NCBI GenBank assembly: GCA_001599355.1
Contig: BCGQ01000002.1
Coordinates: 1,129,554 to 1,193,553 of the forward strand
Direction: 5' to 3'
DNA: 64,000 nucleotides
DNA from: Nakazawaea peltata
Taxonomy: Eukaryota > Ascomycota > Pichiomycetes > Alaninales > Pachysolenaceae
The notes beneath the pieces are model-generated. The model was not told the origin of the DNA. It did no database searches and saw only the letters and a program-made list of their open reading frames with translations. This document shows positions 1 to 64,000 of the stretch, piece after piece. Positions within the stretch are counted from its first letter, which is position 1. Each line of letters starts with the position of its first letter. The translations under genes and the position numbers were made by a program.

Positions 1-533
1 GTCCCGCTGAGCTGGTGAAAGTTAGAATGCAACTGACTATTCCAACATTTGCTTCTAATCCTATTAGTGGGATGAGGAAAATTATTCAACTGGAAGGTGT
101 AGGCGCTTTATACAGAGGGTTAGTTCCATTGTGGTCTCGTCAATTACCATTTACTATGACCAAATTTGCATTATTTGAGAACGTAGTCTCACTCATCTAC
201 GACACTTTACCAAAAGAAAAGGAAGAGTATTCAGCTCTTCAACAGACTCTGGTCAGTTACCTGTCTGGTTACATTGCAGGTATTTTCTGTGCTATTGTAA
301 GTCATCCAGCTGATGTCATGTTTTCTAAGATCAATTCTGTCAACAGGGTCTCAACAGGTGACCGTGAACTGCTCCCAAAATTGGTTTCCAAAATTTACAA
401 AGACGTTGGTTTTAGGGGGTTATGGAACGGATTATCCATCCGTATTGTCATGGTCGGTACTTTAACCGGTTTACAATGGCTTGTTTATGACTCCTTCAAG
501 ATCGCCGTCGGCTTGCCTACTACTGGCCACTAA
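1..533 (+). CDS. PIC2: Mitochondrial phosphate/copper carrier Pic2, C-terminal part (5' end outside window)
   Basis: Mitochondrial carrier family (SLC25) protein of the inner membrane. In S. cerevisiae Pic2 imports copper and phosphate into the matrix. The frame is open from the first bases and has no start codon in the window. About the last 177 residues are present: the tail of one carrier repeat (PAE-x-VKVRMQ, a PxE-type signature) and a complete third repeat with SHPADVMFSKIN. The stretches RGLVPLWSRQLPFTMTKF and GLWNG, and the C-terminal VGLPTTG, fit Pic2 much better than the paralogue Mir1. The residue after PAE is encoded by CTG and is Ala in Pic2, one of the signs of the altered code. 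It converges on SCY1. Confidence 0.88.
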   Translation, partial: PAELVKVRMQLTIPTFASNPISGMRKIIQLEGVGALYRGLVPLWSRQLPFTMTKFALFENVVSLIYDTLPKEKEEYSALQQTLVSYLSGYIAGIFCAIVSHPADVMFSKINSVNRVSTGDRELLPKLVSKIYKDVGFRGLWNGLSIRIVMVGTLTGLQWLVYDSFKIAVGLPTTGH

Positions 534-752
534 TGATGTACATTAATTTTAATTTTTATAGATTATCTTTTATTCTCACCACTTGTACCCTCTTTTTCTT
601 TTTTAAAATCTCCCTATATTTTGGTGCGGGACGACATTCGCTTGCGCTTACTTCTTGCTGCAGCAAATTTGAAAACAGCCGCTAAGAGTTGCACATCGCC
701 TGATGCGGAAAGAAAAACCACAAAGAAAAGGCATTCCGTGATTGGTGAAATG

Positions 753-761
753 TGCACGACC
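753..761 (-). promoter_or_regulatory. RGTCGTGYA element (reverse)
   Basis: TGCACGACC, an exact match to the recurrent element. It lies between two convergent 3' ends, about 110 bases from the SCY1 stop. Confidence 0.5.
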
Positions 762-771
762 TTTGTACCCC

Positions 772-803
772 CTTTGAGGTGCACCCCCTTTGAAGTGCAC
801 CCC
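772..803. repeat. Two 16-bp tandem units
   Basis: CTTTGAGGTGCACCCC is followed directly by CTTTGAAGTGCACCCC, with one difference. Each unit contains TGCACCC, which resembles the yeast Aft iron-regulon core, but nothing else supports an iron role here. Confidence 0.75.
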
Positions 804-872
804 ATTGATGAGATGATGAGTAAATGGGTGAAAGAATAGTTCAGTCTATTAAATATTATACAGTACGATTTA

Positions 873-3323
873 TCAGATCAAGGAATCACCGTTATTAGCG
901 TTCCAGTTGATGGAAGTAGTGGCTGGTGATGTCAGTGATGCTGGTTGGTTACGTTTAGGCTGAATTAGACCCAGAGAGAAACCTGGAGGGTAGTTTGATG
1001 GCGGGGATGAGGCTTTTTGCAGAGCCACGGACCAATCAATTGAACTTGATGGAGTTGTTTGTGGGGCTGGTGTCATAACAGGAGTAACTACAGGGTTCAT
1101 TACAGCAGTATTCAATGATGCTGGAGTCGATGAATGGCTAGGGGCATTGGCTCTCATTGGACGTAACAGTGGACTAGAGGTAGTCAGGGAGGTCGAACCG
1201 AACGAAAGAGGATTATGCTGTGGAGTAGGTTTCAATTGTAATCTAGTAGCTGGTTTTGACAGAGCTGGAGTAAAATTGAAACTCGATGCTGTTGTTCTAT
1301 TCGATGACAGAAGAGGAGCAGGGTTACTAGAAGGAGAAGTCAGACTGAAATCTCCGAAATCGTCATCATCATCATCTTCATTGGTTTGATCCATTCCAAA
1401 CCCGTTGTTTGCACCAATGTTCATGTTTGGTTCGGGAGACATAGACATAGGTGGAGGAGACGTAATCGATACATCAATATGTTCTTCGAATTTGGCTATC
1501 AAAAACTTCTCAACCTTTTGAATTGAACCAACAATTACATTATAAACATCGGCCGATTTACTATACTTCAAAAGGCGCCATAATTGGAATAAAATCTGTT
1601 CTAAAATAATCTCAAGTTGCAGCTGGTCCAGCTTTTTCAGAACCAACTTGTTGAAGATCTCCTCGTACAAGACGATGATTTTCTTCAAGAACTCAAGATT
1701 ACCAAAATTTTTACTCGAAGTATTGTGCAAGATAGGCAATAACTTCTCAATTACGATGAAATTATCCAACAGATTCTCCTTATCTTTTAACAAAATAATG
1801 AACGAATCTATGGTTAAATGCTTGATCTTTAAAGAAGTGGTCTTGGTGAAGACTTGGCAGATCAGAGGAAATACCACATTACTGACTGTCTGATAGTTTT
1901 GTAATTTGATAAAAGTAGCCAAGTTTGATAAAACACGTTCCTGGAATAATAATTGCTGTTGTTCCTGGGAAACCTGAATACCATTCTTGAATATAGACAT
2001 CAAAAACTTCAGGTACTGGTCATTGTTGGAACCATGATATACCAATTTTGACTCGATCAGCTTGAAATTGTTGATAATCAAGATTTTACTGTTGATCAAC
2101 CCGTTCAAGTCGACAATCTGCTGCAATTTTGGGAAAACTTTCTCGACAAAAGACAACCGAGATAACTGCTGAGAGATGATGAGGATATTATCCAAGACAG
2201 TGAATATTAAAGTCTCCTCCTCGGTGGTGATTTGACTAGATTTTATATAGGTGTCCAACAAATTGATGAAAATAGGTAAGAATTTGTTCATCAACAATTG
2301 TTTGGAGAATTTTAAAGAGTAGTTTTTGAATTTTTCGAGGAATCGTTGCTGGTCGAGGATGTTCTGACTGGAAATGGAATCGAAAAAGTTCAAAATCTTG
2401 ACTAATTCGTTATTGAACACATTCGACTGAATGAATTGGTTGATTCCCCAAGGGTTACGTTGATAGTTCAATAATGTGAGCAAACTTTGAGTGAAATTCT
2501 CGGGAATATTCCTGAAAAGAGATTTCTGCTCTTGTTGTAACTTATTATTTAACCTAGAAGCACTTTGTTGATACTCATCGATGTTATTCCCATCACAAGT
2601 GATGAGATAAGGACTCAGAGAGTTCCAATTAAATAAATAGTAAATTAAACAACCAAGACTGAACAAATCATTGGTGAATTTTAACTGTCTGCTTAATATG
2701 AAATCGGGACAACTGAATTTGAAATTTACATTGACAAAAGTTGGCATTCTAGGGTCGAACTGGTCCAATTCTCCGGTTCCTGTCTCGACATGCTGCATAA
2801 AATTGAACCCACTCAATTTCCAATCGAAATTCTCGTTCAAAAATACCGTCGAAGGTTGGATATTTAAGTGCACAGACTGTAAATTGTCGTGCAAGAACTC
2901 AATTCCATGAGAAACTTGTAACAATCCTTTTGCGATCATAATTTCGTCAAATTCGGTCTTGTCAATTTTGTATAAATTGGACACGACATATTCGGTAACA
3001 AACAACAGACGGGATTTATGATCTTCCAAAGGTTCAACAACTTGTAAAATGGAGGGGTGCTTTAATTTGGCCAAGCTGGCCACGTAGCGCTGCATCACCA
3101 GGAAACTTTCGGCAAGAATCAAATGTTTGTTCGTCTTATTCAATACCCCTAGCTTCACCATGGCGGCCTCAAACTTTTTCTTGTCGAATATCCATACCGA
3201 GAACTGCTTCTTTGTCTGCTTATGTTTCAGTGGGTAGATAGTCCACCCATCTGAGGAGAAAAGCAGGTTCTGGGAGATGGTATACAGACCTTCAATTCCG
3301 GAACTTTTGAAAACTTTGAACAT
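873..3323 (-). CDS. SCY1: SCY1-like pseudokinase
   Basis: 816 residues. An N-terminal protein-kinase fold (about 20-310) has lost its catalytic motifs: the HRD position reads HLN (152-154) and the DFG position reads SGF (171-173), as in the Scy1/SCYL2 family. A helical HEAT-type region follows to about 620, then a Ser/Thr/Pro-rich tail with a run of Asp near 660. SCYL2 proteins act in clathrin-dependent trafficking between Golgi and endosomes; the yeast role is poorly known. The length is close to S. cerevisiae Scy1. The start codon is followed at once by the conserved segment SSDGWTIYPLKHKQTKKQ. A single RGTCGTGYA element lies 194 bases upstream. Confidence 0.85.
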   Translation of the reverse strand: MFKVFKSSGIEGLYTISQNLLFSSDGWTIYPLKHKQTKKQFSVWIFDKKKFEAAMVKLGVLNKTNKHLILAESFLVMQRYVASLAKLKHPSILQVVEPLEDHKSRLLFVTEYVVSNLYKIDKTEFDEIMIAKGLLQVSHGIEFLHDNLQSVHLNIQPSTVFLNENFDWKLSGFNFMQHVETGTGELDQFDPRMPTFVNVNFKFSCPDFILSRQLKFTNDLFSLGCLIYYLFNWNSLSPYLITCDGNNIDEYQQSASRLNNKLQQEQKSLFRNIPENFTQSLLTLLNYQRNPWGINQFIQSNVFNNELVKILNFFDSISSQNILDQQRFLEKFKNYSLKFSKQLLMNKFLPIFINLLDTYIKSSQITTEEETLIFTVLDNILIISQQLSRLSFVEKVFPKLQQIVDLNGLINSKILIINNFKLIESKLVYHGSNNDQYLKFLMSIFKNGIQVSQEQQQLLFQERVLSNLATFIKLQNYQTVSNVVFPLICQVFTKTTSLKIKHLTIDSFIILLKDKENLLDNFIVIEKLLPILHNTSSKNFGNLEFLKKIIVLYEEIFNKLVLKKLDQLQLEIILEQILFQLWRLLKYSKSADVYNVIVGSIQKVEKFLIAKFEEHIDVSITSPPPMSMSPEPNMNIGANNGFGMDQTNEDDDDDDFGDFSLTSPSSNPAPLLSSNRTTASSFNFTPALSKPATRLQLKPTPQHNPLSFGSTSLTTSSPLLRPMRANAPSHSSTPASLNTAVMNPVVTPVMTPAPQTTPSSSIDWSVALQKASSPPSNYPPGFSLGLIQPKRNQPASLTSPATTSINWNANNGDSLI

Positions 3324-3516
3324 TGAGGTAGTGCAGATAGTGTAGGTCTGATATGAATCTACCCGAATTCAGGTCTATATACCCTTGGTTTACTTCCAAT
3401 GATGATGTTTCGCCTGTCAACTTTTAGATGGGGATCTGTTTTGGTACTTTATGCACTACTGCCAGCAGAACAGTTTTTTGGTGCCGGAAGAAGCCTGCGC
3501 CTCGGAAATTGTTATT

Positions 3517-3525
3517 TACACGACC
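3517..3525 (-). promoter_or_regulatory. RGTCGTGYA element in SCY1 promoter
   Basis: TACACGACC, 194 bases before the SCY1 ATG and reading in the direction of SCY1. The wider match TTATTTACACGACCT is shared with the copy at 20996. Confidence 0.6.
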
Positions 3526-3564
3526 TTTATTTCCTATCTAGTAAATTTGATATTATACACACGA

Positions 3565-6500
3565 TCAACTCAACATGACATTCATCTCCCAATCTTTGAT
3601 CACGTCACACCAACTATTACGTTTCTCATTGGTATTTTTTCTTCTCCACACCTCGAGCATGATTTGACGCAGCACCCAATATGTTCCAATACCACTTTTT
3701 GCAATATGAGTACCCCAATCTTTAAAACCGGTTTGAAGGAAGTAGGTCATCAGTTCCGAACCGGCTATGAAACCTTGCCAAAACAAGGGGATAATCAACA
3801 AATCTTTGTTGGTTCTGTTTTCAGTAATCAGTTGGATCAGATTTAAATGTACCAACACCTTCTCAACGTGATCTTGCAAATACATGGGGTTGACATTCTG
3901 TACCAATCTCTTGAAATAAATGATTAATCCATGGTAAAAAGAGAAGACATGATGGTAGATTCCTTCATGACGTTTTGAGTAAAACCGTTTATTTTTGAAC
4001 GACTGATCTTCGTCATCCTCCATACTAGCGGCTGGAGCATTCTGAGTCTCTTCATATAATTTCCATTCTAACACCCATTCTTGTAATTTAGATTCTAAAT
4101 CATCCAGTAATTTCTTATAAAAGGCCGGAACTTCAATGCTATTCTCATCATGATACCTCTTAAAACGCACTAAATGCACCACCTCGGAGAACAACAAAAT
4201 CAAAGAATTCGGCAATCCGTAAAACAGATCCGAAGAAATTTGATGGTCATCTAATTTGTCGGCCTTAGAAGGTTTAAAAGAAGTCCTCGTAATATCGATA
4301 AATGCGGGGAGTGCTGACTTTTTACGAATATTTACAGACGATGAAGATACGGTGACTCCATCCTCTTGCTGGAGCATTTTTTCCCTCTGTTTTTGTCTTT
4401 GTTCTTCTTCTTCTGCGCGCAGCTTCTCCTGTTTCTGCACCTCATCCTCTTCGTCATCATCTGCATTGACAATGTACTCGATTTTAATCTTACCTTTGTC
4501 ATTGATTTTCTCATGGAAAATACCCCCCATTTTACTTGGATGAGGAACTACTGAGGGACTTTTGTATTCTTCTGGTGAGTTCATCAAAAATTCTCCGTAG
4601 TTTTCATCATTCAAATATATTTCCTCCTTCTTGATATTGTCCAAGCTTGTGGAATCTTGGATTAACTTCAAGTTACTGAAGATACGATGTAAAATCAACA
4701 GTTTGGCGGACAATTTCTTCTTCGTCTCCATTTTCTTACTAATGAACTTCTCACAAATATCAAGATGCAATTTACAGTCACTCATTGTTCCCCACACCAT
4801 ATCAACTGTGACCATACTTAAGACTGCTACCAATACGTCTTTATATTTTTGACTAAGGACATCGTCAAGCAAACAATTTTTCAAGAAAATGGTCAGCTGT
4901 TGTCTCAACTGGATCCCCAAATTCAAATAAAATTTCATCTCATCACTGTTCCTGTTGAATTTACTTTGCAAATTGAAGGCGCTCACCAGGAGCAACAGGT
5001 TCAATAAACAGTTTCTGGCATTTGAGGTTTTCCCTAGGGATCCCAACTCTCCAATGGCCATTACCAGACGGGGAAAGTAAATGAATTTCCAGGGGTTTTT
5101 AGGTAACGGAATGACTGTCATCATATCGGCCACTTCTTCTATGTAATAGTTCAATAAATAACGGGTCATTGGGTGCACATGCAACGAGGAGGTTCCAATA
5201 GGCGAATTACTATTAATTTGAAGCGCAGCAGGATGGGGGGTGTTGATTTTGACTACTTCCATAATCAGAGCTGGCATTTTGGAATCAGATGAGTGAATGA
5301 TGATTTCTGATTGAGTATCTGAAGGTTGTTGAGCTTGGTGAGGCTGGCTCGATTGTTGGTTTGGACGTTGCTTATGAGGTACGGATTCATTTTCGTCTTC
5401 TGGAGAAACCTCTTGTAATTCATTTTGTGCATTAATTTTGAATTTTTGAGCAGGTCCCAGGGCCGCTAAATGATTGTAAGACGAACCACCATTATGAGGA
5501 GCAAGCAGTGGGAATTGTTTGTCGAAATGAGCATTCCTGTGGAATAACAAATTGAACATTTCGTCTTGGTTCTGTTGAGTTTGAGCTGAGGAATCCATGA
5601 TACCGGAAACGTCAACTTGGTTATTAGAAAAATTATCTATAAATAAATTAGACTGCAGAGCAGATTGACGAGGCAGTTGCTGCAAATTAGAATGTCCTGA
5701 CGAATTGTGTTGCAGAGGGGTCAGAGATTGTGGAGGCGCGGAATTGGACCCTTGTTGTATTCCCTGACCAGGATCTGTCACATTGAAGAAATCCAAAAAA
5801 TGAGTATCACCATTCAACAGAGATACTGTCAATAAGGCATCATCGATCAAATCCTTACTTAACCATTCATTTCCTTGAACAAAATTAGGGAGGGAGTTGA
5901 AAAAGCTCAGATCCGGAGGAATCGAGTTCTTTTTCTGTCTCTTGTCAGCATCAGCAGACTGAGGAGGAGCCGGAGATCCCACGGAATTAGAAGGCTGCAT
6001 TACAACTGCTGAAGGGGTATCCGGATGACCGGATGAGACGCCAGGTAATGATGTAGACGAGCTTGAATGCGATAATGCTTGATATTTGTTCCCGTTCTTG
6101 GTACTAGGACCCAACGAAGATGATCGTACTTCATCCCTTCCCAATTTATCTTTCTTTCTTATGTAATGTCTTCTCTTCTTCAGCACCTTTTGACCACGGA
6201 ATACACCATATGGACCAAGTGTCTTTGTATCATCATCTTTCAAAGTGGCATTATTATGCAAAACCAGTAAATCCCGATCCATGTCTTCATAAGTTTCGTA
6301 CTCTTCTTTGTATCTTACAAAATCCACGTTTCTACGCTGGAAATATTGCTCGTCTTTCAAGACATCGTTAACATGAGGAGTTGAAAGTTGGTATCCGTAC
6401 TTATCGAACTGTAATGGGTGAGACCAGCGTAATTTTAAATCATATCCTGAGCAATGGAATCCACTTTTCTGACACCTCTCACATTCAGGACGTCGTAAAT

Positions 6501-6573
6501 CACACTTGACCTTTCTGTTTCGACAAGTCCAACAGCCGGTGAACGTCTTCTTTCTGCGCTCAATCAGGCTCAT
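3565..6573 (-). CDS. ARG81: Zn2Cys6 transcription factor Arg81 (ArgRII)
   Basis: 1002 residues. A Zn(II)2Cys6 cluster sits at the very N-terminus with Cys14, 17, 24, 31, 34 and 41 (CWTCRNRKVKCD...CERC). The segment just after it, GYDLKLRWSHPLQFDKYGYQ, is the Arg81 signature. In S. cerevisiae Arg81 is the arginine sensor of the ArgR-Mcm1 complex, which represses biosynthetic and induces catabolic arginine genes. Residues about 190-420 are Gln/Ser/Asn/Pro-rich, a helical regulatory domain covers about 440-660, and an acidic Glu/Gln-rich coil lies near 690-730. The target gene ARG4 lies about 17 kb away. It is divergent from NCA2. Confidence 0.92.
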   Translation of the reverse strand: MSLIERRKKTFTGCWTCRNRKVKCDLRRPECERCQKSGFHCSGYDLKLRWSHPLQFDKYGYQLSTPHVNDVLKDEQYFQRRNVDFVRYKEEYETYEDMDRDLLVLHNNATLKDDDTKTLGPYGVFRGQKVLKKRRHYIRKKDKLGRDEVRSSSLGPSTKNGNKYQALSHSSSSTSLPGVSSGHPDTPSAVVMQPSNSVGSPAPPQSADADKRQKKNSIPPDLSFFNSLPNFVQGNEWLSKDLIDDALLTVSLLNGDTHFLDFFNVTDPGQGIQQGSNSAPPQSLTPLQHNSSGHSNLQQLPRQSALQSNLFIDNFSNNQVDVSGIMDSSAQTQQNQDEMFNLLFHRNAHFDKQFPLLAPHNGGSSYNHLAALGPAQKFKINAQNELQEVSPEDENESVPHKQRPNQQSSQPHQAQQPSDTQSEIIIHSSDSKMPALIMEVVKINTPHPAALQINSNSPIGTSSLHVHPMTRYLLNYYIEEVADMMTVIPLPKNPWKFIYFPRLVMAIGELGSLGKTSNARNCLLNLLLLVSAFNLQSKFNRNSDEMKFYLNLGIQLRQQLTIFLKNCLLDDVLSQKYKDVLVAVLSMVTVDMVWGTMSDCKLHLDICEKFISKKMETKKKLSAKLLILHRIFSNLKLIQDSTSLDNIKKEEIYLNDENYGEFLMNSPEEYKSPSVVPHPSKMGGIFHEKINDKGKIKIEYIVNADDDEEDEVQKQEKLRAEEEEQRQKQREKMLQQEDGVTVSSSSVNIRKKSALPAFIDITRTSFKPSKADKLDDHQISSDLFYGLPNSLILLFSEVVHLVRFKRYHDENSIEVPAFYKKLLDDLESKLQEWVLEWKLYEETQNAPAASMEDDEDQSFKNKRFYSKRHEGIYHHVFSFYHGLIIYFKRLVQNVNPMYLQDHVEKVLVHLNLIQLITENRTNKDLLIIPLFWQGFIAGSELMTYFLQTGFKDWGTHIAKSGIGTYWVLRQIMLEVWRRKNTNEKRNSWCDVIKDWEMNVMLS

Positions 6574-6890
6574 TTGAATCTGTATGCTTCAAGGAGTATG
6601 CCGACCAAATTTGATGCTATGTTTATATGATTTTGGACCAGATGAATGCCGTTGAAATGACTCCAATACATCATCTCTTCTGAATTTAAAAAAATTTTGA
6701 CTGTTTTTTTGTGAATTTCCTAATATGGAATAATAAATTATTACTTATCATGGCAGTCGAGGAGACTATTATGAATGCTATATTGGGAAATGTTTGGGTT
6801 TACCTATAGTGGTAATATTGTGTAGCGTATCAGATCTCATCGCAATTTAGCAATCAAGGTCAACTAGTTGGGTGGGTATTGAACAGAGTA
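6574..6890. promoter_or_regulatory. Divergent promoter region ARG81/NCA2
   Basis: 317 bases, AT-rich, with an A-then-T box near 6686 (AAAAAAATTTTG) towards ARG81. No RGTCGTGYA element and no clear arginine-box is visible. Confidence 0.5.
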
Positions 6891-9026
6891 ATGGTCAATT
6901 CGGTGTTGAATGAGCTCATAAAGAGCAATATCGAGTCATTGAACTCGTATAGCACGCAGTTACTCTCTAGACTAGACGAGTCCCCTCTTTTTTCAGCTAC
7001 AGCTGACTCTGTCGGGATTGAGCCATTGGAGCCAAGCATTCAGAATGACATTGAAGTATTAAAACAAAAGTTTTATGACACTTTCGAGTTGTCAGGAGAG
7101 GTTTTCTCCAAGGAGTCTCATTCGGGTTCTCGTCAGGAGGTATCAATTAGTGATAAGAAACAACGGAAATTGAAGTTGAAGCTTGTTCAACAGAATTTAC
7201 TGCCATTTGTTACTGAGGATGGAAAGTTGGTGAGTGAGACAATACTTTCAAACCCCCAATATGCATCTCTATCGTCTGAAATCAAAGATGGGATCGAAAT
7301 CATATGTCAATTGGAGAAATTGGTCCTCTTTTACAATTTATTACTCGTCTGCAGTATCGTATCGCAGTTCTTACTCTCAAAGACAATGCCTATGACGGGT
7401 GATCTCGATTATTATAGTGATATTTTGAATTCTAATATTTCTCTTGGAGTGTATATCCTGCAGAACTTGCCATTGGATGTTTATGCATTACTCAAGAATG
7501 TTTTTGCCGACTTGGAGAAACTTGGAGGCTTGAAGAGAGTGGCCTCTATTCAAGAGGATCCAGAGGCATTACAGTCAACTCCTACTTGGGTTCCAGAGAG
7601 TTTGGTTCCGGTTTACAACAAAGTGAACGCTTTTATGACCGAGTTCTTCATTGCGTTGAGATCTAATCTCAAGAAACTCCCTCTGTCTCCTGGATATTTC
7701 TTATCCAAGAATATCCATAAAGCCCAGACCAGATTCAATTATGTCCAGACGATGTTGGGAAGCCCAATTTATTCAGCGAGAGAGAAGCTCTATCTGAAGA
7801 AGCAGACCTTAGATCAATTGAGACTCTCGAATGCAACGAAATTGGGCGTTTTACTTGAACAGATCCCAGATTTCGACGCTCTCAAAAATGTTGAAGCTGA
7901 TGATGTCGTATCAGTACTTGATCATTACGATGCTTGTGAGACAATTGATTTTCTCTTCCCATTCTATGAGTCTGAAGACATTTCTTTTGAATATTCAAAT
8001 GATTTAAAAGTGGCTTTCCAGAAATTGTATCATTTGGTGAGCAAATCGATTCCTCAAAGTTTCAAATCGACACAGGAAACTATCAAAGCCAACTCTAAAC
8101 CTTCAAGATACGTCAGGTATTGGATATTGCTGCTTGCCGGAGTCCTCTATGTCCCATCAACTCTGCTCACTATTTGGGGTCGTCAGAAGGAGATCTACGA
8201 CTGGATTCAGGTCAACCTTGTGGAGTCGATAAAAGGTTTCTGCCGTAATTGGCTCGTTCGTCCCCTGCAACAGATCTTGGCCACTGTCAGACATGACAGT
8301 TCCTCGGAGATAGCCATTATGTCACAGAAATCCTTGAGCTCTGACTTGGATTCCTTAACCCGTATGGCTATTGATTTAGCAGTGGATACCGCGAGTCCCG
8401 GTTTGCTGCTGCTGGACTTGGAACTGTTGAAAATGGAGATTTCTCAGTCTGTACAACTGGGAGATCTCACATCAATCATGTTGAACTATGAAGAAGCATT
8501 GAAGAGCCCAGTTTCCAACTTGATGAAGGGTAAATTGTTGAGGAATTTGTTAATTCAAATCCAAAAGTTGAAGGTTGATGGTGAAGTGGCTATGCATGGG
8601 ATCGATAAGCTTCTCAAGTCTCAGGAGTTGGTGTTTACTGTAGTACTGCTGTCACCCTCACTCTTGGTGGTGTACTATATCTTGACCTCTATCAACCAGT
8701 ATTGGAAGAATGGGGTTTCTCGTTTCAACTCTTCATTGAAACCTCGTATCTTGTCAGCATTGAACAACATCGAACGTTCTCTGATCTCTCTACAGCATCG
8801 GACTTTGCCGCAACATCGAGACTCTTACTATGAAACTAGAGGATTAATCCTTCTTGAGGTGATCAATTTGAGATCTCTCGGAGCTTTGGTGATCCCGAAA
8901 TCAAAGAGGCTTGAATGGATTAGAGATTGTAATGATATATTGAACAAGGAGTATACTGCTGAGATGAGATTACAGACTGTACAGACTATATCTAGGATTC
9001 ATAGAGTATATGGGGGGTATTTTTAA
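6891..9026 (+). CDS. NCA2: Nca2, mitochondrial ATP6/ATP8 expression protein
   Basis: 711 residues from the first ATG; the frame is open a few codons upstream but only with a TTG. The NCA2 family is a fungal and plant mitochondrial membrane protein family. In S. cerevisiae Nca2 acts with Nca3 in expression of the mitochondrially encoded ATP synthase subunits 6 and 8. Two hydrophobic segments stand out, about 409-430 (ILLLAGVLYVPSTLLTIWG) and about 579-600 (LVFTVVLLSPSLLVVYYIL). Between and after them lies conserved helical sequence, including the C-terminal LILLEVINLRSLG. It is somewhat longer than the S. cerevisiae protein. Confidence 0.85.
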   Translation: MVNSVLNELIKSNIESLNSYSTQLLSRLDESPLFSATADSVGIEPLEPSIQNDIEVLKQKFYDTFELSGEVFSKESHSGSRQEVSISDKKQRKLKLKLVQQNLLPFVTEDGKLVSETILSNPQYASLSSEIKDGIEIICQLEKLVLFYNLLLVCSIVSQFLLSKTMPMTGDLDYYSDILNSNISLGVYILQNLPLDVYALLKNVFADLEKLGGLKRVASIQEDPEALQSTPTWVPESLVPVYNKVNAFMTEFFIALRSNLKKLPLSPGYFLSKNIHKAQTRFNYVQTMLGSPIYSAREKLYLKKQTLDQLRLSNATKLGVLLEQIPDFDALKNVEADDVVSVLDHYDACETIDFLFPFYESEDISFEYSNDLKVAFQKLYHLVSKSIPQSFKSTQETIKANSKPSRYVRYWILLLAGVLYVPSTLLTIWGRQKEIYDWIQVNLVESIKGFCRNWLVRPLQQILATVRHDSSSEIAIMSQKSLSSDLDSLTRMAIDLAVDTASPGLLLLDLELLKMEISQSVQLGDLTSIMLNYEEALKSPVSNLMKGKLLRNLLIQIQKLKVDGEVAMHGIDKLLKSQELVFTVVLLSPSLLVVYYILTSINQYWKNGVSRFNSSLKPRILSALNNIERSLISLQHRTLPQHRDSYYETRGLILLEVINLRSLGALVIPKSKRLEWIRDCNDILNKEYTAEMRLQTVQTISRIHRVYGGYF

Positions 9027-9441
9027 TGACCACTCGATTAGCTAACTTAGTAATAATATAATTGAATCGCAATAGATCATCTTAATAAATTGTATTTGTT
9101 CTAGAATTTGCATATTGTGCGCACAATAAGGGAAATGTATGAGAAGGATGCATTTAGGAGTGAAAAAGGTGCATAAAGGGGGTAAAAGGGGTAAAGGGGC
9201 ATAAATAAATGATTGCAGAAGGTGATGTGAGGGGAAGAAGAGTATTCGGAATAATCTTCGGAACAATCGGTGCGGGGATGAATGATCATGTATCTTCAAT
9301 TAACTTTTTAATTCCCTCAAACTATAAATAGAAGAAATAACCCTAATACAACTGCAAAAAGGGGTAACCATAATCTCTAACAGCATACAGAAAGGAATAA
9401 TCTCTAATAATATTGAATAATATACATGCAGAAGGTCAACC
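9027..9441. other. Intergenic gap between convergent NCA2 and the 9.4-12.0 kb gene
   Basis: No gene seen. AT-rich 3' flanks enclose a G/A-rich stretch near 9160-9200 with repeated GGGGTAAA units. The phrase AATAATCTCTAA recurs near 9395-9412. Small open frames here look incidental. Confidence 0.5.
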
Positions 9442-12012
9442 CTATTCATTATATTCATCATTAGTCCTCCAAACTCTATTAAACTCATCCACCATCTCTT
9501 TACTACTAACAGTATTCTCCAATCTTACCCTCTTCCATGTTCCTGATTGTCTATTAATATCCTTTTTGTATAAATTATCGAAACCCCAACCAAGATACTT
9601 TTTGATCACGTTCAGATCCAAATGCAAACCAACAGTATCTGAGATTTCGACTAGGAGTTCAAGAACACGCCAAGGTTCATATTTACCGTCCTTTTGAAGT
9701 CTTTTATTGGTGAACGAATTCTTCAATAACCGTCCCACTACGTATGGATTGAAAAGTTGAGAAAGAGGGTGAGTTTTATGGGATACTTTCACTTTGACGG
9801 TTCCTGACTCATTTTGAGATTTCATATACCTTCTGACCAACCACCAACAAAGGTATTTCAACTCTTCAAGTGGTCTTGTACTGGAGGTGACGACGATAAA
9901 AGCAGCCCACGCATTAACGGGGACACAATTAGGGTGATGGTCCTCCAATTTGATGAACAGCTTTAACGTCTGTAACACGATAGTGTCATTATTAGACTCT
10001 ATCAGAATCGACATCTCCAAAGCTTCCGAATCGGTGTCCCCTCTATAACCGCCCATGCTTTGCTCTTTCAATACCGAATCCAACAAGGTGAAATTCTTCA
10101 CCACTGTGCTTGTCAAGGCTAGACATAAGTTTTGGAATAACTGGAAGTCAGCTTTCACCTCTTTGTGACTCAATAGACGCAAGAGTCGTTCTAAGGCTTC
10201 TTCAATTTGCCCAATTCTCAACTTGAATCCTATGATTTCGGTCTCTAATTTGACCACATACTCCTCTTGAAGTGAACCCCCAGACGACAACTCAAGATAG
10301 TCGTATACATAGTTCTCTAGCCTTATCAAGTACTCGATCTTTTGGTGCCTCAAGAGATTTGGACTTTGATCGAGGCCCTTGAGAAATCCTTTGCTGAGTT
10401 CAAAACACACTTTCACGCTTTGTTGCAGATTGACATAATTCTTCACCATCCCAAGAGCTTCATCCATTCTTGCGTTCATGTTATCGACACCAGAGTCGGT
10501 TCCTGGGACTCGTTTGACCAAGATGGTGATGAATTTGGCAAGAATAACAGGAGAGATCTTACGCTCTTCTTCAAGTGAGTCATGATAATTCATCATACTA
10601 TCGAAGTTTTGCAAGAACAAGTCATCGTCTGTGATTTTTATGCACTTGATCGAATGCAAGTCGAAAGATGTCTCTTCCACGCCATGCTGTGCCATCAAAC
10701 TATTCAATAATTGAAGACATTTGTCTTGCTCGAGCTTTTCAAGACGGTTGAAATTGATAATCCTGATGAGATCTATCCAAAATAGTTCTTTACTAGTACG
10801 TTCTGTACCCACAAGATCAATAAGTCCATGAATAAAAGTGATGGGGTTCTTATGCTGGTTATAATTGACACCTCTAGTGATCAAAACAGCCAAATTTGAT
10901 GAGATTTGAATGCTATGTTTCTGTTGGTGTTTCATTAACAGATAAAATATGTTATGCAACGATCCATGATACCCATTCTCATGTAACTTCAAATACAGAT
11001 TGTAATAGTAAGGGTCCAAAGAAGTTGGGAGATCGCCTAATTTGGTCATGACTAACATCCATTTCAGTAAGGTAGTCATATCATAAGTGTCATGACAATG
11101 AGCCGTTAAAAATGGGACTATGTACTCGAAGAATCCGTCTTTGTTCAAGTCTAATATCATATGGATCATCATCAAGTTATGCAAAGCAGTAATATCGTCA
11201 TTTAATAACGCTGCGAAGATGATTGGAGTCCAATTCACTTTCTTGACAAATGGCTTAAGATGGGTATGAAGGTATCTGATTTCATTATATTTGCCATGAT
11301 AGAGCCCAGAAGATACGAGGACCTCGTAAAACAAGCTTGGATCAAATATGGACGAGACGTTGGAGGTGTTCTTCAAATGAGGCATTACGTGAGATTTGAA
11401 GAACCCAAAATCACGATCAGATTTGACTAATAATGAGTTTCTGATAAGTCTCAGTTGACGTGGAGTCATTTCTGGAGTATTCAAAAGTGCTGTGATGTCG
11501 ATTTTATTACTCACTGGTTCATGATGGTTGACTCTTCTTCCTAAAACATGTCTATAAAAATTGAAGTCATTGTCTATGCTATGGTCTTGAGGGGAATCAA
11601 AGGTTGACTCTTGGATCAAATACTTTTTGAGACGTTCCTTATCCTCATAATATGGAAAACTCCGAGGAAGTTTCAACAGTTTCATCTTGACAGGGTCCTT
11701 CACCACCGATTCTAAAAGTGATTCAATTCTTTGAAGGTAATCGTCTGAGTCTTCATGGTCTTGTTGGGTCAATTTATGGTCCATACCTTGGGTTTTGAGT
11801 GAGTTTTTATGAGTAGTTAAGATTCCACGAGTGAATTGAATTGTATGTACATGGTAATGTGATGTTGAATAAGGTGTTAAAAGGTTGGTCACCTCAAATG
11901 CGGGTCTTTTCAGGTTAACTATGGGCAGTAGCACAGTTCTCGGTACGAACAGAGAAGTTCCCAATGATGAGAACTTCCGTCGTATCACATATGCACTCCC
12001 AAACCTCTTCAT
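9442..12012 (-). CDS. Large protein of unknown function, probably mitochondrial
   Basis: 856 residues; I do not recognise the family. The N-terminus (MKRFGSAYVIRRKFSSLGTS) is basic, lacks acids and is rich in Ser/Arg, a typical mitochondrial presequence. The remainder is almost entirely helical with many Leu-rich repeat-like segments (for example HNIFYLLMKHQQKHS and LRIGQIEEALERLLRLLS). This resembles the helical-repeat RNA-processing and translation factors of yeast mitochondria (PPR-like, such as the Aep, Atp22 or Pet309 type), which diverge fast. That class is inference. It shares a divergent promoter with the NPP gene and converges on NCA2. Confidence 0.6.
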   Translation of the reverse strand: MKRFGSAYVIRRKFSSLGTSLFVPRTVLLPIVNLKRPAFEVTNLLTPYSTSHYHVHTIQFTRGILTTHKNSLKTQGMDHKLTQQDHEDSDDYLQRIESLLESVVKDPVKMKLLKLPRSFPYYEDKERLKKYLIQESTFDSPQDHSIDNDFNFYRHVLGRRVNHHEPVSNKIDITALLNTPEMTPRQLRLIRNSLLVKSDRDFGFFKSHVMPHLKNTSNVSSIFDPSLFYEVLVSSGLYHGKYNEIRYLHTHLKPFVKKVNWTPIIFAALLNDDITALHNLMMIHMILDLNKDGFFEYIVPFLTAHCHDTYDMTTLLKWMLVMTKLGDLPTSLDPYYYNLYLKLHENGYHGSLHNIFYLLMKHQQKHSIQISSNLAVLITRGVNYNQHKNPITFIHGLIDLVGTERTSKELFWIDLIRIINFNRLEKLEQDKCLQLLNSLMAQHGVEETSFDLHSIKCIKITDDDLFLQNFDSMMNYHDSLEEERKISPVILAKFITILVKRVPGTDSGVDNMNARMDEALGMVKNYVNLQQSVKVCFELSKGFLKGLDQSPNLLRHQKIEYLIRLENYVYDYLELSSGGSLQEEYVVKLETEIIGFKLRIGQIEEALERLLRLLSHKEVKADFQLFQNLCLALTSTVVKNFTLLDSVLKEQSMGGYRGDTDSEALEMSILIESNNDTIVLQTLKLFIKLEDHHPNCVPVNAWAAFIVVTSSTRPLEELKYLCWWLVRRYMKSQNESGTVKVKVSHKTHPLSQLFNPYVVGRLLKNSFTNKRLQKDGKYEPWRVLELLVEISDTVGLHLDLNVIKKYLGWGFDNLYKKDINRQSGTWKRVRLENTVSSKEMVDEFNRVWRTNDEYNE

Positions 12013-12099
12013 TATCTTTGACTCTCACTAACTCTATCTCTCTTCAACCCTCACTTGATCAACTGATCCTTCCATCTTTCAACCCAAGAATGCGGGGTT

Positions 12100-12107
12100 G
12101 TCGTGTA
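12100..12107 (+). promoter_or_regulatory. Near-match to RGTCGTGYA
   Basis: GTCGTGTA preceded by T instead of a purine. It lies in the 277-base divergent promoter of the unassigned gene and NPP, about 90 bases upstream of the former. Confidence 0.35.
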
Positions 12108-12289
12108 CAGGATATCAATTCAATTAATATATTGCTCAACACAATAATCTGTAATTTGCTAAATACTACAAATCGTAATGTGCTCATGCGTGTTCTTTTC
12201 TTTCTTCGTATTTAGCTCACAATTTCAATGTCAATTTAATCATAACCTCCTATCATTAAGATCCACTAACACCCCATAACTTGCACAGC

Positions 12290-14782
12290 ATGCCATCTCA
12301 TGCCATTGATATCCCAATCACCGACCTAGATGACCCAGAAAATGATATCATTTTGGATGCTACCGACCTGTCTGACCTGTTGAGTCTAGACTATGAGCTT
12401 GATAACGCCAGCCTCAATCTTGGACCTAATGAAACAGATGAGACATTGGCTTCGAAATTGCGGACATCAGTGACGCGGATATTCACTGCTGGAGCTGCTA
12501 GGTATCATCGGTTTGACCGCGTGCCAGCTAGTAATAGTATAGAATTACAGGACAGAAATGTGTTCAGAGTTGGAGAGGAAGATGAAGAGGAGGATGATGA
12601 TGAGTATTATGATGAGTATATAAGACGGACATTATCGATTCTTAATGGGCCTGGATCGGGGAAACGTACTAGGCGCTTCAAAAAGGGGAGTCCCCTCAGT
12701 ATTTTTATGATTTCTTCGGTGTGTCTTATCATTATTCTTCTTATAGTATTGATTGTTAGATCATTCTTACCGAAATCGTCTTCATCGGGCTCATTTAAAG
12801 CTCTGAACAAGTCTAAGAAGCGTTTACTTTCCAACGGGACTCATGAGTTTCATCCTACGACACTTGTGATCTCACTTGATGGGTTTCATCCCCATTATAT
12901 TGACTCAGAATTGACGCCTTATTTGCATCAGCTCTTCCTTCAAGGTTCTGGGGCTCCATATATGATTCCGTCATTCCCTTCATCCACGTTCCCTAACCAT
13001 TGGACTCTTGTGACTGGTTTATATCCTAGTCAGCATGGAATTGTGGGGAACACCTTCTACGATCCGGTATTGAAGAAGGAGTTTGTTAATACTAAACCTG
13101 AGATCAGTTTAAATCCTGAATGGTGGGGAGGTGAACCGATCTGGCAGACTGCTACATTACAAGGGGTGAATTCGGCAATTCATATGTGGCCAGGAAGTGA
13201 AGTACCTTTTAAAGTACAGCCAATGGTGGTAGATCCATTCAATAAGACGGAGTTACTTTCGGTGAAAAGAGACCGTGTATTTGAATGGATAGATGAGGGA
13301 GATTTGAGTCTGAGACCTGAGTTGATTCTCTCGTATGTCCCAACAGTAGATTCGTATGGTCATAAATATGGGATAGGAGACGATTTGGATGAGGCCTTAA
13401 GTTATGTAGACACGTATATTGGTGAGATTTTTGAGGGCCTTGGAGAACGTAACTTATCCGATATAGTCAATGTGATGATACTCTCTGATCATGGAATGGC
13501 TCCTACATCGAATGATCGGGTTATTATCTTGGATGATATCGTCGATGTGAGCAAAATTGAGTATATTGATGGCTGGCCATTATTCGGTTTAAGACCATAC
13601 CTGAAATACTCTGTAGAGGATGTGTTTGAAGAAATCAAACAGAGTGTGAAGGGGATTTCCGACTCTGAAAAGAAGTTTGACATTTATTTGGAGTCTGAGT
13701 TACCTGAAGAATGGAATTTCGGGGGTTCTACACCTTCTAAATACTCTTCTCGTTTGGCCCCAATCTGGATAGTACCTAGATTGGGATATTCAATAATTAA
13801 GAAGGAAGAATGGGAGAAGAATGGTCATGAATATAATCCAAAGGGAGTTCATGGGTATAATAATACTGAGGTATTAATGAGGGCTCTCTTTATTGGTTCT
13901 GGTCCGTTCTTCAAGGAGGCTCTCCCCTCTAATTCTATTGAGGGTAAGTTGTCTAAAGTGACTCCATTCCCTAACACTGAAGTTTATAATATTATTTGTG
14001 ATACTTTGGATCTTACTCCACTGTCGAATAATGGTACTAGATATTATACGTCAGATCAAGAGTTTGAGTCTTATATTAATGGTAAGAACGTTTTGGGAGA
14101 TGATTGGAAGGATCCGTTTAATTATCCCGGAGTGTCATTTACTGAGAATGTCGATATTATGAGGGAGAAGCTGACGTATGATATTATGTATAGGGATGGT
14201 AAGGAAGTGGTGAGTGAACCGGAGACTGAACCGGAGACTGAACCGGAGACTGAGACATTACCGGAGGGTGAAACTGAGACCGAGCCAGAGACGTTGCCAG
14301 AGGGTGAAGCTGAACAGGAGACTGAGCCGGAGACTGAGCCGGAGATCGGCTCTGATGCTGGCTCCGATACTGACTCCGATTCTGACTCTGATTCTAACTC
14401 TGACTCCGAATCTGATTTTGACTCCGATTTTAACTCTGGTTTTGACTCCGATTCTCATCCCCCAATGAATAACCCAGGATCCCCTGATGGCCATAGAGGA
14501 AAAGGCCATTTCGGTCCTCCTGATCATTCAGGTCCTCCTGATAACACCGACCGTCCAGATCATTTCACTCCCCCAGACAACCCAAACATTCCCAAGAAAC
14601 CCCACCATAGAGGTAAAGACAACGGTGGTAAAACAAGACCCGATTCCCCATCAGATGAGGGCTCTTCCGGTATCCTTGATTCCTTAAACGATCTACTTGA
14701 AGACCTCGATGAAGCCCTCGATGAGGCTGTTGACTCAATTGAAGACGCATTCGATGATCTCATGGATGGAAATCATAAATAA
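12290..14782 (+). CDS. NPP1: Nucleotide pyrophosphatase/phosphodiesterase (NPP1/NPP2 type)
   Basis: 830 residues from the first ATG (an in-frame TTG lies just upstream). It is a type II membrane protein: an acidic cytosolic tail, one membrane segment (about 134-160) and a luminal or extracellular type I phosphodiesterase domain. The catalytic Thr lies in SSTFPNHWTLVTG (about 232). Metal ligands are visible in ISLDGFHP, SYVPTVDSYGHKYG, LSDHGMAP and KGVHGYNN. Yeast Npp1/Npp2 hydrolyse extracellular nucleotides and are induced by phosphate starvation; I see no Pho4 box here. After the domain comes an unusual tail of about 200 residues: Glu/Thr/Pro repeats, an Asp/Ser run, then Pro/His/Asp-rich sequence. 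Its neighbour SLM5 is also next to NPP1 in S. cerevisiae. The paralogue symbol is uncertain. Confidence 0.87.
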   Translation: MPSHAIDIPITDLDDPENDIILDATDLSDLLSLDYELDNASLNLGPNETDETLASKLRTSVTRIFTAGAARYHRFDRVPASNSIELQDRNVFRVGEEDEEEDDDEYYDEYIRRTLSILNGPGSGKRTRRFKKGSPLSIFMISSVCLIIILLIVLIVRSFLPKSSSSGSFKALNKSKKRLLSNGTHEFHPTTLVISLDGFHPHYIDSELTPYLHQLFLQGSGAPYMIPSFPSSTFPNHWTLVTGLYPSQHGIVGNTFYDPVLKKEFVNTKPEISLNPEWWGGEPIWQTATLQGVNSAIHMWPGSEVPFKVQPMVVDPFNKTELLSVKRDRVFEWIDEGDLSLRPELILSYVPTVDSYGHKYGIGDDLDEALSYVDTYIGEIFEGLGERNLSDIVNVMILSDHGMAPTSNDRVIILDDIVDVSKIEYIDGWPLFGLRPYLKYSVEDVFEEIKQSVKGISDSEKKFDIYLESELPEEWNFGGSTPSKYSSRLAPIWIVPRLGYSIIKKEEWEKNGHEYNPKGVHGYNNTEVLMRALFIGSGPFFKEALPSNSIEGKLSKVTPFPNTEVYNIICDTLDLTPLSNNGTRYYTSDQEFESYINGKNVLGDDWKDPFNYPGVSFTENVDIMREKLTYDIMYRDGKEVVSEPETEPETEPETETLPEGETETEPETLPEGEAEQETEPETEPEIGSDAGSDTDSDSDSDSNSDSESDFDSDFNSGFDSDSHPPMNNPGSPDGHRGKGHFGPPDHSGPPDNTDRPDHFTPPDNPNIPKKPHHRGKDNGGKTRPDSPSDEGSSGILDSLNDLLEDLDEALDEAVDSIEDAFDDLMDGNHK
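14205..14460 (+). repeat. Coding tandem repeats, Glu-Pro-Glu-Thr and Asp-Ser
   Basis: Within the NPP gene, imperfect 12-base units encode repeated PETE, then 6-base units encode repeated DS. This is the usual source of a variable-length low-complexity stalk or tail. Confidence 0.8.
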
Positions 14783-14846
14783 CAATATTTCATATCGAAT
14801 AATTTATTATATGTATATACAAGTAATACTCAAGTAGAAAGGCCTC

Positions 14847-16289
14847 TTAGTAAGCACAACTCTGAGCATGTCTAGGGAATGGAATCACATCTCTGATGTT
14901 CTCTATATTAGCCAAATAACAAATTAATCTCTCGAAACCCATTCCGAATCCTCCATGAGGAACAGACCCGTTCTCTCTAAGACTCAAATACCACAGAATA
15001 TCCTCTGGATTCTCCATCTCATCCATAGCTTTCTTCAAAGTATCGTAGTCGTGTTCTCTAAGAGATCCACCAATCAACTCTCCAATATCAGGCAAGAGCA
15101 AGTCGTAACATGCCACAGTCTTACCGTCTGGATTCAATCTCATGTAGAAAGGTTTCAACAGTTTAGGATAATCAGTGACTGCGACTGGAGATTTGAAATA
15201 TTCTCCGGCAAGCCATTTTTCATGCTCAGATTGTAATGACAGACCCCATTGAGGTTCAAATTGGAATGAAACCTTGCCCAGAGAAACCAGATCTTGTAAA
15301 ATATCAACCAGCTCGGTGTAAGTGATATTTGGCCAACTTTCAAGGCTGACGAGAGACTCCCATCTGCTCTTGATAAGCAGCAGTTCTTCCGGGTCTCTCT
15401 TACTTTGAAGAAGATCATTAGTTTGTTCTTCATTGGCAAGTAATTCACGGACTACATGTTTAATCATCAGTTCTGAGAAGCGAGTCAACTGATGGACATC
15501 ATCAATAAAACTCATTTCCAGCTCAAGCATCCAGAATTCACTCAAATGACGATTGGTGTCACTCTCTTCCGCACGGAAACATGGAGATAAAGTCCAACAT
15601 CTTCCAAGAGCCAGAGCTAAGACTTCAAGATGCAATTGAGTACTGACAGTCAAGTACAGATCTTTACCGAAGAAAGGTTGGATATCTGTATCCTTTTTAC
15701 TATTAGCAGCTCTCAGAGCTTCTACGGAGGCACTTTCAATTCTAAATAATTCCCCGGCTCCTTCACAATCACTACTGGTGATCAACGGAGGAGAAGTTTT
15801 GGTGAAACTTTGCTGGTCGAAGAAACGAACAAGGGACAGTTCTAAAGCCGATCTAAATCTCAAAACAGATGACAAAGTAGTAGTCTTCCATCTCAAATTT
15901 GGAATAGTACGTAAAAATTGTAAACTATGTGACTTCTTTTGTAATGGATAATTCTCTGGGACTTGGCCTAAGATTCTCAACTTCTCAGATTCGGTCAGTT
16001 TCAACTCGAATTGTTGACCCTTTCCCTTCGATTCGACAAACAATCCTTCTAATTCGATAGAAACTCCGGTATTCAACTTCAGTCCCATATCTGGAGCGAC
16101 TACACACATCAAAGATTGCAGTGTAGTCCCGTCGTTAAGATCGACAAACAGGATCTTCTTCTGGACTCTTACAGATTTGACCCATCCTTGAACTTTCAAT
16201 GGTGAATTTGGAGCTGGAGGCTGTGAAAACACCTGTTTAAGGCATTTGGGAAGTCCTGTCGAGTATTGGCGTACACTAATTCTGAACAT
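14847..16289 (-). CDS. SLM5: Mitochondrial asparaginyl-tRNA synthetase
   Basis: 480 residues. It charges mitochondrial tRNA-Asn. An N-terminal presequence-like stretch (MFRISVRQYSTGLPKCLKQV) precedes an OB-fold anticodon-binding domain (about 30-110) and a class II catalytic domain. Motif 2 is FRAEESDTNRHLSEFW (238-253) and motif 3 is GMGFERL (about 449-455). Residue 257, in the stretch MLE-x-EMSF, is a CTG codon at a position that is Ala in human NARS2, fitting CTG=Ala. Only 64 bases separate its stop from that of NPP, so the convergent 3' ends probably overlap. The cytosolic form (DED81) is 5 kb away. Confidence 0.93.
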   Translation of the reverse strand: MFRISVRQYSTGLPKCLKQVFSQPPAPNSPLKVQGWVKSVRVQKKILFVDLNDGTTLQSLMCVVAPDMGLKLNTGVSIELEGLFVESKGKGQQFELKLTESEKLRILGQVPENYPLQKKSHSLQFLRTIPNLRWKTTTLSSVLRFRSALELSLVRFFDQQSFTKTSPPLITSSDCEGAGELFRIESASVEALRAANSKKDTDIQPFFGKDLYLTVSTQLHLEVLALALGRCWTLSPCFRAEESDTNRHLSEFWMLELEMSFIDDVHQLTRFSELMIKHVVRELLANEEQTNDLLQSKRDPEELLLIKSRWESLVSLESWPNITYTELVDILQDLVSLGKVSFQFEPQWGLSLQSEHEKWLAGEYFKSPVAVTDYPKLLKPFYMRLNPDGKTVACYDLLLPDIGELIGGSLREHDYDTLKKAMDEMENPEDILWYLSLRENGSVPHGGFGMGFERLICYLANIENIRDVIPFPRHAQSCAY

Positions 16290-17209
16290 TTGAGATGATC
16301 TTTTTAGTATTGGCGTTTAAAATAGACGGTAAAGTGGTGACCGATGGTGGATTTCAGGGATTAGTGAACAATATGTGCAATATTTGTGGATTTCACTGAT
16401 TGAGAGTGGATAATGAACTTATCTATGGCCTCTCCTGGTCCTTTATCTCTTGGAGTCGTTCTATTCACAACTGGGGTTTCTTCTCGATGAGCCCGAGGAC
16501 TTTTGAAAAGTCTGTAGCACATTATGAATTTTCGTTGAGTCATACCGGGAGACAAAAAGGGAAAGAAAGGAAAGGCACTGAAGGTGGAAAGGGAAGGAAA
16601 AGGGAAGGGAAAAAAAGAGGGAAAAGAAACTGGAGGGAGGACCCACGGAGGAAGTGAAGAAACATATAGGGGGAACTATGAAGACCAATTAACCTCAATG
16701 ATCATTAAATTGTGTAATCTCATTCCACTGAGTTACATAAAACCTAAATTAAAAAAGGACCAAACAATCAACTTCACCCACTAATAGATTAACCTCAGAT
16801 TTAACTTACCATATTCCCCTAGAAGTTAGTTACTATTGATATAAATTATATAGGGGGATATTTAGAGGGGGAGGAAGCTATGGAAATATTTATTAGTATC
16901 ACTTTACAGTGGAGACACTATAGAGATTGAGCAGCAGTGAGTCCGAACAGACCTCAATCTTACCATATTCCCACTCTTACCGCATTTCCACCCCCTCACT
17001 ACACTCCTACCCTTCCCTCCTTTCAACTCTTGCTAACCCCTTGCTAGCCCCTTGCTAGCCCCTTGCTAGCCCCTCGCTCTCTCTTACCCCTTTTACAACT
17101 AACAAACAACAATAATTTTTTTTAACTATATACAATTTTAGATTTAATTTTAATTTTCTGCTCAGTCTTTAGGGGTTTTTGTGCCTTAAAGTATTTTGGG
17201 GGTGTTGAG
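16290..17209. other. 920-base gap upstream of SLM5
   Basis: It contains the SLM5 promoter and the 3' flank of the Ser-rich gene. No gene is convincing. Features are a purine-rich GA tract (about 16555-16660), the phrase CTTACCATATTCCC in two places (about 16806 and 16961), four 11-bp repeats (17030-17073) and an AT-rich end. The small open frames are by-products of the GA tract. Confidence 0.55.
17030..17073. repeat. Four 11-bp tandem units
   Basis: TTGCTAACCCC followed by three copies of TTGCTAGCCCC. Confidence 0.9.
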
Positions 17210-18190
17210 TCATTGGTTGAAGAAATTGCCAGTGGCTGAAGCAAGGGGAATTCCTGTCCTTGTCCATGAAGATGTAGGTGGATGAGTACCTTCGTTTTCT
17301 TTGAAGTCTGGAGTATTTGGAGAATCTGAAGAATCTGGAGAATTTTCTTCCAATGGTGGACTTCTCTCTGGGATTTCAATCTGCACATAATAATCCTGAA
17401 TTGGGGAATATCGCAGTTGCCATTCTAAGAACTCAACAAAGGGATCATAACCAGCAGCCGGGACGAATTTATCCACAACTGGAGGATTCCCGGAATTAAC
17501 AGCAGAAGACTGGGACGAAGGTTCACTTGGAGTTCCCTCGGTTTGCATCAGTGGAGAGATAATTGTACTCTCCAGACTTGAAGAAGACCAGAACTTCTTC
17601 AAACGATAAGTAGTTGAAGATGGAGAAGTTAAACCGGATTTCAATTTAGAACGGAATGATGAGAACATCTTCCTGAAAGACATTGATGACGAAGGAGAAG
17701 GAATTCCAGCAGAAGCAAGACTGACATACCCGTCACGACGAAGTCCTTGGTCATCAGGCAAATACAGATCGTTCAAACAGTCAATTAAACTACCGTTGAA
17801 CATTTGATTAAGATACTCCATACTTTCAGAATCAATAATAGGAGACCCAACAGCCAAAGTCTCCTCAGTTTCATTAAGAATTGGACTTTGACACACAGAC
17901 ACAACAGAAGGGACCACAGAAATAGCAGCAGAGAGCTCGGCTACAGAGATAACCGGAGCAGATTCGACAACAGGAGAACACTGCAACTTGGAAGCAACAA
18001 CAGGTTCATCATTACCGTTGACCGAATCAGATTGGATAGCGCGGATGTTCTTTTTGAACCATCCAAACACTTTCAAGGTTTTGTGACCAGAGCCACTTTC
18101 ACCACCAATTAACTTCCTGGAAACATGGCGGATGATAGATCTTTCAGATCTACCACTGACAATGAACTTGAAACTCTTAGAGAAATGCAT
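17210..18190 (-). CDS. Unrecognised Ser/Pro-rich protein
   Basis: 326 residues; I recognise no family. The first 50 residues are basic (KSFKFIVSGRSERSIIRHVS). The middle is Ser/Val-rich and contains MEYLNQMFNGSLIDCLNDLY, which looks like an ordered helical patch. Basic-Ser stretches follow (SFRKMFSSFRSKLKSG). Near 250-280 lies an aromatic segment (YDPFVEFLEWQLRYSPIQDY), and the tail is Pro/Ser/Asp-rich. The pattern suggests a disordered, phosphorylated regulatory protein with short conserved motifs, but this is inference. The frame is long and free of stops, and the next gene, ProRS, points the same way 190 bases upstream. Confidence 0.6.
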   Translation of the reverse strand: MHFSKSFKFIVSGRSERSIIRHVSRKLIGGESGSGHKTLKVFGWFKKNIRAIQSDSVNGNDEPVVASKLQCSPVVESAPVISVAELSAAISVVPSVVSVCQSPILNETEETLAVGSPIIDSESMEYLNQMFNGSLIDCLNDLYLPDDQGLRRDGYVSLASAGIPSPSSSMSFRKMFSSFRSKLKSGLTSPSSTTYRLKKFWSSSSLESTIISPLMQTEGTPSEPSSQSSAVNSGNPPVVDKFVPAAGYDPFVEFLEWQLRYSPIQDYYVQIEIPERSPPLEENSPDSSDSPNTPDFKENEGTHPPTSSWTRTGIPLASATGNFFNQ

Positions 18191-18380
18191 GATAAACTTT
18201 CGCGGTAAGAATAAGATACAACTCTCGTAAATAGTTTCTAATAAAGGTACAAAAGAGGGAAAGAAAGAAATAAAAAAACACCCCCTTCCTTAAATATGGT
18301 GAGTTTGTGTAAATTCGAAAACTACAAGCATGTGATTCCTTACCCATTCATTTATGGATCTATATATAGTATGTACATGC

Positions 18381-20423
18381 TTAGTAAGATCTACCAAACA
18401 TACAGTATTGAATAGCTGGCTTGTCACACTTGACACACTTTTGGTTAGGTTTCAATTCTGGTTGGTCGAATGGAATACATAACGATTTGGCACCCATACT
18501 TGGAGATTTTTCATCCACTTCTTCATCTTCTCCATCGTCTTTCTTAGCGGACGAGTCCTTGATGTCGTCTTCACAGTCTCCATCACCACACCATGGCAGT
18601 AAGATGACGTTCTTCTTGTTCAAAGTTGGTACAAAGTCCTTCCATTCTTCAACAACGACTCTGTGAGTGTCGAACTTCTCCTTAGCAGCATCGTACAAAG
18701 CCTGTTGCATTTCTTCCAGGATTTCTGGAACTCTGGTGGCAGCATCGGCAATTGGGACCTCGTATTTTTGTCCGTTATCACGACGAACAACGACGAATTG
18801 GTTCTTAGCCAAATCCTTTGGACCCAACTCAATTCTAAGTGGGATACCCTTCAACTCAGAATCACTGAATTTCCAACCTGGAGAGTAGTTGTCACGGAAA
18901 TCGGTGGTGACTCTGACGTCGGCAGCAGTCAAAGTGGATTGAAGATCCTTACAAGCATCATAGATCAGTTTCTCTTGTTCAGAAGAGGTCTTGACAGTCA
19001 AACCAACAGGAATGATGACGACTTGATCTTGAGCAACTCTTGGAGGAATGACCAAACCCTTGTTATCGGAGTGGATCATAACCATAACACCAATAACTCT
19101 GGTAGACAAACCCCAAGAGTTTTGCCAAGCGAAAAGTTTAGGCTTATCAGCACCTTCTGGGTTCTCAACGGAGATGTTGAACATCTTGGAGAAGTTTTGA
19201 CCCAAGAAATGAGATGTAGCACCTTGGATACCTCTACCAGTAGTTGGGATATAACCCTCACAAGTAGTGGTGAAAACACCACCGGCGAACTTCTCGTTCT
19301 CGGTCTTCTTACCCTTGATAACTGGGACAGCCAATAACTCTTCATAAACACCAGCGTACAAATCCAAGATTTGTAAAACTTCCTCTTGCAGTAACTCGGA
19401 AGTCAAGTGCAGAGTGTGACCTTCTTGCCATAAGAATTCTCTGGTTCTCAAGAATGGTTGAGGATGCTTGAACTCCCATCTAACGACCGAGTTCCATTGG
19501 TTCAACTTCAAAGGCAAATCACGATGAGATCTGATCCATTTGGCATAGTATGGATACATGACAGTCTCGGAAGTTGGTCTAATGGCAATTGGTTCTTCCA
19601 AATCAGAAGATCCAGCCTTAGTAACCCAAGCGACTTCTGGAGCGAAGCCTTCAATGTGGTCCTTTTCTCTCTCCAAAACCTTAGAAGAAACGAACATTGG
19701 GAAGTAAGAGTTCTTGACACCCAACTTCTTAATTCCAGCATCGAACCATTTTTGGATTTGTTCCCAAATGGCATAAGATGGAGGTCTTAAAATGTAACAA
19801 CCAGAGACGTCATAGTAGTCCAACATCTCACCTTTGGTCAAGATCTGAGAGTACCAACCCGGGAAGTCCAAGTCCTTATCTACGGTGATACCGATCAACT
19901 TGGCGTCGTCCAATTTAGCGGAAGAAGAGGCCGCTTGAGGAGCAGCCAGTTTCTTAGCTGGAGCAGCTGGAGCAGAAGCAACAGCGGTGAAATCAACTGG
20001 AATGATCTCAATACCAGTGGATTCCAAAAAGGCGACTAAATCTTTCAGAGAAAGAGCAGCTTTAGAAGATTCGGTAGACAAGACCAAAGAACCCTCAGTG
20101 GCCTTGATTTGTTCGTCCAAAAGAATCTTGATCTTACCCAGATGAGAAGCGTTCAAGCTGGCGACGGAGAATTCCTTAGGAGAGGTGGCGAAGAATTGTT
20201 GAACCAAGTCCTCATTAGCCAAACGAGGTTCCTTAACACTGGCCAGTTTGGCAATAGCTCCACCTGGAGTCTGAGTAGCGCTTAAAGCGACGACGACGAC
20301 TGGGACTGGAGTAGCGGTCTTAGCAGTCTTTGGTTTGAAGACCAAGGTCTTAACAGCGGCGGCGCTGCTGTCCTCTGGGACCACGGCCAACGACAACAGA
20401 GCAAGCGAGGCTTCTAATGACAT
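18381..20423 (-). CDS. Cytosolic prolyl-tRNA synthetase (YHR020W orthologue)
   Basis: 680 residues, about the length of S. cerevisiae YHR020W. It charges tRNA-Pro. An N-terminal extension with a degenerate editing-type region (about 1-170) is followed by the eukaryote/archaeal-type class II core: YYDVSGCYILRPPSYAIW, motif 2 around RPTSETVMYPYYAKW, FLRTREFLWQEGHT, and GRGIQGATSH. The Cys-containing C-terminus ends in CMFGRSY, as in the family. Two CTG codons in the stretch after QEGHT align with Ala in yeast YHR020W. ProRS, DED81 and ARG4 lie in the same order and orientation as YHR020W, YHR019C and YHR018C. Confidence 0.95.
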   Translation of the reverse strand: MSLEASLALLSLAVVPEDSSAAAVKTLVFKPKTAKTATPVPVVVVALSATQTPGGAIAKLASVKEPRLANEDLVQQFFATSPKEFSVASLNASHLGKIKILLDEQIKATEGSLVLSTESSKAALSLKDLVAFLESTGIEIIPVDFTAVASAPAAPAKKLAAPQAASSSAKLDDAKLIGITVDKDLDFPGWYSQILTKGEMLDYYDVSGCYILRPPSYAIWEQIQKWFDAGIKKLGVKNSYFPMFVSSKVLEREKDHIEGFAPEVAWVTKAGSSDLEEPIAIRPTSETVMYPYYAKWIRSHRDLPLKLNQWNSVVRWEFKHPQPFLRTREFLWQEGHTLHLTSELLQEEVLQILDLYAGVYEELLAVPVIKGKKTENEKFAGGVFTTTCEGYIPTTGRGIQGATSHFLGQNFSKMFNISVENPEGADKPKLFAWQNSWGLSTRVIGVMVMIHSDNKGLVIPPRVAQDQVVIIPVGLTVKTSSEQEKLIYDACKDLQSTLTAADVRVTTDFRDNYSPGWKFSDSELKGIPLRIELGPKDLAKNQFVVVRRDNGQKYEVPIADAATRVPEILEEMQQALYDAAKEKFDTHRVVVEEWKDFVPTLNKKNVILLPWCGDGDCEDDIKDSSAKKDDGEDEEVDEKSPSMGAKSLCIPFDQPELKPNQKCVKCDKPAIQYCMFGRSY

Positions 20424-20995
20424 TATTTAGGAGATAATTGGGATGGGTTGGATGGGATGGAGATGGTGAAGGTTGTAAAATTTTTCTGCGGGAGTAAAAC
20501 CAGAGGGAAAAGCTGAGGGAAAATCAGAGGGAAATTGTGAGGAAAAGCTGAGAAAGAGAGGGAAATTGTGAAGGAAAACCAAACCAACCGTAAGGAAAAA
20601 GATAAAACGTAACGATGGGGAGGAATGGAAGATGGGCAGAGAATTAGATAGGGGTAAATGAGTGTAAGTAAAGGGAAGGGGGAAGGGAAGTAGGGAGTAG
20701 GTGGTGGTGGTGGGGGTGGAATGAGAGAGATCAATTCTTACAAGGACAATGGCTAGGGATATAGAAAGACCAGACTGACATGACATATAGGACTGCTATA
20801 CCTACTACACTACACATACACCTACTACACCTACTACACTACACTACCTTCAACTACAAAAGTTACTGTAATTTTCATTAATCCATCCCATCTTTTCTTA
20901 CGGCTAGCTAACACATCGCTAAATCTGATCTATCAGTGTGTTTTCCTTTATTGTTCCGTTCGGTTTGTGCGCTTAACGTTATAATTAGTCTTATT

Positions 20996-21004
20996 TACAC
21001 GACC
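20996..21004 (-). promoter_or_regulatory. RGTCGTGYA element
   Basis: TACACGACC, 573 bases from the ProRS start and 434 bases from the DED81 start. Confidence 0.55.
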
Positions 21005-21068
21005 TGATTAGATTGTTTCTCTGCGCTTTAGAAAAGGGCAAGGGCATAAGACGTACGGCTCATCTCTA

Positions 21069-21077
21069 ATGAGTCAT
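21069..21077. promoter_or_regulatory. Gcn4-type site
   Basis: ATGAGTCAT, a full match to the palindromic bZIP consensus, in the shared promoter of two aminoacyl-tRNA synthetases. Gcn4 control of amino-acid genes is established in yeasts; binding here is inferred. Confidence 0.55.
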
Positions 21078-21383
21078 TGGGGTTCTAATATTATAGGATG
21101 GGATTAGATTTGGATATTCGCAGTCAAATATCTAAGTCAGTCAGTGTTAACATAGGTATCTACTCAATCTTCTCCACTGCCCCTTTTCCCCTTCCTCTCA
21201 TACTCCCCACTCCCTCCCTCTCCCTCTCCTTCCCTCTCCCTCTCCTTCCCTACCCCTCCCCCTCCAATTTCCTGCCCTTTTCTCCTTCCCTTTTCTTCCC
21301 AATCTTGCCCTCCCACAAAAAAATTTTCAACTTCGTTGACTCACCGCGCTACCTTGACAATTTCTACCCGATAATTCGCCCAC

Positions 21384-21391
21384 TATAAATA
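21384..21391 (+). promoter_or_regulatory. TATA box of DED81
   Basis: TATAAATA 47 bases before the start codon, after a pyrimidine-rich tract, typical of a highly expressed gene. Confidence 0.6.
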
Positions 21392-21437
21392 CACACCCAT
21401 CCCAAACCTACATTCCGTAAATTACAAAAACCATAAA

Positions 21438-23090
21438 ATGGCTGTTTACGTACACGAGAAGACAGGGGTAGACGCCCCAGAACAAAAGGGTACCCAAGAG
21501 AGCCCATACCAATCGGCTGCTTACGCTTTATACGTTCAAGCCGACGCCGATAAGATCTTCGTCTGGAAGGAAGATGAAGAGACCAAAGATTTCGTTGAAA
21601 TTTCCGCCTCCGCTTTGAAGAAAGCTAAGAAAGGAGCTGAAGGTTTGAAAAAGAAACTGGAAAAGGCCAAGATCGCCCTGGAACAACTGAAACTGAAAGA
21701 GTTAGAAGACACTGAAAAGAAACTCGCTGCTATGCAAATCAAGATCGTCGAAGACGAGTCTTTGCCAGCTGCTAAGAAGATCAAGATTGGATCTGTCACC
21801 GACAACATCGACCTGAGATGCTTAGTAAGAGGTTGGATTCACCGTTTACGTGCTCAAAAAGGTTTGGTATTCATTGTTTTAAGAGATGGTTCCGGGTTCT
21901 TGCAATGTGTTTTGCAAGGAGACCTTGCTAACCTGTACCAAACCTCCCAATTGACTGTAGAATCGACTGTTATGATCAAAGGTACCGTAAAGAAGTTACC
22001 AGAAGGTAAGACTGCCCCAGGTGGAGTCGAATTTGTTGCCGATTACTATGAAATTGTAGGCTTGGCCCCAGGTGGATCCGAGTCTTTCACTCAAAAGATC
22101 CAAGAAGACACCGACCCAAGTATTTTATTGGACCAACGTCACTTGGCTTTACGTGGTGAGACTTTGAGTGCTGTTATGAAGGTAAGAGCTGCTTTGTTGC
22201 TGTCTTTCAGAAGAGTCTTTGCCGAGGAAACTCTTACCGAAGTTACTCCTCCTTGTATGGTTCAAACTCAAGTCGAAGGTGGATCCACATTGTTCAAATT
22301 GGACTACTACGGTGAGGAGCTGTACTTGACTCAAAGTTCTCAACTTTACTTGGAGACCTGTTTGGCCTCCTTAGGTGATGTCTACTGTATTCAAGAATCT
22401 TTCAGAGCCGAGAAGTCCCACACAAGAAGACATTTATCCGAGTACACACACATCGAGCTGGAGTTGGCTTTCTTGGACTTTGAAGAGTTCTTACAACATA
22501 TCGAGAGAGTCATCACCAAGTCTGTCAAGTATGTTCTTGAAGACCCAGTTGCTGGCCCATTGGTCAAGCAATTGAACCCAGACTTTGTCGCCCCTGCATT
22601 GCCTTTCAAGAGAATGGAGTACATTCATCTGTTAGATTGGTTGAACGAGCACGGTATTCCAAACGAAGATGGTGAACCTTTCAAGTTTGGTGATGATATT
22701 GCCGAGGCTGCCGAGAGAAAGATGACCGATACCATTGGTGTCCCAATATTATTGACCAGATTCCCATTGGAAATCAAGTCTTTCTACATGAAGAGATGTG
22801 CTGACGATCCAAGAGTCACCGAGAGTGTGGATGTTTTGATGCCAAACGTCGGTGAAGTTACTGGTGGTTCTATGAGAATTGAGTCCCTTGAGGAGTTGAC
22901 TGCCGGTTTCAAGAGAGAAGGTATCGACCCAGCTTCTTACTACTGGTACATTGACCAACGTAAGTATGGTTCTTGTCCTCATGGTGGTTACGGGTTAGGT
23001 ACTGAACGTATTTTGGCCTGGTTGTGTGATAGATTCACTGTTAGAGAGTGTTCCTTGTATCCTAGATTCACTGGTAGATGTAAGCCATGA
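21438..23090 (+). CDS. DED81: Cytosolic asparaginyl-tRNA synthetase
   Basis: 550 residues. It charges cytosolic tRNA-Asn. An N-terminal eukaryote-specific extension has a Lys/Glu coiled coil (about 45-110), then an OB-fold (about 120-215) and a class II core. TQSSQLYLETCLASLGDVY and motif 2 (FRAEKSHTRRHLSEYTHIE) are clear. Motif 3 is GGYGLGTERILAW, ending in TGRCKP. CTG codons fall at Ala-type positions: after GEE before YLTQ (Ala in human), after HIE before ELAF (Ala in human), and in EYIH-x-LDW. The start is the ATG 47 bases after the TATA box. SLM5, encoding the mitochondrial form, lies on the other side of ProRS. Confidence 0.96.
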   Translation: MAVYVHEKTGVDAPEQKGTQESPYQSAAYALYVQADADKIFVWKEDEETKDFVEISASALKKAKKGAEGLKKKLEKAKIALEQLKLKELEDTEKKLAAMQIKIVEDESLPAAKKIKIGSVTDNIDLRCLVRGWIHRLRAQKGLVFIVLRDGSGFLQCVLQGDLANLYQTSQLTVESTVMIKGTVKKLPEGKTAPGGVEFVADYYEIVGLAPGGSESFTQKIQEDTDPSILLDQRHLALRGETLSAVMKVRAALLLSFRRVFAEETLTEVTPPCMVQTQVEGGSTLFKLDYYGEELYLTQSSQLYLETCLASLGDVYCIQESFRAEKSHTRRHLSEYTHIELELAFLDFEEFLQHIERVITKSVKYVLEDPVAGPLVKQLNPDFVAPALPFKRMEYIHLLDWLNEHGIPNEDGEPFKFGDDIAEAAERKMTDTIGVPILLTRFPLEIKSFYMKRCADDPRVTESVDVLMPNVGEVTGGSMRIESLEELTAGFKREGIDPASYYWYIDQRKYGSCPHGGYGLGTERILAWLCDRFTVRECSLYPRFTGRCKP

Positions 23091-23171
23091 TTTATAGCTA
23101 ATAATTTAAGGTGATTAAGTGTAGATGAGTAAGTGGATTTTAAATAAGTAAAAGATGGGCAGTGGGAGTGT

Positions 23172-23180
23172 GGTCGTGTA
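23172..23180 (+). promoter_or_regulatory. RGTCGTGYA element
   Basis: GGTCGTGTA, 82 bases past the DED81 stop and 401 bases before ARG4. Confidence 0.5.
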
Positions 23181-23310
23181 CTGATATCAAAATTCCAAAT
23201 GAGGTAATAGATTAAGTGGTCAGACAAAAGTAGTGTATGTAGGGATAAAACCTCAATCAGGTAATATTACATCCAAGGTGATAGTATGGTAGATACGTAG
23301 GATGAGTTGG

Positions 23311-23317
23311 TGAGTCA
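23311..23317. promoter_or_regulatory. Gcn4-type site of ARG4
   Basis: TGAGTCA, 264 bases before the ARG4 start. ARG4 is a classical Gcn4 target in S. cerevisiae. Confidence 0.6.
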
Positions 23318-23580
23318 TATTTGTAGATAAAGATTCATAGTCCTATCAGTGATACGATATACACATCCAGTCCACAACACTTATACCTCTCAAAGCCTCC
23401 TATCCCCCGACTCATCTTCCTTATCGCTGCTCTCTATGAACGGAACCGCGCTTACTGCCCTCCGAATTACCCTTTTAGGCGAACTATGAGAAAAATTTTT
23501 CATCAAAATGAGTAATCGATTCATATAAATATTGGAGTAATTGGATACATTAGATTATTTAGAATTGATCATTGAGAAGA

Positions 23581-24975
23581 ATGAGTGGTAAAAAAGCTGA
23601 ACTGAGATTGTGGGGTGGCCGTTTCACCGGAGCAAGTGATCCTTTGATGGACCTTTACAATGCCTCTTTACCTTACGATAAGAGAATGTACGATGCCGAC
23701 TTGACAGGTACTAAAGTATACACTGAAGGTTTGGAGAAGTTGGGATTGCTTACCAAGGAGGAACTTTCAGAGGTTCACCGTGGTTTGGAAGTCATCAGAG
23801 AGGAATGGAAGCTGGGTACTTTCGAAGAGAAACCTGCTGATGAAGATATTCATACTCTGAATGAAAGAAGATTAGGAGAGATCATCGGCAAGCATATTGC
23901 TGGTAAAGTTCATACTGGTAGATCCAGAAATGACCAGGTTGCTACTGATATGAGAATTTATGTTCGTGAGGAATTGACTAAATTATCTCAATTCTTGAAA
24001 GACTTGATTTTGATCATTGTCAAGCGTGCCGAAACTGAGATGGATGTCTTAATGCCAGGTTATACCCATTTACAAAGACTGCAACCTATCAGATGGTCTC
24101 ATTGGTTGAGTATGTATCTGACTTACTTCACCGAGGACTACGATAGATTACAACAAGTCAGAGCCAGATTGAACAAATCCCCATTGGGATGTGGTGCTCT
24201 TGCTGGTCATCCTTACGGAATCGATAGAGAACATCTTCTGCAAGGATTGGGATTCGAAGGTATCATTGGAAACTCTCTTGTTGCTGTCAGTGACCGTGAC
24301 TTTGTCGTTGAAGTCATGTTCTGGTCTACTTTGTTCATGAACCACATCTCCAGATTCTCTGAGGATTTGATTTTGTACTCTACTCTGGAGTTTGGATTCA
24401 TTCAATTGGCCGACCTGTATTCTACCGGCTCCTCTTTAATGCCACAAAAGAAGAATCTGGATTCTTTGGAGTTGTTAAGAGGTAAGAGTGGTAGAGTTTT
24501 CGGTTCTCTTTCTGGATTTTTGATGTCTTTGAAGGGTATTCCTTCTTCTTACGACAAGGATTTACAAGAGGACAAAGAGCCATTATTTGACTCCTTGACT
24601 ACTGTTGAACATTCCATCTTGATTGCCTCTGGTGTCATCTCCACATTGAAAATCAACAAGGAGAAGATGGAGCTGGCTTTAACTATGGATATGTTGCTGA
24701 CCGATTTGGCCGATTATTTAGTTAGAAAAGGTGTTCCATTCAGAGAAACTCATCATATTTCTGGTGAGTGTGTCAGAGTTGCTGAGGAATTGAAATTGTC
24801 CGGTATCGATAAATTGTCCTTGCTGCAATTCCAAGAAATCGATTCTAGATTCTTGGAAGATGTCAAGGATGTATTTGACTTTGAGGTCAGTGTCGAAAGA
24901 AGAGATGCCATTGGAGGTACTCTGAAATCTGCAGTTTTGTTGCAATTGTCGAGTATTAAGAAGGCTCTTGAGTAG
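23581..24975 (+). CDS. ARG4: Argininosuccinate lyase
   Basis: 464 residues from the first ATG ([15 protein letters not shown]). It cleaves argininosuccinate to arginine and fumarate, the last step of arginine synthesis. Family signatures are intact: [13 protein letters not shown], the catalytic-loop [10 protein letters not shown] (about 283-292) and [10 protein letters not shown]. This gene gives the clearest proof of the genetic code. CTG codons at 23857, 24079, 24118, 24238, 24385, 24415, 24457, 24673, 24697 and 24922 all align with Ala in S. cerevisiae Arg4, in otherwise near-identical stretches such as LQR-x-QPIRWSHW. It is regulated through Gcn4 and, in S. cerevisiae, through Arg81, also in this window. 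Confidence 0.97.
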
Positions 24976-25410
24976 TATAGGGAAGTAATAAATAAGAAAC
25001 AAGTATTAGTGGATCAATGTAGGAAGGGGGTGAATGTAGTGAATAATTTGGATTATGGTGTTTCCGTTTTAGGAAATTTGTTGTTGGAAAGTTATTCTGC
25101 CTACCCTCTGCCTGCGCTCCGCCAATTCTCCACCTATTCCCCGCTCAGTTTAGCCCTACCAATCCGCGCACTTTTCAGGCTACGCGCGTTTTCTCGTAGG
25201 CTTTCGCAGTTTTTCCAGTCTGTGCACTGTCCGCCCATCTCCACCCAGTGTCCGCCCATTTTCCACCGGCTCTGCGCACTTTTCCCCTGAGCCCCTCCCG
25301 CGCACTTTCTCATCCTTCCTTTGTTTACATTTACAAGATCAATCACATCGAACTGTCTCCACCCCAGAAGTCTCCACTCCACCAGTTTGCACCTCCATCC
25401 ACTCATCTAG
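24976..25410. promoter_or_regulatory. ARG4 3' flank and BFA1 promoter
   Basis: 435 bases, with an unusually GC-rich part at 25100-25310. It contains three copies of GCGCACTTT (25166, 25274, 25300), two copies of GTCCGCCCAT (25229, 25250) and ACGCGCGT at 25182-25189, which resembles a double MluI cell-cycle box. Confidence 0.6.
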
Positions 25411-27036
25411 ATGAACGAATCGAACTGGGACGACGATTTCGATGAGAATTTCGACCTGGTCTTAAGAACCAGCGTATCTCTGAACACCAACAATCGTTTC
25501 TATAATAAAAGTCCACTCAAACAAGATCATTATGAGGATGAATTCGAGGAAATGAGACCAACAATCACCAAAAAGAAATCCACAAGGTTCTCTACTCAAT
25601 CTCCACAAAGAATAAAGCCATCTCAATCCAGACATCAACTTGCATCTCGTCTGCAAAGCGTCACTTCATCGACGGATCTAAGTGAATTCACCGATAACGA
25701 TGACGATTTCATTGAGGGGATAGAATTTGGAGATAATGAGGATGAAATTGATTTGATCAGACAATATGAAATCCAGAAGGAGAGGGCTTTAAAGCTGGCT
25801 CAACAAGAATATGAGAACCTGATGAGGTTCAACTCTTTATTACAGCATAGGAAACTGATGAGTACTCAAAATTTGTCACGATATGTGAGCTCTGGAATCA
25901 ATGAGATGCCATTCACCGAAGAAATTGATGAAGAAGACGATTTTATGGATGGCTTTGAAGAAGATCCTTTCAGAATTAGTACATTTCAACGTGCTATCCA
26001 AAGACAGAAATCATTTTCTCGAAGTAATTCCAAACATCAGCTTCGAAGCAAGCTGTCAATGCCCATCATTGGAGGTTCAAATAACCCAAGAAGAAATTTG
26101 AAGCATAGTGTGTCTACTTATTTTGATCATAAACTGCCATTAGTTCAGCCAGCCGATTATTATAAACAGAGCTTGAATCTGCTCGGTGACGGATACAAAG
26201 TACGAACATATGATGGATTCGATACTTTACGAGGTACCAAGAAGTTCGATTATGAACAACAGGACAAGAAGTCGATCAAAAAGTTGATCAATTTACTGAG
26301 TTATGCCGAAACTAATAAGAAAAGGAAACAAAAACAGAATGGAAGAGGAAATATTGGGCTTATTAAGCAACTCAGCAGTGCAAATGCGGAGAAATATGAC
26401 AACAGTGGGATGAAATATAACCCTAGAACCTATAGATGGGAGGGGAACGATCTGGATCTTAGTGTGTTTGATGAGCAGCAACAGCCTGGATCACGTGGCC
26501 AATATCCATCTCAGCAATCCTTACAGACGATCACCAGAGAACTGACGGATCCAAAGTATCAAATCGTAGGCGATATGGTGTTTAGTCCTGAGAAGATGAG
26601 CTGGGTTAAGTTGAAGGGTAAGAAAGGAGATGAGGAAGACATCGAAGAAGAGGATGATCCATTTGCCGGACTTGAAGATTTGAGAATCGACGAAGACGAA
26701 GAAGAAATGAGATTGAGATCCAGATCTGGTCAACAACTCCGTCAACATAAGCAACAAAGACCAACTAGACGTGGTGTAAGTTCGACATCGACGATGAGAA
26801 CGTTATCGTCGTCCTTGAATAAACGTGGATTGGCCAACATCAATGAAGGGGAAGATGAGACTGAGGACGAGACCGAAGATGAGGATGTGTTTGCATTGAG
26901 TAGTGAGATGATCCTGAGATTCAAGCATGAGGAGATGAAATGGAATAAGAAGGTGAAGAATTGGTTCCAACCAGATGAAGAGTATGACCATGAGTATCTG
27001 TATGAGATTAGACGGATGGTAGCGGATAATGTGTAA
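25411..27036 (+). CDS. BFA1: Bfa1/Byr4, subunit of the spindle-position checkpoint GAP
   Basis: 541 residues, close to S. cerevisiae Bfa1 (574). With Bub2 it forms the two-part GTPase-activating protein that holds the Tem1 GTPase off at the spindle pole and so delays mitotic exit. The family hallmark is visible in the middle: YDGFDTLRGTKKFDYEQQD, then MKYNPRTYRWEGNDLDLSVF (about 335-354), and near the end EMKWNKKVKNWF. The rest is acidic and Ser-rich, including Asp/Glu runs at about 175-185 and 410-435. In S. cerevisiae BFA1 sits beside RAD7; here they are 33 kb apart on the same block. Confidence 0.88.
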   Translation: MNESNWDDDFDENFDLVLRTSVSLNTNNRFYNKSPLKQDHYEDEFEEMRPTITKKKSTRFSTQSPQRIKPSQSRHQLASRLQSVTSSTDLSEFTDNDDDFIEGIEFGDNEDEIDLIRQYEIQKERALKLAQQEYENLMRFNSLLQHRKLMSTQNLSRYVSSGINEMPFTEEIDEEDDFMDGFEEDPFRISTFQRAIQRQKSFSRSNSKHQLRSKLSMPIIGGSNNPRRNLKHSVSTYFDHKLPLVQPADYYKQSLNLLGDGYKVRTYDGFDTLRGTKKFDYEQQDKKSIKKLINLLSYAETNKKRKQKQNGRGNIGLIKQLSSANAEKYDNSGMKYNPRTYRWEGNDLDLSVFDEQQQPGSRGQYPSQQSLQTITRELTDPKYQIVGDMVFSPEKMSWVKLKGKKGDEEDIEEEDDPFAGLEDLRIDEDEEEMRLRSRSGQQLRQHKQQRPTRRGVSSTSTMRTLSSSLNKRGLANINEGEDETEDETEDEDVFALSSEMILRFKHEEMKWNKKVKNWFQPDEEYDHEYLYEIRRMVADNV

Positions 27037-27851
27037 TGAATAAATGTATCATAAGAAGTTTCAAGTAATGAAAAGCGTCAAGATGAAAAGCACTCACTAA
27101 ATAATGGAGGAGAACCAGGAGGATGGCGGACCAACAGGAGAACTGGAAAGGGAAAGGTAACCGAAAGGGTTCTCACTGTATATAAAAGGGATAAAGGGGA
27201 AATGGTGGAAAAATAAAGGGAAGCAGGAAGAAAAAGGAATGTAAAGGGGTGACAGGAAGAGGGCACCGGAAGAAGACACACGTAAAGGGGTAATAGTAGA
27301 TCGCACAAGGTGTCAGATGGATGAGAGGATGTCCGGGAACGGATGAGTGGAGAGACTGAGCGAGAGATAGTGATGACAAATTGGCCTCTGTGCCAGGCTG
27401 CTCTTTATCAGGTGCCGCTTTATCAGACTCCCCTCTATCGGGCACCCCTTTAGTTAACTTCCCCTCTTTAGCTTCCCCTCCATTAGTTAGTCTTTTGTGA
27501 GCTTAATGATTAGTGTTCTTCCCCGCTGTAAGCTTACTAATTTTACCTTCCCCTCATCACATGCGACTAAACTCAACTGTAACCCCCTTTAAAATCCCCC
27601 TTTACAGCTCCCCCTTTACAGCTCCCCCTTTACAGCTCCCCCTTTAAAATTCCCCTATAAAATCCCTTCCTAACCCCCTTTTTCCTTCTGATTTTCCCTC
27701 TTCTCTTACGTCAACGCGCATGGTGTAACGATGTAAACCCCTTATCGCGCGGGACAAAGTTGCCTCGCGAAAATTTTTCCTTAATGACGTGGAATTAGTT
27801 AAGAGAAGTTAGTGAAGAACAAGTTAGTGAAGTTAGTGAAGTTGCTCAAAA
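27037..27851. promoter_or_regulatory. BFA1 3' flank and GDA1 promoter (815 bases)
   Basis: No gene seen. The region is strongly strand-asymmetric: purine-rich up to about 27330, then pyrimidine-rich. It includes the 14-bp repeat block at 27583-27650, a GAAAATTTTTC box at 27769-27779 and AAGTTAGTGA repeats at 27806-27841 directly before the ATG. Confidence 0.55.
27583..27650. repeat. 14-bp tandem repeat block with matching ends
   Basis: Three perfect units of CCCCCTTTACAGCT (27596-27637) are flanked on both sides by CCCCCTTTAAAAT. It lies 200 bases upstream of GDA1. Confidence 0.9.
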
Positions 27852-29690
27852 ATGTCATTAGTTTCAAACCGTCACTTCAAGATCATCATCGCTTCGGTGG
27901 TGATCTTTGTTGTTTTCGTCTTCATGTTAAGTCAACCTTCGAGTATTTCCAGCTCGATTTCAAGACCTTCCAAGTTGGAGAGCGCTCCTGATGTGAGTGT
28001 CCCACAAGCCGTCCCAGTATCGGACAAGGCACCATACTCAAAGACTGGAGACTCAGGTAAGGCTATGGGAGGTAGCACTGGAGCCAAGTCACCAGCTGGT
28101 GCTGCTGGTTCTACCGATTCTGATGACGTTGCTCCTATTAAGGGAGGATCTGCCGCCGGATCTGGATCTGGTGCCGCTGCTGGTAAACCAAAGGATATTC
28201 AAGCTAATAAGGACAAATCTGAGTCATCTGAGGCTCTGAAAAATAAGCTGCCAGCAAAGAGTAATGCTGATACTGAACTGGATGAATTCTTTGGTGATTC
28301 TTCCAAATCTTCTGCCTCTAAGTCTTCTTCCTCCAACATCGCTGCTGATTGTAAAGACAAAGTCCAATATGTTATCATGATCGATGCTGGTTCTACTGGT
28401 TCAAGAATCCATGTCTACTCGTTTGACATGTGCCAATCTCCTCCTCTGTTACTTAAAGAGGAATTCAAGATGTTGAATCCAGGATTATCCTCATTTGATA
28501 CCGATACTGTTGGTGCTGCTAAATCTTTAGACCCATTATTGGAATTGGCCGTTGAATCGATCCCAGAATCGCAAAGATCTTGTACTCCTGTCGCTGTTAA
28601 GGCCACTGCTGGTTTGAGATTGTTAGGTGACGAAAAATCAGGTCTGATTTTGAAAGAAGTCAGAAGACATTTGGAAGAAGATTATCCATTTGCTGTAGTT
28701 GAAGGTGATGGTATTTCTATTATGGGAGGTGGAGATGAAGGTGTCTTCGCTTGGATTACTGCTAACTATTTGTTGGGTAACATTGGAGCCAATGAGAAGA
28801 GATCTACTGCTGCTGTTTTCGATTTGGGTGGAGGTTCTACTCAGATTGTTTTCGAGCCAAATAGCGATGCTAAAATGATCGAAGGTGAACACAAGTACGC
28901 CATCAACTTTGGTGAACATGAGTATAACTTATACCAGTACTCTCATTTAGGTTATGGTTTAATGGAGGGAAGAAATAAGGTTCATGCTAAGGTTTTGGAA
29001 CTGCAATTGAAGTCTAATACTGAATTGAAACCAGTAAGTGAACTGGAGCTGAAGGAAGCTAAGCTGACTGTCACCTTAGTGCATCCTTGTTTGCCACCAG
29101 GAACTAGTGTCGAAAACGTCAAGGTTAAGATGGAGGATAAGACTACTTACGTTGTTAATTTCAAGTCTTCAGCCGGAGCTGAAGAAGATGCTCTTGGATC
29201 AGGATCTCAATGTCGTTTCATCACCGATGCTGTTTTGAATAAGGAGAAAGAATGTTCTTCAGGTTCTTGTTCGTTCAACGGTATTTACCAACCTTCATTA
29301 TTACATCAATTCGACACTAATGCCGATATGTTCATTTTCTCCTACTTCTACGACAGAATTAACCCATTAGGAATGCCAAACTCATTCACTTTAGAAGAAT
29401 TCAGAGACTTGACCAAATTAGTATGTTCAGGATCCAAATTCTGGACTCAATATTTGATCCAAGAAACCTCAGTTGAAAAATTGAAACAAGAACCTCAATG
29501 GTGTTTGGATATGTCATTCCAATTCTCACTTTTGCACACTGGATATGATATTCCTTTGGCTAGAGAGTTGAAGACTGCTAAGACTATCAACAACAATGAA
29601 TTAGGATGGTGTCTTGGAGCTTCATTGCCATTATTGGATTCTACATCTGGTAACTGGAAATGTAAGGTTAAAGATGTTACACCAAAATAG
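27852..29690 (+). CDS. GDA1: Golgi guanosine diphosphatase
   Basis: 612 residues, about 90 more than S. cerevisiae Gda1. It hydrolyses GDP to GMP in the Golgi lumen, so that GMP can be exchanged for GDP-mannose during glycosylation. It is a type II protein: membrane segment at 8-27, a long Ser/Gly/Ala/Lys-rich stem (about 28-165, the source of the extra length), then the GDA1/CD39 domain. Apyrase regions are DAGSTGSR (177-184), [10 protein letters not shown] (about 253), and [12 protein letters not shown] (about 323). The C-terminus has [11 protein letters not shown]. The next gene, UTR1, is also the neighbour of GDA1 (as YEF1) in S. cerevisiae. Confidence 0.95.
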
Positions 29691-29847
29691 GTAGTTTATG
29701 TAGGTAATATATTTGTACAAGTGAGTGTAGAAAAGTAGACAGTGAATGTTACTATGAGTCTAACTTTGATCACTTCGATTTTAAACACACTTCAATTGGA
29801 TCTGCATCTACTCTATATCTCATCGTCGGCTAAAATTCCGGATTAGT

Positions 29848-29856
29848 GGTCGTGCA
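29848..29856 (+). promoter_or_regulatory. RGTCGTGYA element, UTR1 promoter, distal
   Basis: GGTCGTGCA, 194 bases before the UTR1 ATG. Confidence 0.6.
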
Positions 29857-29895
29857 TTAATTCCCAATTATTTCCCACCCTTTCTCTGTATAATT

Positions 29896-29904
29896 AGTCG
29901 TGTA
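29896..29904 (+). promoter_or_regulatory. RGTCGTGYA element, UTR1 promoter, proximal
   Basis: AGTCGTGTA, 146 bases before the UTR1 ATG. Confidence 0.6.
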
Positions 29905-30049
29905 TAATAACCCAACCTTCCCAAAACGTGCTATTGCGATTCTGGCAAATTGACCAGTCGATGATGATTGGAGTTATCGGGTCACTCTTCATACCAATTG
30001 AAAGCGTATTATACCTCCAGAGAAACTCCATTGAGTAGGCATTGTCGGA

Positions 30050-32131
30050 ATGAGTTACTATCGAGGTGAAAAACCACCGGGAGTTATTATCAATGAGGGC
30101 TTAATAGGTGGGGGCACCATTGATGGGGCCATTGAAGGAGCCGTTGAAAATAGTGTTAAAGAGTACATGTTTGAAGCACCAGAGATGTCTCCGTCACCGT
30201 CTGATATCCCGGTGATGATCGAACCAGTGTTACATAGTAGTTTACAACGAAGAAACGAGAGTGAAGACGAAGATGATATGATGGGGTTGAGGGCCGGCTC
30301 AAGGGCGGGATCAGAGACAGGATCAGCAACAGGGTCCAGGTCTGTGTCAGGATCCAGGTCGGTAACGGGATCAAGAGTAGGATCTGCATCAGGATATGGG
30401 TCGGGTGCCAGCTCTGTATCACTGCCTGGCACACTGTCGGGCACCCACCTCAAAAAACCAGACAACTTTAGACATTATCTTCTTAAGAAACTCGACGCCG
30501 AAGGTGCTACAGAGGGGGTCAAAGAAGATGGATCCTCCGAATTCTTACAGTCTTTATCGAGTGATAACTTGAAAAGTGTGAAATCTCATGCTCAATTGGC
30601 CAAGACCGCCCAAGGTGTACGGATTTTGCTGAAAAATTTAAGTAAACTGACGATCAAATTACAAATGAAATCTGTGATGATCGTGACGAAGGCTAGAGAT
30701 AACAGTTTGATTTACTTAACACGAGAATTGGCTGGTTGGTTGCTTAAGAAAGAGCATATTGATGTGTATGTGGACTATCATTTGGAACATTCCAAGAGAT
30801 TCGATGCTTCTGGATTAGTAAAAGACTGTGGAGTTGGGGCTGTAGACCACTTGAAATATTGGACTAAAGAGCTCATTCTGAGGGATCCAGATGTGTTTGA
30901 TTTCGTCTTAACTTTGGGTGGTGATGGTACTGTGTTGTATGTGTCGACATTATTCCAAAAAGTGGTCCCACCAGTGATGTCATTCTCTTTAGGGTCACTT
31001 GGATTTTTGACTAATTTCGAATTTGAAAATTTCCGTCTGTTGCTCGATCAAGTATTGAGAAAAGGTGTTAAGACCAATCTTCGGATGAGATTGACATGTC
31101 GTGTGTTTAAACTGAGAGGAGAGTTTGTTTGTGAACAACAAGTATTGAATGAGATTGTCATCGATAGGGGTCCTTCACCTTGGGTTTCTATGTTGGAATT
31201 GTACGGGGATGGCTCATTGTTGACGGTAGCTCAACTGGATGGGTTAATTTTACTGACTCCAACAGGTTCGACTCTGTATTCGTTATCAGCTGGAGGATCT
31301 TTAGTTCATCCTGGAGTTTCGGCTATTTCCGTGACCCCAATTTGTCCTCATACTCTTTCTTTTAGACCTATTTTATTGCCTGATTCTATGACACTTACAG
31401 TGAAGGTTCCATTGAGAAGTCGGTCCAATCTGTGGTGTTCATTTGATGGTAGGTCGAGGATTGAGTTACAGAAGGGAGATTATGTGACGGTGCTGCTGTC
31501 TCTGTTCCCATTCCCGACTGTCAGAACCTCGAGAACCGAATTTATCGACTCTGTCAGTAGGATTCTTAACTGGAATGTTAGAGAGGAGCAGAAATCGTTT
31601 GTTCATTTGTTGAGCGATAAGAATAAGCAGATGTTCCATCGGTACAATTCTGAGAGTACGGCGAAGAGACCACTATACAGGTCTAATCGGACAGGAATAT
31701 TCCATATCCCAACCGATCTGAGTAGTACAGCAGTTTCTACGCCGGGAGAAGAGGGAGAGGGAGATGAAGGAGATGATGAAGCAGATGATTTTGATGTTGG
31801 TGATACAAATTCCATAGACTCTTTAGATTATCATCAACTGTATTTTGACGATAATGAGAATTTCAATTGTGAGAATAAGCAGAGAGCCGAGAATGATACG
31901 TTTGATATTGATTATTCTGAGGAAGAGAGCGAGAAAGGTAGTGCAGATAGTGCTAATTGTGGGGAAAATCCCGGGGCATTGAGAGAGCCGGTCAAGGGGC
32001 CATCGAAGGAATCATCCAAGGAGCCACTCAAGGACCCTCTTGCCGATAGTTCACCATCGACCCCAGCGTTTGAGAAAGATCTAGGATTACTTGATCAAAT
32101 TAGAGCTCATAAGAATGGTGGGCTGAATTAA
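30050..32131 (+). CDS. UTR1: NAD/NADH kinase (Utr1/Yef1)
   Basis: 693 residues, longer than S. cerevisiae Utr1 (530) through extensions at both ends. It phosphorylates NAD+ to NADP+. The core has GGDGT (290-294), FSLGSLGFLTNFEFE and the TPTGST-x-YSLSAGGSLV loop. In that loop the CTG codons before DGLI and before YSLSA stand where S. cerevisiae has Ala (ADGLI and STAYS), further evidence for CTG=Ala. The N-terminus carries a Ser/Gly/Arg repeat (SGSRSVTGSR type) coded by hexanucleotide repeats. The C-terminal 170 residues are acidic and Pro/Ser-rich. Its S. cerevisiae counterparts UTR1 and YEF1 are whole-genome-duplication sisters. Confidence 0.94.
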   Translation: MSYYRGEKPPGVIINEGLIGGGTIDGAIEGAVENSVKEYMFEAPEMSPSPSDIPVMIEPVLHSSLQRRNESEDEDDMMGLRAGSRAGSETGSATGSRSVSGSRSVTGSRVGSASGYGSGASSVSLPGTLSGTHLKKPDNFRHYLLKKLDAEGATEGVKEDGSSEFLQSLSSDNLKSVKSHAQLAKTAQGVRILLKNLSKLTIKLQMKSVMIVTKARDNSLIYLTRELAGWLLKKEHIDVYVDYHLEHSKRFDASGLVKDCGVGAVDHLKYWTKELILRDPDVFDFVLTLGGDGTVLYVSTLFQKVVPPVMSFSLGSLGFLTNFEFENFRLLLDQVLRKGVKTNLRMRLTCRVFKLRGEFVCEQQVLNEIVIDRGPSPWVSMLELYGDGSLLTVAQLDGLILLTPTGSTLYSLSAGGSLVHPGVSAISVTPICPHTLSFRPILLPDSMTLTVKVPLRSRSNLWCSFDGRSRIELQKGDYVTVLLSLFPFPTVRTSRTEFIDSVSRILNWNVREEQKSFVHLLSDKNKQMFHRYNSESTAKRPLYRSNRTGIFHIPTDLSSTAVSTPGEEGEGDEGDDEADDFDVGDTNSIDSLDYHQLYFDDNENFNCENKQRAENDTFDIDYSEEESEKGSADSANCGENPGALREPVKGPSKESSKEPLKDPLADSSPSTPAFEKDLGLLDQIRAHKNGGLN

Positions 32132-32281
32132 TGTGGGGGAGATAAGGTGGGAACTACGAGTGGGGCACTACAAGTGGACACTGAGTAATTGAAATAATAA
32201 ATGATGATATGATTAAGAGGTAGTAAGGGGTAGTTCTCAAGTGTTAGTGAGTAGTAATATGTAGAGGGGGAGTGGTTAATG

Positions 32282-32311
32282 TATAGTTTAATGTAACCAC
32301 ATTAAACTATA
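32282..32311. repeat. Perfect inverted repeat, 13-bp arms
   Basis: TATAGTTTAATGT and its exact complement, separated by AACC. It could form a hairpin in the UTR1 3' UTR or be a dimeric factor site. It lies 7 bases before an RGTCGTGYA element. Confidence 0.85.
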
Positions 32312-32317
32312 GTAAAT

Positions 32318-32326
32318 AGTCGTGTA
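32318..32326 (+). promoter_or_regulatory. RGTCGTGYA element, UBP15 promoter, distal
   Basis: AGTCGTGTA, 295 bases before the UBP15 ATG. Confidence 0.6.
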
Positions 32327-32402
32327 TTTCCTCCCAATTACGTACCTGTTTAGTCGTGAAAAATTAACAAATATTTCTGGTGTGTTTGTGCGTGTGTGTG
32401 AT

Positions 32403-32411
32403 GGTCGTGCA
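32403..32411 (+). promoter_or_regulatory. RGTCGTGYA element, UBP15 promoter, proximal
   Basis: GGTCGTGCA, 210 bases before the UBP15 ATG. Confidence 0.6.
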
Positions 32412-32620
32412 CAACCACCAAATCTCCCACCTAGGTAAGTCATGCACCAAAACTGTGCCATGCCTTCCTAAGCATTTTATCACCAATTAATCATCTCAAT
32501 TAGTTTAATTAATGGATGATCCGGAAGTTGTCAATCAGTAATTCATCGGAAAGTTTGGACGGAGATCGTAAATTGAGTCCCGCAATTGACCATTGATCGA
32601 GCCGAATTGATTGAGAAGTG

Positions 32621-35600
32621 ATGTCTGAATTTACATCAGAAGCCGTCAAGGCGCCACTGGAGATGGATGTGGAGATGGGATCGCCATTGGAGATATCGTC
32701 TGGGGTTAGTTCCAATGCGAGTCAGAGCAGTGGTACGAGTGTCAGCAATGTGATTGATGCCTCAAACCCGGCGCTCATGAAGGACAGGTACCTTCCTAAG
32801 ATCCCTGATGATTACGAGGCAGAAGATGAAGGTTATTTTACGTGGGAGATTTCTAATTGGAAAGAGTTTACTGAACCGAAAGTGGCTGGACCGCGATTTT
32901 CAGTTGGAGGGTTTGAATGGAATCTTCTTTTGTTTCCGAAGGGGAATGGGGGTAGTCATCTTTCTGTGTATCTTGAGCCGCATCCGCCTGTTAAAGGGGG
33001 TGGCAATGGGGCCACCGCCAATGGAGCAACTGCCAATGGAATCAGCGCGGATGGCGCCGATGGAATAAACGCGGTTGGAGTTACCGCCAATGGCGCTGAA
33101 TTGATTGATCTCAGTGAGGACAAGGAAAATATTGGCGAGGGCAAATTGCGCGGTTTGCCCAAGGGGGATTTGCCCCTGGACACACTGGACACGCTGCTGG
33201 GCACATTGGAAACCCTGGAAGCCCTGGACACCCCAGATTGGCATATCTGTGCTCAATTCGTCATCGATATCTGGAACCCCAAGCACCCAGAAACTCATAA
33301 ACATAACGTATCACAGCATAGATTCACCTCAGATGAAAGTGATTGGGGGTTTAGTTCACTCATAGAATTGAACGCCTTGACTTCGGCCACTAGAACTTAT
33401 CGTACTCCGTTCTTAAATGACGGAAAAGTCAATATCACGTGCTACATCCGTACTATTAAAGATTACACCGGGGTATTATGGCATAATTTCCTTAACTATG
33501 ACTCTAAGAAAGAGACTGGTTTTGTTGGGATCAATAATCAGGGAGCCACATGTTATTTGAATAGTTTATTGCAGAGTTATTATTTCACTAAGTTATTTAG
33601 GAATAAGGTTTATTTGATTCCTACGGAGGATGAGATGGTGCGGGCCGATACTGCTGTCAGTGGTGGAGCCACTGGTAGTGGAAATGGTGCTATAGGAGGA
33701 GTCAATGGAGTGACTGGAACTACTGGTTCTCTGACAACTGGATCCACCAGTGACAGTGTTTTGATAGCACCAGAAATCAAAAGTGTCTCTCTCGCTCTTC
33801 AACGTCTTTTCTATCGTCTTCAGACCTCTCAAGATGCCATTGAAACCAACGAACTCACTCTGTCGTTCGGTTGGGATTCCTCAGAACTGTTCACTCAACA
33901 CGATGTTCAAGAAATGAACCGTATCTTGATGGACAGATTGGAAAATAAAATGAAAGGAACCAACATTGAAGGCTGCCTTTCAGATATCTTTGTGGGAAAA
34001 ATGAAGAGTTTCATCAGATGTATCAACGTAGACTACGAAAGCAGTCGGACAGAAGATTTCTGGGATATCCAGTTGAATGTCAAGGGTTTGACAGACTTAC
34101 AGCTGTCATTTGCCAACTATATCGAGTTGGAAACATTATCCGGAGAGAATCAGTACGACGCTTCTGGATTTGGATTACAAGATCTGGAGAAAGGGGTCGT
34201 CTTTGAGTCGTTCCCACCAGTTTTACATTTGCAATTGAAGAGATTCGAGTATGACTTCAATTATGATCTGTTAGTGAAGGTGAATGATCGTCATGAGTTT
34301 GGAAAGTCCATCGACTTGGCTCCGTACCTTGATAAATCTGTACAAATGGACGGAGAAGACTACACTTACGATCTTCATGGTGTTCTTGTTCATTCTGGAG
34401 ATATTTCGGCTGGTCATTATTATGCTTTGATTAAACCGTCCACTAAAGAAGAATGGTTCCGTTTCGATGACGACAGAGTCTGGAGAGTGACTCCAAACGG
34501 AGTCTTTGAGGAGAATTTCGGATGTGATCGTAAAACTGAAGCAGAAATACGTTCAATGACAAGAGCTGAGCAAATGAATTATCAAAATAGACGCCATACT
34601 TCTCTGTATATGCTTGTTTATATTAGAAGAAGTAAGTTGCACGAGATTTTGGATGACGAGGTTGAGATTCCAAGGCATATTCCAGCCCAAGTTGATCTGG
34701 AAGAAGAAGCTTTAGCCCGTGAACGTCAAGAACGTGAAGAAATGCATCTTTATTCCAGCTTCAAAGTGATCACAACTGGTACTTTCCAACATTATCAAGG
34801 ATTTGACATGGCTCCTGATGAGAGTAACAAGTTGTATTATGCTAATGATGTTTATGAGGATGAGTCTTATCCGGTTACGTTCAAGTTATTGAAGAATCTG
34901 AAACTGGGGGAGTTGTACAGGACAGTAGCAGGAATATTGGCGCTGGAGATTGAGTCAGAGACTGGACTGGAGGCTGGACAGGGCAACGAGGTTCCCCTCG
35001 ACTCTTTCAGACTCTGGACTGTCACTACCCGTAAACATGGCACCCGTAGACCTGATATGCCAATTGATTTGGACATCTCTCAACTTGATGACGTCACTGT
35101 GGAAGATATCGTCGAGCAGGGTGCAAATGGCAGCAGTATTGGCAATGAAGTATGTGTTTTATACGTCGAAGAGAAGGCTAAGAACTTGAAATTTGTTTCT
35201 AAATGTTTGATCGAGCAAGCTGGAGCTGCGAGTGGGGCCCCTGCTTCTCAAGCTCTCTCTGTTCTCTCTTCTCAACCTGATATCACCTCCCAATCTCTCA
35301 TTCCACATTTCTCTTCCACGGTGAGAGCCATCCCGACATCGAAATATCCTCATTCTTTCAGCGACGTTGACGTAGATTCAAGAGAGATTATGATCTTGTT
35401 GAAGTATTACGATTCTGAGAATCAGTGTCTTAGAGGAGTTACACATGCCATCGTTGCCAGGGATTCATATATCGGATCGTTGACTAAGTACGTTCAGGTG
35501 TTGATGAATTGGTCATTTGAGACTGAAGTTGAGATTTACGAGGAGGTTAAACCTACTTTGATTGAGAAGGTGGAGATGCAGGAAACGTTTGAGAGGGGGG

Positions 35601-36853
35601 AGTTTGTTAGTGGTGATATAGTTTGTTTCAGCAAAGTTCTGGCTACTGAAGCTGCGGCCGGGAATGAGACTACTGGGCACGAGCTTGGCGCCGGGCACGA
35701 CCATCTCGAGTTCCCTTCCATCCCATCCTTCTACCGTTTCCTCAGACATCGTGTCCATCTCTCGCTCAAACCAGTCCAAAAATCTGTCCTGGAAAATGAC
35801 GAATATGCTGATGCTGGTGAGACTGCTCAAACTGGAGAACATGTGATTGCCGGTCATGAGGCTTCAGAATTACCTTCCTTTGACCTTTGGGTAATCCTTT
35901 CAATCACATTCAAGGAACTCGCTGTCAAAGTTGGTCGTCGTATAGGTGTGGACCCGGCTTATATTCGTATTCTTGGAGTATACTCTAACGATTCAAGAGT
36001 CCCACTTCCATCTTCCAACCAGTTAGTGCAATTGTTATCTAAAAGTGTTCCTCAGTCGAGTCTCTTCAATTTTGAATATGAAATCTTGAGTATTCCTCTT
36101 GAAGAATTGGAGAATATGAAGCTGTTGAAGATTGGTTGGATGCCGGGAGGAGTTGTTCTGCACATGCAACGACACGAGATCTTGATCAAGAAGACAGGAA
36201 CAGTACGTGATTTGATGGAGAAGTTACTGGCTAAGTTTAAGGTTGGAGATCCAGAGCTGGTGTTTGTTTATTTGCTGAACAGTGGAAGGATCAATATTGT
36301 ATTGAATCCTGAGACGAGTATCCTGCCTATTGATCCTCAGAGATGGGAGATATATGGAGGGTATTATCCTGAGTTGTATCTGTTAATGAGTGGGGCTGTG
36401 CCAGGCACTGAGACTGGCGCAGATTCTGGTACACCAATTGACCCAGAATCAGCTGTCGCTACTATCAAGGCATCGGTGGATCCCTCATTGACATCTCTTT
36501 ACCAGTTCCCTTCGGATTTGTCTGATTTCCGTACTACTTATGTCTTCCAGTTCTATAAAGATTTCCATCTGAGACATGGGACTCCATTTGTGTTCATCTT
36601 AATCAAAAATGAGCCATTTAAAGTAACTAGATTGAGATTACAACTGAGATTCGGCTTGGGATTGAAAGAGTTTGGAAAAGTTAAAGTTGCTATTTCTCCT
36701 CTGTATGGAGAATGGAAACCTAAGTATCTTGTTGATGAGGAAAGTGTTTTGTTTGATGTTATGGATGTTGAAGATCATTTAGCTTTGGATTTACCTGATA
36801 GAAGTGCGAGAAGGGGGTCGAATTTTGAGAGGCTGATTTTTATTAAGGATTGA
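32621..36853 (+). CDS. UBP15: Ubiquitin carboxyl-terminal hydrolase Ubp15 (USP7 family)
   Basis: 1410 residues, longer than S. cerevisiae Ubp15 (1230). An N-terminal MATH domain (about 60-270) precedes the USP catalytic domain. The catalytic Cys311 is in NQGATCYLNSLLQS and the His is in HSGDISAGHYYALIKP (about His599). Ubiquitin-like domains fill the C-terminal half, as in USP7/HAUSP. It removes ubiquitin from substrates and is linked to cell-cycle and peroxisomal functions in yeast. Two low-complexity inserts explain the extra length: an Asn/Gly/Ala and Leu/Thr/Asp stretch of about 90 residues inside the MATH domain, and a Gly/Thr/Ser stretch of about 40 residues soon after the Cys box. In S. 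cerevisiae it neighbours SCW10; here the SCW-type gene is two genes away. Confidence 0.94.
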   Translation: MSEFTSEAVKAPLEMDVEMGSPLEISSGVSSNASQSSGTSVSNVIDASNPALMKDRYLPKIPDDYEAEDEGYFTWEISNWKEFTEPKVAGPRFSVGGFEWNLLLFPKGNGGSHLSVYLEPHPPVKGGGNGATANGATANGISADGADGINAVGVTANGAELIDLSEDKENIGEGKLRGLPKGDLPLDTLDTLLGTLETLEALDTPDWHICAQFVIDIWNPKHPETHKHNVSQHRFTSDESDWGFSSLIELNALTSATRTYRTPFLNDGKVNITCYIRTIKDYTGVLWHNFLNYDSKKETGFVGINNQGATCYLNSLLQSYYFTKLFRNKVYLIPTEDEMVRADTAVSGGATGSGNGAIGGVNGVTGTTGSLTTGSTSDSVLIAPEIKSVSLALQRLFYRLQTSQDAIETNELTLSFGWDSSELFTQHDVQEMNRILMDRLENKMKGTNIEGCLSDIFVGKMKSFIRCINVDYESSRTEDFWDIQLNVKGLTDLQLSFANYIELETLSGENQYDASGFGLQDLEKGVVFESFPPVLHLQLKRFEYDFNYDLLVKVNDRHEFGKSIDLAPYLDKSVQMDGEDYTYDLHGVLVHSGDISAGHYYALIKPSTKEEWFRFDDDRVWRVTPNGVFEENFGCDRKTEAEIRSMTRAEQMNYQNRRHTSLYMLVYIRRSKLHEILDDEVEIPRHIPAQVDLEEEALARERQEREEMHLYSSFKVITTGTFQHYQGFDMAPDESNKLYYANDVYEDESYPVTFKLLKNLKLGELYRTVAGILALEIESETGLEAGQGNEVPLDSFRLWTVTTRKHGTRRPDMPIDLDISQLDDVTVEDIVEQGANGSSIGNEVCVLYVEEKAKNLKFVSKCLIEQAGAASGAPASQALSVLSSQPDITSQSLIPHFSSTVRAIPTSKYPHSFSDVDVDSREIMILLKYYDSENQCLRGVTHAIVARDSYIGSLTKYVQVLMNWSFETEVEIYEEVKPTLIEKVEMQETFERGEFVSGDIVCFSKVLATEAAAGNETTGHELGAGHDHLEFPSIPSFYRFLRHRVHLSLKPVQKSVLENDEYADAGETAQTGEHVIAGHEASELPSFDLWVILSITFKELAVKVGRRIGVDPAYIRILGVYSNDSRVPLPSSNQLVQLLSKSVPQSSLFNFEYEILSIPLEELENMKLLKIGWMPGGVVLHMQRHEILIKKTGTVRDLMEKLLAKFKVGDPELVFVYLLNSGRINIVLNPETSILPIDPQRWEIYGGYYPELYLLMSGAVPGTETGADSGTPIDPESAVATIKASVDPSLTSLYQFPSDLSDFRTTYVFQFYKDFHLRHGTPFVFILIKNEPFKVTRLRLQLRFGLGLKEFGKVKVAISPLYGEWKPKYLVDEESVLFDVMDVEDHLALDLPDRSARRGSNFERLIFIKD

Positions 36854-37357
36854 ACAGGGACGGGGTTAGCGTTGAGCTTGTCGGAGATTAGCATTGAGAT
36901 TGCCAAGGATCAGTAATTCCGATAGCAATGAGCTGAGATACCTGCCCATATATCAACCCGAATACATTGAGTAGTCAATCATCACCTTTCCATAATTATT
37001 CCCATCACTTCTATCAGTTCATTTAATGAATTTATTGCAATTTTGTTTTTAATTTATACTTGTAGACCTTGTGGCAGCACTAATTTGCGCCCAATTTCAG
37101 CTAATGGTTTCCATTCTGGCCCTCCTTCAACCATATCCATCCTCCTAACCCCCATTTTTGTACTGCCAAATGTCTAAGCTCTTTTTAGTGTTATTTATTA
37201 CCATTATTTTTATAGTAAGTAACTATGATTCTGTATGTTTCCGAATACTTCAACTGTCTTGTCTTTGAAACAGCTCTGTTTAACTTCTCTGCCCAACTCT
37301 TTTACCCAACTGCAGTCATTCATCCTGCCATGTTAGTGGTATCAAAGGGGGTGAAAT

Positions 37358-37366
37358 GGTCGTGTA
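37358..37366 (+). promoter_or_regulatory. RGTCGTGYA element in a convergent gap
   Basis: GGTCGTGTA, 147 bases beyond the CAB4 stop. Confidence 0.45.
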
Positions 37367-37418
37367 GTCTCAATCTTCCTTTTTAGGAAATGTAATTACT
37401 TTAGTGACTCGTTTCTTT

Positions 37419-37427
37419 AGTCGTGTA
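37419..37427 (+). promoter_or_regulatory. RGTCGTGYA element in a convergent gap
   Basis: AGTCGTGTA, 86 bases beyond the CAB4 stop. Confidence 0.45.
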
Positions 37428-37512
37428 CTCCCCAAAACCCCAATCAGGAATATTACGTAATCATACTACCAACATCATCAAGATGGAATTGATTAATTCA
37501 CTATAAATGCTA

Positions 37513-38712
37513 TTAAAATACTTTTTTACCCTCAGCCTTTGCCTTACGGATATCTGTACTACTCAATTTCCCCTCCCAGTTCTCATTTCCCCCGATGACT
37601 CCAATTGCAAACACTTCCAACGGGGCCATTCCCTTCTCAACACGAGTTTGGTTGACAATTTTACCCCCCAGCAGAGATTCTTTACTTAAGACCAACAGTT
37701 GGATGTCGGACACATGCAGAGTTGGTCCACAGACGTCATTGATTTGGTGGACTTGAATGTCGGAGAGTTTTGGGGCTACGAATTTGACAAATTCTTCAGC
37801 AATCTTTGCTCTTTCATTATAAGATTGCATGAATTCTTTGAATTTTTTATTGACAAGAAGCAGTTCGCCAGTGACACCTACGATGAGGGTTGATTTTGCA
37901 AGGAAGGAGGAGATTGAGAGGAGGATTTTGTGGCCATCATGGAGATGGTCGAAAGTTCCTCCACACAGGACAGTGTTGTAGGAGGATTCTGTCAGATGAT
38001 GGAGAGAGCCTGAGGATCCAGAAGTTTGGGCTGCCTGGGGTGATTGTGGTGCTTGAAATGCTCCAGATCCAATCACTTCCGATGTAGTTGACCCTTCCTC
38101 CCCTCCAGATCCAACTAAAAATTTCAGTGGGCTACCAGGTCTACTTGGCTGAGCACTGGTCAGCTGACTATGAACAGCACTCTCACTGTGCTCATACCGA
38201 TCAGAATGTCTCAATTCTGCAAGCATAGATACATGAGTATGACGATGAGATTGTTCAGAGGTCGAATCGAAACTGCTGAGTGAAATAAATGAGGTCTTTC
38301 GAGACGCTGGAGGGAAGAGATAAATGATTGGAATTGATTGGGGAAGTGCAAGAGAGTCGAGAAGCAGAAGGATGTTCTTGTTCTGCATTTGTTGGTTATT
38401 GATGAGGATGGCATCCCATGGGTATGATGGAGCTGCGGAGGATTCGGGAGCTCTAGAAGCTATTTGCTCGGCCCAATTGAAAAGCACCGTCGTCTCACAA
38501 ACTTTTGGCTCTCCGAAACCCGAAATCACTTCAAGCTGGCGCCTGCTCATTTCATATGCTACCAGAAGAAACTCTTGGAGTTCTTCTGCATTCTGGAAGG
38601 CTCGAGTCGATAAAATATCGAGTTTCGATTCGGTTTCCACCAACAGCTGACCAATTAACGATTCAACTCCACGTTCTTCTGTATCCACTAAGAGGAGGGA
38701 ATGATGGTGCAT
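37513..38712 (-). CDS. CAB4: Phosphopantetheine adenylyltransferase
   Basis: 399 residues. It makes dephospho-CoA from 4'-phosphopantetheine and ATP, the fourth step of CoA synthesis, as part of the yeast CoA-synthesising complex. The nucleotidyltransferase domain is C-terminal (about 245-399), with GGTFDHLHDGHKILL carrying the HxGH motif, then NERAKIAEEFV and VLSKESLLGGKIVNQ. The N-terminal 240 residues are a eukaryotic extension ending in a Ser/Gln/Pro-rich linker; the protein is about 95 residues longer than S. cerevisiae Cab4. Order and orientation CAB4-CWC22-SCW4 match YGR277C, YGR278W and YGR279C exactly. Confidence 0.93.
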   Translation of the reverse strand: MHHHSLLLVDTEERGVESLIGQLLVETESKLDILSTRAFQNAEELQEFLLVAYEMSRRQLEVISGFGEPKVCETTVLFNWAEQIASRAPESSAAPSYPWDAILINNQQMQNKNILLLLDSLALPQSIPIIYLFPPASRKTSFISLSSFDSTSEQSHRHTHVSMLAELRHSDRYEHSESAVHSQLTSAQPSRPGSPLKFLVGSGGEEGSTTSEVIGSGAFQAPQSPQAAQTSGSSGSLHHLTESSYNTVLCGGTFDHLHDGHKILLSISSFLAKSTLIVGVTGELLLVNKKFKEFMQSYNERAKIAEEFVKFVAPKLSDIQVHQINDVCGPTLHVSDIQLLVLSKESLLGGKIVNQTRVEKGMAPLEVFAIGVIGGNENWEGKLSSTDIRKAKAEGKKVF

Positions 38713-39683
38713 TGTAGGATGGTAAAAGATAGTATGAATGGGTGAGAAAATGGGCCTGTGAATAACTTATGATCACTTAGAATGATCTATGACTTTGTAA
38801 TTGCGTTGAAAATTGGATTGGAGTCCGATATTTGCACCTTGTTGAGGTCAGATCAAACTTGGTTAGTGGCCAGAAGGTAGTTGATTTTGAAAGGATTGAA
38901 AATGGGCTAAAATTGGAGGTATTGGAGTGAAAAAAAGGTCAAAACGTTTCTTCCAGGGTCCAAAATCAGTCTATAGGTTTTATAACGTGTGTTCCACTAC
39001 CTAAAGGTGAATTATTATGAACTGATTTAGTAGGTCTTCTTCTTTAATTAGAGACTGTGCCGCAATTTCTCCGGTTTTTATGTAGGTTTCCTAATTGGGA
39101 CAATAATCCCGGGAAAGGTGGGGCCATCGGAGAGGTGGGGAGGGTTCAGATATAAGGGGGAGATCAGGATATGAGGATAGAGAGATACGGATGGATATAC
39201 TGAGATGGAATGATCCAAACAGGGAGGCGTTAAGATGAAGCTCATACAGCAAGTGCTTGCTCAATCTCTCTGCTTATTATTTGTAGCTGGAATATAAAAA
39301 GCCCGGGCTCATTGCGCGGGTCCTTTAATGTGGGAACTTTTAGCGTGGATCTGGAAAAGTAACTCATTTCGTAAAATGCTATGTTTAGTTTCGTAAATTG
39401 CTAAATATATGAGTTAGTAAATTGCTCTGATTACAATTCGTATTATGCTCAGTAGTGTAAAAATCTTCATTTCCGCGGGTTAGTTAAGGTGGGTTTAAGA
39501 TTTGATAGATGAAGGGTGAACTAACCAGGTAGTTGGAGGTTATTTCGAGAAATTGGGCTCAAAAAGGAAATTCCTGTGTTTCTGAGAGGGTTTAGGTTTG
39601 GCATCGTCGCGTTTTAAGTTCAAAATCCCAAAACTCATCCAGTTCAAGTGCCCCTTCACTGCAAAAATACTGAAAAATTGGAG
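38713..39683. promoter_or_regulatory. Divergent promoter region CAB4/CWC22 (about 970 bases)
   Basis: No gene seen. Three related units lie at 39367-39380, 39389-39402 and 39414-39426: TTTCGTAAAATGCT, TTTCGTAAATTGCT and TTAGTAAATTGCT. A G-rich purine stretch lies near 39110-39200. No RGTCGTGYA element was seen. Confidence 0.5.
39367..39426. repeat. Three spaced 13-14 bp units upstream of CWC22
   Basis: TTTCGTAAAATGCT-type units at about 22- and 25-base intervals, roughly 260-320 bases before the CWC22 ATG. The even spacing suggests binding sites. Confidence 0.6.
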
Positions 39684-41672
39684 ATGACTGGGAAAGGTGG
39701 TCTGGATAATGGCAATATGAAGTCAAATCTGCCATCTTTGCTGCTTCAGAAGGCTAGAGATGAGATTAGGCGTTTAGAAAAGGCTGGGAAATATGTTGCT
39801 CCACTGAGAAAAGCCGAATTAAGACGGTTAGAACTGCTGGAAAATTCTGGAGGAGGCGATGACCAGTCAGAAGAGGACAGTCAAGACGCTGAAAAACAAC
39901 ATTCTGAATGGATAAAGCTTCAGAAAACCATCATTGGCCTCATAAATAAGGTCAACAGCGAAAATATCCGAGAAGTCATAGTGGAATTGTTCCGTATCAA
40001 CGTCATTCGAGGTAAAGGTATATTGACCAGAGCTATAATGAAGGCGACGGCTGGAAAATCGTCGTATATTCCTGTATATCTGTCATTGGTGCTGGTTTTG
40101 AATAGTAAGGTGCCCGAGATAGGTGAATTATTGATCAAGAGGTTGTGTTTGGATTTCAGAAAGAACTTCAGAGCTGCTTTTGATTCTCCAAAACATGACG
40201 GAAATCTGTTGGCTGGAAATTCCCTGGTCGGAAGTTCTCTGGCCACTTCCCTTGTAGATACATGTCTCTTAATTCTGCATTTATGTAATCAGCAAGTACT
40301 GCATGAGATTGTAGCTCTCCAAATCATCCATGTCCTACTTGAGCTGCCCACCAATGACCGTAAAGTAGAAATATGTAGTGAAATAGTACTTCTGTCAGGC
40401 CAATTACTTGAAGAGGTGAGTCGTGAACTGATGAGGGGGATATTTGAAAGGTTGAGAGTACTCCTTCAAGAAGGTTTATCATCAGAAATTAAGCTCGATA
40501 GGACTCTTGTTAAGATCGAAAACCTCATCAGTTCTCGTCGGGTTGATTTTAAAGAGAATCCTCGGATACCTGACTCTGAGAATTTGGATCTTGTAGAAGA
40601 AGACGAACAAGTCACTCATATGATAAGTTTAGATGATGAGGATTTAGAAGATGAGGTTCTTGAGTATTTAGATAAGTTCGTATATGACGATAAATGGGAA
40701 CAAAGAGAGTCTGAGTATGCTGAGATTAGAAAAGAAATTTTGGGCGATGAGGACGAGGAAGAGGAAGAGAGTGAGGACGGAGAGGAAGAAGATGAACCAG
40801 AGCAACCTCAAATCATTGATAAAACTCTGACAAACCTCGCTAATTTCCAGAAACTGACTTATCTCACAATCATGTCAAGTATGAACGCCGATGAGCTGGT
40901 CCATAAACTTCTTAAACTTAATCTTACTAATAAAGGTATGGATGGAGAACTCCTTGAGATGATAATTCGATCATGTTCACAAGAGAAGACGTATTCGAAG
41001 TATTATGGTCAAATTGGGGAGAAAATCGCATCGTTAAACCGTAATTGGTCAAGTCTTTTCCAAGAAACTTTTGTGAGGTATTTTACTGAGGAATGTCTGG
41101 TGTTAGAGACGAACCAACTACGTAATGTGCTGAAGTTTTGGGGTCATATGTTTAGTTCTGATAGGATGGGTTGGGAATGCTTGGAATGTGTAAAATTGAC
41201 TGAGGAGGAGTCAACTCTGCTGTCTCGTATTTTCCTCAAATTCATGTTCCAGCAAATGGTGGAAGAAATGGGGGTTGAAATGTTGAAAGAGAGGTTGGGT
41301 GAGGAGTATATAATGGACTTTACAAATGGGATGATGCCGGTGAAGTTCATTGAGACTGAAGATTGTGATTTTGAGCTGTATCTTTCTCATCTTCGTTTCC
41401 TGATCAATTTCTTTACGCTGATTGGATTGGGGGTGTTGACCGAGGAGATGAGAGAAGTTTTAGTGGTTCGTGAAGAGGAAGAAGAAAGGGGGAGAGGTAG
41501 AGGCAGAGGCAGAGATGAGGATGAAAGAGATAGGTCATTCTCTCGTTCTGTATCTCCTGAAGAAGAAAGAGGACGAGTTAGAGATAGATCTGAGTCGTAT
41601 TCTCGGTCTCGTTCAGCTTCGTATTCTCGGTCTAGATCAACCTCAAGAGATCTTAAACGACCACGGATATAA
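39684..41672 (+). CDS. CWC22: Pre-mRNA splicing factor Cwc22
   Basis: 662 residues from the first ATG; the frame is open 12 codons upstream but only with GTG. Cwc22 is a spliceosome component needed for the first catalytic step. A MIF4G domain lies at about 85-280 (WIKLQKTIIGLINKVNSENI and NVIRGKGILTRAIMKAT). An acidic linker follows at about 315-385 and an MA3 domain at about 395-510. The C-terminal 60 residues are rich in Arg/Ser/Glu with SRSRSxSYSRSRS, an RS-like tail that S. cerevisiae Cwc22 lacks but that resembles the form in other eukaryotes. Confidence 0.93.
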   Translation: MTGKGGLDNGNMKSNLPSLLLQKARDEIRRLEKAGKYVAPLRKAELRRLELLENSGGGDDQSEEDSQDAEKQHSEWIKLQKTIIGLINKVNSENIREVIVELFRINVIRGKGILTRAIMKATAGKSSYIPVYLSLVLVLNSKVPEIGELLIKRLCLDFRKNFRAAFDSPKHDGNLLAGNSLVGSSLATSLVDTCLLILHLCNQQVLHEIVALQIIHVLLELPTNDRKVEICSEIVLLSGQLLEEVSRELMRGIFERLRVLLQEGLSSEIKLDRTLVKIENLISSRRVDFKENPRIPDSENLDLVEEDEQVTHMISLDDEDLEDEVLEYLDKFVYDDKWEQRESEYAEIRKEILGDEDEEEEESEDGEEEDEPEQPQIIDKTLTNLANFQKLTYLTIMSSMNADELVHKLLKLNLTNKGMDGELLEMIIRSCSQEKTYSKYYGQIGEKIASLNRNWSSLFQETFVRYFTEECLVLETNQLRNVLKFWGHMFSSDRMGWECLECVKLTEEESTLLSRIFLKFMFQQMVEEMGVEMLKERLGEEYIMDFTNGMMPVKFIETEDCDFELYLSHLRFLINFFTLIGLGVLTEEMREVLVVREEEEERGRGRGRGRDEDERDRSFSRSVSPEEERGRVRDRSESYSRSRSASYSRSRSTSRDLKRPRI

Positions 41673-42425
41673 AAATAAGTATATAATGCCACGGAGAATT
41701 AAAAAAGTCTGATTAAGTCTTGTAGATAATAGAGATTTATGGAATGAAACAAGAGACTACTTGAAAAACAATTAAGGTTATGCACGTAATTTAGGACTCA
41801 GGGCCGAGTAACTCAACCTGCTGCTCTCTGCTGCTTCGTATGTTGCAGCATTCTGCCCTGAAATCCAAAGGTGAAAATTTTTCATTTTCTGCCTCTTGCA
41901 GCAGACGGGGGCAGATTTGCAGTAGAGCATGATTCCAGGGGATCGGGGAAGCGGATCCCTCACTCGAGGCTTATGGTCAAAGGCTCTATTGACACTACTA
42001 AGGCCATGGCTCAGTGTCTACCAATATACCCAAGCCCATTAAGATCCTTCTTTATTCTTTGTTCGCCGGATTTAAACTTTAAGGTTGGGCGTGCTGTCCC
42101 GATTTGGAAATCGAGATTCCTAATTGGGATACAACAACCGGCTTTTAAAAATTAAAGTTTTAAGCTACGAATTTCCCGATTCGGACAGTTTTGAGATCCG
42201 GCAAAAAATGAGAAATGATTCTGATCTTTCCAAGTCAAAAGCTACAACAGATTGTAATGGTATGATTTTAATTCACTTATAAAATGGTCAGTGAACCTAG
42301 TCCACAGACCTATTTGAAAAAAGTACTCGTTTGTAGAAAGTAAAATAATAAAATGTAGTTTCAAAAAAAAAAAAGCAAACATTTGACGAATCAAATGGTT
42401 GTTTTGGAGATCAGATCAGACCCAT
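41673..42425. other. 753-base gap between convergent CWC22 and the SCW-type gene
   Basis: No ORF of note. Around 41815-41915 there are several CTGCTGC/GCAGC stretches able to pair, and GAAAATTTTTC at 41872-41882. A 12-base A run lies just downstream of the glucanase stop (about 42365-42376). Homology to known ncRNAs was not recognised. Confidence 0.45.
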
Positions 42426-43541
42426 TTAAGAGTCAGACAAGATACCCCAGTACTTCTCGACACCGTATTGACCATCGGCCTTCCAGTAGTCGTTGAAAGC
42501 AGTGTAGACAATAGCATCGTTACCACAAGATTCCTTGATAGAAGCGATAGCAGCCTTTTGGTTAGACTTGGATGGGACGGCGACACCGTAGGTCTCACCT
42601 TGAGATGGCCAACCGGTCTCGGTGATGAAGACGTTCTTGTCACCGCTACAAGCGTTCCAGACTCTTTGGATTTGTTCAAGAACCCATTCACCAGCCTCAT
42701 CGTAAGTGGTGTAACCGTCAAAGTAAGCGTGAGCGTTAACAGCCATGTAGTCAGAGATGGAACATAAACCTGGGTTGTTGATGACAGCAATGAAAGTGTC
42801 AACAGAGACGACACTACCGGTGTAACCAGCAGCAGTCAAGTAAGATCTACCGGACTCAACGTAAGAAGCAACTTGAGAAACAGTGGCCTCACCAGAGTTA
42901 ACTAATTCGTTACCGATGGAAACAGTGTAAACATCGTCCCAAGAACCGTAAGATTCAATAGCAGAAGCCATGGTTTGGATACCGGACTCAATTTGGTCGA
43001 CGTAGTAGATACCAAGGAACAATTTTTGGCCGTCCAGCTTAGCTTGCAAAACGTTAGCAACTTGGTTACAGTCGACACCGTATAATCTGATAACCTCGTA
43101 GTCGGACAATTGAGCCAAGTCTTCTTGGACGGCAGAAAGGTCCTTACAAGCACCAGAAGCGGTGTATGGAGAGTAAGTGATACCCTTGGCACCAGCACCG
43201 AAAGAACCAGAGTCGGAAGAGCTGGTGGAAGTAGCCTCGGAAGTGGCAATGGAGGTGGAGCTGATGGAAGTGGTAGCGGTCAAAGAGGTGGTGTCGGCAA
43301 CTGGAGTGTCAACCTCGATGGCAGAAGTGGTGGTGGAGTAAGAGGTAGCTGGAGTTCCAACAGAGGAAGTAGAAGTTGGAGCGGCACCGGCTTGGTTACC
43401 GTAAACAGTGACCAAAGTGGTACGGGTGACAACGTGAACAGCTCTCTTCTCGTGTTGGTGGTGGACATGCTCGATTGGCGAGGCCAAGACGGCAGAGGCC
43501 ATGGTCAGAGCAGCAACGATAGTCTTCAAGTTAAGTTGCAT
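42426..43541 (-). CDS. SCW4: Cell-wall glucanase of the SCW4/SCW10/MP65 family (GH17)
   Basis: 371 residues from the first ATG (an in-frame TTG lies 12 bases upstream). It is a secreted cell-wall protein acting on beta-1,3-glucan. A signal peptide (about 1-20, ending near SAVLAS) is followed by a short propeptide ending in HEKR, a Kex2 site. A Ser/Thr-rich stretch covers about 35-110, then the GH17 domain with Glu residues in VSIGNELVNSGEA and VFITETGWPSQGETYG. The C-terminal half is nearly identical in motif to Scw4 (VSVDTFIAVINNPG, YMAVNAHAYFDG, YGVEKYWGIL). The gene counts as the single ancestor of SCW4 and SCW10. It has a strong codon bias, so probably high expression. Confidence 0.94.
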   Translation of the reverse strand: MQLNLKTIVAALTMASAVLASPIEHVHHQHEKRAVHVVTRTTLVTVYGNQAGAAPTSTSSVGTPATSYSTTTSAIEVDTPVADTTSLTATTSISSTSIATSEATSTSSSDSGSFGAGAKGITYSPYTASGACKDLSAVQEDLAQLSDYEVIRLYGVDCNQVANVLQAKLDGQKLFLGIYYVDQIESGIQTMASAIESYGSWDDVYTVSIGNELVNSGEATVSQVASYVESGRSYLTAAGYTGSVVSVDTFIAVINNPGLCSISDYMAVNAHAYFDGYTTYDEAGEWVLEQIQRVWNACSGDKNVFITETGWPSQGETYGVAVPSKSNQKAAIASIKESCGNDAIVYTAFNDYWKADGQYGVEKYWGILSDS

Positions 43542-43950
43542 CTTAATAAACAATGAATGAACGGACTTGATGGGAATAGATTTTTATATGGTAAAATTGG
43601 GAATAACGAGTGAAGTTTGGTCTAGACGAAATAATATCACGAAATAGTTGAAACGAATTAACTATCTGGTATAAAGGAATGGACGATACTTATTTCAATG
43701 AACCAATAAATTTGTTGAGGAGTAGCAAATTGAGTTGATTTCCAAGGATATTCTTGGATATATAAACAAAAGTTGTTGTTGTTGGAGATTACAAGGGAAA
43801 AGGGCAAGAAAGTGGGAGATATGCGGGAGAAAGGGGCACGAGTGTGAAAATTTTTCGTAAGCGCAGAGGAATATGTGGGCAGATTGGGGTGGGAAACACA
43901 TATTTTTTACAACACCATCGAAATATGTTTTTTTATGGGTGTGTTTCAGG

Positions 43951-43969
43951 TAAACAGATTTCCTGTTTA
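43951..43969. promoter_or_regulatory. Inverted TAAACAG pair (forkhead-type)
   Basis: TAAACAG and CTGTTTA with a 5-base spacer; the left arm lies in GGTAAACAG, matching the forkhead core GTAAACA. It is about 410 bases upstream of the glucanase gene. S. cerevisiae cell-wall glucanase genes are cell-cycle regulated; the link is inference. Confidence 0.45.
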
Positions 43970-44411
43970 GGAAAGAAGCATACAACTTTATTACATTTTG
44001 TTTTCCCTGTTGAGTAAGAAATATACAGTTTGTGGCCAAGACTAAGTATGTGAGACGAATCAGTGGGTTGGGAGGACTTGGCGAGGGAATATTGACTGAA
44101 AGGAGGAGTGGGAGTATCCGAGGATTGAGGAGGAATTGGTAGTGAGGGAGAGATGAAAATTGGGATATGTGGATGGAGAGAGGTGGTGATCTAGAAGTTG
44201 TGAGCGGAGGGCAGTGAACAAGAGACACTGAACCAGAGACAGTGACAGTTAAGTAGGACTTTGAATCATCTTATACATTCTGTACAGCTAGAGTCTGTCT
44301 AATCTAGTTCACCTTCAATTAATTCTGATTATAGTGATGTCATCCCGTCATTCCCGATATTACCCCTATCTTCAAACATCTGCGTCAACTAAGCCCAACT
44401 TTAATGCTTGA

Positions 44412-44426
44412 GACGTCATATAAAAT
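44412..44426 (+). promoter_or_regulatory. CRE-like site plus TATA box without a gene
   Basis: GACGTCA touches TATAAAAT. The nearest gene in this direction, MMS4, starts over 1.2 kb away, too far for its own TATA box. Confidence 0.4.
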
Positions 44427-44558
44427 AAATCAAACCTACAATTGAATCAATTTATCTACTACAAAAACCCTCTTTCTTAAAGTCTAGACTACTTTTTTGC
44501 TTTCTTCTGCTTATACTGACATAATATATAGGTCTTCATCGTACCTAATACGTTGTAT

Positions 44559-44620
44559 GTAGAGTAGTGTACTGTAGAGTACTGTGAAGTGTACTGTAAA
44601 GTACTGCGTAGTGTGCTGCA
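44559..44620. repeat. Degenerate GTACTGTA/AGAGTA tandem repeat
   Basis: About five imperfect units of roughly 10-13 bases (GTGTACTGTAGAGTACTGTG type). Confidence 0.6.
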
Positions 44621-45576
44621 GCTCGCAATCGTTCTGCGCTCGTACCGTAATTTTTATGTGCCCACCCATATTTTTCCTACGCTTTAGTCCCGAGAAGCCC
44701 AATTATTCGACAAAGAGATCTGGAGGTGGCTCAGTACGGAATATGCCCCTGAGTCGGTGAGGCGATTTGGGACTGGGAACTGACGGGACCATTTTTAAGG
44801 TTAATTGCACTCAATCAGCAATTGGACCGTGTCACTGCTTCCCGCACCTGTCAAACCAATATCTGGAGTCAGACACTATTCTCCAAGTTGATCTGCTGTT
44901 TTGTTTGATCTTGAGTCTATGATTTGAGGATTTGCCTCATATGTTTTTCCCACTGTTTTTACTAGGTGCTTGTGTGTTTTGCCTCTATTTTCCCTGCTAT
45001 TTTGTGTTTTCCCTACGTTTTTTGTGTTTTTTGTTTATATTTTCATCTCTTTGTTTCAGTCTTGTTTACTTTTTCTTATCCAGACTTTTTTCGTAGGGCC
45101 TGTTTTTCTCAGTCTCACTCAGCCTAAACAGATTTTATTACTGTGGATCAGACCGCAAGAGACTCGATTTCCGATTTTTAAATCGATGAATAAAGTTCTT
45201 CCTTAGTCACTGTAGCAATTTAAGGTTACATGTGCCGATTATTATTCTTGCTGTGATTAATTAAACTTATGATTCTATGCATTTGTTAGGTAGCCTCAAT
45301 TTAGAGAAATATATAGTTTAGATCTGGGCTATTAAATGAATTACTTGGGTGTGGAATGCTTTATTGGAATTTATTGTGTTTCCATTGGTTCAGCTGATTC
45401 CACTGTCTCAACTCCTTAACCTCCTCCTCCCCTTCTCAGCCCTCTGTTACACTGTCTTCCTCTCTCTTGACCTGCCTACCCCTACCGTGTCTACCCTCTG
45501 TTAGCCTGACCTGTCCCACCTTAAAAGTATCCCTTTCTTACTATAAACAAATAACTCTTTATGGACGTTTGAGATT

Positions 45577-45585
45577 CACACGACC
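45577..45585 (-). promoter_or_regulatory. Near-match to RGTCGTGYA in MMS4 promoter
   Basis: CACACGACC, one mismatch, 93 bases before the MMS4 ATG. Confidence 0.4.
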
Positions 45586-45660
45586 TTTTCCGTCTTCGCG
45601 TCAAATCAACTTTTTAAGTCTCATCTCAAGTCATATTGCCTCCTCATATCAAGCATATCC

Positions 45661-45681
45661 ATGCCAAATCTCATCATATGA
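45661..45681 (+). other. Upstream ORF overlapping the MMS4 start
   Basis: An ATG at 45661 opens a 6-codon frame (MPNLII) whose TGA overlaps the MMS4 ATG as ATGA. If transcripts start upstream of 45661, ribosomes meet this frame first. Confidence 0.5.
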
Positions 45682-47456
45682 ACAGCGATAGTAGTGTCAT
45701 AGTACTTGGAAGCTCACCGGTTGTTGTCAGATCTTCATATGTAGTGCTTTCGGACGATGAAGAGGTGCGAAGAGACTCTAAAGAGAATGAGAATCTGAAG
45801 GAAACGCTGATAGAAGAGGTGAAAGATGGCGATGACAAGGTGGTGGCGGCTGAGAAAGAGTTTTTGAAAGCACGAGAATACCTGAGAGAATCAGGACAAC
45901 TGCTGAAACTTCGAGAAATCATCATGTCATCGTCTCCGGTGGTGAGATCATCCCCATTGCCACGGTCTTCTCCTGTGGTGGGTACGCCAAGTAAGACGCC
46001 TGGTAAGACTGTCGGTGGGGTGCCCAATAATCTGCCCAATAACGTGATTCCCCCTAATAAACGACTCTTTGTCGAGTCATCATCCCCAATGGTATCCCAT
46101 AAACTGTTAGATAAGTCTTTCTTCTCCGACCTTTCAGAGTTCGATGTGAGTATAGACATTGATGGAGTACTGACAAAGAAGCCAAAGAAGGTTAAAAAGA
46201 ACTTTTATGAGTCGATATTTAGTGATAAATTCAGTACTGACACCGAAGGAGAAGATTTCGGGGTATCTGCTCTGCCCAGACCTGGACCATCTACTGCTAA
46301 GTCCAAGCATTCAAAAGTGACTGAGCTTTCTAAAAAGTTCGATAGTATATGGGATGAGGACTTTTCAGTGGGGTCATCTCTACTGCCAAAACCAGTGTCT
46401 AAAGTCATATCTAAAGTCAATTCAAGGAAATCTAAACAATCTGAGTCCATTGCCACACCTTCGGCTCCTAAAGATGGCTCATTATCTTCATTATTATCGT
46501 ATCATAGGTCGAGGAACCCTAAAAAGCTCAATGAGGTCAATAAAATCAGTAAACAGAAGGATGAATTACTTAAAGAAATGTATTTGGCGGGGTATAATAC
46601 GATCACCAAAGAATTGTGTTCACAGGAAGATCTTCAGCCAGTGGGATTCAATTCAATTGAAGGCACCGATCAGTCTCTTCCTTTAGTGAAATGGCAACGT
46701 AAAGTCAACTCGGTTTATTATAAAGAAGAGGATATATTTCTTCCTCTAGAAGAAGAGAAACTTGTGGATGAGCCTTATCAAGTTTTATTCTACGAGGTAG
46801 ATGATGATTTTGTAGATATGTTGATGAATGATTTATTAGAGAAAGTAGTTCAAAAAGTTCATAAGCAATGCAGCGAGCAGCAGACCGAGGGTACCCAGAC
46901 AATCATCCTAATGATGGAAGGAAGGGATGCTTATTTCCAAAAACTTAAAACAATCCAAAACAGAAGTTATACACAATCGATTCGTCAGCAAATGAGTCAG
47001 AAAACTCAGTCACAATCAGTATCGGAATCGACATCACAAGCAGTACCGACTCTCTCACGTCAAGAATTCGAAGATAAGTTAGCTGATTTACAAGTCAAGT
47101 ATCAGATCCATCTTTTCCCAACTAAAAATAGACACGACTCGGTCAATTGGCTCCGTCTGTTCAGTTACACGATCGCATCTTTACGCTACGACAAATACGA
47201 ACGACACCAGATGGACCTTAATGTCCGAAGTGGAGCCGATACCCGTGACACTCATCTCCGGTCACTCCAACATTTCAAATTCGTGTCTCCATTGGTAAGC
47301 GAAAAAATCATGTACGGATTTGAAAGTTTCATGGACCTTCAAGAGCATCTCTCCAAAGAACTCAAATTGGACCGTCATGGTGTACGTGAATCTGTGGACT
47401 CAGCATTATACAAATTCTTTACGAGTGACGATGGGAATGAAATCTTGATGACATAA
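45678..47456 (+). CDS. MMS4: Mms4/Eme1, non-catalytic subunit of the Mus81 endonuclease
   Basis: 592 residues from the first ATG in frame; the frame is open 14 codons upstream with TTG only. Mus81-Mms4 cuts branched DNA such as flaps, nicked Holliday junctions and stalled forks. The N-terminal half is disordered, with many SSP/VV and Ser/Glu stretches. It starts SVIVLGSSPVVV followed by VVLSDDEE, which resembles a SUMO-interacting motif. A degenerate ERCC4 nuclease fold starts near 370 (YQVLFYEVDDDFVDMLMNDL, then IILMMEGRDAYFQKLKTIQN). A C-terminal helix-hairpin-helix region follows. Mms4 evolves fast; the pairing with convergent FES1, as YBR098W and YBR101C, supports the call. Confidence 0.87.
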   Translation: MNSDSSVIVLGSSPVVVRSSYVVLSDDEEVRRDSKENENLKETLIEEVKDGDDKVVAAEKEFLKAREYLRESGQLLKLREIIMSSSPVVRSSPLPRSSPVVGTPSKTPGKTVGGVPNNLPNNVIPPNKRLFVESSSPMVSHKLLDKSFFSDLSEFDVSIDIDGVLTKKPKKVKKNFYESIFSDKFSTDTEGEDFGVSALPRPGPSTAKSKHSKVTELSKKFDSIWDEDFSVGSSLLPKPVSKVISKVNSRKSKQSESIATPSAPKDGSLSSLLSYHRSRNPKKLNEVNKISKQKDELLKEMYLAGYNTITKELCSQEDLQPVGFNSIEGTDQSLPLVKWQRKVNSVYYKEEDIFLPLEEEKLVDEPYQVLFYEVDDDFVDMLMNDLLEKVVQKVHKQCSEQQTEGTQTIILMMEGRDAYFQKLKTIQNRSYTQSIRQQMSQKTQSQSVSESTSQAVPTLSRQEFEDKLADLQVKYQIHLFPTKNRHDSVNWLRLFSYTIASLRYDKYERHQMDLNVRSGADTRDTHLRSLQHFKFVSPLVSEKIMYGFESFMDLQEHLSKELKLDRHGVRESVDSALYKFFTSDDGNEILMT

Positions 47457-47541
47457 TCATTTGCGCAAGGCCTTGATTTTCAGAAGACGGATGAAAGTTC
47501 TGTTGTGAAGGTTAATATTAGATTCTATATATGCATTAGGG

Positions 47542-48408
47542 TTAATTTAATACTTGCTTTAAGACGTTGTAGTTATCTTCGTTCAAGAGAGAAGCGTCCA
47601 AAGAATCGTAGACCGAAGACAATTTGGTGATCTCATCGTTGGAGAATGAGTATTTATGTTGTTGGATCAAATCTTGCAGGAGAATCTGAAGACTTTTCTC
47701 TTGAACGTTCACGTTGGAAGAAGATTCTAAGAGGGAGATCAAATCGGTGATCAAATTACACAGTTGCATGTCTTTGATGGTGGAAGATGAGCCTGTTGAA
47801 AGTAACAGGGATATCAAGGATAATGCGCGAAGTTTTGGTTTATCTTTATCTTGCAGTTGTAAAGTGGAAGAGATGATATTTGTGTAGTTGTCTGATCCGG
47901 CATTGAACTTATCGATCAGCAGTTGATTATGACGTAATAAACACGATAACAGGTACATCAGTTTCAATTGGACTTGCTGAGCATCGCTCTTAGAAGCATA
48001 TTTGACCAAAACTGGGAATCCTTCATCATATGTGAGGAAATCCAGTTGGGATTTATCATTATTTTGTAAAGCGGTTCCAATGATACTTAAAATCAGGGCT
48101 GTGAAATCAGGATTCTGTTCCTTACTAAGCAAATTAATCAATTTTTCCCACATTTTCATATTTTCAAGGTTCATCAGATTATCTAAATTTTCAATCAACA
48201 TCTCGAAATTATCCGCAGCAATCATTTTATTCTCATGATCCAGCTCATCGGCCTCCATAATGAACAAATTTTGCTTCATTAATGAGGGGTCATCCAGTAC
48301 TTGACCGAAAAGTTGTTGAAGTAATTCTGGATCTGGTTGACCGATCTTCTCAATAGCATCTTTATCGCCTGATTGCTGAGCAATCGACCATTGTAAAAGT
48401 TTTTCCAT
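47542..48408 (-). CDS. FES1: Hsp70 nucleotide exchange factor Fes1
   Basis: 288 residues, as in S. cerevisiae Fes1 (290). It releases ADP from cytosolic Hsp70 (Ssa1) and sends misfolded proteins to degradation. The N-terminus MEKLLQWSIAQQSGDKDA is the family signature, followed by armadillo-type helical repeats (LLSCLLRHNQLLIDKF, LRALSLISLLLSTG, SLQILLQDLIQQHKYSF). A perfect four-unit heat-shock element lies about 105-122 bases upstream, in line with Hsf1 control. It is divergent from CBF1. Confidence 0.94.
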   Translation of the reverse strand: MEKLLQWSIAQQSGDKDAIEKIGQPDPELLQQLFGQVLDDPSLMKQNLFIMEADELDHENKMIAADNFEMLIENLDNLMNLENMKMWEKLINLLSKEQNPDFTALILSIIGTALQNNDKSQLDFLTYDEGFPVLVKYASKSDAQQVQLKLMYLLSCLLRHNQLLIDKFNAGSDNYTNIISSTLQLQDKDKPKLRALSLISLLLSTGSSSTIKDMQLCNLITDLISLLESSSNVNVQEKSLQILLQDLIQQHKYSFSNDEITKLSSVYDSLDASLLNEDNYNVLKQVLN

Positions 48409-48512
48409 CTTTAAATTGGGCTTTTCTATCTCTTCTACTTCATTTAGCAGTTTGAGTTCTTTTATAGAAAATTTTTAGGCTCATCTGAGCAGATTATTAA
48501 ATATGAGGGATC

Positions 48513-48530
48513 TTCGAGAAGGTTCTGGAA
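48513..48530. promoter_or_regulatory. Heat-shock element, four alternating units
   Basis: TTCGAGAAGGTTCTGGAA: TTC, GAA, TTC, GAA, each separated by two bases, a perfect Hsf1 site. Confidence 0.85.
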
Positions 48531-48566
48531 AAGTCGTGAAAGAAAACCAGATTTGCCATATCTTTG

Positions 48567-48575
48567 AGTCGTGTA
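48567..48575 (+). promoter_or_regulatory. RGTCGTGYA element, FES1/CBF1 copy 1
   Basis: AGTCGTGTA followed by TATTA; 181 bases before CBF1 and 159 before FES1. Confidence 0.65.
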
Positions 48576-48610
48576 TATTAGATCAATTTGAACTTGAGCA
48601 TAGCATTATT

Positions 48611-48619
48611 GGTCGTGTA
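48611..48619 (+). promoter_or_regulatory. RGTCGTGYA element, FES1/CBF1 copy 2
   Basis: GGTCGTGTA, again followed by TATTA; 44 bases after copy 1. Confidence 0.65.
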
Positions 48620-48655
48620 TATTAACTCAATTTTGAATTTTAGCAGAGTATCATG

Positions 48656-48664
48656 AGTCGTGCA
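48656..48664 (+). promoter_or_regulatory. RGTCGTGYA element, FES1/CBF1 copy 3
   Basis: AGTCGTGCA, 45 bases after copy 2; the three copies are about evenly spaced. Confidence 0.65.
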
Positions 48665-48689
48665 AATACAACCAATCACTAGTGGCTTG

Positions 48690-48697
48690 GTCACGTG
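48690..48697. promoter_or_regulatory. Cbf1-type E-box in the CBF1 promoter
   Basis: GTCACGTG, the full Cbf1 consensus (RTCACRTG), 59 bases before the CBF1 ATG. It suggests self-regulation. Confidence 0.65.
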
Positions 48698-48755
48698 TTT
48701 TGTTTATTTATAAATTCACCTGATTTTCACCTGACCAATTTTAAAAATCATCAAA

Positions 48756-49325
48756 ATGTCAGCAAAGAAAGAAAACAACCCTATGTCGTTATCGCTGGTA
48801 ACTGGAGATCTGAGTGACGTTACCACGAAACTCCCTCCCATTACCGTACTGCCCCACCCGAAAAAAGATGCCGACTCCCATAATGGGGGTGATTCAGGAG
48901 CAGACCAACTGCAAATAAATCTGGAACTGCTGCTGGCTCTGCTGCAAGATGGTCAACTGGTAGAACCTCAGTTCTATGGTCAGCATGTCCCTGGCTCGAA
49001 GGAATGGCATCTGATGAGAAAAATTAACCACAAGGAAGTCGAGAGAAGACGTCGTGAGAGTATTAACATTGGGATCAAAGAGCTCCTGCAATTGTTACCT
49101 CATCCAGAGCAAAATAAACTGCGCGTCATCCGTAATGCGGTAGAATACATTAAGCGGTTGAAGGAAAATGAGGATAATAATATTGAGAAATGGACATTGG
49201 AGAAGTTGTTGACTGATCAGCTGGTCAGTGAGTTGGCTACGTCTAATGAGAAGTTGAAACAGGAGTTGGAGAAGCTGTATAGAGAGATTGAGCATTGGAA
49301 GAAGATTGCTAGTAATAAGAAGTGA
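48756..49325 (+). CDS. CBF1: Centromere-binding factor 1 (bHLH-leucine zipper)
   Basis: 189 residues, against 351 in S. cerevisiae; the shortening is all N-terminal. Cbf1 binds CACGTG, at centromeres and in promoters of sulfur and other genes. The basic region is HKEVERRRRESINIGIKELL (about 98-117), with the E and R residues that read CACGTG. Helix 2 is RVIRNAVEYIKRLKENEDN, and a zipper runs through LLTDQLVSELATSNEKLKQ. The motif NIEKWTLEKLL is specific for Cbf1. Neighbouring NTA1 and an MNN4-like gene match YJR060W-YJR062C. Confidence 0.93.
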   Translation: MSAKKENNPMSLSLVTGDLSDVTTKLPPITVLPHPKKDADSHNGGDSGADQLQINLELLLALLQDGQLVEPQFYGQHVPGSKEWHLMRKINHKEVERRRRESINIGIKELLQLLPHPEQNKLRVIRNAVEYIKRLKENEDNNIEKWTLEKLLTDQLVSELATSNEKLKQELEKLYREIEHWKKIASNKK

Positions 49326-49410
49326 GATTAAATGTATAATGAAATGAATGGGGGTTATTGATAATTATGAAAATGAGGGGATGGTGGCAGGATGGTCTGA
49401 TGGCCATGGC

Positions 49411-49430
49411 ATGTCCATGTCCATGTCCAT
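49411..49430. repeat. Short ATGTCC repeat
   Basis: Three units of ATGTCC plus a part, in the 213-base gap between the convergent ends of CBF1 and NTA1. Confidence 0.8.
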
Positions 49431-49538
49431 TCGAGAAATTGTAGTGGTTTTTAGTACTAGTTCCGTTCGTCTCCAGTAGATTTCAGTAAATTTTAGTAAA
49501 TTTAGGAAACTCCAGCAGATTCTCACTGATCCCTCCTA

Positions 49539-50585
49539 CTACAATTCTACATCCCGTACGAGAACTCCCTCCACTGCTTGTCCAAGACATCCAAGAACCT
49601 CTACACTATCATTTCTAGAATCGTGATATTCGAGATTACTTTGGCTGTCGTTGAACCGGAGAATCGAAGTCGAACCCGCGTAGAGAACGTCATCTTCTAA
49701 TCCCGACCGATTATTGAGAACTAAAACCGGTTTGACTTCATTTTGTTGAGGGAAATCGGAGTAATTCAAAAATGGGAAGAACCGGAGGATCCAGTAATTG
49801 ATAGTACTGATTTCTGGCTTTGTTGGATCATCTGAATTCAGATATGGACCTTCAGGATCGAGCAATGTTTTGAGTTCTTTTGGAGATTCTGGTTCTAAAT
49901 TGAACTGATCCAATTGGGGTGTGAACAATGTCTTACTGCGATTGAGGAGCTCGGATTTGTTGGACTCGTTCAACGATGGAGACTTACCTGCGAGCCAAGC
50001 CGTAGGGACAATTATCAATTCTGCCTTATTCTTGAGACAATGGGTAGAGAATTCCATTTTCATGAATGGTGCTTCAAATTTGTATGGACTCATATCCATA
50101 CAGATTCCCATACAAGTACGAATCTTTCTTCCTAGAGAAGGGAAGTCTAAATCGAGGACTCCAAATCCTTTTTCACTTTCACTGCATCCCCATATGTAGT
50201 CTGTATCATATAAGAAGGTCTTGCGGTAATTGAAGACGACTTTGCCGTCTGGACCTGTCACAATTGCAGAGTTATAGATCGTATTAGTTTGTGCATATAA
50301 TTCAGGATATCCAATCACTGTGTAACAGCCGTACTTCTGGGATATTTGTTTCAGAATGGATGTACTATGGCCCGAACCATCTGAAGACTCCAAATATGGT
50401 TCAATCAGTTCACGTGAACTGAAGTTGTAACCGGTGAAAGCCAACTCTGGGAAAACGACTAAATCTGGTTTTTTGGTTTTGAGGTTATTGAAGGCATGAT
50501 CGAGTAACTTCAACCCACGCTCGGTATTCTCTTTGACGTGGCCTATGCGACCATTCAATTGGATGGAAGCTATTCTGATGCTCAT
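49539..50585 (-). CDS. NTA1: N-terminal amidase (Asn/Gln)
   Basis: 348 residues. It deamidates N-terminal Asn and Gln to Asp and Glu, the first step of the Arg/N-degron pathway. It is a nitrilase-fold enzyme with the triad Glu47 (FPELAFTGYNF), Lys122 (NYRKTFLYDTD) and Cys162 (GICMDMSPY). The length is somewhat under the S. cerevisiae protein (457) and the C-terminal part is shorter. One RGTCGTGYA element lies 79 bases upstream, the closest to an ATG in the window. Confidence 0.92.
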   Translation of the reverse strand: MSIRIASIQLNGRIGHVKENTERGLKLLDHAFNNLKTKKPDLVVFPELAFTGYNFSSRELIEPYLESSDGSGHSTSILKQISQKYGCYTVIGYPELYAQTNTIYNSAIVTGPDGKVVFNYRKTFLYDTDYIWGCSESEKGFGVLDLDFPSLGRKIRTCMGICMDMSPYKFEAPFMKMEFSTHCLKNKAELIIVPTAWLAGKSPSLNESNKSELLNRSKTLFTPQLDQFNLEPESPKELKTLLDPEGPYLNSDDPTKPEISTINYWILRFFPFLNYSDFPQQNEVKPVLVLNNRSGLEDDVLYAGSTSILRFNDSQSNLEYHDSRNDSVEVLGCLGQAVEGVLVRDVEL

Positions 50586-50663
50586 ATGGATGTATAATGG
50601 AGATATAGTTGTAGAGTGTCACTAAGATAAGGTTTGGAAATAAGCGAAAAACGATCTTGCGCA

Positions 50664-50672
50664 TGCACGACT
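50664..50672 (-). promoter_or_regulatory. RGTCGTGYA element in NTA1 promoter
   Basis: TGCACGACT, 79 bases before the NTA1 ATG and reading towards it. Confidence 0.6.
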
Positions 50673-50684
50673 TTCTTTATCTGG

Positions 50685-50720
50685 TGACACTGACACTGGC
50701 GCTGACACTGACACTGACAG
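50685..50720. repeat. ACTGAC short repeat
   Basis: About five imperfect copies of ACTGAC/GCTGAC between the NTA1 start and the MNN4-like stop. Confidence 0.75.
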
Positions 50721-50782
50721 ATTACTGGCACTACACTGACTACACTTGATTATATTCATTATTGCACTTATAAGATGCTTCA

Positions 50783-53380
50783 TCATTTATTATCATCAGC
50801 TACTTTCTCCCCTGTAGGCTGATCCGCAAGGTCCAGGATAGGATCACGTAATTCCAGCTCTAATTTCAATTCCAAATCTTCATCTGTAAGAAACTCATTA
50901 GGAACAACACCGCCATTACGGATCTCCTGTCTAAATATAAACATATCCTTCGATAATGGATCGAAATTGCTGGCCAAAATGTTCTGACGTACAAACTCCT
51001 GGTATCCATTAGCATTATTAGACATAAGTTCGAGTTCTTGCTGGTGTAATTTTGTGATCTCATGAGTCAAATAATACTCTTTCATGATGGTTTCATGCTT
51101 GAATAACTTGAGTAACATTTGCTCATCCAAATCCTTGATCAACAGCATTACTTTGGACATGGTAACACGGTTGGTCCTAGAGGGTCTTTTACCTGATTTC
51201 AGGTAACTCAGTTCCATCTCTTCCTTTAAGACATCATGAAGAGTATCGAATGGAATCCATAACCTCAATTGGGGAATATACACATGTTTATTGAAGGTCT
51301 GGACGGTCATTCCTCTGGTATACTCCAGCTTTAAAATGTCTTGGAATTTGTTTGGGATCAAAGTCTTGGTCCCCTCGATCAAAGAGACCCTCATTGGACT
51401 CAACTCATCAAATAAATAGAAGTGATTATTCCTACAATTATACAGTTTCAATGACATGTTTTCCAGAAGACGCATCGAGACACCTTTCAGTGACAGTTCT
51501 TTCAGTTTACGTCCACTTCCACCACTCCTTTGAGCCAGATCTTTCTTCTCGGCTCTCATTTGATCTACAATGGAATTGACTTTACCAGGATTAAGCAACT
51601 TCTTGTATCTATCACTGATTTGAGTGTTGGTCAAACTAAGACCGGTGATATCGATATAGAAACCACTGTCGATGTCGATGAATCTTCCGTCGATGTTGTT
51701 ACGACCATTTCCCTTGACCCTATGTGTCATATACGAACTACAGTCTACATAAAATTTACCGAACCCTTGATCGATCGGTTCCACTATCAAACTGTTGTTG
51801 AACATCAAAGAGAAGCGATCCAATTCCATGATGGGCATCTGGACATCGATGTCAACGTCCCAAGGGAACGAGATTCCATCCCAGTACCATGACAACAAAC
51901 TTCCATGCAGAATCCAGGTGATAATATTAGTTTTATAGGTGAATTGTAACCAAGATTTCAATAAACGGTGTAAAATGATACGTTTCTTCTCGGCCACGTC
52001 GTCTAATTCGTTTTCTTTGCTTACGGAGATGAACCCGTTGAAGAATCTCCAGTCGAAATGAGCTCCACTCTCTTGGACCCTTGTTCTAGTTCCTTTATTC
52101 CCACTGATTCCAATCTCACGGAAGTGTTTTTGTAATTTTAAGCCGGAGATTGAGGAGGAATATTTCAACAGAGAGTAATGGGAGATCTCTTTCGAATGGA
52201 GAGGTATTCCATTGGAGATTCTGGAGTCGTAGTCTCTCAAAATCGAGTCATATTCGTACGAGAATGAAGACTCATTCAAGTTGATAAGAGCTTGATGATC
52301 TTCCATGATGATTTCATCAAGAGATTGGTCTCCGAGTCGATGAGAAGGAACGGAGATCTGAAGATCACGGTACTCGAGAAGAGGATCCAAAATTACCGGA
52401 TCGTCAGACTCGGGAGCGACGTTTTTACGGCTAAGAAAGGCCTCTATCAATGGAGATTGACTCAATCTTTGGCGAGAATTCTCGGTGAACACCTCATAAT
52501 ATCCTGTGCTAGTTAAAAATACAATCGATTTGGGCAGCTCAAACTCAGAGTAAAGGAATGATCTCAGGTGGAGCTTCTTTTGGTCCCAAGTGTTCTTTGG
52601 ACCTGGCAGAATCACATGGAATCCTGGCCAATATTCGGGCACTTCAGAGACTCCCTTCCGTTTCAGATAATCTTCATCTGAAAGACAGTACTCTGAATGG
52701 TCAGATTTGGTAGCAGACTCACGCTGACGACGACGGCCGGCTCTTTTGGGCTGAGTCTCATCTTGAGACGGCAATTTATTGAACATCTCAGCGCATAATT
52801 TCAGTTTCTTCTCAGCTGGTTTCCTCATATGCTGATTCAAGATGGAAAGATCGGTCCAGTCCGACCAATGGAACGGAATATACACTTTTTTGTCCTCGTC
52901 GATCATATCCTGGTCATTCTGAGGGTTCTTGGCTTGGAATTCATGGTGTAAATAGTTAAGAACAACGGCCATAGTGTACCGAGGGTCGTAATTGTTGTAT
53001 TTCTGAGGTCTAAGAAGCTGGCTCAGTGGGATTTGTAAAGCTGTATTGTATAACCTGTTCTGCAACCTCCAATATTTGGGGTCAGATGGGTCAACATCCT
53101 TGACAGCATCGTCCAAATACTCATAAAACACTTCTTCTTCATGTTTAGAACTGAACCACGACTTGACGAAGGTTCTCAGTTTCTGAAAATCGAGATTCTC
53201 CAACTGCTGTAAGATAACTGAATCTTCTTTGAACAGTTTGGCTCGGTCGTTTCCTGATAAGAGGAAGGAATAGAGGGAGATTGAACAGAGTTGGAAGAAG
53301 ATGAGGGTTAAGAGGATGATTAGACATCTTGAACGTCTTGGTATTAGTACCAAATGACGTGGGAGTGTGTATTTTGGCAT
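50783..53380 (-). CDS. Mnn4-like protein (LicD family), YJR061W by position
   Basis: 865 residues from MPKYTLPRH; the frame runs 22 codons further upstream only with a TTG start. It is a type II Golgi-type protein: short basic cytosolic tail, membrane anchor at about 19-42, luminal part. The LicD/fukutin domain (about 485-640) has WILHGSLLSWYWDG and WDVDIDVQM, with the Asp pattern proposed to bind metal and nucleotide-sugar. Mnn4 is required for mannosylphosphate on yeast N-glycans. Its place next to NTA1 and CBF1 matches YJR061W, the Mnn4 paralogue of unknown role. The Lys/Glu repeat tail of S. cerevisiae Mnn4 is absent. Confidence 0.88.
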   Translation of the reverse strand: MPKYTLPRHLVLIPRRSRCLIILLTLIFFQLCSISLYSFLLSGNDRAKLFKEDSVILQQLENLDFQKLRTFVKSWFSSKHEEEVFYEYLDDAVKDVDPSDPKYWRLQNRLYNTALQIPLSQLLRPQKYNNYDPRYTMAVVLNYLHHEFQAKNPQNDQDMIDEDKKVYIPFHWSDWTDLSILNQHMRKPAEKKLKLCAEMFNKLPSQDETQPKRAGRRRQRESATKSDHSEYCLSDEDYLKRKGVSEVPEYWPGFHVILPGPKNTWDQKKLHLRSFLYSEFELPKSIVFLTSTGYYEVFTENSRQRLSQSPLIEAFLSRKNVAPESDDPVILDPLLEYRDLQISVPSHRLGDQSLDEIIMEDHQALINLNESSFSYEYDSILRDYDSRISNGIPLHSKEISHYSLLKYSSSISGLKLQKHFREIGISGNKGTRTRVQESGAHFDWRFFNGFISVSKENELDDVAEKKRIILHRLLKSWLQFTYKTNIITWILHGSLLSWYWDGISFPWDVDIDVQMPIMELDRFSLMFNNSLIVEPIDQGFGKFYVDCSSYMTHRVKGNGRNNIDGRFIDIDSGFYIDITGLSLTNTQISDRYKKLLNPGKVNSIVDQMRAEKKDLAQRSGGSGRKLKELSLKGVSMRLLENMSLKLYNCRNNHFYLFDELSPMRVSLIEGTKTLIPNKFQDILKLEYTRGMTVQTFNKHVYIPQLRLWIPFDTLHDVLKEEMELSYLKSGKRPSRTNRVTMSKVMLLIKDLDEQMLLKLFKHETIMKEYYLTHEITKLHQQELELMSNNANGYQEFVRQNILASNFDPLSKDMFIFRQEIRNGGVVPNEFLTDEDLELKLELELRDPILDLADQPTGEKVADDNK

Positions 53381-54614
53381 GGTGAGTTGTGAGTTGTAGT
53401 TTGGTCTGTAGTGGGTGGGTGAAATTTGGCTCTGGTGAGTGAACAAGTGAGTCGTGAGTAGGTGAAAGTCTTTAGTGGTGTGTAGTGACTAGTGAGTAGG
53501 CGATGGTGAGCAGTGGTGTGTAGTGAGTAGTGAGTAGGTGATGGTGTGTAGTGACCTAATTGAATGCCGGTGCTGTGTCTCAGTGCAAATCCCGGTCTCT
53601 CGATCTTCTTGGCTCTGTACTGTTGTCTCTCTCTCTGAACCCTTGTAAAAAATGTCAAATCAACGTGTCGATCTGGTCAAAAGATAGCAACAAGTCGTGT
53701 TTTGGGGGTGAAATTCACGTGATATCCGATCGTCTATGTTTGAATGTCCTTTGGAATCGAAAATTACCACCTGTTTATATTACAAAGTCCCATTTAGCCC
53801 CCTAAATTTCATCGGTTTCTTCTCGTCAGCGCTCTTATCGCTGGGATCTTTTGGAAAAATTTTGTCCGCTAAGCCTTGGGATAATTAAGAGGGAGAGGGA
53901 AGGGGCAGAATGGGAGGAGATATAGGGCAAGTACAGAGAAGATGGATGTAGGCTAGGGATAAAGGTGATCGGAGTGGATGTGGAGGATTTTACGTGGAGA
54001 TTACTGAAACATCTTGTCATTGATTCTGTCACAGATTATGCTGAGGATTTACACGATTGTCTGACTAGTCTTCTGGTAATTAGTCGTGTGAGTACAAGGC
54101 AAAGTAGCAGAAAAGAAGAAATAAGAACAGGGGCAAGAAATGAGAAATTGCGCAAAAGTGAGAGAAAGGAAGAAGGGGAAGAAAGGGGTGGGGCCAAAGA
54201 GTAGGGCAAAGAATAGGGCAAATGATTAGGGGTGGACTCGTTTATTAGTAAGGGATATAATAAAAAGGGGGCTACTAGTGAGGCAAGGTGGGGCTAGGGA
54301 TGGGAAAAGAATTAGAGGTACTGCACTATTGAGGTAATGGCTGTTGGGCCACTCAGGTACATAATGATCTGTATAGTGAATAGAATCAGTTAACTAAGAC
54401 TATAAGACTATAAGACCATAAGACTATTGCGTTGTTAATTATCCCCAGCAATTGACTATGTTCAATGCTGGAATTGAAATAAGAGGCTAGTGGTTACCGC
54501 CACTTTGTAGAAGCCACCTTCTCATATCCGCTTTACTAGCCACTTTACTTAGCCACCCTCAATTACCTTCATCTACACTACCCCCATAATTACCATAAAG
54601 TAGTACATTTAATT
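53381..54614. promoter_or_regulatory. MNN4-like promoter and GTT1 3' flank (1.2 kb)
   Basis: No gene. Near the gene lie GTGAGT/GTAG repeats (53400-53555). Then come a near-match AGTCGTGTT (53693), an E-box CACGTG (53716-53721), GAAAAATTTTG (53854), a near-match AGTCGTGTG (54082) and A/G-rich sequence (54100-54310). Confidence 0.5.
53477..53554. repeat. Imperfect 38-bp tandem repeat
   Basis: GGTGTGTAGTGA starts units at 53477, 53515 and 53543. The second unit lacks about 10 bases and the third is partial. It lies 100-175 bases upstream of the MNN4-like ATG, so probably in the 5' leader or core promoter. Confidence 0.75.
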
Positions 54615-55262
54615 CTAAATAGACTCAATTCTCTTCTTGGCCTTAATATACGTCGGCTCCTTCGCAATATCACCAAGCCAACGATTAATATTAGGATAAT
54701 CCTTAGTATTAATCAGGACACGACCGCCATTTCTAAGAAATACAGCTTCAAGAGGCATAGAAAGCATGATATCGGCTGCTGTAGGAGCAACATCCGACCC
54801 AAAGAATCTCGAAGACTCAAGCTTGGACTCAAGATATTTCATGTTCAACTCAAATTCCGGCATATAATACAGATTACTGATCCCATTAACAACTTTGCTT
54901 CCAATAAATTTGACAGCCCAAGGAAGTCGGGTACTTGTCATATGGAGGACAAGGAGCGCAACTAAGATCGGTTGAAGGGTTCCCTCTGTATAATGAAGGT
55001 AGTAATCATCATCTTGAGAAGTTGATTTACCAGCCTGTTTAAGTAAATATTGGAATATAAATCCACTTTCGGCTAAGATTTCCCCATTTTCAAGCTCAAT
55101 CAATGGGGATTTGCCTAGAGGATGGATTTTTTTCAATGCTTCCGGCAGTCTAAAATTTCCGTCACGTTTGTACGTTTTCATTTGGTATTCTAATCCTAAC
55201 CATTCCAAAAGCCAAACGACTCTGGAGGCTCTACTTTCGTTCAAGAAGTGAAGTGTTAACAT
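54615..55262 (-). CDS. GTT1: Glutathione S-transferase Gtt1
   Basis: 215 residues. The N-terminal thioredoxin fold carries LNESRASRVVWLLEWLGLEY and KKIHPLGKSPLIE, then ILAESGFIFQYLLK, where the conserved Glu-Ser binds the glutathione gamma-glutamyl group. A helical C-terminal domain follows. The residue after NFR is coded by CTG and is Ala in S. cerevisiae Gtt1 (NFRAP). In S. cerevisiae Gtt1 is ER-associated and stress-induced. GTT1 and LYS1 are near neighbours there (YIR038C, YIR034C) and 8 kb apart here. Confidence 0.92.
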   Translation of the reverse strand: MLTLHFLNESRASRVVWLLEWLGLEYQMKTYKRDGNFRLPEALKKIHPLGKSPLIELENGEILAESGFIFQYLLKQAGKSTSQDDDYYLHYTEGTLQPILVALLVLHMTSTRLPWAVKFIGSKVVNGISNLYYMPEFELNMKYLESKLESSRFFGSDVAPTAADIMLSMPLEAVFLRNGGRVLINTKDYPNINRWLGDIAKEPTYIKAKKRIESI

Positions 55263-55327
55263 AATGACAAGATGATTTAGTTATACAGGGCTTTACTGTG
55301 TCGCGATGACACTCTCTATTTATAGTT

Positions 55328-55410
55328 TTGCGCAGCCGCGCATTTGCGCAAAGTCTAAGTTGCTCCGATGACCGATGCGCGCTCGCTTCCTCGATGCGCA
55401 TGCGATGCGC
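55328..55410. repeat. CGATGCGC and TTGCGCA clusters in the GTT1 promoter
   Basis: CGATGCGC three times (55373, 55392, 55403) and TTGCGCA twice (55328, 55344) between the GTT1 start and the PRP39 stop. The first part follows the sequence CTATTTATAG. Confidence 0.75.
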
Positions 55411-55434
55411 AATCCCGATCCGAGAACGAACCGT

Positions 55435-57174
55435 TTATGCGACACTGTCACGACACTCTTCAGGCAAGGGCGGATATTTGATCGGTAAACTCAGTTTTTC
55501 AACATTTTTGTACACCGGTAATGGTGGAGTATATGTGAGAGGTGCAAAAAAGTCAATGCGGTTCACAATCACTGGTCTTGGCTCAGTTTCAATACCTGGG
55601 TGACCATTAACTCTCACCAAATACGAATCCGAAATTTCGTTTTTCGCTTTCGCATACATTTTATAGTTAAAAGAAGAGTGAGGATCTATCTCGAGGCGGA
55701 TTTGAGTTAACTCCTCCCGTTGCTTATCGGTCAATTGTGCATAATTCTTTTCCATGAATGAAACTAGTTGATAAAGTAATTGGTTCTGTTCATGTACAGC
55801 CAATTGAGAGAACTTTAAAATGTAATTCATCAAGTTCCACAGGTTTTGGATATTACATTGAGCTAATTCGAATTGGACGAACGATCTGAGGAAGTCATAA
55901 TCACGCAGGATATGCGTTTCGTTAATAAACTTGAGATAGAATGCTCTTCTTTGCTTGATATCAACTGGAAGAGTTGCCAATTTGACATTGTTAATTAGAA
56001 CCGACTTCAAATTAGTCAACTCTTCGGTTGAAAATTTGTTATAAATTTGTAAGAACCATTCATTGGAGGAATTAGACTGTTCGTTATCCAATAAAAGGTC
56101 GATTTCTTTCTGGAATTCCTCTTCAGACAGAGTCAACGCTCTTAAACAATGACATAATACTTGGAAATAGGTCTTAGATGAAGGTCCAGTGCGTTTTTCA
56201 ATGGAAAGCAAAGCTCTGAACAGAGTTTCTGGCTGATTTTCGGTCCTAAGTATGAATTCACACTGAAATAATCTAAGTTTAATATCATATAATACTACTC
56301 TTTGTAACAGTTTGGCAAAAACTGCCTTGATTTGATCTGTGTTTGTGTTTTGACGGATCAAATATTTGATATAACGGATCCAAAATCGTTCATAAAAGCA
56401 ACATCTCACAAGACATAAGTCATAAAGCGACATTATCTGATCATGATCACCTTGAGATTCCTCCCAATCCAAATATTCATCCCATTTATTCAACTCTTCC
56501 TTTGGTACAATTGGATCGACAAGGTTAAAATCGAGTACTAAGCTTTGTTCATAGACCCAACGCAGTGAAGTCTTTTCGTAAGTCTGAATGGAGACGTCTT
56601 CAAGGCCATGTTGAGTAGAAAGTTGCGAATATTTCATATATTGATGTAATGGAAGCCTCGAAACTTCCTTCAAACGTTCGATATAAAGCAGTTGATCTTT
56701 CTCCCAAGCAAAATAAGCATCCCAAAGAGTATCTGCTTTCATGAAATGACGTCCACAAGCTCCTAACAGACGGTCAAAGAGTCCACGGACAAACAAGTCA
56801 TCGTTATTGTGAAGGTTATTCTGGATGATCACATTCAAATAGTCGGTCCAGAGCTCGACCGAGTTCGGATAAGACTCGACAGCAAGTTGAAGGAGTTTCA
56901 CCGACTTTCCCAAGCCATAAATCTGGTACTCAAACAGTACGTAGTTCTTCCAATGTTCGACCAAGTACGGGAATTGAGTTAATAATGCATGATAGACGTT
57001 GTGAATGGCTTTGTTGAGCAGGTCTTTTCGAAGAGAGTCGACAGCCAGGATTGTTTCAAGGTATGAGATCAGTTTATTCCATGATGAGAGGTTGAGTGGG
57101 TCCGTTGAGACAGTTTGGGATATCTCACGGTACTCGGGGTAGATGTCCAGGAGTTGCTGGTCCACTATGATCAT
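55435..57174 (-). CDS. PRP39: U1 snRNP protein Prp39
   Basis: 579 residues made of HAT (half-a-TPR) helical repeats, for example FPYLVEHWKNYVLFEYQIYG, SVELWTDYLNVIIQNN and YERFWIRYIKYLIRQN. Prp39 is part of the yeast U1 snRNP and helps commit pre-mRNA to splicing. The C-terminal GHPGIETEPRPVIVN and a following Pro-rich linker match Prp39 rather than its relative Prp42. It forms a divergent pair with RAD23. Confidence 0.88.
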   Translation of the reverse strand: MIIVDQQLLDIYPEYREISQTVSTDPLNLSSWNKLISYLETILAVDSLRKDLLNKAIHNVYHALLTQFPYLVEHWKNYVLFEYQIYGLGKSVKLLQLAVESYPNSVELWTDYLNVIIQNNLHNNDDLFVRGLFDRLLGACGRHFMKADTLWDAYFAWEKDQLLYIERLKEVSRLPLHQYMKYSQLSTQHGLEDVSIQTYEKTSLRWVYEQSLVLDFNLVDPIVPKEELNKWDEYLDWEESQGDHDQIMSLYDLCLVRCCFYERFWIRYIKYLIRQNTNTDQIKAVFAKLLQRVVLYDIKLRLFQCEFILRTENQPETLFRALLSIEKRTGPSSKTYFQVLCHCLRALTLSEEEFQKEIDLLLDNEQSNSSNEWFLQIYNKFSTEELTNLKSVLINNVKLATLPVDIKQRRAFYLKFINETHILRDYDFLRSFVQFELAQCNIQNLWNLMNYILKFSQLAVHEQNQLLYQLVSFMEKNYAQLTDKQREELTQIRLEIDPHSSFNYKMYAKAKNEISDSYLVRVNGHPGIETEPRPVIVNRIDFFAPLTYTPPLPVYKNVEKLSLPIKYPPLPEECRDSVA

Positions 57175-57609
57175 GATGAAGTGAATGAGGTGGGGATTTG
57201 AGTAAGGTGTGGTTTGACTAGATGTGAAAATGAATGTGAAATGGTGGTTGTTGGAGGATGCGCAGATTGTGAGATGAAAGGCGATGGCAGGTAATGTTAG
57301 GCGGGAAAGATCTCAGGGGGAAGGTTGGCGGATGGCAGGCAAATGGCAGGGGAAAACGACAGGAGCTGAGCCAAAATTCGCAGGAGCTCCGCGCTGGAAA
57401 ATCTCTGCAAACTTCAAAAATTTTCCCCTCGTTATTCATATTTTGCTCACTTCAATATCCTCCCTTTCATAATCTGCTCTGTGATATTCTTTCGTAATCT
57501 GCTCTTCACCCCATCTCCAGCGCTACAGCAAATTTTTCTCAAGGGGCAAATCAACTCCTTGACGATCAAACCCACCACCAAACACCCCCCTACAAACAAC
57601 CATCAAACA
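57175..57609. promoter_or_regulatory. Divergent promoter region PRP39/RAD23
   Basis: 435 bases. Repeated GGCAGG units near 57280-57350, CAAAAATTTTCC at 57415-57426 (185 bases before RAD23), and an A/C-rich leader just before the RAD23 ATG. An exact proteasome-associated (PACE) site was looked for and not found. Confidence 0.5.
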
Positions 57610-58758
57610 ATGCAAATCGTCTTCAAGGATTTCAAAAAAGAAAAGATCCCTATCGAAGTCGAAGGTTCCGACTTGATTGGCTCGGTTAAAGCCAAATTGG
57701 CCTCCATCAAGGACTGCGACGTGTCCCAGTTAAAATTTGTTTATTCTGGTAAGGTGTTGCAAGATGAAAAGAGTGTTGAAAGTTTCAAGATCAAGGAGGG
57801 GGATCAAATTATTTTCATGATCAGTAAGAAGAAGGCTGCTGCTGTTGTTCCGGAGAGCTCTCTGCTGTCTGAGTCTGCTACTGCCACTCCTGTTGCTGCT
57901 CCAGAGACTACTCCTGCTGCTGCCCCAGCTGCCGTTGCCCTGCCTGCCCTGGAATCGCTGCCTGTTCTGGCCGCTCCTGAGTCATTCGACGCCTCTACTT
58001 TCGCTACTGGAGGTGCTAGAGAGGCTGCTATTCAAAATATCATGGAAATGGGTTATGAAAGACCTCAAGTAGAACGTGCTTTGATCGCAGCTTTCAACAA
58101 TCCAGATCGTGCTGTCGAATATTTACTCACAGGGATTCCAGATACTCAACAGCAAGCTGCTGAACCGGCTGGAGCTGAAGAAACTGAAGATCTGGACCGT
58201 GATCTGGAAATGGGAACTGATCTGACCGACCTGACTGATGTTCAACTGTCTGGGAATTTGTTTGAACAAGCTGCTGCCGCTGCTGCTCTGGCTGGAGGAG
58301 GTTCTCCAGCTCCAGGAGCTGGTCTGGGAGCTGCTGCCGGTCAAGGAGCCGTCACTCAAGACCAATTACTGCAGTTAAGACTGGTCCTTTCAGAACATCC
58401 AGAGATGATCGAGACTTTATTACAACAAATCCTGCTACAAAACCCTCAATTACTGCAGTTGATCCAAGAGAACCCTGAACAGTTCGTTAGTATGTTGATG
58501 GGAAATGGAGGAGACGATGATTTGTTGGCCAGTGCATTTGCTCCAGGATCGGGAGATCTCGGAGACGACGGTGAAGAAGGTGAAGAAGGTGCTGACGGTA
58601 CTGTCAGAATCTCCATCACTCCAGAAGAAGAAAGTGCCATAAATAGATTATGTGAGTTAGGTTTCGACCGTAATATGGTCATTCAAGTTTACTTTGCTTG
58701 CGATAAGAATGAAGAAATGGCTGCCGACATCTTATTTAGTGAACAAATGGAGGATTAG
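57610..58758 (+). CDS. RAD23: Rad23, ubiquitin receptor and nucleotide-excision-repair factor
   Basis: 382 residues from [17 protein letters not shown]; the frame upstream has only a GTG and no homology. Rad23 stabilises the damage sensor Rad4 and carries ubiquitinated proteins to the proteasome. Domains: UbL (1-75), UBA1 (about 134-175, [20 protein letters not shown]), XPCB/Rad4-binding (about 250-297, [16 protein letters not shown]), UBA2 (about 337-380, [20 protein letters not shown]). The linkers are Ala-rich, and their many CTG codons become Ala under table 26, making them purer Ala/Pro/Gly linkers. RAD23 and UTR4 are adjacent in S. cerevisiae too. Confidence 0.97.
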
Positions 58759-58782
58759 GTGTGTAATTAATATACGTTATAG

Positions 58783-59478
58783 CTATACAAGGTGTAATTG
58801 GTCGAAATCGGTGACTTCTTCAGCGTATTCAGCTGGTGAATTACCAGGTCTCTTGACAAGACAAGTTTTCATGAAAGATTTGGCCAGATTAAGTTCTTTA
58901 ATGTTATCACTGAGGAATAAAATTTCATCTGGAGACACTCCAGACTGTCCAATATGACTGACAATCTTCTCATAACTTTGCTCGACCAATTTTGACCCAA
59001 TATTGACCGTGTCAAAGTAATCCGAAACGAATTTATTCAAATCGATTCCGGATTCGTTGTATTGTAAGAGCAATTTTTGCAGTTTGACACTCCCGGAACT
59101 GTAGATATAAACATTCCCAGTGAAATTCTGGATCAAGGAAACCAGATCAGCGTAGATAGGGCACTTCAATACCCCATCTTGGTACCCTTTCAACCATACA
59201 AGTCCTTGTAATGACTTTAAAATTGGGTCTTTGACGTCATTGGAGACGAGATTTTTCATGTGGGATGCGAGATTTTCGCTATTCTGAGTAACTGAGCTTG
59301 GGAATTGACTCAAAGTCTTTTGGATCTCGTCTTCTCCGTTTCCCAGTCCCAATGGATACTGGTATTTGCTCACGATTGAATCGATTTGGGACACAAAGTA
59401 GGGGAAAAGAGTGTCATGGACGAACGAGATGGGACAAATCGTTCCTTCAATGTCTAATATGATGTTTCTGAGTGCCAT
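58783..59478 (-). CDS. UTR4: Enolase-phosphatase E1 (methionine salvage)
   Basis: 231 residues, HAD superfamily. It converts the diketo-methylthiopentyl phosphate intermediate of the methionine salvage pathway. The nucleophile is Asp9 in DIEGTICPISF, and motif II is YSSGSVKLQKLLLQY. The final motif is FLSDNIKELNLA. Convergent on RAD23 with a gap of only 24 bases, so their 3' UTRs must overlap. One RGTCGTGYA element lies 111 bases upstream. Confidence 0.94.
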   Translation of the reverse strand: MALRNIILDIEGTICPISFVHDTLFPYFVSQIDSIVSKYQYPLGLGNGEDEIQKTLSQFPSSVTQNSENLASHMKNLVSNDVKDPILKSLQGLVWLKGYQDGVLKCPIYADLVSLIQNFTGNVYIYSSGSVKLQKLLLQYNESGIDLNKFVSDYFDTVNIGSKLVEQSYEKIVSHIGQSGVSPDEILFLSDNIKELNLAKSFMKTCLVKRPGNSPAEYAEEVTDFDQLHLV

Positions 59479-59799
59479 TGTATGATCTGGGTGATGTTAT
59501 TACAGGCGTGGAGGTGTTTGGCTTGGTGTGGCTCATCGGTTGAAGGTGGAAGAATCGAATTTGAAGGAGTTTTCACCACGTTTTTGAAGGTCGTGTATTT
59601 TGTACTAAAAATAAAGGGGGTAAGCGAGGGCTAAGCAAAAGGGTAGATGCCGAAGTGGCTACGAGTTTGTGGCTGCAAGTGGCTACAAGTGACTTCAAAT
59701 GCCGGATCAGATGCCGGCACCACAGATCTTAATCACAACTACAATCCAAATAAAATGATATATTCCATTCAATATCCAAACACTAACAGAATACCCACC
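59479..59799. promoter_or_regulatory. UTR4 promoter and RAD7 3' flank
   Basis: 321 bases. RGTCGTGYA at 59589-59597, then GTGGCTAC/GTGGCTGC repeats at about 59655-59690. No ORF. Confidence 0.55.
59589..59597 (+). promoter_or_regulatory. RGTCGTGYA element in UTR4 promoter
   Basis: GGTCGTGTA, 111 bases before the UTR4 ATG, pointing away from it. Confidence 0.6.
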
Positions 59800-61482
59800 C
59801 TATATAATCGAATCAATCTCACGTCCAATAATCTTAACCCCAGATCTCCCCAATAACGGATCATCACATTTATTATCCCCATAACATTCAATAATCTTAA
59901 TATTTGGACATTGTTTCAACACAAATTTCAATGCCTTATTATCAAAACTACGCACAAACCCGCAATCAAGTACTGTAAGTAATGGAAATTTTGGGAATTT
60001 AGTCCAAAATTCACTCCCAATTCCTTGACACATATTAATATTCAACTTAATTATTGATCCCCTCGAATGGTTAAGTATCAGAAGCATTGCTTCATCTCGA
60101 ATACGAATGTTATTATGGAGATTTAATTCTAAAAGACCATGATTTTTACCTTGTACCAGCCATTGCTCAAACATCTGCTTGAACCCTTCATCTGTAATAT
60201 TAGTAGACACCAAAGATAAGTTCACCAAATTGGGGGTGATATGGTTCACCATCTCAACTGCAAAATAGTCGGTTATATAACTCATATTCTCCAATCTCAA
60301 CAGCTCTAAAGAAGGATTTACTTTCAAGGTATTGATGAGAGTCTCATCGAGGATCTCCAGGTTAGGATAAGAAATCTCCAATGACTTCAATTGAGTGAAA
60401 TAAAATGGAATCAACTCATAAACCAAAGGATCAGTCAACGCATCCAATGTGGAAAGACTCAAATGAGTCATGTTCTCTCCACAGTTATTCATTAACAGTT
60501 GCATACATTCATTATTGAATCTATGAGTATTGCTGATCTGGAATCCTCTCAACCTATCACCCATTAATTCGAAAAATGACTGCCATGTAGCCTCATTGAC
60601 TAAGAAAGGTCCATCCAATCTGATCATTTCAAGCTCGGGTAAAGTTGCCAAATTCAATAAATTCTGCTTGTTCAATTGTCCACACATCGACAAAGTGACC
60701 GATTTCAAGTTCGGACAGTACAGGATCATCTTATTGATAGTATCACTGTCAACATTTGAGCAATCCCAGAATTCCAAGGTGGTCAAATTGGACAGAAGAA
60801 ACAACGACATGGTTTTACTATTTAAGCTTCGGTTTTTCGATAAGATTCGACTCAATTTCGAGTAATTCACACTCCCAATATCTCCCAATTTGTCCACATG
60901 ATCGATATTCTTGCTAATTAACTTAATACATAAATCTTGGAGCGACGATATCTTATATTCCCTCTGGTCAAGCAACGATTTCATCATCAATTGACGTTTT
61001 TTCCTCAGTTTCGTCTGGTTCCTCTTCAAATTCCGAGCCTTCACTTTCCGGATCTCGTTACAATCGTCACATAAGTATCCTCTTACTCCTTCCTTGAGAT
61101 AACTGGTGGTATACACCGAGACTTTGAACTTTTTAGAGCACTCAAGACATGGAATGATCTCTCCAGGCAACGATTTCCTGACTCGAGACTCTTCTTCAGA
61201 GCTCGAATCATCTCCAGAATCATCATCGTCATTCCCACCACGTCTACGACGTCTCTTCTCTCTTGCCAGAACCCTAATTGCTTCTTCCTCCTCCTCATCC
61301 TCCTCTTCAACCTCAATTTCTTCGACTCCATTCAGCTCATCTTCAAGTCTTTGCAAGTGACGCTCCCTAATCAGCATCGCATTGATACCTTGTTCTCTCA
61401 AGAACGCGGTCAACGCACTGTTTGGACCTCTTATATGACTATTCAGCTGCAGATCATTATTAAATCTTCTTCGACGTGGCAT
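59800..61482 (-). CDS. RAD7: Rad7, global-genome nucleotide excision repair
   Basis: 560 residues, the length of S. cerevisiae Rad7 (565). With Rad16 it opens non-transcribed chromatin for repair and acts in a ubiquitin ligase. The N-terminus starts with SHIRGPNSALTAFLREQGIN, the family signature, then an acidic/basic stretch (about 50-105). A CxxC...CxxC zinc site follows (CLECSKKF and CDDC, about 113-142). Leucine-rich repeats fill the rest (LTTLEFWDCSNVD, LKSVTLSMCGQLN, LVNLSLVSTNITDEG). RAD7, UTR4 and RAD23 stand side by side here. Confidence 0.95.
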   Translation of the reverse strand: MPRRRRFNNDLQLNSHIRGPNSALTAFLREQGINAMLIRERHLQRLEDELNGVEEIEVEEEDEEEEEAIRVLAREKRRRRRGGNDDDDSGDDSSSEEESRVRKSLPGEIIPCLECSKKFKVSVYTTSYLKEGVRGYLCDDCNEIRKVKARNLKRNQTKLRKKRQLMMKSLLDQREYKISSLQDLCIKLISKNIDHVDKLGDIGSVNYSKLSRILSKNRSLNSKTMSLFLLSNLTTLEFWDCSNVDSDTINKMILYCPNLKSVTLSMCGQLNKQNLLNLATLPELEMIRLDGPFLVNEATWQSFFELMGDRLRGFQISNTHRFNNECMQLLMNNCGENMTHLSLSTLDALTDPLVYELIPFYFTQLKSLEISYPNLEILDETLINTLKVNPSLELLRLENMSYITDYFAVEMVNHITPNLVNLSLVSTNITDEGFKQMFEQWLVQGKNHGLLELNLHNNIRIRDEAMLLILNHSRGSIIKLNINMCQGIGSEFWTKFPKFPLLTVLDCGFVRSFDNKALKFVLKQCPNIKIIECYGDNKCDDPLLGRSGVKIIGREIDSII

Positions 61483-61746
61483 CTTGACTTGATATCACCT
61501 TGACTTACGCGTTCGAACTGTCTGATCTCGCTTGTAATCGCCCCCGGAGCGTAAAATAAGGTTTTTTTTCACCCTTGCTGTGCGATCTTAATGAGATTGC
61601 CAGATTTGGAAATTCGTTAAGATAAGACGACATATAGTGACACAAAAGCATTAGGGCAATTGAATTGGTTTGGGGGAATATTTTTCAATTTATAAAATCA
61701 TATCACCATTTACACCCACAATATCTCCGTAGAGCTCCCTCTCGGT

Positions 61747-61784
61747 CTCCCCTTACCGACACCCTCTCCCCTTACCGACACCCT
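61747..61784. repeat. Two 19-bp tandem units
   Basis: CTCCCCTTACCGACACCCT twice, without change, in the RAD7/MAK11 promoter region. Confidence 0.9.
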
Positions 61785-61882
61785 CTCAACCCCCTCCTCC
61801 TATTCACCACCCCCTGGCACCCTGTCTCCCTCTTTCCCTCCCCCTCATCTCTTCGCGCATGAGAATTTTTATTTTTTATTAT

Positions 61883-61905
61883 AAAAAATTTTCACCTCTA
61901 TAAAA
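61883..61905 (+). promoter_or_regulatory. RRPE-like box and TATA box of MAK11
   Basis: AAAAAATTTTC then TATAAAA, 41 bases before the ATG. In S. cerevisiae the RRPE box marks ribosome-biogenesis genes, which fits Mak11. Confidence 0.5.
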
Positions 61906-61945
61906 CCTTAATCCCACTGTCACTGTCACTATCACTGTCACCAAG

Positions 61946-63103
61946 ATGTCTTCAACTAAAAAACAGTTCAGAATCATCGTCGGATCATACGAGCATAACT
62001 TATTATGTCTCTCTCTCGACCTTGGAGTATCGTCTGAACCTGTGTTCCAGCCAATTTTCCATTTCCAAGCCCATCTGTTAAGTGTCCGTTGCTTAGATGC
62101 CGCCAAAAGGTACCTTGTCAGTGGTTCCAACGATGAACATATCAAGATTTATGACTTACAAAAACGTAAAGAATTGGGAGATTTACTTCTGCATCAAGGT
62201 TCGATCACCGTGCTCAAGTTTGCCCCAAGTTCAGCCCCAAAATGGCTCTTAAGTGGCTCAGAAGATGGTAATATCATCATTTGGAGAATCAAAGACTGGG
62301 AAATGTTCGGTACAATGAAGGGCCACAAGGCCAGAATCAATGATATTGACGTTCATCCGACCGGTAAGATCCTGTTATCATGTGGAGACGACCGTACTGT
62401 CATTCTTTGGAATTTAATGACCCTGAAAAAACTGTCTATTTTGAAATTACGTGGTAAAGACACCCTCGGAGCAAAACCACAACAGGTCCATTGGTCCTTA
62501 GATGATGCTGAATACTTCGTAGTGCTGTTCAGTGATAAGATTTTCGTATATAGTAGCTCTAACTCGAAAATTGTAGCCATCTGGAAATTCAGATCCCCAT
62601 TAATGAAGATGGGAATCGTCAGATTACTGGGTGTTCAGATGTTGGTCTCTGCCCATGGAAATGGACAAGTCAATTTGTATAAATTTGATACTTTAGTAAC
62701 CGGGTCGAAGCCAAATATCGCAGAGGCTTCTTCTTTAGACTCTCTTACCCCAGAATGGTCACTTCAAGGTCATGCCACAAGAGTTAAAGATTTCAAATTC
62801 TACGGTAACGATTATTTAGTTACTATTAGTTCAGATGGTAAAATTGTAGTGTGGGATTTACTGGCTCGTGATCAAGTTGCCGTTTATTCCACTGGTGACA
62901 GATTGACCTGTGTCACTTGTTGTCCTGAAGACGTTGAAAAATATGTAGCCTCTAAAGATCTGGCTTCCAGATTACTGGACGAAGATTATAGTGAATATGA
63001 GACTGATAATGAGGAGGAGTTGAAGGAGTTGATTAAGAAGCAACAAGAGAAGCCAAAGAAGAAGAAGAAGAAGGGGAAGAGGGTTAGTGTTGAAATGGAG
63101 TGA
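61946..63103 (+). CDS. MAK11: Mak11, WD-repeat 60S ribosome assembly factor
   Basis: 385 residues. Mak11 works in early 60S subunit assembly and, in its fission-yeast homologue, as a kinase inhibitor. WD40 repeats are clear: RYLVSGSNDEHIKIYDLQKR, WLLSGSEDGNIIIWRIKDW, KILLSCGDDRTVILWNLM, YLVTISSDGKIVVWDLLAR. The C-terminus is Glu- then Lys-rich (KEELIKKQQE and a KPKKKKKKGKR-type run), a nucleolar-type tail. The start is preceded by CAAG. Confidence 0.94.
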   Translation: MSSTKKQFRIIVGSYEHNLLCLSLDLGVSSEPVFQPIFHFQAHLLSVRCLDAAKRYLVSGSNDEHIKIYDLQKRKELGDLLLHQGSITVLKFAPSSAPKWLLSGSEDGNIIIWRIKDWEMFGTMKGHKARINDIDVHPTGKILLSCGDDRTVILWNLMTLKKLSILKLRGKDTLGAKPQQVHWSLDDAEYFVVLFSDKIFVYSSSNSKIVAIWKFRSPLMKMGIVRLLGVQMLVSAHGNGQVNLYKFDTLVTGSKPNIAEASSLDSLTPEWSLQGHATRVKDFKFYGNDYLVTISSDGKIVVWDLLARDQVAVYSTGDRLTCVTCCPEDVEKYVASKDLASRLLDEDYSEYETDNEEELKELIKKQQEKPKKKKKKGKRVSVEME

Positions 63104-63383
63104 TATAGAGCATTTTAATAAAAAGCATAGATTAATAGGTGTAGAATTGGGGGTAATTTTGTGAAATTGGGGGTAATTTTAATTAATTAGACCGGTTCAG
63201 CAGTGATAATGTAGATATGATGGGTAAATTGTGGTTAGACAGTTGTTATACAGTAACCAGAAGATGTCTAGACAATGACTAGCCTATCCAGAAACTACTT
63301 CACTACATCAAATCCCCTCTAATCCCCACTACATATCAGCATTTTATAACTTATCCAACTCTTATTATTATATAATATATAAA
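63104..63383. other. Gap between convergent MAK11 and LYS1
   Basis: 280 AT-rich bases with a direct repeat of TTGGGGGTAATTTT (about 63146 and 63166). No gene. Confidence 0.5.

Positions 63384-64000
<617 letters not shown>

Follow-up and report, generated by a model that had tools for sequence, protein, structure and literature searches.

Alanine as the very probable meaning of CTG codons in a 64-kb stretch of budding-yeast nuclear DNA

The window, by which we mean the whole 64-kb stretch of DNA that was analysed, is gene-dense and yeast-like with a G+C content of 41.4%, and is very probably nuclear budding-yeast DNA in which CUG is translated as alanine (translation table 26), most likely from the CUG-Ala clade (Alaninales, Pachysolenaceae). 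The alanine reading had been proposed in an earlier note on this DNA, and it was supported by a wide margin in a masked test on nine genes, in which the 49 other codons with at least ten aligned sites kept their standard meaning. A nuclear CUG-Ala code is described in PMC5951914 for one clade, comprising Pachysolen, Nakazawaea and Peterozyma, to which NCBI taxonomy gives the order Alaninales and the family Pachysolenaceae, and we infer membership of that clade because the code is described for it only. There is a slim chance that the DNA comes from a yeast outside these three genera, in which CUG was captured by a tRNA-Ala independently a further time.

For the masked test, CTG was translated as X to avoid circularity, and ten proteins were searched against solved structures. 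FES1, with no solved homologue, was dropped, and the following nine genes were usable:

14847..16289, minus strand: SLM5, mitochondrial-type asparaginyl-tRNA synthetase, 18 CTG codons
18381..20423, minus strand: prolyl-tRNA synthetase (ProRS), 10 CTG codons
21438..23090, plus strand: DED81, cytosolic asparaginyl-tRNA synthetase, 10 CTG codons
23581..24975, plus strand: ARG4, argininosuccinate lyase, 464 aa, 13 CTG codons
30050..32131, plus strand: UTR1, NAD kinase, 17 CTG codons
32621..36853, plus strand: UBP15 (USP7-like protease), 32 CTG codons
39684..41672, plus strand: CWC22 splicing factor, 26 CTG codons
55435..57174, minus strand: PRP39, 14 CTG codons
63384..63821, minus strand: C-terminal part of LYS1 (saccharopine dehydrogenase), 5 CTG codons

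Residue log-odds were summed for each codon over the aligned columns, an idea taken from Codetta as presented in PMC8629427 and applied here with simple profiles of our own. Four genes (ARG4, DED81, ProRS and SLM5) were aligned by tblastn to bacterial homologues as well, the loci used being 14 of 15 for SLM5, 7 of 7 for ProRS, 7 of 19 for DED81 and 33 of 33 for ARG4 (three from another search, and the best 30 of a search that matched 131 of 149 genomes). A plasmid search with ARG4 gave matches in 309 records, all below 60% identity, which were not used. Two of the five solved homologues listed served for ARG4, for DED81 and for ProRS (C-terminal ends omitted), and a single one for UTR1 (of four), SLM5 (of three), LYS1 (of two), PRP39 (of two; first domain), UBP15 (of two; two of five aligned domains) and CWC22 (of three; end omitted). 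Several of the omitted structures are near-copies of those used; those that are not near-copies are 5xil and 6mn8 (ProRS), 5zg8 and 1x54 (SLM5), 9l5s and 8xi2 (CWC22) and 6g70 (PRP39). The solved chains, listed by molecule name only, are presumably from human, duck, Brugia, S. pombe and S. cerevisiae.

The nine genes contain 145 CTG codons, of which 93 fall in alignable columns. Over these 93 sites alanine scored 47.7 bits, serine −24.7, glutamine −69.3 and leucine −120.9, which places alanine 72 bits ahead of serine and 169 bits ahead of leucine. Alanine ranked first in 1999 of 2000 bootstrap samples over CTG sites (serine in one) and after the omission of any single gene. The control was provided by the other codons: among the 50 with at least ten sites, CTG was the sole departure from the standard code, and the smallest correct margin was that of GTG, for which valine led isoleucine by 1.7 bits; other residues were also returned by AGC (6 sites), TGC (6) and CGC (1), all with fewer than ten sites. 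When one homologue per gene was taken, the residue opposite CTG was alanine at 31 of 90 sites, serine at 11 and leucine at 3; for comparison, GCN codons face alanine in 54 of 131 cases, and other leucine codons face leucine in 55% of 353 sites.

Conserved columns, defined as those with at least 80% of one residue among three or more homologues, point the same way. Eleven of them contain a CTG codon, and alanine is the conserved residue in eight (ARG4 codons 167, 373 and 448; DED81 295 and 398; ProRS 338 and 345; SLM5 327), proline in two (ARG4 293 and SLM5 257) and leucine in one (ProRS 569), with serine in none. The earlier note had named many conserved CTG positions occupied by leucine or serine as the observation that would speak against it, and this pattern was not seen. 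Other leucine codons in conserved columns face leucine in 44 of 50 cases and alanine in none, a contrast with CTG that is significant for alanine (Fisher p = 6e-8). Among the conserved columns listed, which covered eight residue kinds, GCN codons face alanine in 18 of 25 and serine codons face serine in 17 of 37.

ARG4 illustrates both the strength of this evidence and its exceptions. Its CTG codons are located as follows:

23602, 23812, 23857, 24079, 24118, 24238 and 24385, plus strand: first seven CTG codons of ARG4
24415, 24457, 24673, 24697, 24823 and 24922, plus strand: last six CTG codons of ARG4

Ten of these had been put forward as positions where yeast Arg4 carries alanine, and all ten are indeed in-frame CTG codons; the ones at 23602, 23812 and 24823 had been passed over. 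No yeast Arg4 was seen among the 39 solved sequences listed by molecule name. The best-matching solved lyase, 1aos, which we take to be human argininosuccinate lyase, has alanine at six of the ten sites (codons 93, 167, 180, 279, 373 and 448). Alanine is found in all 33 bacterial lyases at codon 167 (24079), in 13 of 13 at codon 373 (24697) and in 26 of 33 at codon 220. At codons 269, 293 and 365 it is not the commonest residue in solved or bacterial lyases, and codon 293 (24457), where proline is found in both sets (32 of 33 bacteria), counts against the alanine reading. Leucine stands opposite none of the 13 codons in the two vertebrate sequences used, and is absent at all 13 from the bacterial residues listed, up to six of the commonest per site.

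The synthetases give a similar picture. The alanine columns of ProRS are codons 338 (19412-19410) and 345 (19391-19389), and at the position assigned earlier to alanine within QEGHT-x-H, six of seven bacteria and the two solved homologues used have alanine; codon 569 (18717-18719, minus strand) counts against alanine, with leucine in six of seven bacterial and in all five listed solved homologues, and represents a Leu-to-Ala change that was tolerated or else a relic site. DED81 has its alanine columns at codons 295 (22320) and 398 (22629); the alanine claimed within HIE-x-EL is matched by the two animal sequences used but not by the bacteria, all seven of which have proline. Codon 327 of SLM5 (15311-15309) faces alanine in 14 of 14 bacterial homologues, and two other codons of this gene count against alanine, codon 257 (proline in 14 of 14 bacteria) and codon 226 (methionine or leucine in 14 of 14).

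When the genes were scored singly, alanine came first in seven of the nine, while threonine and serine ranked higher in UTR1, and serine and glutamate in UBP15. CWC22 gave alanine 13.0, serine 6.4 and leucine −20.0 bits over 16 aligned CTG sites, and PRP39 gave alanine 0.5 and leucine −4.1 bits over nine. Both exceptions count against alanine, UTR1 with threonine at 5.3, serine 3.6, alanine 1.6 and leucine −12.4 bits, and UBP15 with serine at 3.6, glutamate −0.8, alanine −1.4 and leucine −12.4 bits over 11 sites. Two CTG codons of UTR1 do face alanine, codons 409 (31274, GST-x-YSL) and 461 (31430); of the two motifs cited earlier for this gene, the solved NAD kinase has alanine in GST-x-Y but glycine in x-DGLI. 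The five CTG codons of LYS1 stand opposite A, A, A, A and K (alanine in four of five) in the solved saccharopine dehydrogenase 3ugk, presumably S. cerevisiae Lys1, and the alanine reported within VDVS-x-DTTNP is that of the solved enzyme. The GTT1 codon in NFR-x-P is a CTG at 55148, and the PIC2 codon in PAE-x is a CTG at 12-14, a short way before the ATG at 27.

Proteins were also scored against Pfam under tables 26 (Ala), 12 (Ser) and 1 (Leu). Ten proteins with 20 families gave sums of 2335.7 bits for alanine, 2300.5 for serine and 2234.6 for leucine, the best reading being alanine in 15 families, serine in three and leucine in two; ten further proteins with 12 families gave 1519.7, 1502.2 and 1489.6 bits, respectively, with alanine best in seven, leucine in three and serine in two. 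Pooled over the 32 families, alanine leads serine by 53 bits and leucine by 131. The five of 20 and five of 12 families in which alanine is not best count against it. These sums exclude overlapping families (UCH_1, other WD40 models, GST_N_2, GST_N_3, UBA_7 and Rad60-SLD) as well as tRNA_edit, which was unlisted under table 12; LYS1 matched no Pfam family at the cut-off used.

Ambiguous decoding, with CTG mostly alanine and partly another residue, is very improbable. Its support comes from a mixture fit in which the residues opposite CTG were described as a blend of the Ala-codon profile and other profiles, and which favoured some serine (0.27, range 0.08-0.48) over the pure alanine profile; but glutamine (0.19, 0.06-0.35) and lysine (0.17, 0.03-0.34) were favoured too, with leucine at 0.03 (0-0.12), and the fit concerns sites, not decoding. 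Since the unrelated glutamine and lysine fit as serine does, the result suggests that CTG sites are somewhat less conserved than GCN sites rather than that decoding is mixed. The serine component was accordingly rejected as a sign of ambiguity, and it is more likely that CTG codons sit at somewhat less conserved positions than GCN codons. For Pachysolen tannophilus, more than 99% alanine at CUG is given in PMC8645108, where an earlier report of 10% leucine is called mistaken.

A serine meaning of CTG, known from the Candida (Ser1) and the Ascoidea/Saccharomycopsis (Ser2) clades, is scarcely credible. Serine is the second-best meaning, it stands opposite 11 of the 90 CTG codons, and it outscores alanine in four of the first 20 Pfam families; against it stand its deficit in the column test, its absence from the 11 conserved columns and the abundance of CTG in this DNA. 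The weakest reading is the standard one, with leucine at CTG and the alanine matches due to chance or to selective reading: apart from ProRS codon 569, the ten of 13 ARG4 codons given earlier and the five of 32 Pfam families best read with leucine, all of which it could claim, it lies 169 bits behind alanine and would leave leucine opposite CTG far rarer than opposite other leucine codons. The column test excludes leucine for the bulk of CTG sites, and both leucine and serine are excluded as the general meaning of the codon.

Codon usage was determined on 30 chosen ORFs of at least 145 aa, out of 38 ORFs of at least 100 aa; eight short ORFs that overlap or lie beside larger genes were omitted. 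CTG accounts for 382 of the 16,380 codons (23.3 per thousand, stops counted), or about one in 43, and when read as alanine it is the commonest of five alanine codons with 34% of the total (CTG 382, GCT 377, GCC 211, GCA 104 and GCG 41). All three stop codons terminate the counted ORFs (TAA 14, TAG 8, TGA 8), a further likeness to the CUG-Ala code of Alaninales. The CTG share of alanine per gene ranges from 0.05 in a GH17-family protein (42426-43541), through 0.14 in ProRS, 0.20 in DED81 and 0.59 in CWC22, to 0.70 in an HLH factor (48756-49325), as if highly expressed genes avoided the reassigned codon. Across the 30 genes this share is only weakly related to codon bias (Spearman −0.30, p = 0.11; against the GGT share of glycine −0.35, p = 0.06). 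An origin of CTG-Ala sites from codons one step away (Gln, Arg, Met, Leu) gave no significant signal (16:25 vs 11:27, p = 0.48).

Several other features of the window were recorded. The NPP1-like gene at 12290-14782, encoding a phosphodiesterase/nucleotide pyrophosphatase family protein, has tandem repeats with units of 12, 18 and 36 bases at 14215-14455, in a tail rich in Glu/Thr/Pro and Ser/Asp. A large LicD-family protein with 22 CTG codons is encoded at 50783-53380 (minus strand) and resembles Mnn4; gene names without a family or structure match (e.g. CBF1, MNN4, NPP1) denote likenesses. The intergenic tandem repeats at 767-803 and 27583-27666 have units with a common CCCCCTTT core. Between chosen ORFs, the 2.1 kb at 43542-45677 have a G+C content of 39%, two short tandem repeats and no Rfam match at gathering thresholds.

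As to mechanism, the literature suggests that CUG would be read by a tRNA-Ala whose anticodon was changed to CAG, the former tRNA-Leu(CAG) having presumably been lost. Such a capture could work because alanyl-tRNA synthetase needs no particular anticodon bases; it and seryl-tRNA synthetase are named in PMC5951914 as the only two synthetases of this kind, and the same paper describes, for Ala-clade species, a novel CAG-anticodon tRNA that arose when the anticodon of a tRNA-Ala gene mutated. Within the 64-kb window, neither ARAGORN, with or without introns, nor Rfam at gathering thresholds detected a tRNA gene.

It is very rare for a sense codon of the nuclear code to pass to another amino acid, the yeast CUG codon being the standard example, and the CUG-Ala code was described in 2016-2018. 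The finding of CTG as alanine is real, correctly interpreted and already known; it is important for the annotation of this genome and no surprise to a specialist. With the standard table, all 382 CTG codons of the 30 ORFs are translated as leucine, and such mistranslation spoils alignments, structure prediction and gene expression in a standard host.

Among known systems, the CUG-Ser1 code (Candida, Serinales; table 12) reassigns the same codon in budding yeast, with alanine here in place of serine, and the CUG-Ser2 code (Ascoidea, Saccharomycopsis) is likewise a budding-yeast reassignment of CUG. CTG is described as avoided in Serinales and Ascoideales in PMC11540330, whereas it is abundant in the window, and PMC5951914 reports few CUG codons in the conserved genes of Ser2 species, with serine as the product. 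For Ascoidea rubescens, alanine at CUG according to PMC5499181 is contradicted by the serine seen in mass spectrometry in PMC5951914. When Codetta was applied to 462 yeast species, the outcome for 453 of them agreed with how the meanings of CUG were known to be distributed, as given in PMC8629427. The G+C content of the window is close to the 42.3% listed for N. ambrosiae in Table 2 of PMC10106607, G+C content alone being weak evidence of species. No difference from the CUG-Ala code of Alaninales was found, and the likeness to that code (table 26; Pachysolen tannophilus, Nakazawaea, Peterozyma) lies in CTG codons that face conserved alanine beside 49 other codons, each with at least ten sites, that keep their standard meaning.
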